In this document: positions 1-48,864 of the stretch, in pieces
How positions within the stretch are numbered: the first letter of the stretch is position 1
Layout: each line of letters opens with the position of its first letter
DNA from: Propionibacteriales bacterium
GTDB taxonomy: Bacteria; Actinomycetota; Actinomycetes; Propionibacteriales; Propionibacteriaceae
Length of the DNA: 48,864 nt
Direction: 5' to 3'
Assembly (NCBI GenBank): GCA_021286985.1
Contig: JAJTBJ010000003.1
Coordinates: 1 to 48,864, forward strand
Notes under the pieces: generated by a model
The model's input: the letters and a program-made list of their open reading frames with translations, nothing else
Database searches by the model: none
What the model was told of the DNA's origin: nothing
Program-made: the position numbers and the translations under genes

Positions 1-1
1 C

Positions 2-1933
2 CAGACCAAGGGCGATCGGGTGATCACCGGCGCCACCGCGACCCCCCTCGCGAACAGCATCACCGAGATGTACGTGGTGCAGCGCTACCTCGATCCCGAC
101 GGCCTGGCCAAGGCAGGCATCCACGACTTCGACTCCTGGGCGGCCACGTTCGGCGAGGTGGTGACCGTCCCCGAGCTGGCCGTCGCCGGCGGCGGACGGT
201 TCAAGGTGAAATCCCGGTTCGCCCGCTTCACGAACGTGCCGGAACTGCTGTCCATGTTCCACGCCTTCGGCGACGTGAAGACCGCCACAGACCTCGACCT
301 GCCCCGGCCCCTGATCGAAGCCAGGCCGGACGGCCAGCGGTCCCCACGGATCGTTCTGGTGCCACCCAGCGACGACCTGCTCGCCTACATCGCCCAACTC
401 GGCGAGCGCGCGGACCTGGTCAGCCAGGGCACGGTCGACCCGACCGAGGACAACATGCTGAAGATCAGCAGCGACGGCCGCAAAGCCGCCCTGTCGATGC
501 GGATGGTCGACCCGGCCAGCATCGACAACGGCAAGATCGACGCGGCCGCCGACGAGCTGGCCAGGGTGTGGGAACGCACCCGCAACAACCGCTACCCCGA
601 TCCGGACACTGGCGAGGAGTCACCGCTGGCCGGTGCGCTGCAGATCGTGTTCTGCGACCTCGGCACACCCTCGGATCGGTGGAACGCCTACCACGCCCTC
701 AAGGACGCCCTGATCGCCCGCGGTCTGCCGGCCGCCAGCATCCGGTTCATCCACGACGCCAAATCCGATGCCGACAAGGCGAAACTGTTCGCCGCCTGCC
801 GGAACGGCCACGTCTCGGTGATCGTCGGCAGCACAGAGAAGATGGGCACCGGCACGAACATCCAGCACCGTGCGGTGCACCTGATGGACCTCGACGCACC
901 GTGGCGCCCCGCCGACGTCGCCCAGCGCCACGGCCGCATCCTCCGCCAGGGAAACGCCCACCCCGAGATCGGGATCACCCAGGTCGTCACCGAGAAGTCG
1001 TTCGACGCCTACATGTGGCAGACGCTGGAGCGGAAGGCCGCGTTCATCGACCAGATCATGACCGGCCGCGGCGTGAACCGAAACACCGGCGACATCGGCG
1101 ACGCCACCCTAAACGCTGCCGAAGTCAAAGCCCTGTCCTCCGGCAACCCCCTGTTGCTGGAACTCGCGATCGCCGAACAAGACCTTGCCCGGCTGACCAG
1201 GCTGGAGAAGGCCCACGCCACCACCGAACGCACACTGGTGACCACCTTGGACCACTCCGAGCGGGGTCTGGCCACCACCCGGGCCCGAATCCTCGACCTC
1301 GAGCAGCTGGCGACCAACACCGTGCCCACCAGCGGCGACATGTTCAAGCTCACCCTTGCCGACGGCCGGGTGATCGCCGACCGTGCCGACGCCGCCGCGG
1401 CGCTCGACCGCACCCTGTTCAGGCTCACCGGCTACGAGACGCCGGCCTGCACCATCGGCGGCCATCCGATCACCGCAGCGGCCACGGTCGGCTACGACAA
1501 GCACGGCGCCACCTGGCACAACACGACCTGGCGGATCGCCGGCGATCATGGCGTCGAAACCGTCACCAGCTACCAAGCCGGAACCCAAGCACGCCGCGTC
1601 GAACTGGGCACGATCGCCCGCCTCGAGCACCTCGTGGCCAACATCGGCACCCACGCAGAACAGGCCCGCCGCCACGCCGCCGAACTCGAGCACACCATCA
1701 CCCAGGCCAAACGGGTGATGGGCAAGCCGTTCAAACACGCCGACGACCTCGACGAGGCGCGGCTGCGCTACGCACGCCTCACCTCGAACCTAGCCGAGAT
1801 GCAACAACAACCCCAGGCCACCGGCGCCGACGACCCGCCCCAGTGGGAGCGGGTCACCGCGCCGGCACGAGGCAGCGCCCGGCCGGAGACGCCGGCATCC
1901 ACCACACGATCCGTCAGCCCACCCGGGCTGTGA
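2..1933 (+). CDS. SNF2-like helicase / plasmid DNA-methylase-helicase, C-terminal part
   Basis: This is the C-terminal part of a very large superfamily 2 helicase; the reading frame is open at the window's left edge, so the start lies outside. Helicase C-lobe motifs are clear: a GSTEKMGTGTNIQ segment (motif V region) followed by QRHGRILRQG (motif VI, arginine finger). Before them is a TGATATPLANS segment resembling motif III. The tail, about 270 residues, is helical and charged. The family is common on actinobacterial conjugative elements, where the N-terminus often carries an N6-adenine methylase-like domain that cannot be seen here. The likely role is DNA remodelling, transfer or element protection; which one is unknown. 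A conserved palindrome starts 11 bp after the stop codon. Confidence 0.85.
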   Translation, partial: QTKGDRVITGATATPLANSITEMYVVQRYLDPDGLAKAGIHDFDSWAATFGEVVTVPELAVAGGGRFKVKSRFARFTNVPELLSMFHAFGDVKTATDLDLPRPLIEARPDGQRSPRIVLVPPSDDLLAYIAQLGERADLVSQGTVDPTEDNMLKISSDGRKAALSMRMVDPASIDNGKIDAAADELARVWERTRNNRYPDPDTGEESPLAGALQIVFCDLGTPSDRWNAYHALKDALIARGLPAASIRFIHDAKSDADKAKLFAACRNGHVSVIVGSTEKMGTGTNIQHRAVHLMDLDAPWRPADVAQRHGRILRQGNAHPEIGITQVVTEKSFDAYMWQTLERKAAFIDQIMTGRGVNRNTGDIGDATLNAAEVKALSSGNPLLLELAIAEQDLARLTRLEKAHATTERTLVTTLDHSERGLATTRARILDLEQLATNTVPTSGDMFKLTLADGRVIADRADAAAALDRTLFRLTGYETPACTIGGHPITAAATVGYDKHGATWHNTTWRIAGDHGVETVTSYQAGTQARRVELGTIARLEHLVANIGTHAEQARRHAAELEHTITQAKRVMGKPFKHADDLDEARLRYARLTSNLAEMQQQPQATGADDPPQWERVTAPARGSARPETPASTTRSVSPPGL

Positions 1934-2185
1934 GCCGGCGGGACTATTCCGCGGAATAATCCCCCCGGCCCCCCGGCTACGTCGCTGGCCCGGCGTCCAG
2001 CCAGCCGGCCTCGCTGACGGGTAGCAGCGCCCACCGCACGATTCGCAGCTCAACGGAATGTCCTTCGTCCGGAACTGGCGGCCCGGCCGGGCGAACGGCA
2101 CCACCATCTGGCGCCACTCGGGCGCCGTCACGCACCTGTACATCGTGTAGTAGAGACGGTTGTCCCCGTTGTCCTGCGACCTCAT
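1790..2185 (-). CDS. Hypothetical protein, antisense to the helicase 3' end
   Basis: This frame encodes about 131 residues. The first 65 or so look like real protein: mixed composition, a YYTMYRCV stretch, a CESCGGRC cysteine cluster that could bind a metal, and a strong preference for G or C at third codon positions. A purine-rich AGGGCAGGGTAGGT precedes the ATG. The last 50 residues or so run antisense through the helicase gene and read through a conserved palindrome, so the true protein may once have ended near 1980. A GC-rich hairpin (7-bp arms, 2204-2218) lies just upstream of the start. No family is recognised. Confidence 0.42.
   Translation of the reverse strand: MRSQDNGDNRLYYTMYRCVTAPEWRQMVVPFARPGRQFRTKDIPLSCESCGGRCYPSARPAGWTPGQRRSRGAGGIIPRNSPAGSQPGWADGSCGGCRRLRPGAASCRRGDPLPLGRVVGAGGLGLLLHLG
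1945..1958. repeat. Conserved palindrome, copy 1 (14-bp core)
   Basis: The core TATTCCGCGGAATA is a perfect palindrome. The 18-bp form would be complete but for a C instead of T at 1944. It lies 11 bp after the helicase stop codon. It is one of six copies in the window. Confidence 0.9.
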
Positions 2186-2458
2186 ACCTACCCTGCCCTT
2201 CCGGGCCCCCTGGGGGCCGCGGTCGTGGACTTCTGGCCTTCGGCCAGTCGTCCGCTCTCACGCAATGCCGGAAGCCCGACCCGCGTTCGGCGGAGATCTA
2301 TGCGCCGGCTTTACCGGTCACCCCATCCCCGTCCGACCGGAAGGTTGACGGCGAGCACCCGAAACTGCCGGGTGTGCGGGAAGATCTCTTCGAACCACAT
2401 GCGTGCGGCGGCTGAAACACCTAGCCAGATGCGAAACGGTGGTTGGGGGACGGGTGGA

Positions 2459-2472
2459 TATTCCGCGGAATA
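2459..2472. repeat. Conserved palindrome, copy 2 (14-bp core)
   Basis: Perfect TATTCCGCGGAATA; the flanking bases do not extend the symmetry. It ends 56 bp before the GTG start of the HNH gene, so it could act as an operator there. Confidence 0.9.
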
Positions 2473-2499
2473 ACGGGTCGACACGGGCCCACGAGGGCG

Positions 2500-2519
2500 C
2501 TGTCAGTCTCTCCTGACAG
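2500..2519. promoter_or_regulatory. Inverted repeat upstream of HNH gene
   Basis: CTGTCAG and CTGACAG form 7-bp arms around a 6-nt spacer, ending 9 bp before the GTG at 2529. No Shine-Dalgarno sequence lies between the repeat and the start. The repeat could be an operator or a hairpin at the 5' end of the transcript. The function is inferred from position only. Confidence 0.45.
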
Positions 2520-2528
2520 ACTCCTGAC

Positions 2529-3002
2529 GTGGACGTCGACCTGGACGCCGCCCTGGCTGATCCCGGCGTGGTGGCGCGCTACCTGGACAAGATCGTGATG
2601 GTCCCGGGCAGCGAATGCAGATGGTGGAGCGGAGCGATCAGCGGCCGCGGCCACGGCCGGTTCTGGGTGAGCGGGGACCTGGTTGTCATCGCCCACCGGT
2701 TCGGGTTCGCACTGGCCGAGGGGCCGGAGACGCTACGGGACGCGCCGCAGCTCGCGCATCGATGCGACAACCCGCTATGCCAACGGGTCCACCCCGAGCA
2801 CATCGTCGCCTCCACCGCGGCGCGCAACCGCCGGGAATGGGCCATCCGGCGCGATATCGCCGGGCTACCACTGAGCGACCCCAGAGGAGCACGCGGCCGT
2901 GCGCAGGAGCTCCGGACCCTGTTGCGCGAGAACCCGGCCGGCGTCCTCGTCGACCAAGCTCGGCTTGTCGCCCTGATCGGCGAACAACGCCCGCTGTTCT
3001 AG
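2529..3002 (+). CDS. HNH-like endonuclease family protein
   Basis: This protein of 157 residues resembles the small HNH (HNH_3/homing-type) nucleases of phages and plasmids. An N-terminal CRWWSGAISGRGHGRFW segment (residues 30-46) is followed by IAHRFGFAL and then HRCDNPLCQRVHPEHI (residues 77-92). The last motif is the metal-binding HNH core, with Cys79, Cys84, His88 and His91 as likely ligands. The GTG start has no recognisable ribosome-binding site, so it may be translated from a leaderless or structured transcript. The gene stands alone after a conserved palindrome and an inverted repeat. It may be a selfish nuclease or part of element defence; the family assignment is better supported than the role. 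Confidence 0.7.
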   Translation: MDVDLDAALADPGVVARYLDKIVMVPGSECRWWSGAISGRGHGRFWVSGDLVVIAHRFGFALAEGPETLRDAPQLAHRCDNPLCQRVHPEHIVASTAARNRREWAIRRDIAGLPLSDPRGARGRAQELRTLLRENPAGVLVDQARLVALIGEQRPLF

Positions 3003-3102
3003 AAGGCACGCAAAGCACCTGTCTGGCGCAGGAAAAAGGGAAGACGAGGAGTAGTGCGAGACCCCCGTTCCGGCGAGGCAGCTCAGTCGGAGCTTCGATG
3101 AA

Positions 3103-3390
3103 TCACCAGATCGCCAGCTCCACGCGCGTCACCGGATAACCAAGGTCTCCGAAGCCTTGCAGATCCTTCTCGTCGAAGCTCCTATCGGTCCCGATCTCTC
3201 GGCGAATCGCCGACGCTATGGCACCAGGAAGGTCGCCAGGGACTTCTGCATCTAGATCGACGACCACGGAGCCCAACTTGTTCCTGTCGCCGTCGATGGT
3301 GGTGAGCTGGGCTCGCCACAAGACCGTGTGCCCGATCGGATCGGGCACGGAGGGGAGCATGGCAACGGTCACTTTCTCGATCTCAGTCAT
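3103..3390 (-). CDS. Hypothetical protein
   Basis: The protein has 95 residues, starting MTEIEKVTV. The ATG at 3390 is preferred over an upstream in-frame start at 3447 because AGAGGA lies about 8 bp before it. The protein is acidic and mixed alpha/beta in appearance, with the segment SVVVDLDAEVPGDLPGAI. No motif or family is recognised. It lies about 90 bp downstream of the partition operon in the same orientation and may be co-transcribed with it. A partition role is not supported by its sequence. Confidence 0.55.
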   Translation of the reverse strand: MTEIEKVTVAMLPSVPDPIGHTVLWRAQLTTIDGDRNKLGSVVVDLDAEVPGDLPGAIASAIRREIGTDRSFDEKDLQGFGDLGYPVTRVELAIW

Positions 3391-3478
3391 CAATGAGTCC
3401 TCTGTCCTGTTCAGCGGGGTGCAGCGGCCGGGGCCGTCCACCACCATAGGGGCCAGTAGCAGGTTCCTCTGCCCGAAG

Positions 3479-3721
3479 TCAGGCGGGATGTATCCGTGCC
3501 CCTGGGCGTAGGCCGTTTCGGGCGTCGACCTGGGGCCAGCGCTTGCCGGCGTTGAACTCGGCTTCCATTCGTTCGCACCAGGACACGAGCGCCTGTTCGG
3601 TGAAGCGGCCGGCTGTGAATCCGGGGTCGAGGGACTGTTGGAGGCCGGTGACGGTGGAGCGGACCCGGTCGGCGATGTCGGGATCGATTCGTGCCGCCCA
3701 GGGGACGCGTCGGGTGGTCAC
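3479..3721 (-). CDS. Small partition-associated protein, probably DNA-binding
   Basis: The protein has 80 residues. Its start overlaps the parA stop codon (ATGA), so the two are translationally coupled. A strand-helix-helix pattern is visible: RRVPWAARIDPDIADRVRSTVTGL, then TAGRFTEQALVSWCERMEAEF. This fits a ribbon-helix-helix or similar small plasmid DNA-binding protein, like the small centromere-binding partners found beside many plasmid ParA ATPases. Its presence along with a full-size ParB makes this a three-gene partition module. It could be a second centromere-binding or autoregulatory protein. The fold assignment is by pattern only. Confidence 0.6.
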   Translation of the reverse strand: MTTRRVPWAARIDPDIADRVRSTVTGLQQSLDPGFTAGRFTEQALVSWCERMEAEFNAGKRWPQVDARNGLRPGARIHPA

Positions 3722-4479
3722 AGCACTCCCCTGCCCTTCAGCCAGCTATGGACTTCCTGGTAGTCGCTGGTGACTTTGTCGGTGGGTGACCAGGTGGGCA
3801 GGGGCACGGCTTGGGCGTGGGCTTCGGCGACGCGGGCGCTGCGTCGCACGGCCGGGGCGACGAGGGGCTGGTAGGTGCTGTGTAGCAGGCCCATCACGTC
3901 GCTGTAGATCTTGCCGTGGGTTGCCGGTGGCACGATGCACGGCACGATGCCGGTGAAGACGAGGTTGGGGTTGAACGCTTCCTGGACGGCTTGGACGGCG
4001 TCGAGCATCTCGGGGACGCCGGCGATCTCTTTCATGGTGGGCTGGGTGACGGTGAGGATCGAGTTCGCGGCGACGAGGGCCGAGATGGTGATGGTGGAGA
4101 CCGATCCGGGGCAGTCGATGAGGACGACATCGGTGTCGATGCCGGCCAGGGCGAGCCGAAGTCGCTGCTCTCGGCCGATCACACTGTTCAGCTCGATCGC
4201 TGCCGCATCGAGCGTACGGTTCGACGGGATCAGCCGGACGCCCTTGGTGCGGGTCGGCAGCACGGCCTGGTCAAGGGTGGCTCGGCGCAGCAGCACGTCA
4301 CCGAGGGTGGTCTGTACCGCGTCGGGCTGGTAGCCCAGCCATGAGGTGGCCGTGCCTTGGGCGTCGGCGTCGACGACGACGACGCTGCGAGTTCGCCCGA
4401 TCAGGTCGGCGAGGGTGACCACGGTGGTGGTTTTGCCGGCTGATCCGGACGCGTTCGCTACGGCGATGATGGTGGCCAC
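3718..4479 (-). CDS. parA: ParA-family partition ATPase
   Basis: The protein has 253 residues from GTG 4479, which lies 2 bp after the parB stop and behind GGAGGACTGA. The ATP-binding loop near residue 9 reads NASGSAGKTTT. The Walker A GKTTT is intact, but the signature lysine of deviant Walker motifs (NxKGGxGKTT) is replaced by serine at residue 11. Walker A' (VVVVDADAQGTATSWLG) and Walker B (DVVLIDCPGS) are present. The protein would drive segregation of the element by ATP-dependent dynamics on the nucleoid, with ParB as partner. It has no N-terminal DNA-binding extension. It lies in an operon parB-parA-small gene. Longer upstream frames only read through parB. Confidence 0.88.
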   Translation of the reverse strand: MATIIAVANASGSAGKTTTVVTLADLIGRTRSVVVVDADAQGTATSWLGYQPDAVQTTLGDVLLRRATLDQAVLPTRTKGVRLIPSNRTLDAAAIELNSVIGREQRLRLALAGIDTDVVLIDCPGSVSTITISALVAANSILTVTQPTMKEIAGVPEMLDAVQAVQEAFNPNLVFTGIVPCIVPPATHGKIYSDVMGLLHSTYQPLVAPAVRRSARVAEAHAQAVPLPTWSPTDKVTSDYQEVHSWLKGRGVL

Positions 4480-4481
4480 TC

Positions 4482-5948
4482 TCAGTCCTCCTCGTCGGTG
4501 ATGGCGTCGAGCCGGGCCTGTTCCCATTCGGTGGGCACGTAGCTGGCGAGCTGGTGCAGCAGCTCGAAGTAGTAGCGGTGCACCGGCCCCCAGGAGAGGT
4601 GTTCTGGCCGGGTGTATGCCTCGAACGCTGCCAGTGCGATCACCCAGGCGTTCGGCGCGCGCTGCGCGTCCGGGACGACGGCGAGTGTCTTGCGCCACGT
4701 CCAGTCACCCAGCCCGTCGGGGGCGAGTTCGGCCTGCCGGGCCAGGTCGTAGGCCAGTGCCGTGGTCTGGCTGCCGAGCGCCAGCCCGGTCAGAGCCATA
4801 GTGACCAGGGCTTCGGTGAGCGTGGCGGTCGGCACCTTCGCGGTGGCGGCCAGCCGCAGCGCGTTGCCGCGTGCCGCGATCGCCGCCTTGCGGTTCCTGG
4901 CCTCGATGGTCTGCTTGTCGTCGGGGGTGAGACGGGTGCGCCGGATCAGGTAATAGGCGGGCTCGGAGCGGGTCGCGGCGACAAGCAGGTTCTTCTCGGC
5001 CGCAGCCTTCCGGACGTCGGCGGCGGAGTAGATCTGGTTGTTGTAGCGGGCGTCGCCGATGCGGGCGTAGATGTTCTCGCAGTACTCGGCCCCGAGCTCC
5101 TCGGCGCGGGCCTTCGCGGCGGCCTGGCCGGCCTCAACCTCTCGCTCGGTGGTGACCCGGCGGACGACCGCGGCCAAGTCCACCCGTGCCGCCGGCGCTG
5201 CCTCCGGTGTGTCGTCGACGTCGTCCAGCTCGGTGTCGTCGTCGACGATGACCGGGCTGGGTTCGTTGCCGGCCGACTCGATCGCCTGGGCGACCTCCTC
5301 CCCTGCCCGGGTCACCAGGTCGGCGTCCTTGAGTGCGGCGAGCTTGAGTGCTTCGCCGACCTCGATGCGTCCGTAGTCGACCGCGGCCTGGATGGATTCG
5401 GGCAGGGTCAGCAGCTTCAGGCGCTTCGCGACGTGGCTCTGTGAGACGCCGGTCTGCGCGGCGATCGCCTGCTGGGTCATCTGCCGGACCTCGATCAGGT
5501 GCCGGTACTGCCCGGCCTCCTCGATCGGCGTCAGCCGCATCGCCTTGGCGGTGTGGAGCCGGATCATCGCCTCGTCGACGTCGACGCCACGCACCACGTA
5601 GGGAACCTCGGGTCGGCCGGCACGGCGGGCGGCGGCGATCCGCCGGTGCCCGTCCTGCGCAACCCACGACTTGCCGGCGACCGCCTCGGCGTCCTCAGGG
5701 TGGGCCTCGAGCCACTCCCCCACCGGCGTCAGCAGGATCGGGACCATCACCCCGACCTCGCTGACCGACGGCACCAGGTCCGCGATGTTGACCGCGCGGG
5801 CCTGCGGGTTGCGCGGGTTCGCGGCGACGTCGTCCACATGGACGGCCTGCCCAGTGCTGCCGCTGCCCTGCATGGTCTGGACCACGCTGCTCGCCTTGCG
5901 TTCGGTGCGGAGCTGCGGCACCCCGTCCAATCCTCGTGCCCGTGCCAT
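4482..5948 (-). CDS. parB: ParB/Spo0J-family partition protein
   Basis: The protein has 488 residues. The ATG at 5948 is chosen because GGAGG lies about 9 bp upstream; an alternative GTG at 5957 overlaps that site. The N-terminal ParB/sulfiredoxin-like nuclease-fold domain shows NPRNP near residue 44 and GHRR at 100-103, the motif that binds CTP in ParB clamps. A helix-turn-helix follows (MTQQAIAAQTGVSQSHVAKR, about 157-176). The long C-terminal part contains an acidic linker (DDDTELDDVDD) and further helices. It should bind centromere sites and load ParA. It is the leading candidate to bind the six TATTCCGCGGAATA palindromes, or the repeat at its own promoter; this is inference. Confidence 0.88.
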   Translation of the reverse strand: MARARGLDGVPQLRTERKASSVVQTMQGSGSTGQAVHVDDVAANPRNPQARAVNIADLVPSVSEVGVMVPILLTPVGEWLEAHPEDAEAVAGKSWVAQDGHRRIAAARRAGRPEVPYVVRGVDVDEAMIRLHTAKAMRLTPIEEAGQYRHLIEVRQMTQQAIAAQTGVSQSHVAKRLKLLTLPESIQAAVDYGRIEVGEALKLAALKDADLVTRAGEEVAQAIESAGNEPSPVIVDDDTELDDVDDTPEAAPAARVDLAAVVRRVTTEREVEAGQAAAKARAEELGAEYCENIYARIGDARYNNQIYSAADVRKAAAEKNLLVAATRSEPAYYLIRRTRLTPDDKQTIEARNRKAAIAARGNALRLAATAKVPTATLTEALVTMALTGLALGSQTTALAYDLARQAELAPDGLGDWTWRKTLAVVPDAQRAPNAWVIALAAFEAYTRPEHLSWGPVHRYYFELLHQLASYVPTEWEQARLDAITDEED

Positions 5949-5967
5949 CCGGCCCACCTCCTCAAAT

Positions 5968-5991
5968 GTTTACAACGTTTGCAATGTAAAC
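5968..5991 (-). promoter_or_regulatory. Operator-like inverted repeat at par operon promoter
   Basis: Seven-base arms GTTTACA and TGTAAAC flank a 10-nt spacer, giving a 24-bp interrupted palindrome just upstream of the parB ribosome-binding site. The stretch is AT-rich for this genome and probably contains the leftward promoter. Autoregulation by ParB, ParA or the small partner is likely by analogy with other plasmid partition operons. Confidence 0.6.
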
Positions 5992-6117
5992 GCTACACGC
6001 GGTCTCGGACGCAAGTTCAAGGGGCGCGCCGGTGGTTTCTGGATTCGCTTCGCCTCGCCGTGTCCGGATCGGCGCCGTCGGCAGGCATACGGGGGTGTGA
6101 AGGGAGGCCGCGATCTG

Positions 6118-6396
6118 ATGAACGCGCTGGGTGCGGTGTACGGCCATGTCCGGGTGGCTACGAGCGAGCTGCTGGCGGAAAACGGCGCGGAGACCGCGCG
6201 GCTGGAGTTGGGGCTGCAGGCGCTGGACCTCCAGGCGATTCTCGAGGAATTGGAGGTGGAGCCGGTTTATGTCCCGCCGGGGTTGAGCGCGGCCGAGTCG
6301 TTGGCTGCCGCTGCCGATCTGCTCGACCGGCACCGGGCGGGCGTGCCTCTCGGGGTGTGGAGCCGGCTGCAGGCGCTGGTCGCCCAGGTGGGCTGA
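6118..6396 (+). CDS. Hypothetical small helical protein
   Basis: The protein has 92 residues from ATG 6118, with GGGAGG about 10 bp upstream; an in-frame GTG at 6097 is an alternative. It is leucine- and alanine-rich with heptad-like spacing (ARLELGLQALDLQAILEELEVEP) and probably all helical. It is divergent from parB, and its stop codon overlaps the next gene's start (TGATG), so the two are co-expressed. No family is recognised. Its place at the head of a maintenance operon opposite parB suggests a plasmid-stability or regulatory role, without direct evidence. Confidence 0.6.
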   Translation: MNALGAVYGHVRVATSELLAENGAETARLELGLQALDLQAILEELEVEPVYVPPGLSAAESLAAAADLLDRHRAGVPLGVWSRLQALVAQVG

Positions 6397-7682
6397 TGGC
6401 TACCGTCGCGGACCTGCTGGACCGGCTGCACCGTCAGGCGTGGGAGCTGGCCCAGCAGCGGGTCGACGCCCCGGACGAGGCGCTGGGGCAGCACATGCGC
6501 GGCTGGGTCAAGGTCGCCGCGTCGGCCTCGCGAGCCCTCGCGCCGCTGCATATCCGGCGCGACCTCGACGACGTGCTCGACCAGCTCGCCGACGGCGGTC
6601 TGGCCAGCCCCGGCAGGCCGGACCGGCGGCTGGTCGAGATGAGCCTCACCTACGGCGGGATCGGGGATCTGCTCGCCGCCGAACAGGTCCACGTCGAGCT
6701 GGCCGGATACACCTCCAGGAGCCGGCTGCACACCAGCATGTGGGCAGGCCTGCACACTGCCGCCCGCGCGACTCTGGCCGTTGCCCAGGACGCCGGCGCC
6801 ACCGAACCCGCTGCGGTGTTGGCCGGGCTGGCCGACATCACCGAACTGGCCGCACTGATCCCACCCTCGGCCCGGGAGAACCTGCTCGACCGGCTGTCGG
6901 CAACCCCTGCCCGGGACGCCACCCTGAAGGGGGCCGTCGACACCTGGGCGGCCGTCGCCGGCGAGATCCTGTCCAGCGATCACCAGGTCACCGGCTATGC
7001 CCTGCAGCGCACCGCCGGCAGCATCGCCATGATCTGCCACGTCGCCGCCACCACCACGAAGGAGGCGGCGGCCGCCGGCCTCATCAACACCGACAGTGCC
7101 CACCAGGCAACAGACTCCCTCCAACAGACCGCGCGGTCCTGGCGTCGGGCCGCCAACTGGCCACCCCATCTCCGCCTCGGCGGACGCACCACCGAGCTAC
7201 GGCAGGCATCAGCCAGCCTGGACCGGGCACTCACCGGCCCACAGCTCGCTGGCCTGGACGTCTCGGAGCGGCTCACCAGCATGTGGGCCGCGGTGAACCT
7301 GGCCACGCTGGTCGGCGACGAGCACCGGGTGATGACGTCCCGGCTGGCCACCGGCGGCGGCCTGTGGGTATCGGTCGCCGCACTGCCACCCGCCTACCAG
7401 GCAACACACCCCGGCGCCCGCCGATCCGGCTGGGTCCCCCAACCCCCCAGCAGCACCGCGACCAGCCGCCCACTGGCGATCGCAGCACGGACGGCCGCAG
7501 CCGCGCTCAGGAGCGCCGCCACAGACCTCGACGCAGCCGTCGAACCAATCCAAACTGGCCCGCCAAGGCGCGTTACAGGCAGCGAGACTGCACAGGCATG
7601 GGAGACCGTCACTCCCCCCACCCGCCGCGACCATCGAGATCTCCGTCCCGAATCGCCGATGCTGCCGGGATTGGCGTTGTGA
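6396..7682 (+). CDS. Hypothetical helical protein, plasmid maintenance region
   Basis: The protein has 428 residues and its start overlaps the upstream stop by 1 bp. It is soluble, alanine-rich and strongly helical throughout, with no transmembrane segment, signal peptide, P-loop or metal site. Repeating segments of similar type (for example HTAARATLAVAQDAGATEPAAVLAGLADITELAAL) suggest helical hairpins or a repeat scaffold. The C-terminal 60 residues are proline-rich and probably disordered. Its function is not recognised. It is translationally coupled to the small helical protein before it, so the two may form a complex. Confidence 0.65.
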   Translation: MATVADLLDRLHRQAWELAQQRVDAPDEALGQHMRGWVKVAASASRALAPLHIRRDLDDVLDQLADGGLASPGRPDRRLVEMSLTYGGIGDLLAAEQVHVELAGYTSRSRLHTSMWAGLHTAARATLAVAQDAGATEPAAVLAGLADITELAALIPPSARENLLDRLSATPARDATLKGAVDTWAAVAGEILSSDHQVTGYALQRTAGSIAMICHVAATTTKEAAAAGLINTDSAHQATDSLQQTARSWRRAANWPPHLRLGGRTTELRQASASLDRALTGPQLAGLDVSERLTSMWAAVNLATLVGDEHRVMTSRLATGGGLWVSVAALPPAYQATHPGARRSGWVPQPPSSTATSRPLAIAARTAAAALRSAATDLDAAVEPIQTGPPRRVTGSETAQAWETVTPPTRRDHRDLRPESPMLPGLAL

Positions 7683-7731
7683 TCCCAATTCGCGCGACAC
7701 GCGCCGCCAATACCCGGCGACACATAGGTCT

Positions 7732-8073
7732 ATGACTAGGTTCCCTTGCATGGCTCGGACATCTCGACGTACCCCCCGCCCCGGCCCCCTTGTCGCGCTT
7801 TATGCGGACGTGGACCCGGACGTGAAAGGCAAGATCGATCGGTGGGCCGCGATCGCGGACGTCAAGGTCTGGGAGGTGATCGAGGAGCTCGTTCGCTTGG
7901 CAAAAGCTACCGAGGGCGGGGACGGCCTGCCTAACGGCATGGCGTTCACCTCGCCGCTTCTTCCCGATCTGACCCCGACAGTGCCGGGAACGGAGCCGTC
8001 AGCTGCTCCTGAAACTCGCCGTCGTCGTCGGCGGACGCTCAACGCACCAGAGGGAGGTGCTGTTGCTGCCTAG
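7732..8073 (+). CDS. Possible ribbon-helix-helix protein
   Basis: The protein has 113 residues from ATG 7732 or 107 from ATG 7750; neither start has a good ribosome-binding site. The segment LVALYADVDPDVKGKIDRWAAIADV, then VWEVIEELVRLA (about residues 20-57), has the strand-helix-helix spacing of CopG/Arc-type DNA-binding proteins. The remainder is a disordered tail with an RRRRRR basic patch that could contact DNA. It may be a copy-number or operon regulator for the replication genes that follow. A terminator-like hairpin lies about 25 bp downstream. Confidence 0.55.
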   Translation: MTRFPCMARTSRRTPRPGPLVALYADVDPDVKGKIDRWAAIADVKVWEVIEELVRLAKATEGGDGLPNGMAFTSPLLPDLTPTVPGTEPSAAPETRRRRRRTLNAPEGGAVAA

Positions 8074-8096
8074 CGCACAGTCCTAGACACGCAGAA

Positions 8097-8118
8097 GGCC
8101 CGCCTTGGCGGGCGGGCC
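8097..8118 (+). terminator. GC-rich stem-loop after the small regulator gene
   Basis: GGCCCGC (8097-8103) can pair with GCGGGCC (8112-8118) around a CTTGGCGG loop. A tighter alternative is CCCGC/GCGGG with a CTTG loop. There is no T-tract, so intrinsic termination is only probable. It is the first of three adjacent hairpins before the replication-like genes. Confidence 0.5.
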
Positions 8119-8131
8119 CTCGGAAGCGTGT

Positions 8132-8181
8132 AGGTCTCGTTTGGCGCCGAGACCTCTTGGTGACCGGTTTGGCGACCGGTC
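8132..8181 (+). other. Two consecutive perfect stem-loops sharing a TTGGCG loop
   Basis: Hairpin A has AGGTCTCG (8132-8139) and CGAGACCT (8148-8155) around the loop TTTGGCGC. Hairpin B has GACCGGT (8162-8168) and ACCGGTC (8175-8181) around the loop TTGGCG. The stems differ in sequence but both loops contain TTGGCG, which points to recognition of a structured RNA or single-stranded DNA. They lie in the leader of the two-gene replication-like operon, 33 bp before its GTG. Possible roles are a regulatory leader, an antisense-RNA target or a single-strand origin. Confidence 0.55.
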
Positions 8182-8213
8182 GGTACAAACCCCAACTCCG
8201 AAAGGGGAGCTTT

Positions 8214-9086
8214 GTGCTGCCCACAACGATATCTCTATCCGGCCGTAGGTCAAGTGGCACGCCGTGCCTAGTCGAGACCGGTTCGCACTACACCGGCTAC
8301 GCAAAGCACGGTTGCCGCTGCACGGCGTGCAGGATGGCGGCCGCCCCGGTCCATAAGCGTGCTCGCCACGCTCTGATGACCGGTCAGCCGATCCTGATCG
8401 GCGCTGGCGATGCACGCGATCACCTGGTGTCGCTGAGCGCTGCCGGGATGAGCCGGAGCGAGATCGAGCGTCGTTCCGGGGTGAATCGGGTCACGCTGCT
8501 GCGGATCGGCCGCGGCGACCTGGGTCGGATCAATCGCAGGACGGCTGCGGCGATTCTTGGCGTCGAGCCGGTGCCGATCGCCGATCAGGAGGCTGGCTGG
8601 GTCGATGGCACAGGCACACGTCGGCGGCTGCGGGCGCTGGCGGTGTTGGGTTGGCCGGCGAGCCGGCTGGCGCAGCGGTTGGGGACGTCTCAGAGCCTGA
8701 TTAGGCGGCTTATGGAGGACGGCCACGGCTGCTCAGCGACGACCAGGGCGCGAGTCGCGGACCTGTACGACGAGCTGTGGGATGCGGCGCCACCAGATGA
8801 CAAGTCCTCCCGGCTCGCTCGTCGCCGGGCGCAGCAGCGGGGCTGGCTGCCTGCGGCGGCCTGGGACGACGACGAGATCGACGATCCCGCGGCGCAGCCG
8901 CACAACCCGGCGGGCCCGCGCAGTGCATTGCTGGAGAACGTGGTCTGGCTGGCAGACTTGGGCGACACCCTGCCGGGCATCTGCTTGAGGCTCGGCGTGA
9001 AGCCCGAGAGCATTTGGCGGGCCACATACCGGCACGGTCGCCCGGAAATCTGGGATCGGCTGACCGCGGAATCCAGGGTGGCGTGA
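8214..9086 (+). CDS. Multi-HTH protein with CxCxxC motif, replication-region
   Basis: The protein has 290 residues from GTG 8214, chosen because AAAGGGGAG lies directly upstream; an earlier in-frame GTG at 8157 lies inside the stem-loop region. The N-terminus carries GTPC, then HGCRCTACR (Cys18, Cys34, Cys36, Cys39), a cysteine cluster common in HTH proteins of actinobacterial phages and mobile elements. Three helix-turn-helix-like segments follow: near 78-100 (MSRSEIERRSGVNRVTLLRI), near 145-168 (SRLAQRLGTSQSLIRRL), and near the C-terminus (ICLRLGVKPESIWRA). It probably binds DNA and regulates or assists replication. Its stop codon overlaps the next gene (GTGA). Confidence 0.7.
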   Translation: MLPTTISLSGRRSSGTPCLVETGSHYTGYAKHGCRCTACRMAAAPVHKRARHALMTGQPILIGAGDARDHLVSLSAAGMSRSEIERRSGVNRVTLLRIGRGDLGRINRRTAAAILGVEPVPIADQEAGWVDGTGTRRRLRALAVLGWPASRLAQRLGTSQSLIRRLMEDGHGCSATTRARVADLYDELWDAAPPDDKSSRLARRRAQQRGWLPAAAWDDDEIDDPAAQPHNPAGPRSALLENVVWLADLGDTLPGICLRLGVKPESIWRATYRHGRPEIWDRLTAESRVA

Positions 9087-10351
9087 CCACGACTCTCGCC
9101 GATCGCGACATCGCGGCGGAGTTCGCCCAGATGGTGCGTCGCGAGTTCGGTACGCCGGCTGCTGCGCCGGTCGACGGGCCCGGGCTGGTTGGGGTGTGGT
9201 TGACGCATCGGGTGTGTGCGGAGGAGCACCAGACCCGGGTGTTTGCCCGCTGCCTGACCGACCGGCGCGTGCTGCCTCGTTGGCATCAGGACGACCGCGG
9301 CCCGCGCAGTGCGCACCGCGGCTTCCGCGTCGAGGCCCCAGCGGGCGCCTACCGCGGCGTGGATGCCTGGATGGGTCGGGATCATTGGCTGGCGGTGGTG
9401 GTGCCGCTGGCGATCCAGCAGCGCCCCGAGGTCCTGAAGCGCCACGGCGTCAGCCCTGACGTGATGCGCCGCTGGGCCCGGGTGAAGTCCGGCTACGCGG
9501 CACAGAACTCGGGCCGGCGGTGCATCGTGCGTCCGGTCACGGTAGCGAGTGTGGTGGGGGTAACCGAGCGGCAGGTCCAGCGGTGCAATGCCGCAGCCCG
9601 CGAGCTGGGCATCGAGCAGGTGATCATGGAGGGCCGGATGCTGGATGTGGACGAGCGGGCTTCGCTGCGTCCGTTCGGGTCGCGTCAGCGCGGGCTGGCC
9701 AGTGAGGTGTCGCTGACTATCCCCAGCTGGCTGCGGCGCCTTGTGGGTTCTGTCACCCCTTCCAGAGGATCAGGTCTTTCTAGGAATTCTCACCTTTGTG
9801 ACTCTCCACATGACGGCCTTCGGCCGATCCAGAGGGACGGCGCTTCGCGCCGGCGCCCCGATAAAGCGGTTCGATCCAGGTGGCGGGCACGGTCGGTGGC
9901 CTCGGAACTGGCCGTCAGGCTCGACTGGTTGGCCGGAGAGGCCCGCAGACGGCTGATCCCACCCCTGATGCGGTTCGTGACCGCCGACGAGCCGTGGACG
10001 GCCGACGACCTGGTGGCCGGCATCCAGCGGGCTGGTGCTGGTCGGGGGGAGATCCATTCCGACATGATCCGCACCCGGCCGGCGATCCTGCTGGCAGGCA
10101 TCCTGCGCCGGCTCGACCCGGTGGCCGACCATCCCCGGCTCTCGGGTCCGTTCATCCCCGCCGACACTCCACCGTGCGGCGGCCCCGACTGCGACGGCTA
10201 CGGCTGGATCAACGGGGTCGACGCCGGCGGCCGGACCTGGGCCAAACCGTGCCCGGACTGCTCGCCGGCCGTGCGCCGCGGCGCCGCCCAACCACCGGTC
10301 GACCCTTGGGCCACCGCCCCCACGCCGGCGCCGAATGGCAACCCGTTCTAG
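9083..10351 (+). CDS. Putative replication initiator-like HTH protein
   Basis: The protein has 422 residues and its GTG start overlaps the previous stop. The middle part contains a helix-turn-helix (VTVASVVGVTERQVQRCNAAAREL, about 152-175). A low-complexity linker follows (about 225-260), where codon use and GC fall relative to neighbours. A C-terminal domain ends in a cysteine cluster (CGGPDCDGYGW, then KPCPDC) that could bind zinc. The layout resembles replication-associated proteins of actinobacterial plasmids and integrative elements. Context supports this: it lies near parAB and is preceded by hairpins. A conserved palindrome begins 14 bp after its stop. It could instead be a transcription regulator; no polymerase or helicase motif is seen. 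Confidence 0.55.
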   Translation: MTTTLADRDIAAEFAQMVRREFGTPAAAPVDGPGLVGVWLTHRVCAEEHQTRVFARCLTDRRVLPRWHQDDRGPRSAHRGFRVEAPAGAYRGVDAWMGRDHWLAVVVPLAIQQRPEVLKRHGVSPDVMRRWARVKSGYAAQNSGRRCIVRPVTVASVVGVTERQVQRCNAAARELGIEQVIMEGRMLDVDERASLRPFGSRQRGLASEVSLTIPSWLRRLVGSVTPSRGSGLSRNSHLCDSPHDGLRPIQRDGASRRRPDKAVRSRWRARSVASELAVRLDWLAGEARRRLIPPLMRFVTADEPWTADDLVAGIQRAGAGRGEIHSDMIRTRPAILLAGILRRLDPVADHPRLSGPFIPADTPPCGGPDCDGYGWINGVDAGGRTWAKPCPDCSPAVRRGAAQPPVDPWATAPTPAPNGNPF

Positions 10352-10365
10352 CGTGGGAGCCGCGA

Positions 10366-10381
10366 TTATTCCGCGGAATAA
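10366..10381. repeat. Conserved palindrome, copy 3 (16 bp)
   Basis: TTATTCCGCGGAATAA is perfect over 16 bp. It lies between two convergent genes, 14 bp after the HTH protein's stop. It therefore cannot be a promoter operator for either, which argues for a structural or partition role. Confidence 0.9.
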
Positions 10382-10409
10382 CCGGTCCGCGGGCGACCGG
10401 AAGGGCTTG

Positions 10410-10697
10410 TCAGCTGAGGATCGTGTCGGGCCAACCGATGGCCCGGTCGACGTCGGCGGCGGGCACCATCAACTCGAACCAGGCGCGTCGCCGGCCAGTG
10501 CTCTCGCTGACCTTGATCGCGACCACGAACTCGACGCCGACAGCGTCCAGGTGATCGTTCACCGCGACGGCGGCCTGGTTCAGTGCCGTCGGGTCCTGGA
10601 GCGGCCTCTGCCGCCAGCCCGCCGCGGTGAGCAGCTCGGCCCGATCGCTGAACAGGCGCGCGACCGGCCGGCGGTCCGTCGAGGGCGACTTCGGCAT
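10410..10697 (-). CDS. Hypothetical protein
   Basis: The protein has 95 residues starting MPKSPSTDRRP; the start is tentative because only a weak AAGATCAAG precedes it. The C-terminal half looks like an alternating alpha/beta fold (AAVAVNDHLDAVGVEFVVAIKVS, then RRRAWFELMVPAADVDRAI). It is divergent from the DUF3800 gene, with a 12-bp palindrome in the 75-bp intergenic space. No family is recognised. The pairing could mean an antitoxin- or regulator-like role, but this is not shown by sequence. Confidence 0.55.
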   Translation of the reverse strand: MPKSPSTDRRPVARLFSDRAELLTAAGWRQRPLQDPTALNQAAVAVNDHLDAVGVEFVVAIKVSESTGRRRAWFELMVPAADVDRAIGWPDTILS

Positions 10698-10714
10698 GTT
10701 CTTGATCTTAGGCC

Positions 10715-10726
10715 GCCACCGGTGGC
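10715..10726. promoter_or_regulatory. 12-bp palindrome in divergent intergenic region
   Basis: GCCACCGGTGGC is a perfect palindrome between two divergent genes (starts at 10697 and 10773). A partial repeat, GGTGGC, occurs again about 15 bp further on. It is a candidate shared operator. GC-rich palindromes of this length can also occur by chance here. Confidence 0.35.
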
Positions 10727-10772
10727 TGTGTTCAGGACGGTGGCCGCTGTGCATCGTGCTCCCCGGGGCTGC

Positions 10773-11489
10773 GTGAGTGCCAGCGTGCCCCCATCCCTCG
10801 ATCGTCTGATCTACGTGGACGACTCGGGTCATCCTGCGGCGGGGACCGTTGTGTACGGGTGGGTCGAGTTCGCCCCGGACCGCTGGTCGAGCGTGCTCGG
10901 GTACTGGCTGGAGACGCGTCGACGGCTGTGGCGCGAGTTCGGAGTTCCGGTGACCAAGGAGCTGCACGCCACCGAGTACGTCAACGGGCGGGGCCGGATC
11001 TCGACCCGGTTCCCGGAGCGACACGTGCACGGCGGTGTCGAGCACTGGAAGGACATGGGCCGAGAAGTCGCCATCGAGTGTCTGGAAACGCTGCGCTGCA
11101 GCGAAGGGCTGCGGGTCGGGGCCGTGCGCCGTCAGGACGATCCGGCGCGGATCGCCCACACCCGCCAGGGCGCCTACGCCGCTCTCATCCAGCGATTCGA
11201 GGCCGAACTGGCCGACCAGGACTCACTCGCCCTGGTGTTCATGGACGGCGACGGCACCGACACCTCCTACCGGGCCACCCACCGCAGCCTCCGGCTTGCC
11301 GAGCGGCGCGTGATCGAGGACGCGATCCACCTCGACTCCAAGACATCACAGCTCGTTCAGATGGCTGACCTGGTGGCGTGGAGCGCGAACGCTTACTGCG
11401 ACCGCCACCAGAACAACGCGTTCGCGTGGGATTGGTACTCGACCTACCTCGCCGAACGCGACCCGCGACGTCTACCCGACCAGATCTGA
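10773..11489 (+). CDS. DUF3800 domain-containing protein
   Basis: The protein has 238 residues from the GTG at 10773; another GTG at 10749 is possible and neither has a strong ribosome-binding site. The N-terminal LIYVDDSGH and the ELHATEYVNGRGR segment are hallmarks of DUF3800, which has an RNase H-like fold with conserved acidic residues. A later acidic site, VFMDGDGTD, and the C-terminal DSKTSQLVQMADLVAWSANAY motif also fit. DUF3800 proteins are frequent on mobile elements and near defence genes, and nuclease activity has been proposed. It lies at the edge of an island with an AAA+ ATPase and a restriction-methyltransferase. A stem-loop follows the stop. Confidence 0.82.
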   Translation: MSASVPPSLDRLIYVDDSGHPAAGTVVYGWVEFAPDRWSSVLGYWLETRRRLWREFGVPVTKELHATEYVNGRGRISTRFPERHVHGGVEHWKDMGREVAIECLETLRCSEGLRVGAVRRQDDPARIAHTRQGAYAALIQRFEAELADQDSLALVFMDGDGTDTSYRATHRSLRLAERRVIEDAIHLDSKTSQLVQMADLVAWSANAYCDRHQNNAFAWDWYSTYLAERDPRRLPDQI

Positions 11490-11503
11490 GCCCGGACACA
11501 GCT

Positions 11504-11535
11504 AGACCCCCTGATCCACGTGTGTGGGGGGGTCT
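11504..11535. terminator. Terminator-like stem-loop between convergent genes
   Basis: AGACCCCC (11504-11511) and GGGGGTCT (11528-11535) form an 8-bp stem with a 16-nt loop, 15 bp after the DUF3800 stop. There is no T-tract. The rest of the gap up to 11735 shows no gene. Confidence 0.55.
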
Positions 11536-11735
11536 GCGGGAACAAGGCTACCACCCGCTGCTCCTCCACGGAACAAGACGCTCAGCGAGTCGTTGCAAGG
11601 CGCGGAGCCCGGGCCCTGCCGTCCGGCAGGAAACCCGGGCCCCACTTCCAGCGCTCACCTCAATGGCGCGGCAGAACAGATGCTACCGATCGGCGGGACG
11701 GTCAGTCCGCCCCTTCGGTCCGGCGATCATGCTGT

Positions 11736-12857
11736 CTAGGTGGGTTCCCCGCGGCCGGACATCTCTTGGTGCGCGGCGTGTTCGATGAGGTAGTCGCGCA
11801 GGTAGGGGATGGCGAACTGGACTTTGCCGTAGCCGGCCGGGGTAATCATTCCAGCCGCGATCAGCCGGCCGCGGTAGACCTGTGCGTATCGGGTGTCCTT
11901 GCCCATTCTGCGGGCGATGTCAGCGATCCGCGCGGGACCCTCGTCCTGTGCCATGGCGAGCAGGAAGGTCCGGTCGACCTCGGAGAGTTCGCGAAGTGCC
12001 GCGGCGTGGACGAGGGAGCCCAGTCGGGTGCGGGCCTGCTGGACGCCGGCGGCGACGGCGCGTGCGGTGATGTGGTCTCCGGTGCTCTTGCGCCAGATGT
12101 GGTAGCCGACGAGCTGGATCATGAACGGGTATCCGCCGGTGGCGGTCGCCGCGGTGGACAGTGCGTCGGGGTCGATGGTGCGGCCGTTGTCAGTGATGGT
12201 GGCCTGCAGCGCCTGGGCGACGTCTGCGAGCGGAACGTCGTCGAGATCCTTGCGGTCGGCTCGACGCAGGAATGTGGTCAGCTGGTCGTTGAGCAGCTCG
12301 TTGACCGCGCTCGGGATGCCGGCGAACGCGATCGCGATCTCGCGGTCTTCGCGGATGAGGTGCTGGATGTCGGCCGCCAGTTGGGCGAGTTCGGTGCTGG
12401 TGCGGACCTCGTCCAGCGTGATGAGCAGGCCGGTCTGGCCCGCTTCGCACTGGTCCAGGAGCAGGCTGGCCGTCTCGCGAAAGCCGGACCGGGCCGGCTC
12501 AGGAGTGGGCGCGAAGCTCAGGCCGCCCCCGCCCAGGTAGGAGGGCAGCGTGACGCCGGTGAGGCGGCGCCGTTTCGGGTCGAGCTGCTGGCCAGCGGTT
12601 CGGGTGATGCGGTCCAGGAAGCCTGGGGTGGCGGTCTCGTGGATGACGACCCACTGGTGGTTGGCCTGGACCTGGTCGGCGACGGCGTTGAGCATGACGG
12701 TCTTGCCGATCCCTCTGGGACCGCTGAAAATGGTGAGGCGTCCCGGCGCGCCGGGACCGTCCTCGATGGACTCGAGGAACTCGTCGATGAGGGCGTCGCG
12801 TCCGACGAGCTGCGGCGGGTTCGCGCCGGCGGTCGGTTTGAAGGGGTTCACAGCCAC
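11736..12857 (-). CDS. AAA+ / archaeal-type ATPase with C-terminal winged helix
   Basis: The protein has 373 residues from GTG 12857. After an LVGRDALIDEFLESI recognition segment comes Walker A GPRGIGKT (46-53), and later Walker B LLITLDE (144-150) with the catalytic acidic pair. The C-terminal third (SEVDRTFLLAMAQ to RGRLIAAGMI) resembles a winged helix. This is the architecture of the archaeal-ATPase (STAND-like) orc/NACHT-related group often found on mobile elements. It lies downstream of the restriction-methyltransferase in the same orientation and may belong to the same defence unit. Four tandem TTTATG repeats lie immediately upstream and overlap the expected promoter or ribosome-binding site. 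Confidence 0.8.
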   Translation of the reverse strand: MAVNPFKPTAGANPPQLVGRDALIDEFLESIEDGPGAPGRLTIFSGPRGIGKTVMLNAVADQVQANHQWVVIHETATPGFLDRITRTAGQQLDPKRRRLTGVTLPSYLGGGGLSFAPTPEPARSGFRETASLLLDQCEAGQTGLLITLDEVRTSTELAQLAADIQHLIREDREIAIAFAGIPSAVNELLNDQLTTFLRRADRKDLDDVPLADVAQALQATITDNGRTIDPDALSTAATATGGYPFMIQLVGYHIWRKSTGDHITARAVAAGVQQARTRLGSLVHAAALRELSEVDRTFLLAMAQDEGPARIADIARRMGKDTRYAQVYRGRLIAAGMITPAGYGKVQFAIPYLRDYLIEHAAHQEMSGRGEPT

Positions 12858-12859
12858 CG

Positions 12860-12895
12860 TTTATGTCCCTTTATGTCCTTTATGCCTTTTATGGG
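12860..12895. repeat. Four tandem TTTATG-headed direct repeats
   Basis: TTTATG begins at 12860, 12870, 12879 and 12888, with units TTTATGTCCC, TTTATGTCC, TTTATGCCT and TTTATGGG. The 9-10 bp spacing is close to one helical turn. They abut the GTG of the AAA+ gene and read CATAAA-GG on its coding strand. They look like operator iterons. A related TATGTCC tandem lies at 28615-28632. Confidence 0.75.
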
Positions 12896-13017
12896 TTCAT
12901 GGTAGCGCGAGGCGGGCACGAGCGTGGGACGACGGTCAACCGGGGAGCGGCAGCAAACTCGGCTCCACCCGAGCACCTGTCCAAGGAGCCAGGGGACGGA
13001 GTCTCGAGCGGGGTCGA

Positions 13018-13044
13018 CCTGTGTAAGGGCTCTGCCTACACAGG
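13018..13044. promoter_or_regulatory. Inverted repeat between the methyltransferase and AAA+ genes
   Basis: CCTGTGTA and TACACAGG (8-bp arms, 11-nt spacer) are followed by a direct repeat of CTTACG (13045-13060). It lies about 40 bp after the methyltransferase stop and 160 bp upstream of the AAA+ gene, so it may be a terminator of the first or an operator of the second. Nothing else is recognised between 12901 and 13080. Confidence 0.45.
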
Positions 13045-13080
13045 CTTACGAAACCTTACGTTCGGCCGGTTCGGGGTCTG

Positions 13081-16000
13081 TCAGATCAGGGTGTCGCCCC
13101 ACGGGCGGCTGTTGGTTCCCCACATGACTCCCGCTGCCGTCAAGAACTCTTTGTCGAGTAGCGGGCCGGCCACCACCTGGTCAAGAAGATTGACTTGGTC
13201 GGGTTCGAGCTGTGTGAGCCGGTCGAGAACGGTGAGCAGTTCGATGAGTTCGCCGGTCCAGGCGTGTTCCCAGCGGTCGGGGTTGATGTGATCGAGCGGG
13301 GTGGAGCGGCGACCTGCCGGCTCGGCCTTGCGGTAGTCGACCCAGCTCTTCACCACGTTGCGGCCGCCGACGGTGTAGGCGATCACCTGCGGGTTGACTG
13401 GACCGAACCGGCCGCTGCCCAGCACGAGTTCGCTGGCGGCCGCGTCGTAGCTGTGGCCCTCGGGCAGGTCCTGCACCGGCGCGATCGCCTGGATCTGGCG
13501 GGGATCGCCGGCGGGGTAGCGAACGTTGCCCTTCGGTCGTCCCGGACCGTCGAACGTCTGCCCGTAGGTGTGAGCCCACAGCACCTGGGCGCCGAGTTCG
13601 ACCGCAGACTTCCACAGCTGCGGGTCCGCGGTCAGCGGCACACGAACACCCGGCGTCTCGAGTTCAGCGGCGAAGCGGTCGGTGAAGCCCGGCTGCGCGG
13701 CGATCGCCGCCAAGTAGGCCAAGACATCACTCGGCTCCGCAGGGACGCCCAGCGCGTCGCTCAGGGCCACCGTGAGCCCATCAGGAAGGTTAGGACTGCC
13801 GTTGGGATGCAGCCAAGGCAGCGTCCGGCCTCCTTCGCTTCCCTTGAAGTAGTGGAAGTCCGGGATCAGATGGCTGAACACCAGTGCTGGGCCGCTGGTT
13901 AGCTTCCGCTGGCTCATTTCGATGGTGAAAACCTGGCAGGGTTGGCGGGCTTGCCACAGGGCTGGGCGGGGCATGTCGAACAGGCGTCTGTCGGCGATGA
14001 CGTGTTGGCGGTCGAAGGCGCGGTACCCGACCTGGATGGTGGTGGTAGTGGTGCGGTCCTCCCATTCGAGGCGCTTCTCGGTTCCGGTGACGACGTCGGT
14101 TCCTGGCAGGGGTGGGAACGTCTTGGTGGCGTGGGCGTCCCGGCCGGCCTTCATCAGGGTGTTCTTGGCGTCGGCGCCGACTTCGGCGACGAGCCGGGCC
14201 CAGCGGTGCTGGAGTGTGTCGGGGCTGGGCGAGTACACCCAGGTCCGGGTGGGGAACAGGCCAGGCGAGTACCAGGGCAGCAGGTCGGAGGCTGCGGGCC
14301 ACGTGTCCCAGTCGGATGCCGGTGCTGGGGTGAAAGGCGCTGCCCAGTCGGTGCGGATCGGTCGGCACTGCGGCCCGTCGAGGCCGAGCTGGGCGAGCTG
14401 GGTGAACTTGGCCTGCTGGGTGCCGGCGATCGCGGTGTAGCGCAGCTCGGCGGGCTGGTCGGGGTCGTTGTCGGGTCGGCGGACGAACAGGCCGATCGCC
14501 AGCGGTTGGCGGACTCCGGGGAAGATCCTGGTGGGCACGTCGGGGGTCTGGCCTTCGGGGGTGAGGTCGATGATCCAGCCCGCGGTCGACTCGCGTCGCA
14601 GGTATCGGCGCATCGCGGTGAACGCCGGCCCGGTCAGGTAGCCGGAGGTGGTGATGAAGCAGACCACCCCGGCCTGGTCCGCGGGGGTGGACTCCCACAC
14701 CTTCCAAGTGGCCCACCGGTAGAAGTAGACGTAGAGGTTCTTCAGCTTGGCCGAGAGCCGGCCGGGCACGCCGTCGAGGAAGTCTTCCAGGATGCCGCGC
14801 GCGTGCTTCGTGCCGGCAGTATCCGAGCCGTGCTCGACCCAGCCGCCGCCGCCGGCGGCCAGTTCACGGTAGGGCGGGTTCCCGAGCACCACGGTGACTG
14901 GCTGGGACGCCTTCACCTGGTTCGCTTCGCGGCGGGCTTTCGCGATTGTCGCCAGGCCGGAGGCCAGCTGGGTCTCGGCGGCGTTCGGATCGTCCAGGGT
15001 GTCGGTGACGAACAACCTCAGCCCACCCTTCGGCAGCTTCGCGCCGAGGGAGGTGAGGAGTTCGGTGATCCGTAGCTCGGCGACCGCGTAGGGGCCCATC
15101 TGGATCTCGAAGCCGGCCATGCGTCGCGCCAGCTCGGTGATCGCTCCGGGGACCGCGCCGGGCCCGTCCAAAGCGGCCACGTCGGCTTGGGCCCGGTCGA
15201 TGATGGTGTGCAGGTAGGTGCCGGTGCCCATAGCAGGATCCACCACGGTGACCTGTGGGGCGCGGAACCCGTCCGCGATGCCGAGCCGGCCGGTCAGGAC
15301 CTCATCGACCAGGCGGACCATCTCGGCCACCAACTCGCGCGGGGTGTAGTAGGTCCCGGACGCCTGCCGTTTCGCCGGGTCGTAGGCCTCGAGGAACTGC
15401 TCGTACAGGTACAGGTACACGTCTCGTTTGCCGGTGCGGATCCGGTCCCACTGGACCGCGCCGACCACCGTGACGAGCAGGTCGAGCACAACCTTGAAGT
15501 CGGCGGCGACATCGTCGGTGAGCAGCTGGAGCGCGCGGCCCATCAGCGAGTGCTCGGCGCCCAGGTCGGCGCCGATGTCGTGCAGACTCCTGCCAGCCAG
15601 CCCGATGCCCTCGGTGCGCGCCAGGAGCAGCGCAAACGTGACCGCCTGCGCATAGCCGTCGGCGAACGTGGCGTCATCGGCCTGCGGGAACAGCAGCCGG
15701 CGCCAGTCGGCCGCCAGCCCGGTGAAGGGCAGCTCGTCGGCGGCCGCGCCGGCGCGCTGGCGACGCTTCTCCTGGGCGAGCTGGTCGACCACTTCGCCGC
15801 GCAACAGTCTGGTCAGTGGAGCAACCGCCCGCACCAGCGCCGACACTGATGTGATCGGTGCCGCCTTCCACCGCAGAAACCCCGTCAGGAGGCTCTCCAG
15901 CTCGGACGTGGCGTGGAGCTGCCCGCCAACCACCGCCAGCGGCTGATCGGTGAGCGCAACCTCGGTGCCGACAAGTTCACCGTCGCGGTACAGCCGCCAC

Positions 16001-16428
16001 CTAGTGCCGTTGGTGTAGATCAGGTTCGGCAGGTCCCGCTGCCGCTCCCACTGGACCCGATCATGGCCGGTGAACCCGGCAGGGTCGATCCCGCGGCCAG
16101 GGGCCTTCACCTCGATGTAGCCCATGATCGCCTTGTTGACGCTCACTCCGTAGTCCGGGCGGACCTGCCGCTCCGCGTCCCGCACCTCGTCATGAAGCAC
16201 CGCCGGCACACCGATCAGCTTCCCGACACCCTCAACAAGCGCCTCCAGCGGGGCCCGGATCGCCGCCTCCTGATCTCCTGGCCCAGCCAGCTTGTAAGCG
16301 CACTTCGCGCCGAACGTAGACACCAGCGCCTCAAACCGAGTACCTGCCACGGCCACGAGCTTGCCAGTTGATGCGCGTCGCAGCTGATCGAAGCCCGGAA
16401 ACACGCCACGGCAGTTGGGGGCCGTCAT
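13081..16428 (-). CDS. Restriction-methyltransferase, type IIG/ISP-like N6-adenine
   Basis: The protein has 1115 residues. The N-terminal region has a PD-(D/E)xK-like nuclease signature: RPDYGVSV (Asp92), then GYIEVKAPG (Glu106, Lys108). The middle is a gamma-class N6-adenine methyltransferase: TYYTPRELV (359-367), SAM-binding DPAMGTGTYL (397-406) and catalytic NPPY (517-520). The C-terminal 500 residues probably hold the target recognition domain. One protein would both cut and modify DNA, as in type IIG/IIL enzymes. It lacks the helicase of full type ISP enzymes. The BREX methylase PglX is another relative, but no other BREX genes are seen. The ATG is 4 bp from a conserved palindrome, with no clear ribosome-binding site between. 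Confidence 0.85.
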   Translation of the reverse strand: MTAPNCRGVFPGFDQLRRASTGKLVAVAGTRFEALVSTFGAKCAYKLAGPGDQEAAIRAPLEALVEGVGKLIGVPAVLHDEVRDAERQVRPDYGVSVNKAIMGYIEVKAPGRGIDPAGFTGHDRVQWERQRDLPNLIYTNGTRWRLYRDGELVGTEVALTDQPLAVVGGQLHATSELESLLTGFLRWKAAPITSVSALVRAVAPLTRLLRGEVVDQLAQEKRRQRAGAAADELPFTGLAADWRRLLFPQADDATFADGYAQAVTFALLLARTEGIGLAGRSLHDIGADLGAEHSLMGRALQLLTDDVAADFKVVLDLLVTVVGAVQWDRIRTGKRDVYLYLYEQFLEAYDPAKRQASGTYYTPRELVAEMVRLVDEVLTGRLGIADGFRAPQVTVVDPAMGTGTYLHTIIDRAQADVAALDGPGAVPGAITELARRMAGFEIQMGPYAVAELRITELLTSLGAKLPKGGLRLFVTDTLDDPNAAETQLASGLATIAKARREANQVKASQPVTVVLGNPPYRELAAGGGGWVEHGSDTAGTKHARGILEDFLDGVPGRLSAKLKNLYVYFYRWATWKVWESTPADQAGVVCFITTSGYLTGPAFTAMRRYLRRESTAGWIIDLTPEGQTPDVPTRIFPGVRQPLAIGLFVRRPDNDPDQPAELRYTAIAGTQQAKFTQLAQLGLDGPQCRPIRTDWAAPFTPAPASDWDTWPAASDLLPWYSPGLFPTRTWVYSPSPDTLQHRWARLVAEVGADAKNTLMKAGRDAHATKTFPPLPGTDVVTGTEKRLEWEDRTTTTTIQVGYRAFDRQHVIADRRLFDMPRPALWQARQPCQVFTIEMSQRKLTSGPALVFSHLIPDFHYFKGSEGGRTLPWLHPNGSPNLPDGLTVALSDALGVPAEPSDVLAYLAAIAAQPGFTDRFAAELETPGVRVPLTADPQLWKSAVELGAQVLWAHTYGQTFDGPGRPKGNVRYPAGDPRQIQAIAPVQDLPEGHSYDAAASELVLGSGRFGPVNPQVIAYTVGGRNVVKSWVDYRKAEPAGRRSTPLDHINPDRWEHAWTGELIELLTVLDRLTQLEPDQVNLLDQVVAGPLLDKEFLTAAGVMWGTNSRPWGDTLI

Positions 16429-16432
16429 GGCA

Positions 16433-16450
16433 ATTATTCCGCGGAATAAT
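16433..16450. repeat. Conserved palindrome, copy 4 (18 bp)
   Basis: ATTATTCCGCGGAATAAT is perfect over 18 bp. It lies 4 bp upstream of the methyltransferase ATG, covering the expected ribosome-binding region. Binding of a protein here would be expected to affect expression of that gene. Confidence 0.92.
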
Positions 16451-16486
16451 CCGGGGCAGCTGTCCGGATCTAGCTAGCTGCCGGGC

Positions 16487-16744
16487 TTAAGGCGAGTGGG
16501 GGAGAGGGGTAATGCAGCTGGGGGCGCGGCCGACCGTGTCGACACCGACACCCGTCCACGCCCCCAGCTCGTCGCAGAAGGCACATGCTTGGGCACCCTG
16601 ACCCAGCGTTGGCGGGTCTCCTTCGTACAGTAAGAGGCCTCCGCATTGCGGGTGAGGCCCTGTAGCCTCCCTCCCATCACCCCCAGGGGCTTTCCCGCCC
16701 CGGCAGCTCGAATCGGGATTTCTCGGTCGATCTGTCCGAATCAC
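16487..16744 (-). CDS. Possible small cysteine-containing protein (doubtful)
   Basis: An open frame of 85 residues from GTG 16744 contains HPQCGG and ACAFCDELG, spaced like a zinc knuckle. No good ribosome-binding site is visible, codon bias is moderate, and a long inverted repeat lies inside it, so it may be non-coding. The stretch from 16451 to 16785 otherwise has no recognised gene. It would hold the promoter of the pilus operon. Confidence 0.25.
   Translation of the reverse strand: MIRTDRPRNPDSSCRGGKAPGGDGREATGPHPQCGGLLLYEGDPPTLGQGAQACAFCDELGAWTGVGVDTVGRAPSCITPLPHSP
16516..16569. repeat. Interrupted palindrome with 11-bp arms
   Basis: AGCTGGGGGCG (16516-16526) and CGCCCCCAGCT (16559-16569) are perfect reverse complements around a 32-nt spacer that itself contains the palindrome GTGTCGACAC (16536-16545). 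It could be a structured RNA, a terminator of leftward transcripts, or a protein site upstream of the pilus operon. Confidence 0.55.
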
Positions 16745-16785
16745 GCCATGGCGGTGGCGTATGGGGGTGAGGGAGGAGGTCGACC

Positions 16786-17412
16786 ATGACAATTCGACTG
16801 CTGCTAGGCGTGGTACTTACAGCCAGCCTGGCCTTGGGGGCTGCCGGCTGCACGCCGGGCCAGACCACGGCTCCGACGCCGTCGTCACCGCCCTCATCGT
16901 CCGTGACGGGTTCTCCCACCGCATCGGCAACGGCCACCCCGACCCAGACGCCGACGGCCACGCAGACACTCGACGCCGGTCAGACGGCAGCGGTGGAGGC
17001 GGTGAAGGGCGGCTGGGCGGCTGATGCGAAGATCGGCGCAGACCCGTCCGCCTTCACCAAGGCTGAGATGGCCAAAGAGTTCGGCCGGTACCTGGGTGGA
17101 GATGTGCTCACCTCCCAAGTCGGATACTTCACCGGGCTGAAGTCCAAGGGGTACCGACGGCTCGGCGACACCACAGCTGTCTGGATCAGGGCGTCGGACG
17201 TGACAGACAACCACAGCTCACGCGGTCTCGAGGTGCATGTGACGGTGTGTCAAGACCAGACGTCATTGGAGGTGGTGGACAAGGCTGGCGCCAAGGTGCC
17301 AGAGCAGTACCCCGCCTTCAACCTGCGCCAGTACTCGGTCCGTAAGCCCGCCAAGGAGACGCGTTGGAGGGTCTACGGCGCGGTGGGGGCGAGTGGAGAG
17401 TGCGGGCGATGA
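16786..17412 (+). CDS. Lipoprotein, first gene of the pilus operon
   Basis: The protein has 208 residues. The N-terminus MTIRLLLGVVLTASLALGAAGC is a lipoprotein signal with the predicted lipidated cysteine at residue 22. A long Thr/Pro/Ser spacer (about 23-62) then lifts a folded domain from the membrane. GGAGG lies 9-13 bp before the ATG. The folded domain has one disulfide-capable pair (Cys near 180 and 206) and no recognised family. Its stop overlaps the next start (ATGA), and both precede the Tad genes, so it may be a surface component or assembly aid of the pilus. Confidence 0.75.
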   Translation: MTIRLLLGVVLTASLALGAAGCTPGQTTAPTPSSPPSSSVTGSPTASATATPTQTPTATQTLDAGQTAAVEAVKGGWAADAKIGADPSAFTKAEMAKEFGRYLGGDVLTSQVGYFTGLKSKGYRRLGDTTAVWIRASDVTDNHSSRGLEVHVTVCQDQTSLEVVDKAGAKVPEQYPAFNLRQYSVRKPAKETRWRVYGAVGASGECGR

Positions 17413-18197
17413 ACGCGCCTAGCAGATGGGCTGCTGCCCTGATCACGCTGGCGCTGGCTATCGGTTCGCTCGCAGCAGCTCCCGCATGGGCTGGCGGGGG
17501 TGCCGATTGCGACATCAACAGTGACAACGCGGACTGCGGCATCCAAGACATCGATCCTGGTGATCCGGCGAATCCGTCCGATCCGGGTCATTCATCGAAG
17601 CCGTCGACGCCGCTCTGCTCGGCGTTCCCGAATGGTGTACCGGATGATCCGCCGTCCTCCGATTGGATCTACATCGAGTGTCAGCTGACGGCCAACGCGG
17701 ATGACGGCACGATCGGCCTGTGGGTGGAGCCGCGGGCGTCGGCGGAGCAGATCGCCAGGACGCTTCTCGCTCGCATTAGCTTCAAGCCGATCGACATTGG
17801 CTTGGCTCCGAAGGGCGCGGACGCGATGGCGCTGGTCGGGATGCCGGTGTGGCTGTGGGTTGATGACCCGTCGGAGACGACGTACGGCCCGGCCTCGATT
17901 TCGGCGGGCGGCATGCGGCTGACCGCGAAGGTCACTTCGGTGGGCTGGGTGATGGGCGACGGGGCGGAGTTCGTCTGCGGCAAGGGCACGGAGTGGAAGA
18001 AGGGGATGGGCGGTGATCCGTCGCCGACGTGCGGCCACACCTACTCCAAACGCGGCACGTACACAGTCCGCGCGACGACTCACTGGGTCGCTCATTGGAC
18101 GGGCTACGGGCTCTCGGGTGACATCCCGTTCGAGCTGACCAGGACGCGGCAGCTCGAGGTTGGCGAGCTGCAGGTGATCATCAAGCGGGGCGGATAG
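17409..18197 (+). CDS. Secreted protein with PKD-like C-terminus
   Basis: The protein has 262 residues. Its signal peptide ends near PAWAGGG (about residue 30). An Asp/Asn-rich segment and a cysteine-containing middle part follow. The C-terminal half contains CGHTYSKRGTYTVRATTHW, the typical closing strands of a PKD-type beta-sandwich. Similar secreted proteins sit beside Tad/Flp clusters in actinobacteria. It is likely exported and may contact the pilus or cell wall. Its start overlaps the lipoprotein's stop, so the two are co-translated. The substrate or binding partner is unknown. Confidence 0.72.
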   Translation: MNAPSRWAAALITLALAIGSLAAAPAWAGGGADCDINSDNADCGIQDIDPGDPANPSDPGHSSKPSTPLCSAFPNGVPDDPPSSDWIYIECQLTANADDGTIGLWVEPRASAEQIARTLLARISFKPIDIGLAPKGADAMALVGMPVWLWVDDPSETTYGPASISAGGMRLTAKVTSVGWVMGDGAEFVCGKGTEWKKGMGGDPSPTCGHTYSKRGTYTVRATTHWVAHWTGYGLSGDIPFELTRTRQLEVGELQVIIKRGG

Positions 18198-18214
18198 AGG
18201 CAGGGGAGCTGGGC

Positions 18215-18865
18215 ATGTTGGATACAGCAACGAAGAGCAGGCCTACGGATGCGGCGCCGGCGGGGGTGGTGGCTCCGCCGCGGCTCCGCCGCCGCCCGCT
18301 GTTGATCGTGGTGGCGGTGGCGCTGGTGGCGGCCGGCGCTTTGCTCGGCGTGTGGCTGTGGAACGCATCCTCGACCGGCGCCGATGTGGTCGTGGTGCGG
18401 GTCGCGGTGGGTCGTGGCGAGGTGATCGATGCTGCCGATCTGGGCACGGCCCGTGTGGGTGTGGACCCGGCGATGCGGACGGTGCCGGCGGCGGAGCTAC
18501 AAGGGCTGATCGGGCAGCGCGCGGTGACGGATCTGGCGGCGGGTGCGCTGTTGACTCCGGATCAGGTGGGCACGGTGGTGGTGCCTGGGCAGGGCGAGTC
18601 GCTGGTGGGTGTGCCGGTGTCGCCGGGGCTGATGCCGTCGGAGGGCTTGAAGGCTGGCGACCGGGTGCGTCTGGTGCAGACGCCGGGCCAGTCCGGTGAG
18701 GTGGCCGGGGTGCCGGTGACGATCCCGGGGACGGTGGTGTCGGTGACGCAGGGTGACACCCAGGCGGTGGTGAACGTGGTGGTGTCGACCGATCGGGCGG
18801 CCGAGCTGGCTGCTAGGGCCGGTACGGGCCGGGTCGCGGTGGTGCTGGACTCGAGGGCACGGTAA
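18215..18865 (+). CDS. cpaB: CpaB/RcpC-like pilus assembly protein (SAF domain)
   Basis: The protein has 216 residues. A short cytoplasmic tail and one transmembrane helix (about 29-49, LLIVVAVALVAAGALLGVWL) lead into an SAF domain (VAVGRGEVIDAADLGTARVGVDPAM) and a second beta-rich domain. This is the CpaB/RcpC organisation, an inner-membrane-anchored protein that guides the Flp pilus through the envelope. GGGGAG precedes the ATG. It is followed closely by the TadZ-like gene, the usual Tad order in actinobacteria. Confidence 0.85.
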   Translation: MLDTATKSRPTDAAPAGVVAPPRLRRRPLLIVVAVALVAAGALLGVWLWNASSTGADVVVVRVAVGRGEVIDAADLGTARVGVDPAMRTVPAAELQGLIGQRAVTDLAAGALLTPDQVGTVVVPGQGESLVGVPVSPGLMPSEGLKAGDRVRLVQTPGQSGEVAGVPVTIPGTVVSVTQGDTQAVVNVVVSTDRAAELAARAGTGRVAVVLDSRAR

Positions 18866-18875
18866 GGGGCGCATC

Positions 18876-19709
18876 GTGGCTCTGATCACTTTCACATCGG
18901 CCTCCGGTTCGCCAGGGGTCACTTCAACGGTGCTGGCGGCTGCTATGGCGTGGCCGCGGCCGGCGGTCGTGGTGGAGGCGGACCCGACGGGCGGCTCCGG
19001 CATCCTCGCCGGCTACTTCCGGGGTCAGAGGGATGCCCATGACTTGGTGGACCTGGTGATGGCGAACCGGTCGGGGGTGATGGCGGAGGCGCTGCGCAGG
19101 CTGGCGTTCCCGATCGAAGGGTCGGATGTGTCGGTGCTGGTGGGTGCGAAGTCCCACGTCCAGGCGGCAGGGTTGGCGCGGTTGTGGGATCCGCTGCTGG
19201 ATGCGCTGCGGAGTGTGGCGGCGGCCGGGCAGGACGTGTTGGTGGATGCGGGCCGGCTGGGTTTGGAGGGGTGGCCGCGGCCGTTGGTGCGGCATTCGGA
19301 TCTGACGCTGCTGGTGTGCCGCAGCACCCTGCCGGCGTTGGCGGCGGCCCGCTCGTGGGCGCAGACGCTGGCTGAGGACGTTCTGCCCGACCACCAGGTG
19401 CAGGTGCTGCTGGTGGGTGAGGGCCAGCCGTACTCGGCGCGGGAGGTGTCGCGGGTGCTGGACCTGCCGGTGTTGGCGTCGGTGACTTGGGATCAGCGGC
19501 GGGCTCGGGTGTTCAGTGAGGGTGCGGAGAAGCCGCCGGCACGGCTGGGCGGGGAGGCGGGCGCCGATCGTGCGTTCGCCGCGTCGGGCTACTGGCGAAG
19601 CGTGACGGAGGTCGGAGTGGCCGTGCAGAAGACGCTCTCGGGCAGCGCGCGGGACCCATTATTCCGCGGAATAATCGCGAGTTTCGGTGAGACGGAGGTG
19701 GGAGCATGA
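18876..19709 (+). CDS. tadZ: TadZ/CpaE-like, ParA/MinD-fold protein with degenerate P-loop
   Basis: The protein has 277 residues from GTG 18876, behind TAAGGGG. The fold follows MinD/ParA ATPases: an N-terminal SASGSPGVTSTVL loop, VVVEADPTGG (Walker A' region) and QDVLVDAGRL (Walker B region). The P-loop lysine is replaced by valine (GVTST for GKTT), so ATP hydrolysis is doubtful. TadZ proteins mark the pole or assembly site for the Tad ATPase and often have altered P-loops. The C-terminus reads through a conserved palindrome (LFRGII), unusual coding for such a protein. Its stop overlaps the tadA start (ATGA). Confidence 0.8.
   Translation: MALITFTSASGSPGVTSTVLAAAMAWPRPAVVVEADPTGGSGILAGYFRGQRDAHDLVDLVMANRSGVMAEALRRLAFPIEGSDVSVLVGAKSHVQAAGLARLWDPLLDALRSVAAAGQDVLVDAGRLGLEGWPRPLVRHSDLTLLVCRSTLPALAAARSWAQTLAEDVLPDHQVQVLLVGEGQPYSAREVSRVLDLPVLASVTWDQRRARVFSEGAEKPPARLGGEAGADRAFAASGYWRSVTEVGVAVQKTLSGSARDPLFRGIIASFGETEVGA
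19658..19675. repeat. Conserved palindrome, copy 5 (18 bp), inside tadZ
   Basis: A perfect ATTATTCCGCGGAATAAT lies within the coding sequence, 34 bp before the tadZ stop and 30 bp before the tadA ATG. Keeping it intact while coding for LFRGII suggests the DNA site itself is selected. Confidence 0.92.
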
Positions 19710-21307
19710 GCGGCTCTGACCCGCTGGATCTGCCCATCTTCGGCGGCGATGACCGGTCCGGTGGCGGCCGGCGCCGGTCGTCGTTCGCCTACGGTGAGGA
19801 TCGGCCCGGCGCCGGCCCCACGCGCGCCGCGGATGTAGTGGAAGAGCAGCCTGCGGCGCGTGCCCGGTTGTTCACGGTGCCGGTCGGTTCCGCGGCCGCG
19901 GTGGAGTCGGTGACGCCGATCCGCCCGGCCGGCATGGAGCCGGTCGTGACGGCGGCGGGGCTGGTGGATTGGACGCTGGTGGGCTCGTACCGGTCGGAGG
20001 TGGCCAGGCGGCTTGCTGACCGGCGGGGTGAGACGAACTGGACGCCGGAGGAGCAGGAGCAGGAGGGGTGGGCGGTCATTCGCCAGATCCTCGACGAGGA
20101 CGACGGCGAGAAGTTGGCCACCTCGGCGCAGCCGCGAAGCTTGGCTGAGCGGGAGGCGCTCGGCCAAGCACTGTTCGACTCGGTGTTCCGGCTGGGCCGG
20201 CTGCAGCCGCTGGTCGACGACCCGCGGATCGAGAACATTCTGATCCCCAGGTTCGATCGGGTGTGGGTGGAGTGGTCGGACGGCACGATGCACAAGATGC
20301 CGCCGGTGGCCGACAGCGACGAGGAGTTGGCGCTGTGGCTGGAGTTCTTGGCCGGTCGGGCGGAGAATCCGCGCACGTTCACACAGTCGCAGCCGTCGCT
20401 GCACATGACGCTGCCCGGGGGTCAGCGGCTCGCGGCCGCCCGGGACACCGCCTGGACGTCGGTCATGATCCGTCGGCATCGGGTGCGGGAGGTGACGCTC
20501 GATCAGCTGGTGTCGTGGGGCGGCACATCACCGACGGTGGCCTCGCTGCTGTCGGCCGCGGTCAGGGCGCGGCTGAGCATCGTGGTGTCCGGTGGGCAGG
20601 GTGACGGGAAGACGACCTTCTTGCGGGCGCTGTGCGCCGAGATCGACCCGCTCGACGTGATCGGCACTTTCGAGACCGAGTACGAACTGTTCCTTCACGA
20701 GCTTCCCGAGGATCGCCACGCCGTGGTCTACGCGTGGGAGGTGCGTGGCGGGTCGAGCGAGGAGTCCTCGAGCGGCCGGGCGGCGGGTTCACGCCAGACC
20801 GCTGAGCAGATCTTCGACAGCTTCCGGTTCCGGCTGGATCGGGCCATTTTGGGCGAGGTTCGCGGCGGGGAGGTGTGGCTGATGATCAAGCTGATGGAGT
20901 CCGGGGCTGGATCCATGTCGACGACGCACGCCGCCAGCGCACAGCAGGCGATCGACAAGTTGATCTCGAACGCGATGGAGGCGGGCGCGCAGCCGCAGGT
21001 CGCGGCGTGGAAGCTGGCGCAGACGGTGCACCTGGTGGTGCAGCTCGCGTGTGAGGTGGTGCGTGACCCGGACGATCCGTCGAAGGCGCGTAAGCACCGC
21101 TACGTCGCCGAGATCGCCGAGGTGGTGCCCGGCGAGAACGAGGCCGGCTACGCCACGAACGTGATCTTCCGGCGGCGGCCGGGCCAGTGTGCGGTGGCTG
21201 CGATGCCGCCGGACCGACTGATGGAGCAGCTGGTCGCCCACGGCTTCGACGTCGACGCGTTCACTGACGAGATCGAGGCCAACCGGCAGCAGCTGAGGGG
21301 GTTGTGA
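19706..21307 (+). CDS. tadA: TadA/CpaF secretion ATPase
   Basis: The protein has 533 residues and is the motor that powers Flp pilin polymerisation. The N-terminal 90 residues are a low-complexity lead. The family domains follow: DPRIENILI (about 172-180), Walker A GGQGDGKTT (296-304), the conserved acidic FETEYEL (322-328), Walker B region RAILGEVRGGE (379-389) and the histidine box STTHA (405-409). All catalytic residues are present, so it should be active. It is coupled to tadZ by an ATGA overlap. The next gene begins 1 bp inside its stop and is a shortened, degenerate copy of its C-terminal half. Confidence 0.93.
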   Translation: MSGSDPLDLPIFGGDDRSGGGRRRSSFAYGEDRPGAGPTRAADVVEEQPAARARLFTVPVGSAAAVESVTPIRPAGMEPVVTAAGLVDWTLVGSYRSEVARRLADRRGETNWTPEEQEQEGWAVIRQILDEDDGEKLATSAQPRSLAEREALGQALFDSVFRLGRLQPLVDDPRIENILIPRFDRVWVEWSDGTMHKMPPVADSDEELALWLEFLAGRAENPRTFTQSQPSLHMTLPGGQRLAAARDTAWTSVMIRRHRVREVTLDQLVSWGGTSPTVASLLSAAVRARLSIVVSGGQGDGKTTFLRALCAEIDPLDVIGTFETEYELFLHELPEDRHAVVYAWEVRGGSSEESSSGRAAGSRQTAEQIFDSFRFRLDRAILGEVRGGEVWLMIKLMESGAGSMSTTHAASAQQAIDKLISNAMEAGAQPQVAAWKLAQTVHLVVQLACEVVRDPDDPSKARKHRYVAEIAEVVPGENEAGYATNVIFRRRPGQCAVAAMPPDRLMEQLVAHGFDVDAFTDEIEANRQQLRGL

Positions 21308-22005
21308 TGAGCGTTGCACCGGAAGTGACGCTGGATGAGCTGGTCCCGGCAACGATGGCCTCGCTGCTGTCGGCAGCGGTGGCAGCTGGGGTGGGCATTG
21401 TGGTGTCTGGCGGGCCGGGCGAGGGCAGAACCACTGTGTTGCGCACGTTGGCCGCCGTGATCGACCCCCTGGACGTGATCGGCGTCTTCGAAACCGAGCC
21501 TGAACTCAAGCTGCCGGCCGAACGCCACGCATTCGTGTACAACTGGTCGGGCGCCCGCCGCGGGGACCAGCTGGTCAATGCCTTCCGTTTCAGGTTGGAC
21601 CGGGCGATCCTCGTCGACGTTGCCGGACCTGAGTTGAGCCTGCTTACCAGGCGGCCGGACTTGTCCGTCGGCTGGCTGGTGTCGGTCAAGGCTGAGAGTG
21701 TTCGGCAGGCGGTCGCGAAGCTCGGCGACGGGGCCCGAACCACGGAGCCGGTGCTGGTAGTCCAGCTGGCATCCGATGACGTGCCTGAGCCGGACGGTTC
21801 GGTACCCCGCCCTGTGGTGGCTGAGGTCGTCGAGATGCTGCCCGGTGGGAACGAGGCCACGAGTGTGATCTTGCGGCGTGAACATGGCCGGTGGGTGGTG
21901 GCTGCGATGCCGTCGCGCCGGTTGATGGAGAGGTTGGCCGCAAGCGGGTTCGACGTCTCCGAGGCGGAGGTTCTGGCCGACCGGCAGCAGCTGAGGGGGC
22001 TGTGA
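21307..22005 (+). CDS. Tandem TadA-derived pseudo-ATPase
   Basis: The protein has 232 residues. It aligns along its whole length with the C-terminal half of TadA next door (VTLDELV, SLLSAAVA, DPLDVIGVFETE, FRFRLDRAIL, RLMERLAASGFDV, and the shared ending RQQLRGL). Key residues are lost: Walker A GGPGEGRTT has Arg41 for Lys, the LGEVRGGE box is LVDVAGPE, and the STTHA histidine is absent. The N-terminal half is missing. It is open, has normal GC and codon use, and is coupled to both neighbours, so it looks maintained rather than decaying. It may join the TadA hexamer as a regulatory subunit. Confidence 0.88.
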   Translation: MSVAPEVTLDELVPATMASLLSAAVAAGVGIVVSGGPGEGRTTVLRTLAAVIDPLDVIGVFETEPELKLPAERHAFVYNWSGARRGDQLVNAFRFRLDRAILVDVAGPELSLLTRRPDLSVGWLVSVKAESVRQAVAKLGDGARTTEPVLVVQLASDDVPEPDGSVPRPVVAEVVEMLPGGNEATSVILRREHGRWVVAAMPSRRLMERLAASGFDVSEAEVLADRQQLRGL

Positions 22006-22880
22006 TGGGTACCGGCGCGGTTCTGGCGGCCGTGGCTGGTGCGCTGGTTGTTGGCGGGATTCTGTTGGGGGTGTGGGGGGCGATACCGCGTCCGGTGCGT
22101 GCGCCGGCGCCTCGCACGCGGCGTCCGGCGCCGCGGTGGTGGCAGACGATCCGTCCAGTGCAGCGCCTGCTGGCCGTGGCGGCGCTCGCGGTCGGGATGA
22201 TCGTGGCGCTGACAACCGGCTGGTGGGTGACGCTCCTGGTGCTGCCGGCGGCCGTGTTGGGGCTGCCTGCGGTGCTGATGGTCTCCGACGACGGCCGGGC
22301 GATCGCCCGGGTGGACGCGATTTCGGAGTGGGCGCGTGGTCTGGCGGGGGTGCTGACCGCCGGCCAGGCGTTGGAGGGTGCGTTGGAGGCGAGTCTGCGG
22401 TCAACGCCGGAACCGATCCGTGCGGAGGTGTCTCGGCTGGTGACGCGGCTGCGGTCGCGGATGTCGACCGAGCAGGCGCTGCGGGCGTTCGCGGACGATT
22501 TGGATGACGCGACCGGAGACCTGGTGGTCGGGTCGCTGATCCTGGCCTCGGCCCGGCGTGGTGATGGTGTGGCGAAGGTGCTGACCGGTCTGGCGGAGTC
22601 AGTCGCCGAGGACGTGCGGGTCCGTCGGGAGATCGTCCGTAAGCAGGCCGAGCCGCGCGGCACGGCGCGCACCGTGACCCTGATCTCGATGGTGGCGCTG
22701 GCGGTGTTCGCGCTGACCGGGACCTTCCTGGCCCCGTACGGCACTCCGGGCGGCCAGCTCCTGCTCACGTTCTTCTTGGCGGCCTACGCGGCCGCTCTGT
22801 ACGCGTTGCAGCGCATGTCGCGGCCGCCACGTTCTCCCCGCTTCTTGGTCGAGACCCGCGAGAGGGGGATGGTCGGATGA
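22005..22880 (+). CDS. tadB: TadB-like inner-membrane pilus platform protein
   Basis: The protein has 291 residues from ATG 22005, which overlaps the previous stop. Membrane helices lie at the N-terminus (about 4-25), near 49-85, and as a pair at the C-terminus (about 228-272). Between them is the cytoplasmic T2SSF domain (EWARGLAGVLTAGQALEGALEAS to VAKVLTGLAESVAEDVRVR). TadB and TadC form the membrane base on which the TadA motor acts. It overlaps tadC by ATGA. Confidence 0.88.
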   Translation: MGTGAVLAAVAGALVVGGILLGVWGAIPRPVRAPAPRTRRPAPRWWQTIRPVQRLLAVAALAVGMIVALTTGWWVTLLVLPAAVLGLPAVLMVSDDGRAIARVDAISEWARGLAGVLTAGQALEGALEASLRSTPEPIRAEVSRLVTRLRSRMSTEQALRAFADDLDDATGDLVVGSLILASARRGDGVAKVLTGLAESVAEDVRVRREIVRKQAEPRGTARTVTLISMVALAVFALTGTFLAPYGTPGGQLLLTFFLAAYAAALYALQRMSRPPRSPRFLVETRERGMVG

Positions 22881-23779
22881 CCGGGCTGCAGTGGTGGATT
22901 CTGGCCGGGGTGCTGGTGATGGGCGGGGTCGCGGCCATGGTGTGGTGGCTGGCGCCAGCGCAGCCTGACCTGGCGGCGGTGCTGGATCGACTGACCCCGA
23001 GCGCGGGTCGGCGCCGGACGTCGGCCACGATCCGCATGGAGGGGCTGGACGGTCCTCAGCGGATCGGGCTGTGGGCTTCCCAGCACTTGTCGGATGCCTG
23101 GTTGCGGGTGTCTGAGCAGGATCTGGCGATCTTGGGTAAGCCGCGGCACGAGCTGGTGGGGGAGAAGGTGCTGATGGCCGGGATCGGCCTGGTCGCCGGC
23201 CCCCTGCTGTCGGCGCTGTTCGTGATCGCGTTCGGTTTGCCGTCCGGGGTGCCGGTGGCGGCGTCGGTGGGTGCGGCCGCGCTGTTGTGGTTCCTGCCGG
23301 ACGGCGAGGTGAAGAAGAAGGCCAAGGAGGCGCGGGACGAGTTCACGCAGGCTGTGGCGGTCTACACCGACCTGCTGGCGTTGGAGCGACGCGCTGGCGG
23401 GTCCGGGACCCGGCAGGCGATGGAGAACGCAGCCAAGGTTGCCGCATCGTGGCCGTTCCGCAGGATCGACCATGCTCTGGCCCGCAGCGCACTGGCCGAG
23501 CAGCATCCGTGGGACGCACTGCACGAGCTGTCGCGCGAGCTCGACGTGCCCGCCTTGGACGATGTGGCCGACATCATGCGGATGTCGGGCGAGCAGGGCG
23601 CCCGCGTGTACGAGTCGCTACGGGCCCGGTCCTCGGCGATGCGCAGCGCGATGCTCAGCGCTGAGCACACCAAGGCCGACAAGCTGGCCCGGCGGATGGA
23701 CCTCCCGTCGACCGCCACGGGGTTGATCTTCGCCGCGATCGCCGTGGCGCCGGGGATCATGCGACTGCTCGCCGGCTGA
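22877..23779 (+). CDS. tadC: TadC-like inner-membrane pilus platform protein
   Basis: The protein has 300 residues, with an N-terminal helix (about 5-25), two helices near 95-135 and a C-terminal one (TGLIFAAIAVAPGIMRLLAG). The cytoplasmic part has the T2SSF pattern (FTQAVAVYTDLLALERRAGGSGTRQAMENAA, then DDVADIMRMSGEQGARVYESL). It partners with TadB. The C-terminal KADKLARRMDLPSTATGLIF segment is typical of TadC in high-GC Gram-positives. A purine-rich 50-bp leader separates it from the pilin gene. Confidence 0.88.
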   Translation: MTGLQWWILAGVLVMGGVAAMVWWLAPAQPDLAAVLDRLTPSAGRRRTSATIRMEGLDGPQRIGLWASQHLSDAWLRVSEQDLAILGKPRHELVGEKVLMAGIGLVAGPLLSALFVIAFGLPSGVPVAASVGAAALLWFLPDGEVKKKAKEARDEFTQAVAVYTDLLALERRAGGSGTRQAMENAAKVAASWPFRRIDHALARSALAEQHPWDALHELSRELDVPALDDVADIMRMSGEQGARVYESLRARSSAMRSAMLSAEHTKADKLARRMDLPSTATGLIFAAIAVAPGIMRLLAG

Positions 23780-23833
23780 CCGAACAAGAACCCCAGGAAG
23801 ACGACAACGAAGGAAGCGAAGGGGGAAGGAAAC

Positions 23834-24010
23834 ATGATGGAGCTGAAGATCTTGTGGGGGTGGCTGGCCGCATTGGCTGAGCGGGCCAGAAGCGAGCGTG
23901 GGGTGACGATCCAGGAGGTGCTGTGGATCGTGTTCTGGGTCGGTGCGGTCGGCATCATCAGCGTGGCTGTGATGGCGTTCCTCAACGGCAAGGTCGCCCT
24001 GATCCGGTGA
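23834..24010 (+). CDS. flp: Flp-type major pilin (58-residue prepilin)
   Basis: The prepilin has 58 residues from ATG 23834 (or 57 from 23837). A 23-residue positively charged leader ends at ERG. The mature part begins VTIQEVLWIVFWVGAVGI, with Glu at position +5 and a continuous hydrophobic helix, the signature of class III (Flp/Tad) pilins cleaved after Gly by an A24 prepilin peptidase. The gene has the richest ribosome-binding region of the operon (AAGGGGGAAGGAAAC), fitting a major subunit made in excess. It lies between tadC and tadE, where Flp genes occur in actinobacteria. The likely processing enzyme is encoded at 43746-44399. Confidence 0.85.
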   Translation: MMELKILWGWLAALAERARSERGVTIQEVLWIVFWVGAVGIISVAVMAFLNGKVALIR

Positions 24011-24017
24011 ACTGGCG

Positions 24018-24392
24018 ATGACACGTCTTGGGCGGGGAGAGCGCGGCGCGGCCACGGTCGAGGTGGTGCTGCTGTTCCCGGCGATGATCCTGATGGTGTG
24101 GATCGCGCTGGGCGCCGGCATGTACCACTGGGGCAGGACCGCGGCGCTGAACGCCGCCCAGACCGGTGCCGCGGCCGCGGCCGCAGAGGACGGCACCGTC
24201 GCCGACTGCGAGCAGGCCGCACGGGACATGGCGGCGACGGTAGGAGATGCGCTGAGCAGCCTGCGGATCTCCTGCACCCTGACGGCGACCACGGCCACGG
24301 CGACGGTGTCGGGCTCGGTGCTCAGCCTGGTGCCGGGGTGGACGCCGAGCCTCACCCAGACCGCGACGGTTCCGGTGGAGCGGCTCACATGA
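24018..24392 (+). CDS. tadE: TadE-like minor pilin
   Basis: The protein has 124 residues. The N-terminal RGERG-AATVEVVLLFPAMILMVWIAL matches TadE: cleavage after Gly, Glu at +5 and a single hydrophobic helix. An Ala-rich helical domain and a beta-rich C-terminal part with two cysteines (near 69 and 86) follow. It is probably a pseudopilin at the pilus tip or base. It lies 8 bp after flp and overlaps the next gene by ATGA. Confidence 0.85.
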   Translation: MTRLGRGERGAATVEVVLLFPAMILMVWIALGAGMYHWGRTAALNAAQTGAAAAAAEDGTVADCEQAARDMAATVGDALSSLRISCTLTATTATATVSGSVLSLVPGWTPSLTQTATVPVERLT

Positions 24393-24823
24393 CCCGCCGG
24401 CGGGAAGGGGAGCGGGGCTCGGCCGCGGTCGAGCTGGCCATGTGGACGCCGGTGATGGGCCTGTTCATCGTGGCGATCATCTTCGGTGGCCGGGTGGCGC
24501 TGGGTCACCAGGCGGTCCAGGCTGCGGCCGCCGATGCGGCCAGGGCGGCGGCGATCGCCAGGACGGCATCCGCAGCTCGCTCGGCGGCCACAACCTACGC
24601 GGCCGCAACGTTGGCCAACGAGGGCCTGGCCTGTGTCACGACGAACGTGGCGGTGGACGTGAGCGACTTCTCCAAGCCGGTCGGCACTCCGGGTGTGGTC
24701 GAGGCCACGGTGGTGTGCGACGTCGCTGTCGGGGATCTCGGGCTGCCCGGGGTGCCCGGCACCATGCGGGTCGAGGCGACCATGACCAGCCCGTTGGACA
24801 CCTATCGGGAGAGGAAACGGTGA
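24389..24823 (+). CDS. TadE/TadF-like minor pilin
   Basis: The protein has 144 residues and is a second TadE-type pseudopilin. ERG-SAAVELAMWTPVMGLFIVAIIF gives the cleavage site and Glu at +5. An alanine-rich coiled helix (AAAADAARAAAIARTASAA) and a two-cysteine beta domain follow. Both the upstream and downstream boundaries overlap neighbours. It probably forms a minor-pilin complex with TadE and the TadG-like protein. Confidence 0.83.
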   Translation: MTRRREGERGSAAVELAMWTPVMGLFIVAIIFGGRVALGHQAVQAAAADAARAAAIARTASAARSAATTYAAATLANEGLACVTTNVAVDVSDFSKPVGTPGVVEATVVCDVAVGDLGLPGVPGTMRVEATMTSPLDTYRERKR

Positions 24824-25245
24824 TGGGTCGGGGCGAGCGCGGTTCGGTGACGGTCTGGATGGTTCTGATCGTGATGGTGTTGTCGATGGTGATGGGCATC
24901 GCCGTCGACTTGTCCGGTCAGGTGAACGCGAAACGGCGGGCCAGCGACGTGGCCGCTCAGGCCGCGCGGGTCGCTGGCCAGCAGATCAGCCCGGACGCGT
25001 ATCTGGCTGATGGTCGCAGCGTCGAGCTGGCGGTGGCGAAGGCAAAGACGGCCGCCGTGGACTACATCGAGGCGGCGGGGATGACCGGCTCGGCACGAGT
25101 CGAGTCCGGCACCGAGCTGGTGGTCCAGACCGAGACCATCTACCGGCCGATCTTCCTGTCGGCTGCCGGCATCGGGGATCTGAAGGTCACCGGGTCGGCG
25201 TCGATCAGGGTCGTACGGGTCGCGGACGACGGAGAGGAACGATGA
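24823..25245 (+). CDS. TadG-like pilus assembly protein
   Basis: The protein has 140 residues from ATG 24823; a GTG at 24820 is an alternative. ERGSVTVWMVLIVMVLSMVMGIAVDLSGQVNAKRRASDVAAQAARVAG follows the TadG-like pattern. The signal helix is present but position +5 is Trp rather than Glu, so it may stay anchored or be processed differently from the other pilins. It is short for TadG, consistent with the reduced actinobacterial form. It overlaps both neighbours. Confidence 0.78.
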   Translation: MGRGERGSVTVWMVLIVMVLSMVMGIAVDLSGQVNAKRRASDVAAQAARVAGQQISPDAYLADGRSVELAVAKAKTAAVDYIEAAGMTGSARVESGTELVVQTETIYRPIFLSAAGIGDLKVTGSASIRVVRVADDGEER

Positions 25246-28220
25246 TGCGGACGGTCAAAGGGCTAGCGGCGCTGCTGGGCCTGGCGGCGATCGTGGCGGG
25301 AATGCCGGTTCTGCTGATCGCGGTCCACAACCTTGGGGCTCCACGGATCGGCTGGTCCTGGCAGGGGCTGTTGCAGGCGCTGATGAGCCCGGACGACGGC
25401 ACCTTGATGCTGACGCTGTTCAAGGCTGCCGGCTGGGTGTCGTGGGCGATCCTGACGACCGCTGTGGTTCTTGAGCTGGCCGCGCGGGTTCGGCACCTGC
25501 CGGTGCCGCAGGTGCGCGGCCTGGGCGTGGCGCAGGGCATGGCCCGCAGCCTGGTCGCGGCCGCGGCAATCCTGTTCGTCGCCGGCAGCAACCTGACCAC
25601 CCACGCCACCCCGGTCGAGGCGGCGCCGCACACCGTCGTCGCACCGGCCCAGCTGCCTGCACCGGCGGCCGCCCCGCTCAAGGCACCTGTTCAGCGGCAC
25701 GCCGACCACACGGTCACGGTGCACAAGGGCGACACACTCAGCGAGATCGCGCTGCAAGAGACCGGCCGGGCGTCCAACTATCCCGCCCTGTTCAAGGCGT
25801 CGAAGTCGACTACCCAGCCGGGCGGCAGGCATCTCATCGATCCGGATCTGATCCTGCCCGGCTGGAAGATCACCATCCCCGCCGCTTCGGTGAAGACACC
25901 GGGGGAGCACCAGCGCAAGTCGCCGGTGACCGATGCCGACACCACTCCGCGGGTTCCTGCCGAGCAGGCGGGAACGACGCCGCAGGCCCCGGCCACGGCA
26001 GGGCCGTCGGCGCAGCCGACGACCGCCAGCTCGACGTCGGCGGACGAGGTCTTGGAGTCCGAACCGGCCCAGTCTGCCGCCGATGGCTCTGTGCCGGTGT
26101 GGCTGCTGAGCGGCTTGGCGGGGGCAGGCAGTCTGCTGGCCGGCTCGTTGTGGCTGGTGGTGCGGCGGCGACGTGCAGCGCAGTTCCGCAGCCGCAGGCC
26201 CGGCCGAATGATCGCCGCGCCGCCGCCGGAGCTGGCCCTGGTGGAGAAGACGCTCGTGCACGAAGGGTCGCCGACCGGGGAACTGGTGCTGTTCATCGAC
26301 GAGATGCTGCGGCGCATGGCAGCCGGGTTCACAACGGCAGGGCAGGGGTTGCCGGAACTGGTTGGCGTGGACGCCGCCCCGACCCGGCTGACGGTGCGGT
26401 TCGCCAAGACGGTCGAGCTTCCCGACGTGTGGGAGCCGGTCGACGTCGAGGACCGGCTGGTGTGGCGGGTCGACCGCGACGCCGACCTGGAGCAGGTCGG
26501 GCCGCTGGAGTCCGACAGCCCGCCGCCGTGGCCGCAGCTGGTCACGCTCGGCTGGGACAGCTTGGGCTGGCGGCTGGTCAATCTGGAGTCGCTGGGGGTG
26601 GTGAGCATCACCGGTGACCCGGTGTATGCCAGCGACCTGGCCCGCTACCTGGTTTCGGAGCTGGCCGTGTCACCCTGGTCGAGGGATGTGGAGGTCGACT
26701 GCCTGGCGATCTGCGAGGAGCTGCCGGGCCTGGCCCCGGCCCGGGTGCATTTCCACACCGACGCTGCGGTGATCGCCGATCGGATCGCGTCCGCGGTGGC
26801 CACCGCGGACCGCATGTCCGAGTCCGGTGTGGCGAATCTGGAGACCGCGCGGGCCACGTTCGCCGGCGAGGAGCTGTGGGACAGCCGAGTGCTGGTAACC
26901 TCCACGGTCGACGCCGAGCACCTTGAGGTGTTGACCCGGCTGGTGGCCGACCAGCAGGGCCGCACCGCGACTTCGGTGTTGCTGGTCGACGAGGCCATGC
27001 AGCCGGCCGGGATCGAGATGCGGCTGACCGAGTCCGGTCGGATCGAGGTGCCTTCCCTTGGTCTGGACCTGGTCGTGAACGGCTTGACCGCCGCGGAGGC
27101 GCGCGGCTGCGTCGACCTGGTGGCTGCCGGGCAGAACTTCACCGACACCAGCTTCCCGGCGATGGATCCCGACGCCGACGAGTGGGCCACCTTCTGCAAC
27201 GAGGCCGGCTCGCTCCGGGAGGAACTGACCGTCCCCCGGGGCAGCGAAGCCGACGACGCCACGACGCTGATGCCGGAACCGGACGAGGTGTACCTGGCGG
27301 GCACAGCTAACACCGTGGAGGATCTGGCCACTCTGGCTCCACTCGTCCCGGCTGAGGTACGGGCACGGGTGGAAGCGGTCGACCCCAGCCTGGATGCCGA
27401 CCTGGCGCAGTGGTGGGCCTCCTCGTGCGATCGTCCCCGGCTGCAGGTGTTGGGGCCGCTGAAGGTCCGGGTAGGACCGACAGGGGAGCCCACGAAGGCC
27501 GCGGCCCGGCCGGCGTTCTACACCGAGGTGGTCGCCTACCTGTCCACCAGGCCGGGAGGCGCGACAACCCAGGAGGTTGCCGACGCGCTGGGCATCTCGG
27601 TGGCCAGGGTGCGCCGCGACATGACGACGGTGCGGGGCTGGCTCGGGGAGAACCCCGCCACCGGGACGCCGTTCCTGCCCGAGGCGATGAAGTCGCAACG
27701 CGCCATCGAGCGGGGCTGCGGCTTGTACCTGATCGAGAGCCTGCTGTCCGACGCCGACCTGTTCCGCCGGCTGAGGCTGCGGGGGGAAGCGCGCGGTGGC
27801 GCGGAAGGGCTCGAGGATCTCCGGCTGGCGCTGCGCCTGGTCAACGGCGCCCCGTACGACGACATGCGCACCAAAGGCAGGGTGTGGCTGGCCGCCAGCC
27901 GGCTGGACCAGCACCTGCTGTGCGCGATCGTCGACGTGGCGCACATGGTGTCCACGATCGCCTTGGACACCGGCGACATGCAGCAGGCCCGCGCCGCGGC
28001 GGAGCTGGCCGCTCTGGCCGCCCCGCAGGAGGCCACGCCACAGCTGGACCTGGCCGCCATCGCAGCTGGCGAAGGGCAGCCTGGCAAGGCGGCGGCGATC
28101 GCACGCGGCGTGGTGACGTGGCGCGACGGCAGCGGCGAGGGCCCCCTGGATCTGTCCGAGCGCGCCGAGGCGATCCTGCGGACACACCGTTGGCTGGAAG
28201 AAGCGTCCAAGGCGAGCTGA
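25242..28220 (+). CDS. Membrane LysM-BTAD domain protein
   Basis: The protein has 992 residues. Helices at about 7-29, 60-80 and 100-118 precede a LysM domain (156-213, TVTVHKGDTLSEIALQETG) that should bind peptidoglycan. A Pro/Thr/Ala linker and another helix (VPVWLLSGLAGAGSLLAGSLWLVV) followed by RRRR place the rest in the cytoplasm. The C-terminal third (from about 730) has a winged-helix-like segment (TTQEVADALGISVARVRRDMTTVRGWL) and a BTAD-type helical repeat domain. It resembles proteins found at the end of actinobacterial Tad clusters, linking the cell wall to a regulatory domain. Whether it binds DNA or acts as a scaffold is unknown. Its start overlaps the TadG-like stop. Confidence 0.82.
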   Translation: MMRTVKGLAALLGLAAIVAGMPVLLIAVHNLGAPRIGWSWQGLLQALMSPDDGTLMLTLFKAAGWVSWAILTTAVVLELAARVRHLPVPQVRGLGVAQGMARSLVAAAAILFVAGSNLTTHATPVEAAPHTVVAPAQLPAPAAAPLKAPVQRHADHTVTVHKGDTLSEIALQETGRASNYPALFKASKSTTQPGGRHLIDPDLILPGWKITIPAASVKTPGEHQRKSPVTDADTTPRVPAEQAGTTPQAPATAGPSAQPTTASSTSADEVLESEPAQSAADGSVPVWLLSGLAGAGSLLAGSLWLVVRRRRAAQFRSRRPGRMIAAPPPELALVEKTLVHEGSPTGELVLFIDEMLRRMAAGFTTAGQGLPELVGVDAAPTRLTVRFAKTVELPDVWEPVDVEDRLVWRVDRDADLEQVGPLESDSPPPWPQLVTLGWDSLGWRLVNLESLGVVSITGDPVYASDLARYLVSELAVSPWSRDVEVDCLAICEELPGLAPARVHFHTDAAVIADRIASAVATADRMSESGVANLETARATFAGEELWDSRVLVTSTVDAEHLEVLTRLVADQQGRTATSVLLVDEAMQPAGIEMRLTESGRIEVPSLGLDLVVNGLTAAEARGCVDLVAAGQNFTDTSFPAMDPDADEWATFCNEAGSLREELTVPRGSEADDATTLMPEPDEVYLAGTANTVEDLATLAPLVPAEVRARVEAVDPSLDADLAQWWASSCDRPRLQVLGPLKVRVGPTGEPTKAAARPAFYTEVVAYLSTRPGGATTQEVADALGISVARVRRDMTTVRGWLGENPATGTPFLPEAMKSQRAIERGCGLYLIESLLSDADLFRRLRLRGEARGGAEGLEDLRLALRLVNGAPYDDMRTKGRVWLAASRLDQHLLCAIVDVAHMVSTIALDTGDMQQARAAAELAALAAPQEATPQLDLAAIAAGEGQPGKAAAIARGVVTWRDGSGEGPLDLSERAEAILRTHRWLEEASKAS

Positions 28221-28231
28221 GGAGTCTCGCG

Positions 28232-28516
28232 GTGAGCAGACAGTGTGTCGACCTGTCGATCGTCCAGCTGGCGACATCCGGGGCGCCCGAGTCGGTGCTG
28301 CGCGTGATCCGCACCAGTGATCGCCTGTTGGCGAGCGCGGCTATCGAGTGGTCGCGCCAGTACGAGTGCAGCCGAATCGATGAGCTGGTGGCGGCCCTGG
28401 GCCGGGTCTTCGGCTCGGGTGCGCCAGCGGCCGGGTTCGCCGTGCTGATCAACAAGCCCAACCAGTTGATGTTCTATGCGCGCTGGCAGCAGCACGCGGA
28501 CGGCAGCTCGGGCTAG
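28232..28516 (+). CDS. Hypothetical protein, last gene of the pilus operon
   Basis: The protein has 94 residues from GTG 28232, with GAGGAG 7 bp upstream. It appears alpha/beta, with a helical segment (APESVLRVIRTSDRLLASAAIEW) and a C-terminal AGFAVLINKPNQLMFYARW strand pair. It has no signal or membrane segment. It follows the LysM-BTAD gene by 11 bp and is probably its partner. A 26-bp palindrome begins 24 bp after its stop. Confidence 0.62.
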   Translation: MSRQCVDLSIVQLATSGAPESVLRVIRTSDRLLASAAIEWSRQYECSRIDELVAALGRVFGSGAPAAGFAVLINKPNQLMFYARWQQHADGSSG

Positions 28517-28540
28517 GGACGTCACCACACGCCTGAGTGG

Positions 28541-28566
28541 CTCGATTATTCCGCGGAATAATCGAG
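28541..28566. repeat. Conserved palindrome, copy 6 (extended to 26 bp)
   Basis: The 18-bp ATTATTCCGCGGAATAAT (28545-28562) is extended by CTCG on the left and CGAG on the right, giving 26 bp of perfect symmetry, the longest of the six copies. It lies between the pilus and conjugation operons. It could also fold as an 11-bp hairpin, but there is no T-tract. Confidence 0.92.
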
Positions 28567-28614
28567 TCCTGACAGCTTCCCGGGGGTGCTGGACCCGTCC
28601 CGCAAGCATGACTT

Positions 28615-28632
28615 AGGGGACATAGGGGACAT
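28615..28632. repeat. Tandem 9-bp repeat AGGGGACAT x2
   Basis: Two exact copies of AGGGGACAT lie head to tail; the reverse strand reads ATGTCCCCT twice. The unit shares TATGTCC with the tandem repeats at 12860-12895. It lies 130 bp upstream of the first conjugation gene, where an operator would be expected. Confidence 0.65.
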
Positions 28633-28659
28633 GCCTTTGGCAAGGGGTTCCCCCGGAAT

Positions 28660-28668
28660 TGTGGATAA
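28660..28668 (-). promoter_or_regulatory. DnaA-box-like sequence TTATCCACA
   Basis: On the minus strand this reads TTATCCACA, an exact match to the classical DnaA box (actinobacterial consensus TTGTCCACA). Only one clear box is seen in the 247-bp intergenic region, with no AT-rich unwinding stretch, so an origin is possible but not established. It may instead give replication-linked control of the conjugation operon. Confidence 0.4.
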
Positions 28669-28763
28669 CTTTCCGGCTGTCCCCAGATTTGTGGTGACGT
28701 CTGTGGCCACATCGACGCGGTGGCCTTCTGTGGTCTCAACAGACCCAGAAGGAGGTCCGCGCG

Positions 28764-29558
28764 ATGAGCGTGGCATCAGCCCTGAACCTGACCCGTGACG
28801 CGGTACAGGCGATCACCGTGTTGCATTGGAAAGCGTGGGCCGGCCAGTGTCCAGCGCTATTGCTGGTGGAGCGTCCGGCCGAACTGGACCGGTGGCTGCG
28901 CGACGCCGAGCCGGCTGCCGCAGACGCAGTGCTCTGTGCGCTGGCGCAGATGGCCGCCGCAGACGGCGGCGATGACGTCGACGCCGCCAAGGTGCTGGCC
29001 TGGATGCTGCTGCCGGCGGCATGCCGGATCGCCAGCGGCTTCGCCCGCGTCGCCGACATCGACGAGCACGTCGCCGCCCAGCTGTGGATCGAGGTGCGCA
29101 GCTTCTCCTGGGCGACCACCACCAAGGTGGCGGCGAACATCGCCGGCCGGCTCCGCAAGCACCTAACCACCGACCTGTCCGAGCTGCCGATAGCCAGCCA
29201 TCCCATCCCGCAGGCAGAATCCGGCGTCGTCCTGGCGCTGGCCCGCCAGTACGGCATTGACGGCTCAGACGGTGGCGACCACTCTCCGATGGAGGAGCTG
29301 CTGTCGGTGCTGGAGTGGGGGTGCCGGTGCGGCGTGATCACCGGCGAGGACCGGCTGCTGCTGCTGGATGTGATCGCGGCTGCCGCCGACGACCCGGCCT
29401 GGCACCGCTCGGGTTCTGCGCTGCTCGGCGACAAGGTGTCGGACTCGGTCGGCACCCACTGGGGGATCTCCGGCCGCACCGTCCGCCGACGGGCGGCCGC
29501 CTCGATCAGCGCGCTGAACCAGGTCGCGGCCGGCCACAGGAGAGCAGGCATCGCATGA
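28764..29558 (+). CDS. Predicted HTH protein, first gene of the conjugation operon
   Basis: The protein has 264 residues behind a perfect AAGGAGG site 8 bp before the ATG. It is mostly helical. The C-terminus HWGISGRTVRRRAAASISAL looks like a helix-turn-helix, and the ARLRKHL region and ITGEDRLLLLDVI segment resemble sigma-like or phage-type regulators. Homologues occur at the head of actinobacterial T4SS gene sets. It is a candidate activator or repressor of the operon, with the tandem AGGGGACAT repeat and DnaA-like box in its promoter region as possible sites. Its stop overlaps the next start. Confidence 0.65.
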   Translation: MSVASALNLTRDAVQAITVLHWKAWAGQCPALLLVERPAELDRWLRDAEPAAADAVLCALAQMAAADGGDDVDAAKVLAWMLLPAACRIASGFARVADIDEHVAAQLWIEVRSFSWATTTKVAANIAGRLRKHLTTDLSELPIASHPIPQAESGVVLALARQYGIDGSDGGDHSPMEELLSVLEWGCRCGVITGEDRLLLLDVIAAAADDPAWHRSGSALLGDKVSDSVGTHWGISGRTVRRRAAASISALNQVAAGHRRAGIA

Positions 29559-29842
29559 GTGTCCGAAACCCCCGCCCCCGCTGGCTTAAGGCAGTGGACC
29601 CGAAAGGCGGTGGAACCCGAATGACTGATGACGGCCCCGACAAGGCGGCGGCCCTGTTCGCCGAGATCGCCACCGAGCAGCAGGCGATCGAGCAGATAGC
29701 CCAAGGAAGCAGCCAGATCGCCGAGGGGACCGCACAGCTGAGGCGCGTCCAGCAGGCCAAGCGTGACCTGGCGATGTTCGATGCGTCGACGCTGCGCGTG
29801 GCGATCGCGCGTCGCCACGCGAGTCTGGTGGAGGGCGCATGA
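29555..29842 (+). CDS. Small coiled-coil protein
   Basis: The protein has 95 residues from ATG 29555, overlapping the previous stop and preceded by AGGAGAGCAGG. A second in-frame ATG at 29621 is possible. The central part (AAALFAEIATEQQAIEQIAQGSSQIAEGTAQLRRVQQAKRDL) has heptad spacing typical of a coiled coil. It overlaps the next gene by ATGA. No family is recognised. It may bridge the preceding regulator and the ParA-like protein. Confidence 0.6.
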   Translation: MSVRNPRPRWLKAVDPKGGGTRMTDDGPDKAAALFAEIATEQQAIEQIAQGSSQIAEGTAQLRRVQQAKRDLAMFDASTLRVAIARRHASLVEGA

Positions 29843-30636
29843 CCGCCGGCATCGTCGCGGTCGACGAACTCGCCCGCGCCTACCAAGCGGCGCTGAGCGG
29901 CGAGTTCCGCAACGGTCCCCACCCGACCATGGCCCACAAACGGGCCTCGCAGGGGCCGGCCGCCACCAGATGGGAGCCGGCTCACAACGAACGGGTGCTG
30001 CTGGTGGTCGGCAGTCTCGGCGCTGCCGGGACGTCCACAATCGCCTTGGCGGTGGCAACCTGCGCAGGACACGCGCGGGTCGTGGAGTGCTGCACAGTGG
30101 CCTCCTCCGGGCTGGCTGCGGCCAGCAGCGCTGAACTCGGCGTAACCCCGGACGGCTGGGTCCAAGGCTCCCGCGACCAGGTGCTGATCCAACGCCGCGG
30201 CGACCGGGTGCCCGCCCTGGACCTGCTGCCGACCCCCACCTCCAGCTCACTGCCGGTGACCGTTCTGGACTGCTCCTGGGATCTCGACCTCCTCATGTCC
30301 AGCCAGGGCTGGCTGGGGGAGGTCGCTCGCACCCTGCCCGCGATCGCGGTCGTGACCCGCCCGACCATTCCGGGCATGCGACGTCTGGAGGCGGCGGCCG
30401 TCGTGCTGGGGGAGCACCGCGTCCATGCCGTCGTCGTCGGCGTCGAGCGGCGCTGGCCAAGGCATGTCGAGCAGGCCATGAGTGCGGCAGTGCGCCGTCT
30501 CCGCACCGAAGGCCGGCTCACCGCCGTCCCGACCGACCCGAAGCTCGCCAGCGACGGAGTCACCCCCGATCCGCTGCCGCCTGCCGTCCTGGCTGCCGGC
30601 TCCAACCTGCTCACTGCGTTGAAAGGAACCCGATGA
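29839..30636 (+). CDS. ParA/MinD-fold protein with degenerate P-loop, T4SS-associated
   Basis: The protein has 265 residues. The nucleotide-binding loop reads LLVVGSLGAAGTSTIALAVA, with Thr where the P-loop lysine should be. A Walker B-like LPVTVLDCSWDLDLL follows. It has the MinD/ParA outline but is unlikely to hydrolyse ATP normally. Such genes occur in actinobacterial T4SS clusters beside the small membrane pilin-like protein, possibly positioning the secretion complex as TadZ does for the pilus. It is coupled to its neighbours on both sides. Confidence 0.68.
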   Translation: MTAGIVAVDELARAYQAALSGEFRNGPHPTMAHKRASQGPAATRWEPAHNERVLLVVGSLGAAGTSTIALAVATCAGHARVVECCTVASSGLAAASSAELGVTPDGWVQGSRDQVLIQRRGDRVPALDLLPTPTSSSLPVTVLDCSWDLDLLMSSQGWLGEVARTLPAIAVVTRPTIPGMRRLEAAAVVLGEHRVHAVVVGVERRWPRHVEQAMSAAVRRLRTEGRLTAVPTDPKLASDGVTPDPLPPAVLAAGSNLLTALKGTR

Positions 30637-30953
30637 ACACCATGCTTGCCCGCGTCGTCGACGCCGCCCACCTGGCCCCTGCGCTGATCCCGCTGAAGAT
30701 CTGCCCGAAGGCGCCGCCCGGCGCCCAGCAGTATGCCGACGACATCACCGGCTACGTGCTGTGGGGGGTCATCATCCTGTTCAGCGTCGGCGTGATCGTC
30801 GCCATCGGCGGCATCGTGGCCGGCCGGATCTTCAACATGCCTCACGCTTCCAAAGCCGGGATCGTCGGGATCTTCGTCGTCCTGCTGGCAGCGATCGCCT
30901 TCGTGGTCGCCCCGGGGATTGTCGACAGCATCCTCGGCAAGGGCTGCATCTAG
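30633..30953 (+). CDS. Small T4SS membrane protein (VirB2-like size)
   Basis: The protein has 106 residues with two transmembrane helices (about 42-63, YVLWGVIILFSVGVIVAIGGIV, and 75-97, GIVGIFVVLLAAIAFVV) joined by a short basic loop. Cysteines at about 24 and 105 could pair outside the membrane. This size and topology match VirB2-like T4SS pilin or channel subunits. GAAAGG precedes the overlapping ATG. It is followed by the VirB8-like gene. Confidence 0.65.
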   Translation: MNTMLARVVDAAHLAPALIPLKICPKAPPGAQQYADDITGYVLWGVIILFSVGVIVAIGGIVAGRIFNMPHASKAGIVGIFVVLLAAIAFVVAPGIVDSILGKGCI

Positions 30954-30960
30954 GGCTGGC

Positions 30961-31797
30961 GTGATCATGTTCGGGATTCGTCGTGGTCGCCGCCGTGCAC
31001 GATCCGCGGCGCCGACCCAGCCGTGGAGCCGCGAGCGCCTGCTGGTGATGCTGATCGGCTCAGCACTGGCAGTCGTGCTGCTGCTGACCGGTCTCGTCAT
31101 GGCGATCGTGTACTCGCTGGCCGATCGTGCAGCGGCACCAGCCGTGGTGGCGCAGGAAGGACAGGTCGAGTCGTCTTTGCCGATTCGGGACCGGATCGCC
31201 GCGGCGCCGATGGCCAGTCTCGACCCGGACGCGGCGTTCACCCCGGACCCGGCCGTGACCGAAGCGGCGCCGATCAAGGTGCCGATGCCGACCGTTGTCG
31301 GGCCGGCTGAGGTTCCGTCCGGGTTCCCGCACACTCCGCAGGGTGCGGTCGGCCAACTGGCCGCGATCGAACAGATGGTGCTGGAGTCGATGAGCCTTCC
31401 CGTAACTAACACCGTGCATTCGGCATGGGCCCAGCCCGGCGGGCCGTCGCTGGAGGAGTGGGAACTGACCCGCAACGTACAGACCTTCTTGGCCAGCGCC
31501 CGCCAAGGCGGCCAGGAGAAGGACTTCACGACCCTCATCACCGCCAACCCTGCCGCCGGCCTGGTGAAGGGAACCGACGGGCCGGACTGGGCGGTGGTGT
31601 GCGTCCTGATGGACGTGCAGGCCGCGATCAAGACCGAGTCACGAATGGGCTACGGGCTGTGCTCGCGCATGCAGTGGATCGATGGCCGCTGGCAGATCGC
31701 CGCAGGTGCTGCGCCGGCGAAGGCGCCCTCGGCATGGCCGGGCTCTCGCGCGGCCGCCGATGCTGGCTGGCTGACCTGGACCGACGAGGTGGAGTGA
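30961..31797 (+). CDS. VirB8-like bitopic conjugation protein
   Basis: The protein has 278 residues from GTG 30961, with AGGG just upstream; ATG 30967 is an alternative. A basic cytoplasmic tail, one helix (about 35-57) and a large extracytoplasmic domain are visible. The C-terminal half (LEEWELTRNVQTFLASARQGG, then WAVVCVLMDVQAAIKTESRMGYGLCSRMQWIDGRWQIA) fits the NTF2-like fold of VirB8/TcpC proteins. It would join the inner-membrane T4SS complex. The assignment rests on topology and context. Confidence 0.6.
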   Translation: MIMFGIRRGRRRARSAAPTQPWSRERLLVMLIGSALAVVLLLTGLVMAIVYSLADRAAAPAVVAQEGQVESSLPIRDRIAAAPMASLDPDAAFTPDPAVTEAAPIKVPMPTVVGPAEVPSGFPHTPQGAVGQLAAIEQMVLESMSLPVTNTVHSAWAQPGGPSLEEWELTRNVQTFLASARQGGQEKDFTTLITANPAAGLVKGTDGPDWAVVCVLMDVQAAIKTESRMGYGLCSRMQWIDGRWQIAAGAAPAKAPSAWPGSRAAADAGWLTWTDEVE

Positions 31798-31800
31798 GCA

Positions 31801-33264
31801 ATGGAGTGGTGGAACCCGTTCGCGAAGCTGGCCTCAACGGCAGCGCAGATCGTCACTGACGCCTGGACGGCGGCCTGGCTGAGCGTCTGGAACGCCGGGC
31901 TGTGGATTCTGCGGCTGATCCTGTCGTGGATGGACGCGTGGCTGACCCCGGATCTGTCCGCGAACGGTCCGGCCCATGACCTGTACCAGGTGACCTACTG
32001 GCTCGCCGGCGTCCTGGTGGTCATCATGCTGGCCGTCCAGATCGGGATCGCCGCCGGCCGGCGCGACGGCAAGAGTCTGGGCAGGGCGGCGATCGGCCTG
32101 GCGCAGTTCGTGGTGATCACCGGGGCGTGGATCGCGTACACCGTCGCGGTGACCGCAGCCGTCGGAGGTTTGACCCGCGGCGTGATGCAGTCGCTCATGG
32201 GCGTCACCAGCTGGAACAGCTGGGAGCCGTGGACCAGCTTCGACACGAAACAGGTGACCGATGCGGGCCTCGCCTTCGTGTTGGGCATGCTCGGCCTGTT
32301 CATGTGGATCGCTGCGATCGGGCATCTGTTGGTGATCCTGGGCCGCGACGCCTCGCTGATGGTGCTGGTCGCAACCGGCCCGATCGCCGCCGCTGGCTTG
32401 GTGAACGAGACGACGAGGGCGTGGTTCTGGAAGGCCTTCAGATGGTTCCACGCAGCTGTCGCCACACCCCTGCTGGTTGTCGTCGTGACCGGTGTCGGCA
32501 TGAAGTTCGCCGAGGGGGTCGCCGCAGGCAAGGCCGGCTCGATCGAGGCGTCGATCGGCACGGTCGTGCCCGCGATCGTGCTGATCTGCATCGCCGTGGT
32601 GTCGCCGGTGGCGCTGTTCAAGCTGCTCGCCTTCGTCGACCCGGGCACTGCCAGCGGCGCCTCGATGCGCGCCGGCATGCAGTCGATGGGCGGCATCCAG
32701 GGTCTGCTGCGCGGCAAGCCTGACGCTGACGGCGACGACACCGCCTCCCAGACCAGCGGAGGGCAGTCGGCCGGCGAGGCCAGCGCCGACGCCGCAACCA
32801 CCACGAAGGTGAGCGGGATGACCGCGCAGATGGCGTCGGCGTTCGGCCCGATCGGCGGAGCGCTGGCTGCTGGCATCGGTGCGGTTACCACGATCGGCTC
32901 GGTCGGGACGTCGGTGTTGACCGATCTGACCAACCAGGAAGGGGTCGGCCACAACACCTACCAGCCCGACTACCAGGGCGGCCGCCAAGACGGCGCCGGC
33001 CGGGAGAACCGCGAAGCGAACTCCAAGGACGAGGACTCCGGCGGCGGCGATCCGGCACCCAGCTCGCCGAGCACAGGCAGCGGACCGGCCAGCGGCGACG
33101 CATTCAGCGCTCCGGGCGGTTCCCCGTCGCCCGCGCCGGCCGCCGGCGGGCAAGGCTCTGCCGGCAGCGGCGGGGCTGGCGGGTCCGGTGGTGCGGCAGG
33201 AGCCGGCGGTGCGGGCGGTGCCAGTGCGGCCGAAGTAGCTGAAGTGGCCGTGGTGGCCCTGTAG
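31801..33264 (+). CDS. VirB6/TrbL-like polytopic T4SS membrane protein
   Basis: The protein has 487 residues. At least five hydrophobic helices lie between about 20 and 290 (for example WLAGVLVVIMLAVQIGIA, ATPLLVVVVTGVGMKF, VVPAIVLICIAVVSPVALFKLL). They are followed by a soluble tail ending in a Gly/Ala/Ser-rich low-complexity stretch (about 400-487). This matches VirB6/TrbL-type channel proteins, which often carry a disordered tail. It is followed by the SCO6880-family gene with a GGAGGAG site. Confidence 0.75.
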   Translation: MEWWNPFAKLASTAAQIVTDAWTAAWLSVWNAGLWILRLILSWMDAWLTPDLSANGPAHDLYQVTYWLAGVLVVIMLAVQIGIAAGRRDGKSLGRAAIGLAQFVVITGAWIAYTVAVTAAVGGLTRGVMQSLMGVTSWNSWEPWTSFDTKQVTDAGLAFVLGMLGLFMWIAAIGHLLVILGRDASLMVLVATGPIAAAGLVNETTRAWFWKAFRWFHAAVATPLLVVVVTGVGMKFAEGVAAGKAGSIEASIGTVVPAIVLICIAVVSPVALFKLLAFVDPGTASGASMRAGMQSMGGIQGLLRGKPDADGDDTASQTSGGQSAGEASADAATTTKVSGMTAQMASAFGPIGGALAAGIGAVTTIGSVGTSVLTDLTNQEGVGHNTYQPDYQGGRQDGAGRENREANSKDEDSGGGDPAPSSPSTGSGPASGDAFSAPGGSPSPAPAAGGQGSAGSGGAGGSGGAAGAGGAGGASAAEVAEVAVVAL

Positions 33265-33285
33265 AGGCGAGGAGGAGACAGGATC

Positions 33286-34794
33286 ATGGCAGCCGTCTAT
33301 GGCGAGTACACCCGGGACCGGGTCGGCATGTTCTTCGGGCTCACCGGGGCACAGATGATCACGCTGGTCGTGGCCGCCGCCCCTGCACTGTGGGCCTTCC
33401 AGCAGGAGGAGTGGGGCCTGCTGGCCGGCTTCACCCTGCTGTGGGTGCTGGTGTTGGGAATGGTGACCGTCCCGATCCGTGGCCGTTCCGCGATCGGCTG
33501 GGCGGTGGCCGCAACCGCCCACGCGGCCGGGACGGTGATGCGGTGGACGAGGTGGCGTTCCAAGGCGTCCAAGGGGCAGGTCGACGACCTGGCCGAGCCT
33601 GACCTGCCCGGCGTTCTGCAGTCGGTCACCGTCCATGACGGCCCACCCCAAGGCCCCGCCAACACCCGGTTCGCGATCGTCCAAGACCACGCCGGAAGGG
33701 TGTGGGCGGCCACCGCAGCGATCACCCACCCCGGGCTGGCGCTGGCTGATGGTGCCGAGCGGGACAGCCAGGGCCGCGGCCTGGCGACCCTGCTGAACGC
33801 CTGCGCCCGCACCGAGCTGATCTCCGAGGTGCTGTTCATGATCAGGTCGGTACCCGAGGACGGCGCCGAACGTGAGCAGTGGCTGGCCCGTCACCGCTCA
33901 CCCGCAGCGCCTGCTCTTGCGACCTTGGTGAACGAACAGATGGCGGCCACCCTCAGCCAGGCCTCCGTCCGCACGGAGGCGTTCTGCACGATCGTGGTGC
34001 CCGAGGACCGGCTGGCGAAGGAGGCCAAGGAGTTCGGCCGCGGGGTCGACGCCAGGGCACGGGCCATGGCCATGCTGATGGCGGAGGTGGAAGGCCACCT
34101 CCGCACCGGGATGCGGATGGGCTCGGTGGAGTGGCTGACCTCACCGCAGCTCGCCGTGGCGGTCAGGACCGGGTTCGCGCCGGGCGACCGTGCCGGCATC
34201 GTCGAGGCGCTCGCCGCGCGCGAGTCGGATCCGGCGGTGAACGCGCAGGTGCCGTGGGCACAGGCCGGGCCGTCCGGCGCCGACCTGGTGGTGCGGCACT
34301 ACGCCCACGACGCCTGGCACAGCATCTCCGCGACGGTGAAGCTGCCCGCCAAGGGTGCTGTGCTGGGTGCCCTCGCCCCCGTCCTGGTGCCCACCGAGCC
34401 GGGTGAGCGACGCTCGATGGTGACCGTGTTCCCGATCCTCGCCCAGTCCACGGCGGACAAGCAGGCCCAGTCAGCGGAGTGGGCGGCCGACATGGGGGAG
34501 GGACTGCGGGCCCGGGCAGGGATGAAGACCAGGGCACGGGATCGCACCGCAGTGGCCCGGACTCGCGGCCTGGACGCCAAGCTCGCCTCGGGCAACGCGA
34601 TGGTGAGGCCGTACGCGGTCGCGTGTGTGACGGTTCCCAAGACCCAGCGGATCGCCGAGTTCGGCCGCCGGCTGGATGCGTCGATCCGCCGCGCCGGGTT
34701 CGCCCCGCTGCGCCTGGACCTGTCCCAGGACGCTGGTTTCGCCGCCGCGAACATTCCGCTGGGCTTGGGGCTGCACCGGAAGTCAGAGCAGTGA
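33286..34794 (+). CDS. SCO6880-family T4SS protein (VirB3-VirB4 N-terminal-like)
   Basis: The protein has 502 residues. YGEYTRDRVGMFFGLTGAQMITLVVAAAPALWAF, then LLAGFTLLWVLVLGMVTVPIRGRSAIGW, form the VirB3-like double membrane helix typical of SCO6880. The cytoplasmic domain corresponds to the N-terminal part of VirB4. It has no P-loop; the ATPase half is encoded by the next gene, which overlaps by GTGA. The pair would act together as the T4SS energy module. Confidence 0.85.
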   Translation: MAAVYGEYTRDRVGMFFGLTGAQMITLVVAAAPALWAFQQEEWGLLAGFTLLWVLVLGMVTVPIRGRSAIGWAVAATAHAAGTVMRWTRWRSKASKGQVDDLAEPDLPGVLQSVTVHDGPPQGPANTRFAIVQDHAGRVWAATAAITHPGLALADGAERDSQGRGLATLLNACARTELISEVLFMIRSVPEDGAEREQWLARHRSPAAPALATLVNEQMAATLSQASVRTEAFCTIVVPEDRLAKEAKEFGRGVDARARAMAMLMAEVEGHLRTGMRMGSVEWLTSPQLAVAVRTGFAPGDRAGIVEALAARESDPAVNAQVPWAQAGPSGADLVVRHYAHDAWHSISATVKLPAKGAVLGALAPVLVPTEPGERRSMVTVFPILAQSTADKQAQSAEWAADMGEGLRARAGMKTRARDRTAVARTRGLDAKLASGNAMVRPYAVACVTVPKTQRIAEFGRRLDASIRRAGFAPLRLDLSQDAGFAAANIPLGLGLHRKSEQ

Positions 34795-36311
34795 GCACCG
34801 GGACGAAGAGCCGCGTCGGCCGAGGGGTGGGCCGGCTGCTTTCCGACTTCGGGCATGAGGTGCCGACCGTCGCCGTGGCGGAGCCTGCTGTGCGTGACCC
34901 GCGGCTGTTCCAGCCAGCCGGCAGGCGCGGGCAGCGGCGCCCTGATCGGGGCTGGTCGCCGGCGCCAGCCCCTGTGTCGGTGTGGCGGATGACCAGCGAC
35001 CAAGCAGCTGTGTTGTGGCCGTTCGTCACCTCTCCGGCGATCCCGGCCCGCGGAGCCCAGATGGGCATCGACCACCTGTCCCGCACCAGCTTCCACGCCG
35101 ACCCCAACGGGTGGGTCCTCGACCCGGACATCCCGGTCAGCAACCCGAACATGTTCACGTTCGGCAAGCCGGGGATGGGCAAATCCGCGACGGTCAAGGC
35201 ATTCCTGCTGCGGATGATGGGGTTCGGCTACCGGGCCTTGATCCTGGGCGATCCCAAGGACGAGTACGAGCCGCTGTGTCGCGCCGCGGGGGTGACGCCG
35301 ATCGCGATCGGTCAGGGCCTGAATGCCCGGATCAACCCGCTCGAGTTCGGGCCGCTCAAGAGCGGATGGGAACAGCTCGGCCCGGCCGTGGCGCAGGAAC
35401 GGGCAAAGGTCGTCTTCTCCCGCTGGCTGACCCTGATCCGGGGCCTGGTGGGCTCACAGAAGATCGGGTCGGTGCCGGTGCCGTTCGGGCCGAGCGAGGA
35501 GACCGTGGTGGACGCGGCCCTGAAGATGCTTACCGGCTACACCGACGGAAATACCCGCCTGCAAGAGACCACCATCCCGGCGCTATGGCATCTGCTGGAT
35601 GAGCCGCCTGCACAGCTTGTCGAGGTGTGCCGGTACGCCTCCGAACGGCACTTCCTGGACGAGACCCGGCTGCTGAGGGACGCGCTGGGCAAGATGGTCG
35701 GTGGCACCCTGAAGGGTCTGTTCGACGACCACACCACAATCGACCTGGACTGGACCGCACCCATCCAGTCGCTGTCACTGTCCCGGCTAGAGGGGCTCGG
35801 CGACGAAGCGATCGGCATGGCCCTGTTGTGCCTGAACTCCTGGGGCCGGGCGATGCGGGAAGTCGCCGCCCCCGGCGACATGCGGATCGTCGTCCGCGAC
35901 GAGGTGTGGAAGATCATGCGCCTCGGCCTGGACGCGGTGAAGAGCCTGGACGCCGACCTCAGACTGTCCCGGCGCGACGGAGACATCCAGTACGCGATCG
36001 GGCACAAGCCCACCGACCTGGAAAGCGTCGGCGACGCCGGCTCCCAGGCCGCCCAGATCGCCAAGGACCTGCTGCACCTGGCCGACACCAAGATCCTCCA
36101 CGGCCAGGACGCCGCCGTCGCCCACCATCTGGCCGACCTGCTCGATCTGACCGAGATCGAAACCGGCTGGATCACCGACTGGTGCCGACAGGCACCGGGC
36201 CGGGCCGTGTGGAAGGTGGGGGAGTGGACCTTCAAGGTCGAAACGATCCTCCACCCCCTGGAGGCGAGCCAGCTCACCGACACCAACGGCCGCCTCGCCG
36301 GCGCACGTTAG
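34791..36311 (+). CDS. VirB4/TraC-like T4SS ATPase
   Basis: The protein has 506 residues from GTG 34791. A disordered lead is followed by MFTFGKPGMGKSATVKAFLL, with Walker A at 125-132. An ILGDPKDEYEPL segment, a Walker B with MRIVVRDEVWKI (about 361-372) and a GHKPTDL segment complete the HerA/VirB4 ATPase core. It powers assembly and substrate transfer by the conjugation channel. No membrane helix is present; the preceding SCO6880 protein supplies membrane association. A 43-residue gene follows directly. Confidence 0.88.
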   Translation: MSTGTKSRVGRGVGRLLSDFGHEVPTVAVAEPAVRDPRLFQPAGRRGQRRPDRGWSPAPAPVSVWRMTSDQAAVLWPFVTSPAIPARGAQMGIDHLSRTSFHADPNGWVLDPDIPVSNPNMFTFGKPGMGKSATVKAFLLRMMGFGYRALILGDPKDEYEPLCRAAGVTPIAIGQGLNARINPLEFGPLKSGWEQLGPAVAQERAKVVFSRWLTLIRGLVGSQKIGSVPVPFGPSEETVVDAALKMLTGYTDGNTRLQETTIPALWHLLDEPPAQLVEVCRYASERHFLDETRLLRDALGKMVGGTLKGLFDDHTTIDLDWTAPIQSLSLSRLEGLGDEAIGMALLCLNSWGRAMREVAAPGDMRIVVRDEVWKIMRLGLDAVKSLDADLRLSRRDGDIQYAIGHKPTDLESVGDAGSQAAQIAKDLLHLADTKILHGQDAAVAHHLADLLDLTEIETGWITDWCRQAPGRAVWKVGEWTFKVETILHPLEASQLTDTNGRLAGAR

Positions 36312-36319
36312 AAGTTCGC

Positions 36320-36451
36320 ATGAGTAGTGACGGTTTCGCTGCGAACATCCAGCTCTTCGACGAGAGGAGCCGGAACGGGGCGCTGGCGTCGCCCATCAGG
36401 GAGGCGCGGAAGCTGGGGCTCATCGGCACGGCGTCAGGGGCGAACCCGTGA
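36320..36451 (+). CDS. Tiny protein between virB4-like and transglycosylase genes
   Basis: An open frame of 43 residues starts MSSDGFAANIQLFDERSRNG, with strong G/C preference at third codon positions. Its stop overlaps the next gene's GTG (GTGA), fitting the coupling used throughout the operon. The ribosome-binding site is weak (AGAAG). The function is unknown; it may be a small T4SS accessory or only a translational bridge. Confidence 0.45.
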   Translation: MSSDGFAANIQLFDERSRNGALASPIREARKLGLIGTASGANP

Positions 36452-37542
36452 AATGGGTGGCCTGGGTGCTGGCGCTAACCCTGATCGTGGTGTTCGGGAT
36501 CCCGATCGGGATCATCACCATGGGCGCGGTCGCGGTCGCGCCGGCCGTGGCAGAACAGATCCGGCAGGACCCGTGCAGCGCCTACGACACCGCCATCAGC
36601 ACCTTGTCGGCCACCAGTTCGACCAGCTCCAGCAGTTTCGAGCTGCCCAAGTGGGGCACCCCCCGGCATCAGTCACTCAGCAGCCCGGCCCAGTCCATAC
36701 CGGCCGGGGTCAAGAGCCTGTACGTCGCGGCCGCGGGCCGCTACAACATCCCCTGGCAGCTCCTCGCCGGCATCGGCATGGCTGAAACCAGGCACGGTCG
36801 CAACAACCGCACCAGCTCCGCCGGCGCCCAGGGCTTGATGCAGTTCATGCCCGGCACGTTCCGTGCCTATGGCGTCGACGGCAACGGGGACGGCACGAAG
36901 GACATCCACAACGACGCCGACAGCATCTTCTCCGCCGCCAACTATCTGGTCCGCTCCGGGGTGAAGTCGGGCAAGACGGGCGTCATCAAGGCACTGTGGG
37001 CCTACAACCGGTCGATCACCTACCGCAATGACGTGCTCTACTACGCCTGGTCTTACGCCGGGAAGGCCGGTGTGGTCGTCGATGGTGACGACCCGGAGGA
37101 CTGCATCCCGGTCGACGGTGACCTGCCTGCCTTCGACGACACCTGCGCCCCCTCACATTCGGGGGCTGAGCGCGGCCTGAAGGCCACCGCGATCCACGGG
37201 CTCCGGTGTGTGAAGCAGGCGTTCCCCGCGATCACCAGCATGGGCGGCCGCCGCTCGAGCTCGTCCTCGACGTGCAGCTTCTCCGACCACTGCACCGGCC
37301 TGGCGGTCGACTTCATGATCCCCAAGTGGAACACCCGGGCCGGAAACGCATACGGGTGGCGGGTCGCCCACTGGGTTCAGGCCCACGCCAAGGAGCTGCA
37401 TGTGAAGTACATCATCTGGGACGTCAAGAAGTGGAACCCGTCGGCGGGCCAACGGTGGCGTCCCTACCGGCATCCGTACGGAAACAGCAACCCCACCCTC
37501 GCCCACAAGAACCACGTTCATGTGAGCTTCTACGCCCACTGA
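36448..37542 (+). CDS. VirB1-like lytic transglycosylase with C-terminal M15-like domain
   Basis: The protein has 364 residues from GTG 36448. It has an N-terminal membrane helix or signal (about 3-28) and a Ser-rich linker, then a lytic transglycosylase SLT domain: IPWQLLAGIGMAETRHGR with catalytic Glu113, GAQGLMQFMPGTF, and WAYNRS. The C-terminal domain has FSDHCTGLAVDFM (His281, Asp288) and HKNHVHVSF (His356, His358). This is the metal-binding pattern of D-Ala-D-Ala carboxypeptidase/M15-like proteins. One protein would thus cut both glycan and peptide bonds to open the wall for the T4SS. Cysteine pairs support an exported location. Confidence 0.85.
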   Translation: MKWVAWVLALTLIVVFGIPIGIITMGAVAVAPAVAEQIRQDPCSAYDTAISTLSATSSTSSSSFELPKWGTPRHQSLSSPAQSIPAGVKSLYVAAAGRYNIPWQLLAGIGMAETRHGRNNRTSSAGAQGLMQFMPGTFRAYGVDGNGDGTKDIHNDADSIFSAANYLVRSGVKSGKTGVIKALWAYNRSITYRNDVLYYAWSYAGKAGVVVDGDDPEDCIPVDGDLPAFDDTCAPSHSGAERGLKATAIHGLRCVKQAFPAITSMGGRRSSSSSTCSFSDHCTGLAVDFMIPKWNTRAGNAYGWRVAHWVQAHAKELHVKYIIWDVKKWNPSAGQRWRPYRHPYGNSNPTLAHKNHVHVSFYAH

Positions 37543-37562
37543 TTCGAGGAAGGACAAAGCCG

Positions 37563-38084
37563 ATGACGATGCTCCAGTCGGGCCGCACCAAGGACCCATA
37601 CCCGTTCACCTGGGAGATCCCGGCCGCCACGGTGGCGATCTGGGCGCTTCTCGCCAGCCTCACCGCTCACCTCGGCCGCGCCCTCGCCAACCTGACCGCC
37701 GGTGCGGGGTGGGCCTGGCCTCCCAGCAGGGTGCTGTTCACAAGCCTGCCGGCTCTTCTCGCCGGCGACCCGAAGGCGGGGCTGGCCACGCTGGGGGGCG
37801 CGGCCAGCCCCGCCGCCCTCGCAGGCTGGATCATCATCGTCGAACTCCTGCTTTTGGCCGCCATGATCACCGGTGGCACTTGGCTGCTACGCCGCTGGGG
37901 TCCCGGACGGATGAAGGGCATGGCCAGCTCCAGCGAGGCCGAAGCGCTCCTCGGCGTCACCCGGCTGCGCAGGGCCGCCAAGATCATCCGTCCCGATCTG
38001 GGCAACAGCCCGCCGGCACACACATCCCCGTTGCCTTCCTGGCTCCATCGACCAACCACGCCAACAACCGAGAAGGAGAACTGA
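37563..38084 (+). CDS. Membrane part of a split coupling protein (VirD4/TraD N-terminal-like)
   Basis: The protein has 173 residues. A TWEIPAATVAIWALLASLTAHLGRALANL helix and a second (LAGWIIIVELLLLAAMITGGTWLL) flank an external loop. A basic cytoplasmic tail with EAEALLGVTRLRRAAKIIRPDL follows. This topology and tail match the N-terminal membrane domain of VirD4/TraG coupling proteins. The ATPase domain is encoded separately at 40235-41677, so the two would assemble from separate chains. Confidence 0.68.
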   Translation: MTMLQSGRTKDPYPFTWEIPAATVAIWALLASLTAHLGRALANLTAGAGWAWPPSRVLFTSLPALLAGDPKAGLATLGGAASPAALAGWIIIVELLLLAAMITGGTWLLRRWGPGRMKGMASSSEAEALLGVTRLRRAAKIIRPDLGNSPPAHTSPLPSWLHRPTTPTTEKEN

Positions 38085-38085
38085 A

Positions 38086-38250
38086 GTGACCCAGCAACAG
38101 CCCTATCCGCCCCGTCCGCTACCAGATACGCCGAGCGCCAATCCCGGCCCGGTGCGTGCCGATCTCGCGTGGGACCCGCCCGGGCAGGTGCGATCGCTGC
38201 TGACCCAGCCGGCTGTTGAACCGAAGGAGCCCAACGATGACCACTCATGA
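38086..38250 (+). CDS. Tiny proline-rich protein in the conjugation operon
   Basis: The protein has 54 residues from GTG 38086, behind a strong AAGGAG site in the preceding gene's 3' end. It starts VTQQQPYPPRPLPDTPSANP and is proline-rich and probably disordered. Its 3' end overlaps the DUF4192 start by 14 bp. The good ribosome-binding site and biased codons argue that it is real. It may be a short linker or chaperone-like partner of the coupling protein. Confidence 0.55.
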   Translation: MTQQQPYPPRPLPDTPSANPGPVRADLAWDPPGQVRSLLTQPAVEPKEPNDDHS

Positions 38251-39343
38251 ACCGCCACGGCTGCGAATCTCCAGCCCGGGTGACGTCGCCCAACTCGTGC
38301 CATACCTGATCGGCTTCGTCCCGCAGGACTCCCTCGTGCTGCTGGTCACCAGACAGGGCAGGGTCGAGGTGACCGCCCGCGCCGACATCGCCGACGTCCA
38401 GCCCACCGGTCAGGCGGAGCATCTGATCGACCGGATCTGGGGGCGGTTCCCCGACGCCGACGCCTTCATGGTCGCCTACACAGACAACCGTGCGCATGGC
38501 TGGGATCTGGTCGAGCGGTGCCGCCGGCACCTTCCCAACGGCACCGAAGGTCACGCGATGCTCGTCACCGGTGACACCTGGCACACCGAGGACGGCGCGA
38601 GCGGAGAGGTCGACCGGTTCGGAGCCGTTGCAGCCCAGGCAACCCTCGCCGGGATGGTTGCGACCCGCTCCAGGACGGACCTTGAAGCCACCTTCACCAG
38701 CCCCCAGCACAGCGAGGAGCTCGAACACGCGGTGGAAGTCGCCGCAGTCAAGCTGCCGGACGTTGCCGACACCGCCGGCGTTGTCAAGCGCACCCGCACC
38801 CTCATCGCCCGCTACGTCCCGCACGATCACAGCGCACCGGCGGACCACTCGCCGAGCCGGATGCCGACCGACGACGCTGCTCAGCTGGCTCTGCTCGGAC
38901 TCAACGGTGCGGGCAGGGACACGGCCCTGCTGTCCATCACCCGGGCCGACGCCGAGCAGCACCTCGAGCTGTGGAGTGCGGTCGTGCGCAGCGTCCCGGA
39001 CTCCTACGCCGAAGCCGCCACCTACCTGGCAGGGATGGCGGCCTGGGTGACCGGCGACGGCGCCGTGGCCAATGTGGCCCTGAGCCGGTCACTCGCGATC
39101 GCCGAACAAACGGGCGCACAGGCACTCGCCGGACTTCTCGACGGCCTTATCGATCAGGTCGTGCCTCCCCCCGCATGGGAGCAGGTCCGCGACCAGGCGC
39201 TCTCCCTCACCCGGCCCGAGGTGAGGCAGGCGATTCAGCCGGCCACCACTCCTCGCTGGGAGAATGTGCCACCGCCGACGTCCGGTCCCGCTCCGGTCCG
39301 ACCGCACCGAACGCAGCCGCCCGCGGCAGGCATCGGGATCTAG
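38237..39343 (+). CDS. DUF4192 domain-containing protein
   Basis: The protein has 368 residues from ATG 38237, with GAAGGAG 8 bp upstream. The N-terminus is the DUF4192 signature: LRISSPGDVAQLVPYLIGFVPQDSLVLLVTR. GHAMLVTGDTWHTEDG and a WVTGDGAVANVALSRSLAIAEQTGAQ helical part follow. DUF4192 is actinobacterial, common on conjugative elements and of unknown function. It ends in a Pro-rich tail. Its place inside the T4SS operon suggests a transfer or regulation role. Confidence 0.85.
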   Translation: MTTHEPPRLRISSPGDVAQLVPYLIGFVPQDSLVLLVTRQGRVEVTARADIADVQPTGQAEHLIDRIWGRFPDADAFMVAYTDNRAHGWDLVERCRRHLPNGTEGHAMLVTGDTWHTEDGASGEVDRFGAVAAQATLAGMVATRSRTDLEATFTSPQHSEELEHAVEVAAVKLPDVADTAGVVKRTRTLIARYVPHDHSAPADHSPSRMPTDDAAQLALLGLNGAGRDTALLSITRADAEQHLELWSAVVRSVPDSYAEAATYLAGMAAWVTGDGAVANVALSRSLAIAEQTGAQALAGLLDGLIDQVVPPPAWEQVRDQALSLTRPEVRQAIQPATTPRWENVPPPTSGPAPVRPHRTQPPAAGIGI

Positions 39344-39352
39344 GCGTTCGTG

Positions 39353-40222
39353 ATGACCACACCACGGGTCAGCATCGAGGAATGGGACATGACCTCGGTG
39401 CTGGCCTTCGCCTGGGCCGTCGTCGAGGAATACGGCTGGACGTCCAAGACGGTAGCCGCCAAGACCAGACGACCGTCGACCCACGAACGGGCGCAGCTCG
39501 CGATGACAACCGGCCTGCAGGGCCTGGAGCTTGAGGAGCAGACCACGATCCTGGGCCGGATTCGGCCTCACCTGGAACGCGGTCGCCAGCTGGCACCGAT
39601 CATCAGCGAGGCGCTGTTGGGCCAACTCGACACCAGTTCCGGCTATGAAGCCGAGCTGGCCGCGCTGCTGCGCGCCGGCACGGTGCGGCCGCGCCAGCTG
39701 GGTTTAGCGGTGAGCGCGATCGCGGTCTACAAAAGGCTTACCGAACGGGATCTCGCCGACGAACAGGCCGACGCCAAGTCCCACGGCCAGACGGAAAGGA
39801 TCAGACGCGCCGGGAAGATCGGCCAGAAGGTGACAATGAGCGGCCAGGTGGTCACCGCGCTCGAGGTGGACGGGTACACCAGGAACTCGCCCCGCCAGAT
39901 GATGCTTGTACTCGACTGCGGCACGGCCATGGCGAAACTGGTCACCACAGCCCGATGGGCCTACCAGGTCCACGCCGGAGATACGTTGACCGTAGAGGCG
40001 ACCGTCAAGGCCCACCACACCTACCACGGACTTCCGCAGACGCGGCTGGTGCGCCCCAAGGTCCTCGCCGGACCCACCCCGGCGGGCCCCACCAGCCCTG
40101 CCGCACCCCCGAATGAGGCGACTGCGGCCTGGGAGACCGTCCGGGCAGCCCCGCCGCAATCCCGGTTTCAAGAAGCTCCGCTGGCGCCTGCTTCGCCGCC
40201 GCCGCGGACCCTTCCCAGATGA
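39353..40222 (+). CDS. Conjugation-operon protein with possible OB-like domain
   Basis: The protein has 289 residues from ATG 39353 (GTG 39350 also possible); no clear ribosome-binding site precedes it. The N-terminal half is helical. The segment near 152-235 (KIGQKVTMSGQVVTALEVDGYTRNS, then MMLVLDCGTAMAKLVTTARWAYQVHAGDTLTVEATVKAHHTYHGLPQTRLVRP) has the strand order and turns of an OB fold, suggesting single-stranded DNA or nucleic-acid binding. The tail is proline-rich. No family name is recognised. A role in handling transferred DNA is inferred. Confidence 0.6.
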   Translation: MTTPRVSIEEWDMTSVLAFAWAVVEEYGWTSKTVAAKTRRPSTHERAQLAMTTGLQGLELEEQTTILGRIRPHLERGRQLAPIISEALLGQLDTSSGYEAELAALLRAGTVRPRQLGLAVSAIAVYKRLTERDLADEQADAKSHGQTERIRRAGKIGQKVTMSGQVVTALEVDGYTRNSPRQMMLVLDCGTAMAKLVTTARWAYQVHAGDTLTVEATVKAHHTYHGLPQTRLVRPKVLAGPTPAGPTSPAAPPNEATAAWETVRAAPPQSRFQEAPLAPASPPPRTLPR

Positions 40223-40234
40223 AAGGAATCCCCG

Positions 40235-41677
40235 ATGATCAGACGCGCAAACTTCGACCCGAGCCAGGTGGGATGGCGCATCGGCAGAGCCGTCGAGCCA
40301 CGCGGCCTCGACCTGTGGTGCCCGTGGGATCGCACCGCCGGAGTGATCGGCCCGCAGGGCTCCGGCAAGACCCTGGACCTGCTCACCCCCGCGTTGCTGT
40401 CCGCACCAGGAGCGGCTCTAGTGACCCTGACCAAGACCGACGACCTGTTGTTGTCGATCACCGCCCGCGGCCGCGATGGTCGCCCCACCGTCGTGCTCGA
40501 CCCGTTCTCCCAGGCTGACGGGCTGCCCGAGCTGATCTGGGACCCGATCGCCGGCTGCACCGACCCGCTCATCGCCGAACGCCGCGCCAAGGCGTTCATC
40601 GCCGGCACGATCAAGTCCTCCACCAGCGGCCACGGGTCACCCAGCGACGGCGCTGCCCGGTTCTACACCGCGGAGTCGGCCAAGGTGCTCCAGTGCTACT
40701 TCCACGCCGCCGCGCTGGCCGGGTTCACCCTGGACCATGTACTGGAGTGGGTTGATCGGCCACAGGCAACCTCCGAGCCGGCCGAGATCCTGCTGAACCA
40801 TCCCGGGGCAGCCCTGCACTGGCACGGCCTGCTGCAGGGCGCCCTGACCGGCGATGACCGCACCGTCGGGAACACGACCACCACGGTGCATCAGGCGATG
40901 GCCTTGTTCTACCAGCCCAGCATCCGGGCACGCTGCGTCCCCGGCAAGGGCCGGACCGCGACCGACATTGCCACGGTGATCAAGGCCGGCGGCACGTTCT
41001 ACCTGTTGGGCAGGGATGACCCGTACGCCAGCGCCTCACCACTGATGACCGCCTTGGCCGAACACATCCTCGACACCGCTCTGCTGCTGGCCAACGCCGG
41101 CCCGTGGGGCAGGCTGTGCCCACCGATGCTGGCCTGCCTCGACGAGCTGCCCTCCACCGCACCGCTGCCGACCCTGCGAACCAGAATGGCCAACGAACGC
41201 GCGCTGGGCATCTCGATCATCTATGCCGCCCAGACGTGGCGGCAGCTGGCGTCGGTGTTCGGCGAAACCGAGGCCCGGGCGATCTTCGGGCTCACCAACG
41301 TGCTGGTGATGTTCGGAGGGTCGAAGGACGGCCAGTTCAACCGCGAGGTGTCCGACCTGGTCGGCACGGTTCGGGTGGCTCGAACCACCTGGCAGTTGGG
41401 ACAGACCGGCGGCCGCTCGGCCCACGGCGACGACATGCTCATCCTGCGACCCGAGGAGGTGCGGCAGATCCCGGAGAAGCACGCCCTCGTGATCGCCGAG
41501 AACAGCAAACCGATCATCGCGAAACTGACCCGCTGCATCGAAGGCCGCGCCGGTGAGCAGCTGCGCAGCCAGCAGAAGGATGTGCGCGGCCGGCTCAACG
41601 AGAGTCGCAGCCACAGCATCGCCGCCGAGGCCCGCGCCGTCGCCGCTCTCGCCGCCAGCCGGAGGATCGAACCGTGA
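40235..41677 (+). CDS. VirD4/TraG-like coupling protein ATPase
   Basis: The protein has 480 residues. Walker A GPQGSGKT lies at 39-46, Walker B MLACLDEL at 299-306 and a TraM-recognition-like TWRQLASVFGETEARAIFGLTNVLVMFGG segment follows. It has the HerA/TrwB-like motor without membrane helices, which the gene at 37563 probably supplies. Coupling proteins pass the relaxase-DNA complex to the T4SS. GAAAGGAATCCCC precedes the ATG. It is coupled to the next gene by GTGA. Confidence 0.88.
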   Translation: MIRRANFDPSQVGWRIGRAVEPRGLDLWCPWDRTAGVIGPQGSGKTLDLLTPALLSAPGAALVTLTKTDDLLLSITARGRDGRPTVVLDPFSQADGLPELIWDPIAGCTDPLIAERRAKAFIAGTIKSSTSGHGSPSDGAARFYTAESAKVLQCYFHAAALAGFTLDHVLEWVDRPQATSEPAEILLNHPGAALHWHGLLQGALTGDDRTVGNTTTTVHQAMALFYQPSIRARCVPGKGRTATDIATVIKAGGTFYLLGRDDPYASASPLMTALAEHILDTALLLANAGPWGRLCPPMLACLDELPSTAPLPTLRTRMANERALGISIIYAAQTWRQLASVFGETEARAIFGLTNVLVMFGGSKDGQFNREVSDLVGTVRVARTTWQLGQTGGRSAHGDDMLILRPEEVRQIPEKHALVIAENSKPIIAKLTRCIEGRAGEQLRSQQKDVRGRLNESRSHSIAAEARAVAALAASRRIEP

Positions 41678-42312
41678 CTGGCAGTCTCGCCGCGCCGTTC
41701 CCGATGCCCACCGACGAACTCGAGAAGGCGTACAACGACCTGTTCCTGGCGGTGAACGGCGACGAGGAGACCAAACGGAGGATCGGCAACCCGCTGCTAC
41801 TGCCGCGGCCGTGGGACCCACCAACCTGTACCCGGTTGGCCCTGCGCAGAGAGCTGTGGGCGTGGCTGGAGGCCGTTGTGACCTGGTTCAACCACGAGTA
41901 CGTGTGGGACCTCAACGGCGGCATCATCCCGGCGTGCTGGCCGCAGCACCCGCACCTGGTCCATGAGATTGCTGTGCTCGCCGACCAACGCCGCAGGGCC
42001 AGTGTGGACACCACCAGCGGCAGTCTCGAGGAGTGGCACCGCTACTGCGTGCCCGCCTTCCTGGAACGGCTCAAGGCGCGCACCAAAGGCGCCTGCGACG
42101 ATCGCCACGCGACATGGCCAGCGAAGGCGCGGGTTGGCCGCTACGCCGACCCGGCCAGCAGATCGGCCAGGGAGGATCTGTTCGAAGCCGACCTCAAGAC
42201 CATCCCCACAATTCCGGATCTGGATCCGTCACCTGGCGGCAGCCGACCGAGGCTCAGACTCATCGATGCCGACGGAGGGACGATCGATCCATCGACCGGG
42301 GAAATTCTTTAG
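41674..42312 (+). CDS. DUF4913-like protein
   Basis: The protein has 212 residues from GTG 41674. The core LRRELWAWLEAVVTWFNHEYVWDLNGGIIPACWPQHPHLVHEIAVLADQRRRA, then SLEEWHRYCVPAFLERL, follows the tryptophan-rich pattern of DUF4913, a small family of actinobacterial mobile elements. A disordered tail follows. Its function is unknown; it is the last gene of the conjugation operon and is coupled to the coupling-protein ATPase, so a coupling or DNA-processing accessory role is plausible. Confidence 0.68.
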   Translation: MTGSLAAPFPMPTDELEKAYNDLFLAVNGDEETKRRIGNPLLLPRPWDPPTCTRLALRRELWAWLEAVVTWFNHEYVWDLNGGIIPACWPQHPHLVHEIAVLADQRRRASVDTTSGSLEEWHRYCVPAFLERLKARTKGACDDRHATWPAKARVGRYADPASRSAREDLFEADLKTIPTIPDLDPSPGGSRPRLRLIDADGGTIDPSTGEIL

Positions 42313-42349
42313 CGCGAGCGCAATCGGAGCAGCGCGTGTTCGCACTGCC

Positions 42350-42379
42350 TTTACCCCGCCAAGATGTCACCGGTAGGCT
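42350..42379 (+). promoter_or_regulatory. Candidate promoter for the first exported-protein gene
   Basis: TTTACC (42350-42355) and TAGGCT (42374-42379) are spaced by 18 bp and lie 34 bp before the ATG at 42413, where an AGGGGAGG ribosome-binding site also appears. TAGGCT is a common actinobacterial -10 type. The call rests on sequence match alone. Confidence 0.4.
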
Positions 42380-42412
42380 CGACCCGTTTTCGGGAGCCTA
42401 AGGGGAGGGCCG

Positions 42413-43042
42413 ATGACGGGCGCAACCAAGCGGCGCCGATCCGCTTCAGGAACCCGTGCATTGTTCTGGAAACGCGTCGTACTGGCGACGGCGCTTCTTG
42501 CCGCGGTGGCCCCGATCGTTACAGCTGTGCTGGGGTTGTGGCCTTCGTCGCCGGGTCAGTCTCAAACCTCCTCCGTCTCTGGTACTGCGAACCAGGTGAA
42601 CCAGGCTCAGTCGCAGGTCAGCGTGGGTCCTGGTGGCTGTGTCGCGATCAACGACAGCACCTGCGGCACGTCGCCTGAAGCGGCGGTGGAGCGACGGAGA
42701 CGTGCGGAGGCGCTACCGGGAGCCCAGAGTGCGCCGACCGGAACCGGGCCTTGGCTCTTCGTCGTCTATGACACCGGTGACATGGGTCTATACGTTCGTG
42801 ACGGGACCGAGAACGCTTCCCGTAGGGTCGGGATCGTTCAGGAGGGACGGGCGGTATATGTGGACTGCTACAAGCTCGGCTGGGACTCTCAGCAGGTCGC
42901 GGAAAATCCGCTTCCAGCCATGCGGAGCGATCGCTGGTACAAGGTCCGTTACCCCGACACCGGTGATGTTGGTGAGTTCTGGATGGACTCCGGGTTCTTA
43001 CTACCCATCAACCACAACGGTGGGGTGCCAGTCTGCAAGTAG
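42413..43042 (+). CDS. Membrane-anchored protein with SH3-like domain
   Basis: The protein has 209 residues. A basic tail (KRRRSASGTR) and one transmembrane helix (about 22-44) place the rest outside. A Ser/Gln linker follows, then a domain resembling a bacterial SH3 fold (GLYVRDGTENASRRVGIVQEGRAVYVDCYKLG, then DRWYKVRYPDTGDVGEFWMDSGFL). Such domains often bind peptidoglycan. AGGGGAGG precedes the ATG. It is separated from the conjugation operon by its own candidate promoter. It may decorate the surface of cells that carry the element, for example in exclusion or wall binding; this is inference. Confidence 0.7.
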   Translation: MTGATKRRRSASGTRALFWKRVVLATALLAAVAPIVTAVLGLWPSSPGQSQTSSVSGTANQVNQAQSQVSVGPGGCVAINDSTCGTSPEAAVERRRRAEALPGAQSAPTGTGPWLFVVYDTGDMGLYVRDGTENASRRVGIVQEGRAVYVDCYKLGWDSQQVAENPLPAMRSDRWYKVRYPDTGDVGEFWMDSGFLLPINHNGGVPVCK

Positions 43043-43204
43043 TACCGCACCGCTGGACGCACGATCGCGGTGAATTGGGGGCATTGCGTCAGCGCCGCGG
43101 CCGCTGAGTCATTTGCACTTCCCGCAGCCCCCGGTTTGGTGCAACGCTATTCGCCGAGGGGCGCCACTCCGAGGTGGTGCCGAAGGCGGTTTGGGAGGAG
43201 CAAG

Positions 43205-43678
43205 ATGAAGATCCGGGCCTTGGTGGCATCGTTGGTCCTCACCGCGGCGCTGGCGGTGACGAACCAGCCTGTTGCGCAGGCGGCCGATTGGGGTGGCAAC
43301 GGCAGCCCGACGGCATGCACTGATGCCTACACGGTCAACCAGTCACCCATCTACGGCGTGCGGGGACCTACCGCGGGAGTTCTGTTGGGGTGGGTTCAGC
43401 TGCGCTGGTCGAACATGTGCAACGCCAACTGGTCGCGTGTCGTGCTCATTGGTACCGGCGCCTATCGCAACACGGTGACCGTCGAGCAGCAGATCAACTC
43501 CGAGGGCCGAGCGGCGGGCGCCACGGACTGGGTAAAGCCCTACCCGAACGGCGCTATCACATGGACTCCCTATCTGCGACTAGCCAACCGCAACAGTGTC
43601 GCGTGCGCACGGGCGTGGCTGTCATCGGACTTCGGCACTCTGAACTTCCACACCGTCGGCGGCCAGATCTGCGGGTGA
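43205..43678 (+). CDS. Secreted DUF2690-like protein
   Basis: The protein has 157 residues from ATG 43205, behind GGGAGGAG. A signal peptide ends at PVAQAADWGG (about residue 29). The mature part (CTDAYTVNQ, VLLGWVQLRWSNMCNANWSRVVLIGTG, ARAWLSSDFGTL) has the layout of DUF2690 secreted proteins, with paired cysteines. Its role is unknown. It lies convergent with the prepilin peptidase. The 160-bp leader (43043-43204) may hold a promoter but nothing clear is seen. Confidence 0.72.
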   Translation: MKIRALVASLVLTAALAVTNQPVAQAADWGGNGSPTACTDAYTVNQSPIYGVRGPTAGVLLGWVQLRWSNMCNANWSRVVLIGTGAYRNTVTVEQQINSEGRAAGATDWVKPYPNGAITWTPYLRLANRNSVACARAWLSSDFGTLNFHTVGGQICG

Positions 43679-43745
43679 CCCTCATCCCTGCCGCCTCCCC
43701 CTGAGCAAAGGTGGTAGCCGTGATCCCAGCTGCGGACCGTTGAGA

Positions 43746-44399
43746 TCAAGCGCCCACTGACGGCACGAGGGCCGCGATCAAAGCACCTGCCAGCAACCAG
43801 GGTCCGTAGGGCAGGTGGCTGCCGCGGTGTGTGGTGCCTTTGATCCAGATCAGTGCCGCGGCGGAGCCGGCCAGTAGCGCCAGGCAGACGTGGCCGATGC
43901 CGAGCGGGCCGAGGCCGGCGCCGATCAGGGCGGCGAGCTTGACATCGCCGAAGCCCATCTCGCCACTGCTGGCGAAGTGGATCACAGCGAACGTGCCGCC
44001 GGCCACGGCGCCGCCGATGAGCGCCTGGATCGCCACGGACGGCCCGGCGCCGGTCAAGGCCACGGTGAGGATGGCGCCGGCCATGAGGAGGGCTGTGACG
44101 GCGAGGACACGGTTGGGTAGCCGCATGACGTCGAAGTCGACCGCGGCGAGCCAGGGCCCGCTGACGGCGAGCGGGGCGAGGATCAGGCGGCTGGCCGGGT
44201 CCGCGCTGAACACGGCTGCCGCTGCCAGTCCGCCGACGGCGAGCATGCCGGCCCACACCACCCACCAGCGCGGGCCGGGCTCAGCCTGGGCAGCCTCGTC
44301 GCCGGCGCGGTAACGCAGTGTCTCGAGACGGCGCCGCTGCCACCAGCCCAGCCCAGCGCCGGCCGTAACGGCGAGGATGATCGTGAGGATCTGGTACAT
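43746..44399 (-). CDS. Type IV prepilin peptidase (A24, TadV/CpaA-like)
   Basis: The protein has 217 residues from ATG 44399, with GAAGGAG 9 bp upstream. About six hydrophobic segments form the integral-membrane A24 fold. The two catalytic aspartates fit the family: VDFDVMRLPN (Asp88 or Asp90) and the GFGD box (149-152, Asp152). It should cut the leader from the Flp pilin and the TadE-like proteins encoded at 23.8-24.8 kb. It lacks the N-methylation cysteine domain of large PilD enzymes. It lies 44 bp after the giant relaxase gene on the same strand, far from the rest of the pilus genes. Confidence 0.85.
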   Translation of the reverse strand: MYQILTIILAVTAGAGLGWWQRRRLETLRYRAGDEAAQAEPGPRWWVVWAGMLAVGGLAAAAVFSADPASRLILAPLAVSGPWLAAVDFDVMRLPNRVLAVTALLMAGAILTVALTGAGPSVAIQALIGGAVAGGTFAVIHFASSGEMGFGDVKLAALIGAGLGPLGIGHVCLALLAGSAAALIWIKGTTHRGSHLPYGPWLLAGALIAALVPSVGA

Positions 44400-44443
44400 G
44401 GGGTGGGTCTCCTTCAGTGTGAGTATTCCGGACGGAGGCGCTG

Positions 44444-47400
44444 TCAGCGCTCCACTCCTGGCGTGTGCTGCTGGGTTGGGGTGTGGGCCGGTTCGATTCG
44501 GGGCTGCGCCGGACGGGGCGGGGTCGCGGCTTCCGGCTTGCGGCGCGCGTCCTGGGCGGTGGCTGCAGCGGACAGGCGGTCCTTGACCTGTGAGGCCTGG
44601 TAGGCGCCCTGTTCGGCAGCCCGGCGCGGGTCGGCGTTCCATGCCCGAACCATGCTGGCCAGGGAGGATCGGATCAGGGATGGGGGCAGACCGGTTCGTT
44701 CGGCGATGTGCGCGGCGCCGGCGTTCCACTGGCTGGGCGGTTGTGCGGCGAGCACCCGAATCGCGTCGAGCGCCGACTCGGCGCCCTCGAGGTTGGTCAG
44801 CCGTTCGTCGATCAGGGACTCGCCGAGCGGTCTGGCGTTCGCGATCGCCTGGTTGAGGAGCTCGGCGTGTCCGGTGGCGACCATGTCGGCCGGGTCGGCG
44901 CCCTCAGGCAGCTCGGCGTAGGTGGGGTGGAGGTTGTACATGGCGAGCAGCCAGTAGTCACGTTCGGCGGCGACCCTGCCGGCGAGGTCGGCGTCGGTGG
45001 CCACGACGGGCGGGTGCCCTGCCAGGTGGAGCTGGGCGACCTGCTGTTCGGTGAGGCTGGTGCCCAGGGGGGCGACTCCGACGTGCCGGCCGCCGCCGGC
45101 GAGGGTGACCGCGATGGCATCCATCGGCCCTTCGACCAGCACTGGGATTTGGTCCGGGCCGAGCTTGCCGGCGATGTACAGCTGGTCGCCCTTGCTGAAG
45201 ACGGGCGTGGTGGCGGTGTTGAGGTACTTCGGGCCCCGGTTGTCCTCGTCAGACCAGGCCGGGTTTCGTCGGGCGACGAAGCCGAGCACGGCGCCGTCGT
45301 GGACGATGGGCACTACTGCCCGGTCCCGGAACCGGTCGATCAAACGTCCGGTGGAGGCGGTCTGAGCGACGCCGGCGGTGAGCATCTCGGTGTCGGTGAC
45401 GCCGTGGCGACGCAGGTGGGAGACGAGCCCTGTCCAGCCGTCGGGGGCGTATCCGGCCCGCACCACACCGAGCGCGGCAGTGTCGGTGCGGAGCCGGTCG
45501 GTGAGGTATGGCTCGGCCCAGCTGGCGGGCAGGCAGTCCTGGTAGTAGGCGGAGGTGAGTTCGTTGATGTGGGTCAAACGGGCGACCGGGATGGGGCTCT
45601 CGGCGATCGCGTCGCCGCGCTCCATCATTCGGCGCACATCGGCGTCGGTGGTGTCGGGGGCACCCATGGTGCGCCGGATCATTCCCTCGATGGAGAGGAT
45701 CTGCTCGTCGTCTTCGGCGAGGTCATGCTCGTCGTAGGTTGTCTCGGCGATGGCCGGCTCGTCGACCGGCGGCTGCGGATGGGTGCTCGCCTCGACGATC
45801 GGACCGCTGGGCTCCCATCCGTCGTACAGGTCGGCGGGAGGCTCCTGGCCGGGGTCGTCGCGGTCCTCCTCGAGCTGGTCGTGGCTGTCGGTGAGCAGCG
45901 ACAGTCGCCATACCCATGCCTGGCACAGGTCGGTGTGGCCGTCGTCGGTGAGGGTCTGGGTCTCCTGCAGGAGACGTTCGAGCGGCCAGCCGCGCTGCAG
46001 GCCACGCTCGATGCTGGTGACCAGTGAGGGCCACCATGGGCTGGTCTGCAGGTCCCGCGACACGTCACCGACCCGGCCGGTGAACTCGTCGAGCCAGGCG
46101 GTGGAGATGTGGTGGTCTGTGTCGACATCCTGGGCGACGGCGGGGGCGAGGTGTTTGGCCAGGCGCCACCACAGCGCGGCCGCGGCATGGTCGTCGGGCA
46201 GCGGACCTTGGCTGGCTGCAACACGGAGCAGATGGGCGGCGTCGACACCGCTGGAGGACAGCTGCGACAGCCGGGCCGCCAGAACCGGGGCGAACTCGTC
46301 GGTCACGACGGCAGGATCGATGCGGTGCAGCAGCGGCTGCCATTCGGAGAAGGCGGCGGTCTGGGTGGTTGCGAGCCGGGCTTCCAGATGTGTCTGCCAG
46401 CGGGCTTCGGCGAGGCTGTGGCGCCGCTCACCGGTCGGACGGGTGTCGGAGGGCTCCACCTGGGTTGCGGCCCGCCACACCTCGATGTCGGCCACCAGGT
46501 CAGCGGCGGGCCTGCCGGTCGTCCCGGCGACCCAATCGGGCCGGGTCTGGGCCTGCACGGTGCTGCTGTGGACCTGGTCGGCGAGTTCGTTGACGAGCTG
46601 GCTGCGTGCGGTGAGGTAGGGCCCCCATGTGGGATGCTCGGCGAGCTGGGAGGGGACGCCGGACAGCCAGGGCAGCGGTCCGCGGCCGTGGCGCCACTCG
46701 ACGTCGGCTACCCGCCAGGCGAGCACCGAGCAGGGGTCGTGCGCGGTCGTCAACGGGTCGGCGCAGGCCCGGGCGAGGGCCTCGACGGGGTCGCGTCCGT
46801 CGGAGTGGACCATCAGCAGTTGGGACCGCAACGCCGGCCAGGTGGCTGCCTCGGTGAGCCGGGGGAGCGCGGCGTCGACGGCCCGCTCGAGGGCGCGCAC
46901 GCCGACGTCGCCGGCGACATGGGTGGCGGCGAATCCGAGCGCATCGCTGTAGCGGGCGCAGGCATCGCCGAGCAGAATCCGCGGGTCGCCGGCGTTACGG
47001 AGCTGGGTGGTTGCTGAGACCGGCGATTCGTCGCGGGCCAGGATCCGCTCCAGCATGTCGGTGGGGGAGAGCGGGTTGAGGGTCTCGGGCCGGATCACGC
47101 TGTGCTCGTCGCCGTCACCCACCACGACGACGTAGGCATGGTTGGCGTCCCGGCCGCGGGTGAGCATTGTGTAGGCCTGCTGCCGCGATTCCGAGCCGGT
47201 CAACAGTCCGTGCATCGTGTCGGCGGTCACGCCCTGGGCGGTGTGAGTGGTGCAGGCATAGCCGAGTTCGACCTGCTTGGCGACATAGTCGGCGGGCAGC
47301 ACGATGTGGCGGCCGCTGAGGAGATGCCGGGCTCGGAGCGCGCCGTTGCGGTGCACCTTCACCACCTCGAACCGGTCACCGTTCTTCACCCAATCGGTGG

Positions 47401-48864
47401 GGGTGAGCCTGAGTGTGCGCTCGTTGAGGCGGCTGATGATGGTGTCGCCGGCGCTGGCCAGGTTCCCGTCGGGCAGGTCGACCGTGCGCCCTGTTGGCGT
47501 GTCGCCGAGTCGCTGGTTCCGGGCACGCCGGTTGAGGTCTGCGACGAGTTCGCGGGTGGGGGCGAGCATGATCGAGTCCAGCTCGCCGGCCCGGTCGGCC
47601 GACCATGCCGCGAACAGGTCGTCGGCCATCGTCGTTTCGTCACCGACATGGATTCGGCGCTGGTCGAGGTAGAAGCCGAGAGCCGCGGTCTCTCCTTGGC
47701 GCAACGACAAGGAGGCCATGCCTTCAGCCGGATCGGAGAAACGCCGCAGTTCGGTGAGCCGCAACGCCCCGTGGCTGGCCTGGATGTCGCGCAGCACGCC
47801 GCCGGCGCCGATCGCGGCCAGCTGCTGGTCGTCGCCGATCAGCCGCACGCTGCCGCCACGGTTCAGGATGAAGTCGACGGCGGCGTCCAGGGCCAGCGTG
47901 TCGGCCATGCCGGCTTCGTCGATCACCACCAGCGTCTTCGGCCCGATCTTCCGTTTCCACGAGGCTGGGTTGCCGAACTCGAGGTCCCAGATCAGCTTGG
48001 CCAAGGTGTCGGTTTCCCCGCTGAGTTGGTCGCCGAGAGCAGCAGCAGCGGCGGCTGATGGTGCGAGACCCAGCACGCTGCCGCCGGCCTCGATCCACGC
48101 CTGCGACAGGGCGTTCATCGCGGTGGTCTTGCCGGATCCGGCCGGCGCGATCGCCAGCTGGACCCGGGCACCGGAGGTCGCCATCTCGCGCACCAGCAGC
48201 ACCTGGCCGGGGTTGAGCGTGATCCCGTTCGCTTCGGACTCCAGCAGCGCCAGGTCGATGGCTGTGTCCGGAATCACCATGCCGTCGCGCCGTCCGGCGG
48301 CGCCGACTAGGCGGTCTTCGGCGGCAAGGACTGCGGTCGAGGTGTACAGCTGTGAGCCGGCGACGGTGTACACGCTGTCGCCGTTGCTGCGTCGCAGCGG
48401 TGCCGGTTCGGATGGTTCTGCGTCTGCTGGCCGGGTCAGTGCCCGGCACTGGGCGAGGGCACGTTCGACGATCGCGTCGACCGTGCCCTCGAGTGTGCCG
48501 GCGGGCACCTGGGCGACTCTGGCGGCCCGTTGCGCTTCTGCCCGCAGGTGCCAGGTCTGCCAGGTCGACCGGCTGGCTTGCACGTGGGCGACGATGGTCT
48601 GGGCGGCTTCTTCCAGCCACGCGTCGTCGAGTCGGGGACCGGTATTAGCGGCGGGGTGGAGGACCAGCTGGATCATCGCCTGGATCTGTCTTTCGCCGCC
48701 GAGGGCGTGGCGTGCCTGCTCCCACCAGGTCGTGCGTTGCTGGGTCAGGGTGCGCGGCTCGTGCTTGGCTTCTCGGGTCTCCAGCGTCGCCTGCTGGGCG
48801 AGCGCGATCGCCTCCACGGGTGTCGGTGGACGTCCGTGGCTGCGCTGGAATTGGGCGGCGAGTT
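44444..48864 (-). CDS. MOBF relaxase-helicase with C-terminal DnaG-like primase, partial
   Basis: The frame is open to the right edge of the window, so the relaxase N-terminus is missing. Near the edge, HGRPPTPVEAIALAQQATLETREAKHEPR matches the region after the relaxase domain of TraA-type proteins. Counting from an internal GTG at 48817, a RecD-like helicase follows: Walker A PAGSGKTT (225-232), VVIDEAGM (297-304), GDDQQLAAIG and TTHTAQGVT. After a long middle part comes a DnaG-type core from about 1091: KYLNTATTPVFSKG (1197 on), Toprim EGPMD (from 1229), TDADLAG (Asp1275/1277) and GADPADMV. It would nick, unwind and prime transferred DNA in one chain. No DnaG zinc finger is seen. Confidence 0.88.
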   Translation of the reverse strand, partial: LAAQFQRSHGRPPTPVEAIALAQQATLETREAKHEPRTLTQQRTTWWEQARHALGGERQIQAMIQLVLHPAANTGPRLDDAWLEEAAQTIVAHVQASRSTWQTWHLRAEAQRAARVAQVPAGTLEGTVDAIVERALAQCRALTRPADAEPSEPAPLRRSNGDSVYTVAGSQLYTSTAVLAAEDRLVGAAGRRDGMVIPDTAIDLALLESEANGITLNPGQVLLVREMATSGARVQLAIAPAGSGKTTAMNALSQAWIEAGGSVLGLAPSAAAAAALGDQLSGETDTLAKLIWDLEFGNPASWKRKIGPKTLVVIDEAGMADTLALDAAVDFILNRGGSVRLIGDDQQLAAIGAGGVLRDIQASHGALRLTELRRFSDPAEGMASLSLRQGETAALGFYLDQRRIHVGDETTMADDLFAAWSADRAGELDSIMLAPTRELVADLNRRARNQRLGDTPTGRTVDLPDGNLASAGDTIISRLNERTLRLTPTDWVKNGDRFEVVKVHRNGALRARHLLSGRHIVLPADYVAKQVELGYACTTHTAQGVTADTMHGLLTGSESRQQAYTMLTRGRDANHAYVVVVGDGDEHSVIRPETLNPLSPTDMLERILARDESPVSATTQLRNAGDPRILLGDACARYSDALGFAATHVAGDVGVRALERAVDAALPRLTEAATWPALRSQLLMVHSDGRDPVEALARACADPLTTAHDPCSVLAWRVADVEWRHGRGPLPWLSGVPSQLAEHPTWGPYLTARSQLVNELADQVHSSTVQAQTRPDWVAGTTGRPAADLVADIEVWRAATQVEPSDTRPTGERRHSLAEARWQTHLEARLATTQTAAFSEWQPLLHRIDPAVVTDEFAPVLAARLSQLSSSGVDAAHLLRVAASQGPLPDDHAAAALWWRLAKHLAPAVAQDVDTDHHISTAWLDEFTGRVGDVSRDLQTSPWWPSLVTSIERGLQRGWPLERLLQETQTLTDDGHTDLCQAWVWRLSLLTDSHDQLEEDRDDPGQEPPADLYDGWEPSGPIVEASTHPQPPVDEPAIAETTYDEHDLAEDDEQILSIEGMIRRTMGAPDTTDADVRRMMERGDAIAESPIPVARLTHINELTSAYYQDCLPASWAEPYLTDRLRTDTAALGVVRAGYAPDGWTGLVSHLRRHGVTDTEMLTAGVAQTASTGRLIDRFRDRAVVPIVHDGAVLGFVARRNPAWSDEDNRGPKYLNTATTPVFSKGDQLYIAGKLGPDQIPVLVEGPMDAIAVTLAGGGRHVGVAPLGTSLTEQQVAQLHLAGHPPVVATDADLAGRVAAERDYWLLAMYNLHPTYAELPEGADPADMVATGHAELLNQAIANARPLGESLIDERLTNLEGAESALDAIRVLAAQPPSQWNAGAAHIAERTGLPPSLIRSSLASMVRAWNADPRRAAEQGAYQASQVKDRLSAAATAQDARRKPEAATPPRPAQPRIEPAHTPTQQHTPGVER

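Follow-up and report, generated by a model that had tools for sequence, protein, structure and literature searches.

A stem-loop leader with a repeated TTGGCG loop in front of an actinobacterial plasmid replication operon: a probable antisense RNA control region

The replication locus and its leader

We analyzed positions 1 to 48,864 of contig JAJTBJ010000003.1 from a Propionibacteriales bacterium, a stretch of 48,864 nucleotides that is referred to here as the window. The contig encodes ParA, ParB, a TraA-like relaxase, a VirB4-like ATPase, a VirD4-like protein and a TadA/VirB11-like ATPase, and therefore, judging from this gene complement, is a conjugative plasmid or a similar element. A gene for a type ISP restriction-modification protein (13081-16428, minus strand) adjoins an AAA ATPase gene (11736-12857, minus strand). 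The region of interest, on the plus strand between 8071 and 8216, runs from the end of a small upstream gene (8073) through three successive hairpins and a fourth that covers the ribosome-binding site (RBS) to the GTG start codon at 8214 (Table 1); it is the leader of a helix-turn-helix (HTH) and replication gene pair, as a preliminary description of this DNA had proposed. The first gene of the predicted operon encodes an HTH protein of the actinophage and plasmid family phrog_1590, and the second encodes a plasmid replication protein (Rep) that was recognized both by a profile match and by homology, extending over the conserved region of the protein, to the Reps of Mycobacterium, Rhodococcus and Tomitella plasmids. 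Because the HTH stop and the rep start overlap in the sequence GTGA, the translation of Rep is probably coupled to that of the HTH protein. A Pfam search with seven members of the Rep family returned only weak HTH matches and no rolling-circle Rep domain. In the relatives, a small protein is likewise encoded upstream of rep, and several of these proteins are annotated as HicB-antitoxin-like.

Table 1. Features of the leader and adjacent genes (loops are given in parentheses)
Feature	Position	Strand	Description
Small upstream gene	7732..8073	+	ORF, 113 aa; the close relative has a 38% identical homologue at the equivalent position
Conserved 18 bp	8071..8088	+	identical in the close relative, directly 5' of hairpin 1; possibly the mRNA promoter region
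Hairpin 1, two-tier form	8087..8131	+	outer stem 8087-8092 with 8126-8131, inner hairpin 8097-8118
Hairpin 1, inner	8097-8118	+	8 bp, GGCCCGCC(TTGGCG)GGCGGGCC
Hairpin 2	8132..8155	+	8 bp, AGGTCTCG(TTTGGCGC)CGAGACCT; TTGGCG at 8141-8146; proposed specificity loop
Hairpin 3	8162..8181	+	7 bp, GACCGGT(TTGGCG)ACCGGTC; loop 8169-8174; proposed second copy of the specificity loop
RBS hairpin	8185..8215	+	ACAAACCCC with GGGG...UUUGU; pairs the RBS and part of the GTG start
Shine-Dalgarno sequence	8204..8209	+	GGGGAG
HTH protein gene	8214..9086	+	290 aa, first gene of the operon; phrog_1590
Rep gene	9083..10351	+	plasmid replication protein
Promoter-like site	8226..8253	-	-35 TTGACC (8253-8248), 16 nt, -10 TATCGT (8231-8226)
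Predicted antisense (counter-transcribed) RNA	8085..8219	-	about 130 nt; position predicted from the promoter, both ends estimates

A hairpin scan of the window detected exactly three plus-strand hairpins with TTGGCG wholly within the loop, namely hairpins 1, 2 and 3, the stems of which are mutually unrelated. First-order shuffles contain only 0.05 such hairpins (stem of at least 7 bp, loop of 4-8) compared with the three in the window, so that the two perfect hairpins with unrelated stems that had been reported initially, hairpins 2 and 3, are confirmed. The third TTGGCG hairpin proposed upstream of these can form at the inner stem of hairpin 1, but fold prediction on the plus strand favors a competing register with a CUUG tetraloop, and the corresponding loop of a close relative is different; the membership of hairpin 1 in the TTGGCG set is therefore uncertain. 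Its position is that of the terminator-like hairpin 1 in the leaders of the relatives. Hairpins are frequent at 70% G+C, and hairpin 1 occupies the place expected for a terminator of the upstream gene, so these structures might be ordinary GC-rich terminators that share a loop word by chance. This explanation is hardly credible given that neighboring hairpins with a common loop hexamer appeared in none of 100 shuffles of the window, that no terminator with a U-tract was found, and that the same loop recurs 5' of homologous rep genes. One further hairpin of the window, on the minus strand at 40577-40597 within the VirD4-like gene, has a TTGGCGC loop, probably by chance.

The predicted fold of the leader RNA is better than that of its shuffled versions (z = -2.7, with none of 200 equally good). 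The RBS hairpin leaves the Shine-Dalgarno sequence and the start codon with predicted unpaired probabilities of 0.28 and 0.19, respectively, and the close relative has a comparable stem of altered sequence. Read on the minus strand, each of the three loops is CGCCAA, and none of its nucleotides is predicted to pair.

Leaders of related rep genes

Related rep genes are preceded by the same element, with loops that vary by plasmid, at about 50 loci on plasmids or genomes of actinobacteria, including mycobacteria. In a close relative from the same genus (PHEV01000003.1, L011/L140), the layout is the same as in the window; the two-tier hairpin 1 is retained with a changed sequence and the loop GTGCGAA, and a single hairpin with the loop CGCCAA, the reverse complement of TTGGCG, takes the place of hairpins 2 and 3. 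When the conserved 18-mer was used as a search key, the only genuine matches were the window and one relative; matches to its 14-base core in viral contigs are due to chance, none of these contigs encoding a relative, and no Rep homologues were found in viral contigs. Equivalent hairpins are present in leaders of Rep homologues from Yimella, Propionibacteriales, Rhodococcus, Nocardia and Mycobacterium. In the Yimella plasmid NZ_CP072114.1, the hairpin 5' of rep is AGCCGCCG(TTGGCG)CGGCGGCT; in G016, CGCCAA comes after TTGGACG, and in G260, a short stem carries TTGGCG. In the mycobacterial, rhodococcal and nocardial plasmids, the hairpin comes after a terminator-like hairpin, about 35-50 nt 5' of the rep start, and carries TTGGCG, CGCCAA or variants thereof in the loop. 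No such hairpin was seen in several divergent Rep homologues, mostly from Microbacteriaceae. A sub-lineage comprising L151, L161 and L169 lacks the loop hairpin; a candidate loop that matches is located in its hairpin 1 and reads CTGGAA or, as the reverse complement of TTGCCG, CGGCAA.

A covariance model built from the mycobacterial leaders matched Rhodococcus and Tomitella leaders with E values of about 1e-7; in the window, it matched at the right place at E = 1.5, which is not significant, and the window is therefore tied to this set by Rep homology, layout and loop. No Rfam model matched the window at gathering scores or six of the relatives at E values up to 0.1. The element belongs to the Rep replicon rather than to the HTH gene family, given that about 25 loci with relatives of the HTH gene, in prophages and other genomes, contain no structured leader. 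Relatives of the HTH gene in L098, L101 and L102 are located directly beside tRNA genes, suggestive of integrated elements with an attachment site there.

Some leaders show additional features. In L135 (G016:C27), a nine-codon ORF (GTGCCTAGC...CTTTGA) resembling the leader peptides of the R1 and IncI rep genes lies just 5' of rep and ends in a stop codon that overlaps with the TTG at which rep starts. In the mycobacterial leaders (alignment A5, columns 125-145), the rep start codon is located in the loop of another small hairpin, such as CTGTC(TTGCTG)GACAG, the stem of which seems to have changed in a compensatory manner.

Stem covariation and loop alleles

To characterize the conservation of the element, we used a hand-curated set of hairpins, collected partly from motif matches (a table of 56 entries with 26 distinct loops), and aligned the stems with the loops masked. 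Among the 32 distinct stems, 91.4% of the cells are paired, compared with 59.0% after shuffling; all eight stem pairs have changes on both sides, and the covariation score is 0.826 against 0.196 for shuffled stems (standard deviation 0.029, none of 500 reaching it). Kinship inflates tests of this kind, and a control with slid registers, which retains the kinship, gives scores of only 0.04-0.21. Such covariation had been named at the outset as a check on a structured element, and on this evidence from aligned stems, the structure of the leader hairpin is under selection.

One 7-bp mycobacterial stem, AACCGAG/CTCGGTT, bears 11 different loops between nearly invariant flanks. When either strand is considered, 25 of the 26 distinct loops open with UU (shuffled mean 2.1) and 20 include the U-turn motif YUNR (shuffled mean 9.1), which the UUGG of the window fits; four loops are present in both orientations. 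This pattern is not merely the result of selection by motif, because most of the mycobacterial loops were found by position and stem only. The loops differ in 10 of 10 pairs of Reps that are 80-87% identical and never in pairs above 94% identity. Co-resident replicons do not share a loop in any of 22 pairs, against 1.65 expected, a difference that has the predicted direction and is not significant (P = 0.18). Taken at the level of sequence comparison, the loop is a probable specificity tag. Covarying stems combined with loops that vary on a constant stem support the original suggestion of a structured element recognized by its loop.

The UUGGCG loop might be recognized by a protein acting as a translational repressor, with the HTH product, Rep and a host RNA-binding protein as candidates. 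Such recognition would fit the occurrence of one loop on differing stems, and the two or three copies in the window could bind a multimer. We regard this as very improbable: the reverse-complement loop substitutes in close relatives, the 80-87% identical Reps go with different loops, and most of the other leaders have no adjacent HTH gene. Alternatively, the hairpins could be a DNA element of the origin, either a single-strand origin or palindromes or cruciforms that Rep binds or opens. Conserved origin signatures have been reported from the stretch 5' of the mycobacterial plasmid rep genes (PMC4378964), and the stem mismatches show no strand preference, as expected of a DNA palindrome: an unbiased count on the plus strand gives 10 G.U and 10 A.C, and a strand asymmetry of the mismatches was accordingly rejected. 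A site read by a protein should, however, retain its sequence, whereas these stems change freely with pairing maintained and the loops change on a constant stem; the proposed Rep-binding iterons (GGCGGATATCCGCC, PMC4324632) are separate and further upstream; and the -10 element on the opposite strand and the U-turn loops would be left unaccounted for. A DNA element is thus unlikely, if still the most plausible of the alternatives that we considered. The single-strand origin, which had been offered initially as one of two readings, also fits poorly with the presence of the loop in both orientations, the lack of a rolling-circle family in Pfam searches and the location of the element between the upstream gene and the RBS.

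No segment of the mRNA was found to change together with the loop; the sequence 3' of different mycobacterial loops is nearly identical. This bears on a variant of the IncI mechanism in which the loop would pair near the RBS, forming a pseudoknot that activates translation, with an antisense RNA competing for the loop. The loop of IncI plasmids is the identical UUGGCG and a pseudoknot is known there, according to references quoted in PMC10724649; furthermore, Yimella and G016 have a CGCCA(A) stretch 3' of the UUGG(A)CG loop. The mycobacterial leaders, with different loops but no co-changing partner downstream, make this variant improbable. The only molecule bound to vary along with the loop would be the predicted transcript of the opposite strand.

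The opposite-strand promoter and control by antisense RNA

The only promoter-like site between 7500 and 9200 has the sequence TTGACC-16-TATCGT and is located on the minus strand, within HTH codons 5-14. In 29 of 30 divergent leaders, an opposite-strand -10 element (TANNNT) begins 6-24 nt into the downstream gene, compared with 2% of control windows, and most leaders also contain a -35-like hexamer, TGGANN or TAGANN, at a spacing of 17 nt from the -10. Outside Mycobacterium, the residues encoded at the -10 vary while the nucleotide pattern stays. Within Mycobacterium, the codons at the -10 are identical, CACGGTAGCGCA, in 45 of 45 genes, with GGT (19%) and GCA (10%) being minority codons of those genes; these genes are of common ancestry, and independent support for the promoter comes from about eight lineages. 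The HTH gene in the window (8214-8231) and the Yimella rep gene (L131) open with the same 9-12 nt, GTGCTGCCCACA, after which comes the opposite-strand -10; it looks as though a phage-type HTH gene had been inserted behind a retained leader-plus-promoter cassette.

The RNA predicted to start at this site is complementary to the leader and exposes CGCCAA loops in its predicted fold; the opposite strand thus supplies the antisense match to the TTGGCG loops that had been suggested as a further check. Accordingly, of the two initial readings, that of an RNA regulator is supported as probable by the stem covariation among relatives together with the conserved promoter-like site. At the sequence level, the leader shows features of antisense-controlled replicons: the rep-leader hairpin is structurally conserved and its loop exposed, the opposite strand has a promoter-like site, and the loop fits YUNR. 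As far as these data reach, the element of the window is real, conserved and functional-looking and is a probable member of the antisense-controlled replicons; we consider it likely that this region controls a plasmid replicon by means of a counter-transcribed RNA.

Under the proposed mechanism, the leader of the rep-operon mRNA would fold such that the hairpin loops display UUGGCG, and the promoter in the first codons of the downstream gene would yield an RNA of about 130 nt with the complementary hairpins and CGCCAA loops. A loop-loop (kissing) contact would initiate pairing of the two RNAs, and the paired leader would be held in a form that blocks translation of the HTH gene and hence, via the GTGA overlap, that of Rep. 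An increase in plasmid copy number would produce more antisense RNA, so that the loop sequence would both limit the number of copies and define incompatibility. We infer both RNAs, their pairing and a block at translation rather than transcription from the sequence; control at the level of translation, passed on to Rep by the overlap, is favored because the RBS and start codon of the window are predicted to be mostly paired. The two equal loops of hairpins 2 and 3 may give the antisense RNA two contact sites.

The closest counterpart is the IncI complex of enterobacterial plasmids (IncI-alpha ColIb-P9, IncI-gamma, IncB/O and IncK), in which the TTGGCG hexanucleotide in the inc loop mediates the contact between Inc RNA and the repZ mRNA; the copy number goes up when this hexanucleotide or its immediate surroundings are altered (PMC7646527; title of Asano 1998, as quoted in PMC10724649). 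Common to the Inc RNA (RNAI)/repZ leader system and the window are the UUGGCG interacting loop in a rep leader hairpin, an antisense RNA from the same locus (predicted in the window) and the function of the loop as a determinant of copy number and incompatibility (proposed in the window). In contrast to the IncI complex, the Rep of the window family is unrelated, no RepZ or RepA of the IncI/IncFII type having been encountered, and the hosts belong to another phylum; the window family lacks a co-varying loop partner near the rep start and shows many loop alleles in both orientations, and the window itself has two or three equal tandem loops. The pCG1-family plasmids of Corynebacterium glutamicum (cgrI; pGA1), likened here by description only, are also actinobacterial and controlled in copy number by an antisense RNA (PMC13088423); with regard to this comparison, none of the leaders tested matched an Rfam model. 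Extrachromosomal mycobacterial prophages require a non-coding RNA for maintenance (PMC7157519) and are thus another case of an actinobacterial replicon that needs an RNA, yet these phages have no rep, and the role proposed for the RNA is in initiation.

The literature searched contains no description of an antisense RNA in this plasmid family, nor of a copy-number and incompatibility determinant of this widespread group of mycobacterial and other actinobacterial plasmids; an earlier account is possible because the work of the 1990s on pMSC262, pLR7 and ColIb-P9 was outside the reach of the search. There is perhaps an even chance that these leaders represent a large, unrecognized family of actinobacterial antisense-RNA replicons. 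In such a family, the stem would be constant and the loop would serve as an allelic barcode, with substitution and inversion of the loop giving rise to new specificities and the U-turn passing between mRNA and antisense RNA; the loop alone would predict which mycobacterial and related plasmids are able to coexist, and UUGGCG would have been reached independently of the IncI plasmids. A loop of 6-8 nt that predicts incompatibility groups would be directly testable and useful for vectors, in which disabling the promoter by synonymous changes would allow tuning of the copy number; unrelated replicons that had each arrived at UUGGCG and U-turn loops would provide a clear example of convergence in RNA design.

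Among previously described plasmids, the mycobacterial pVT2/pMyong/pMAH135 replicons encode Reps homologous to that of the window. The loop-hairpin leader architecture is present in pMyong1 (L193) and pHP17a (L199); the loop hairpin was not recognized in pVT2 itself (L192). The publications found on these replicons describe iterons and origin signatures and not an antisense RNA (PMC4324632, PMC4378964). In L165, L174, L175, L176 and L199, palindromes centered on GGATATCC, as reported for the pMAH135 iterons, lie upstream of the leader and are probably Rep-binding origin sites separate from it.
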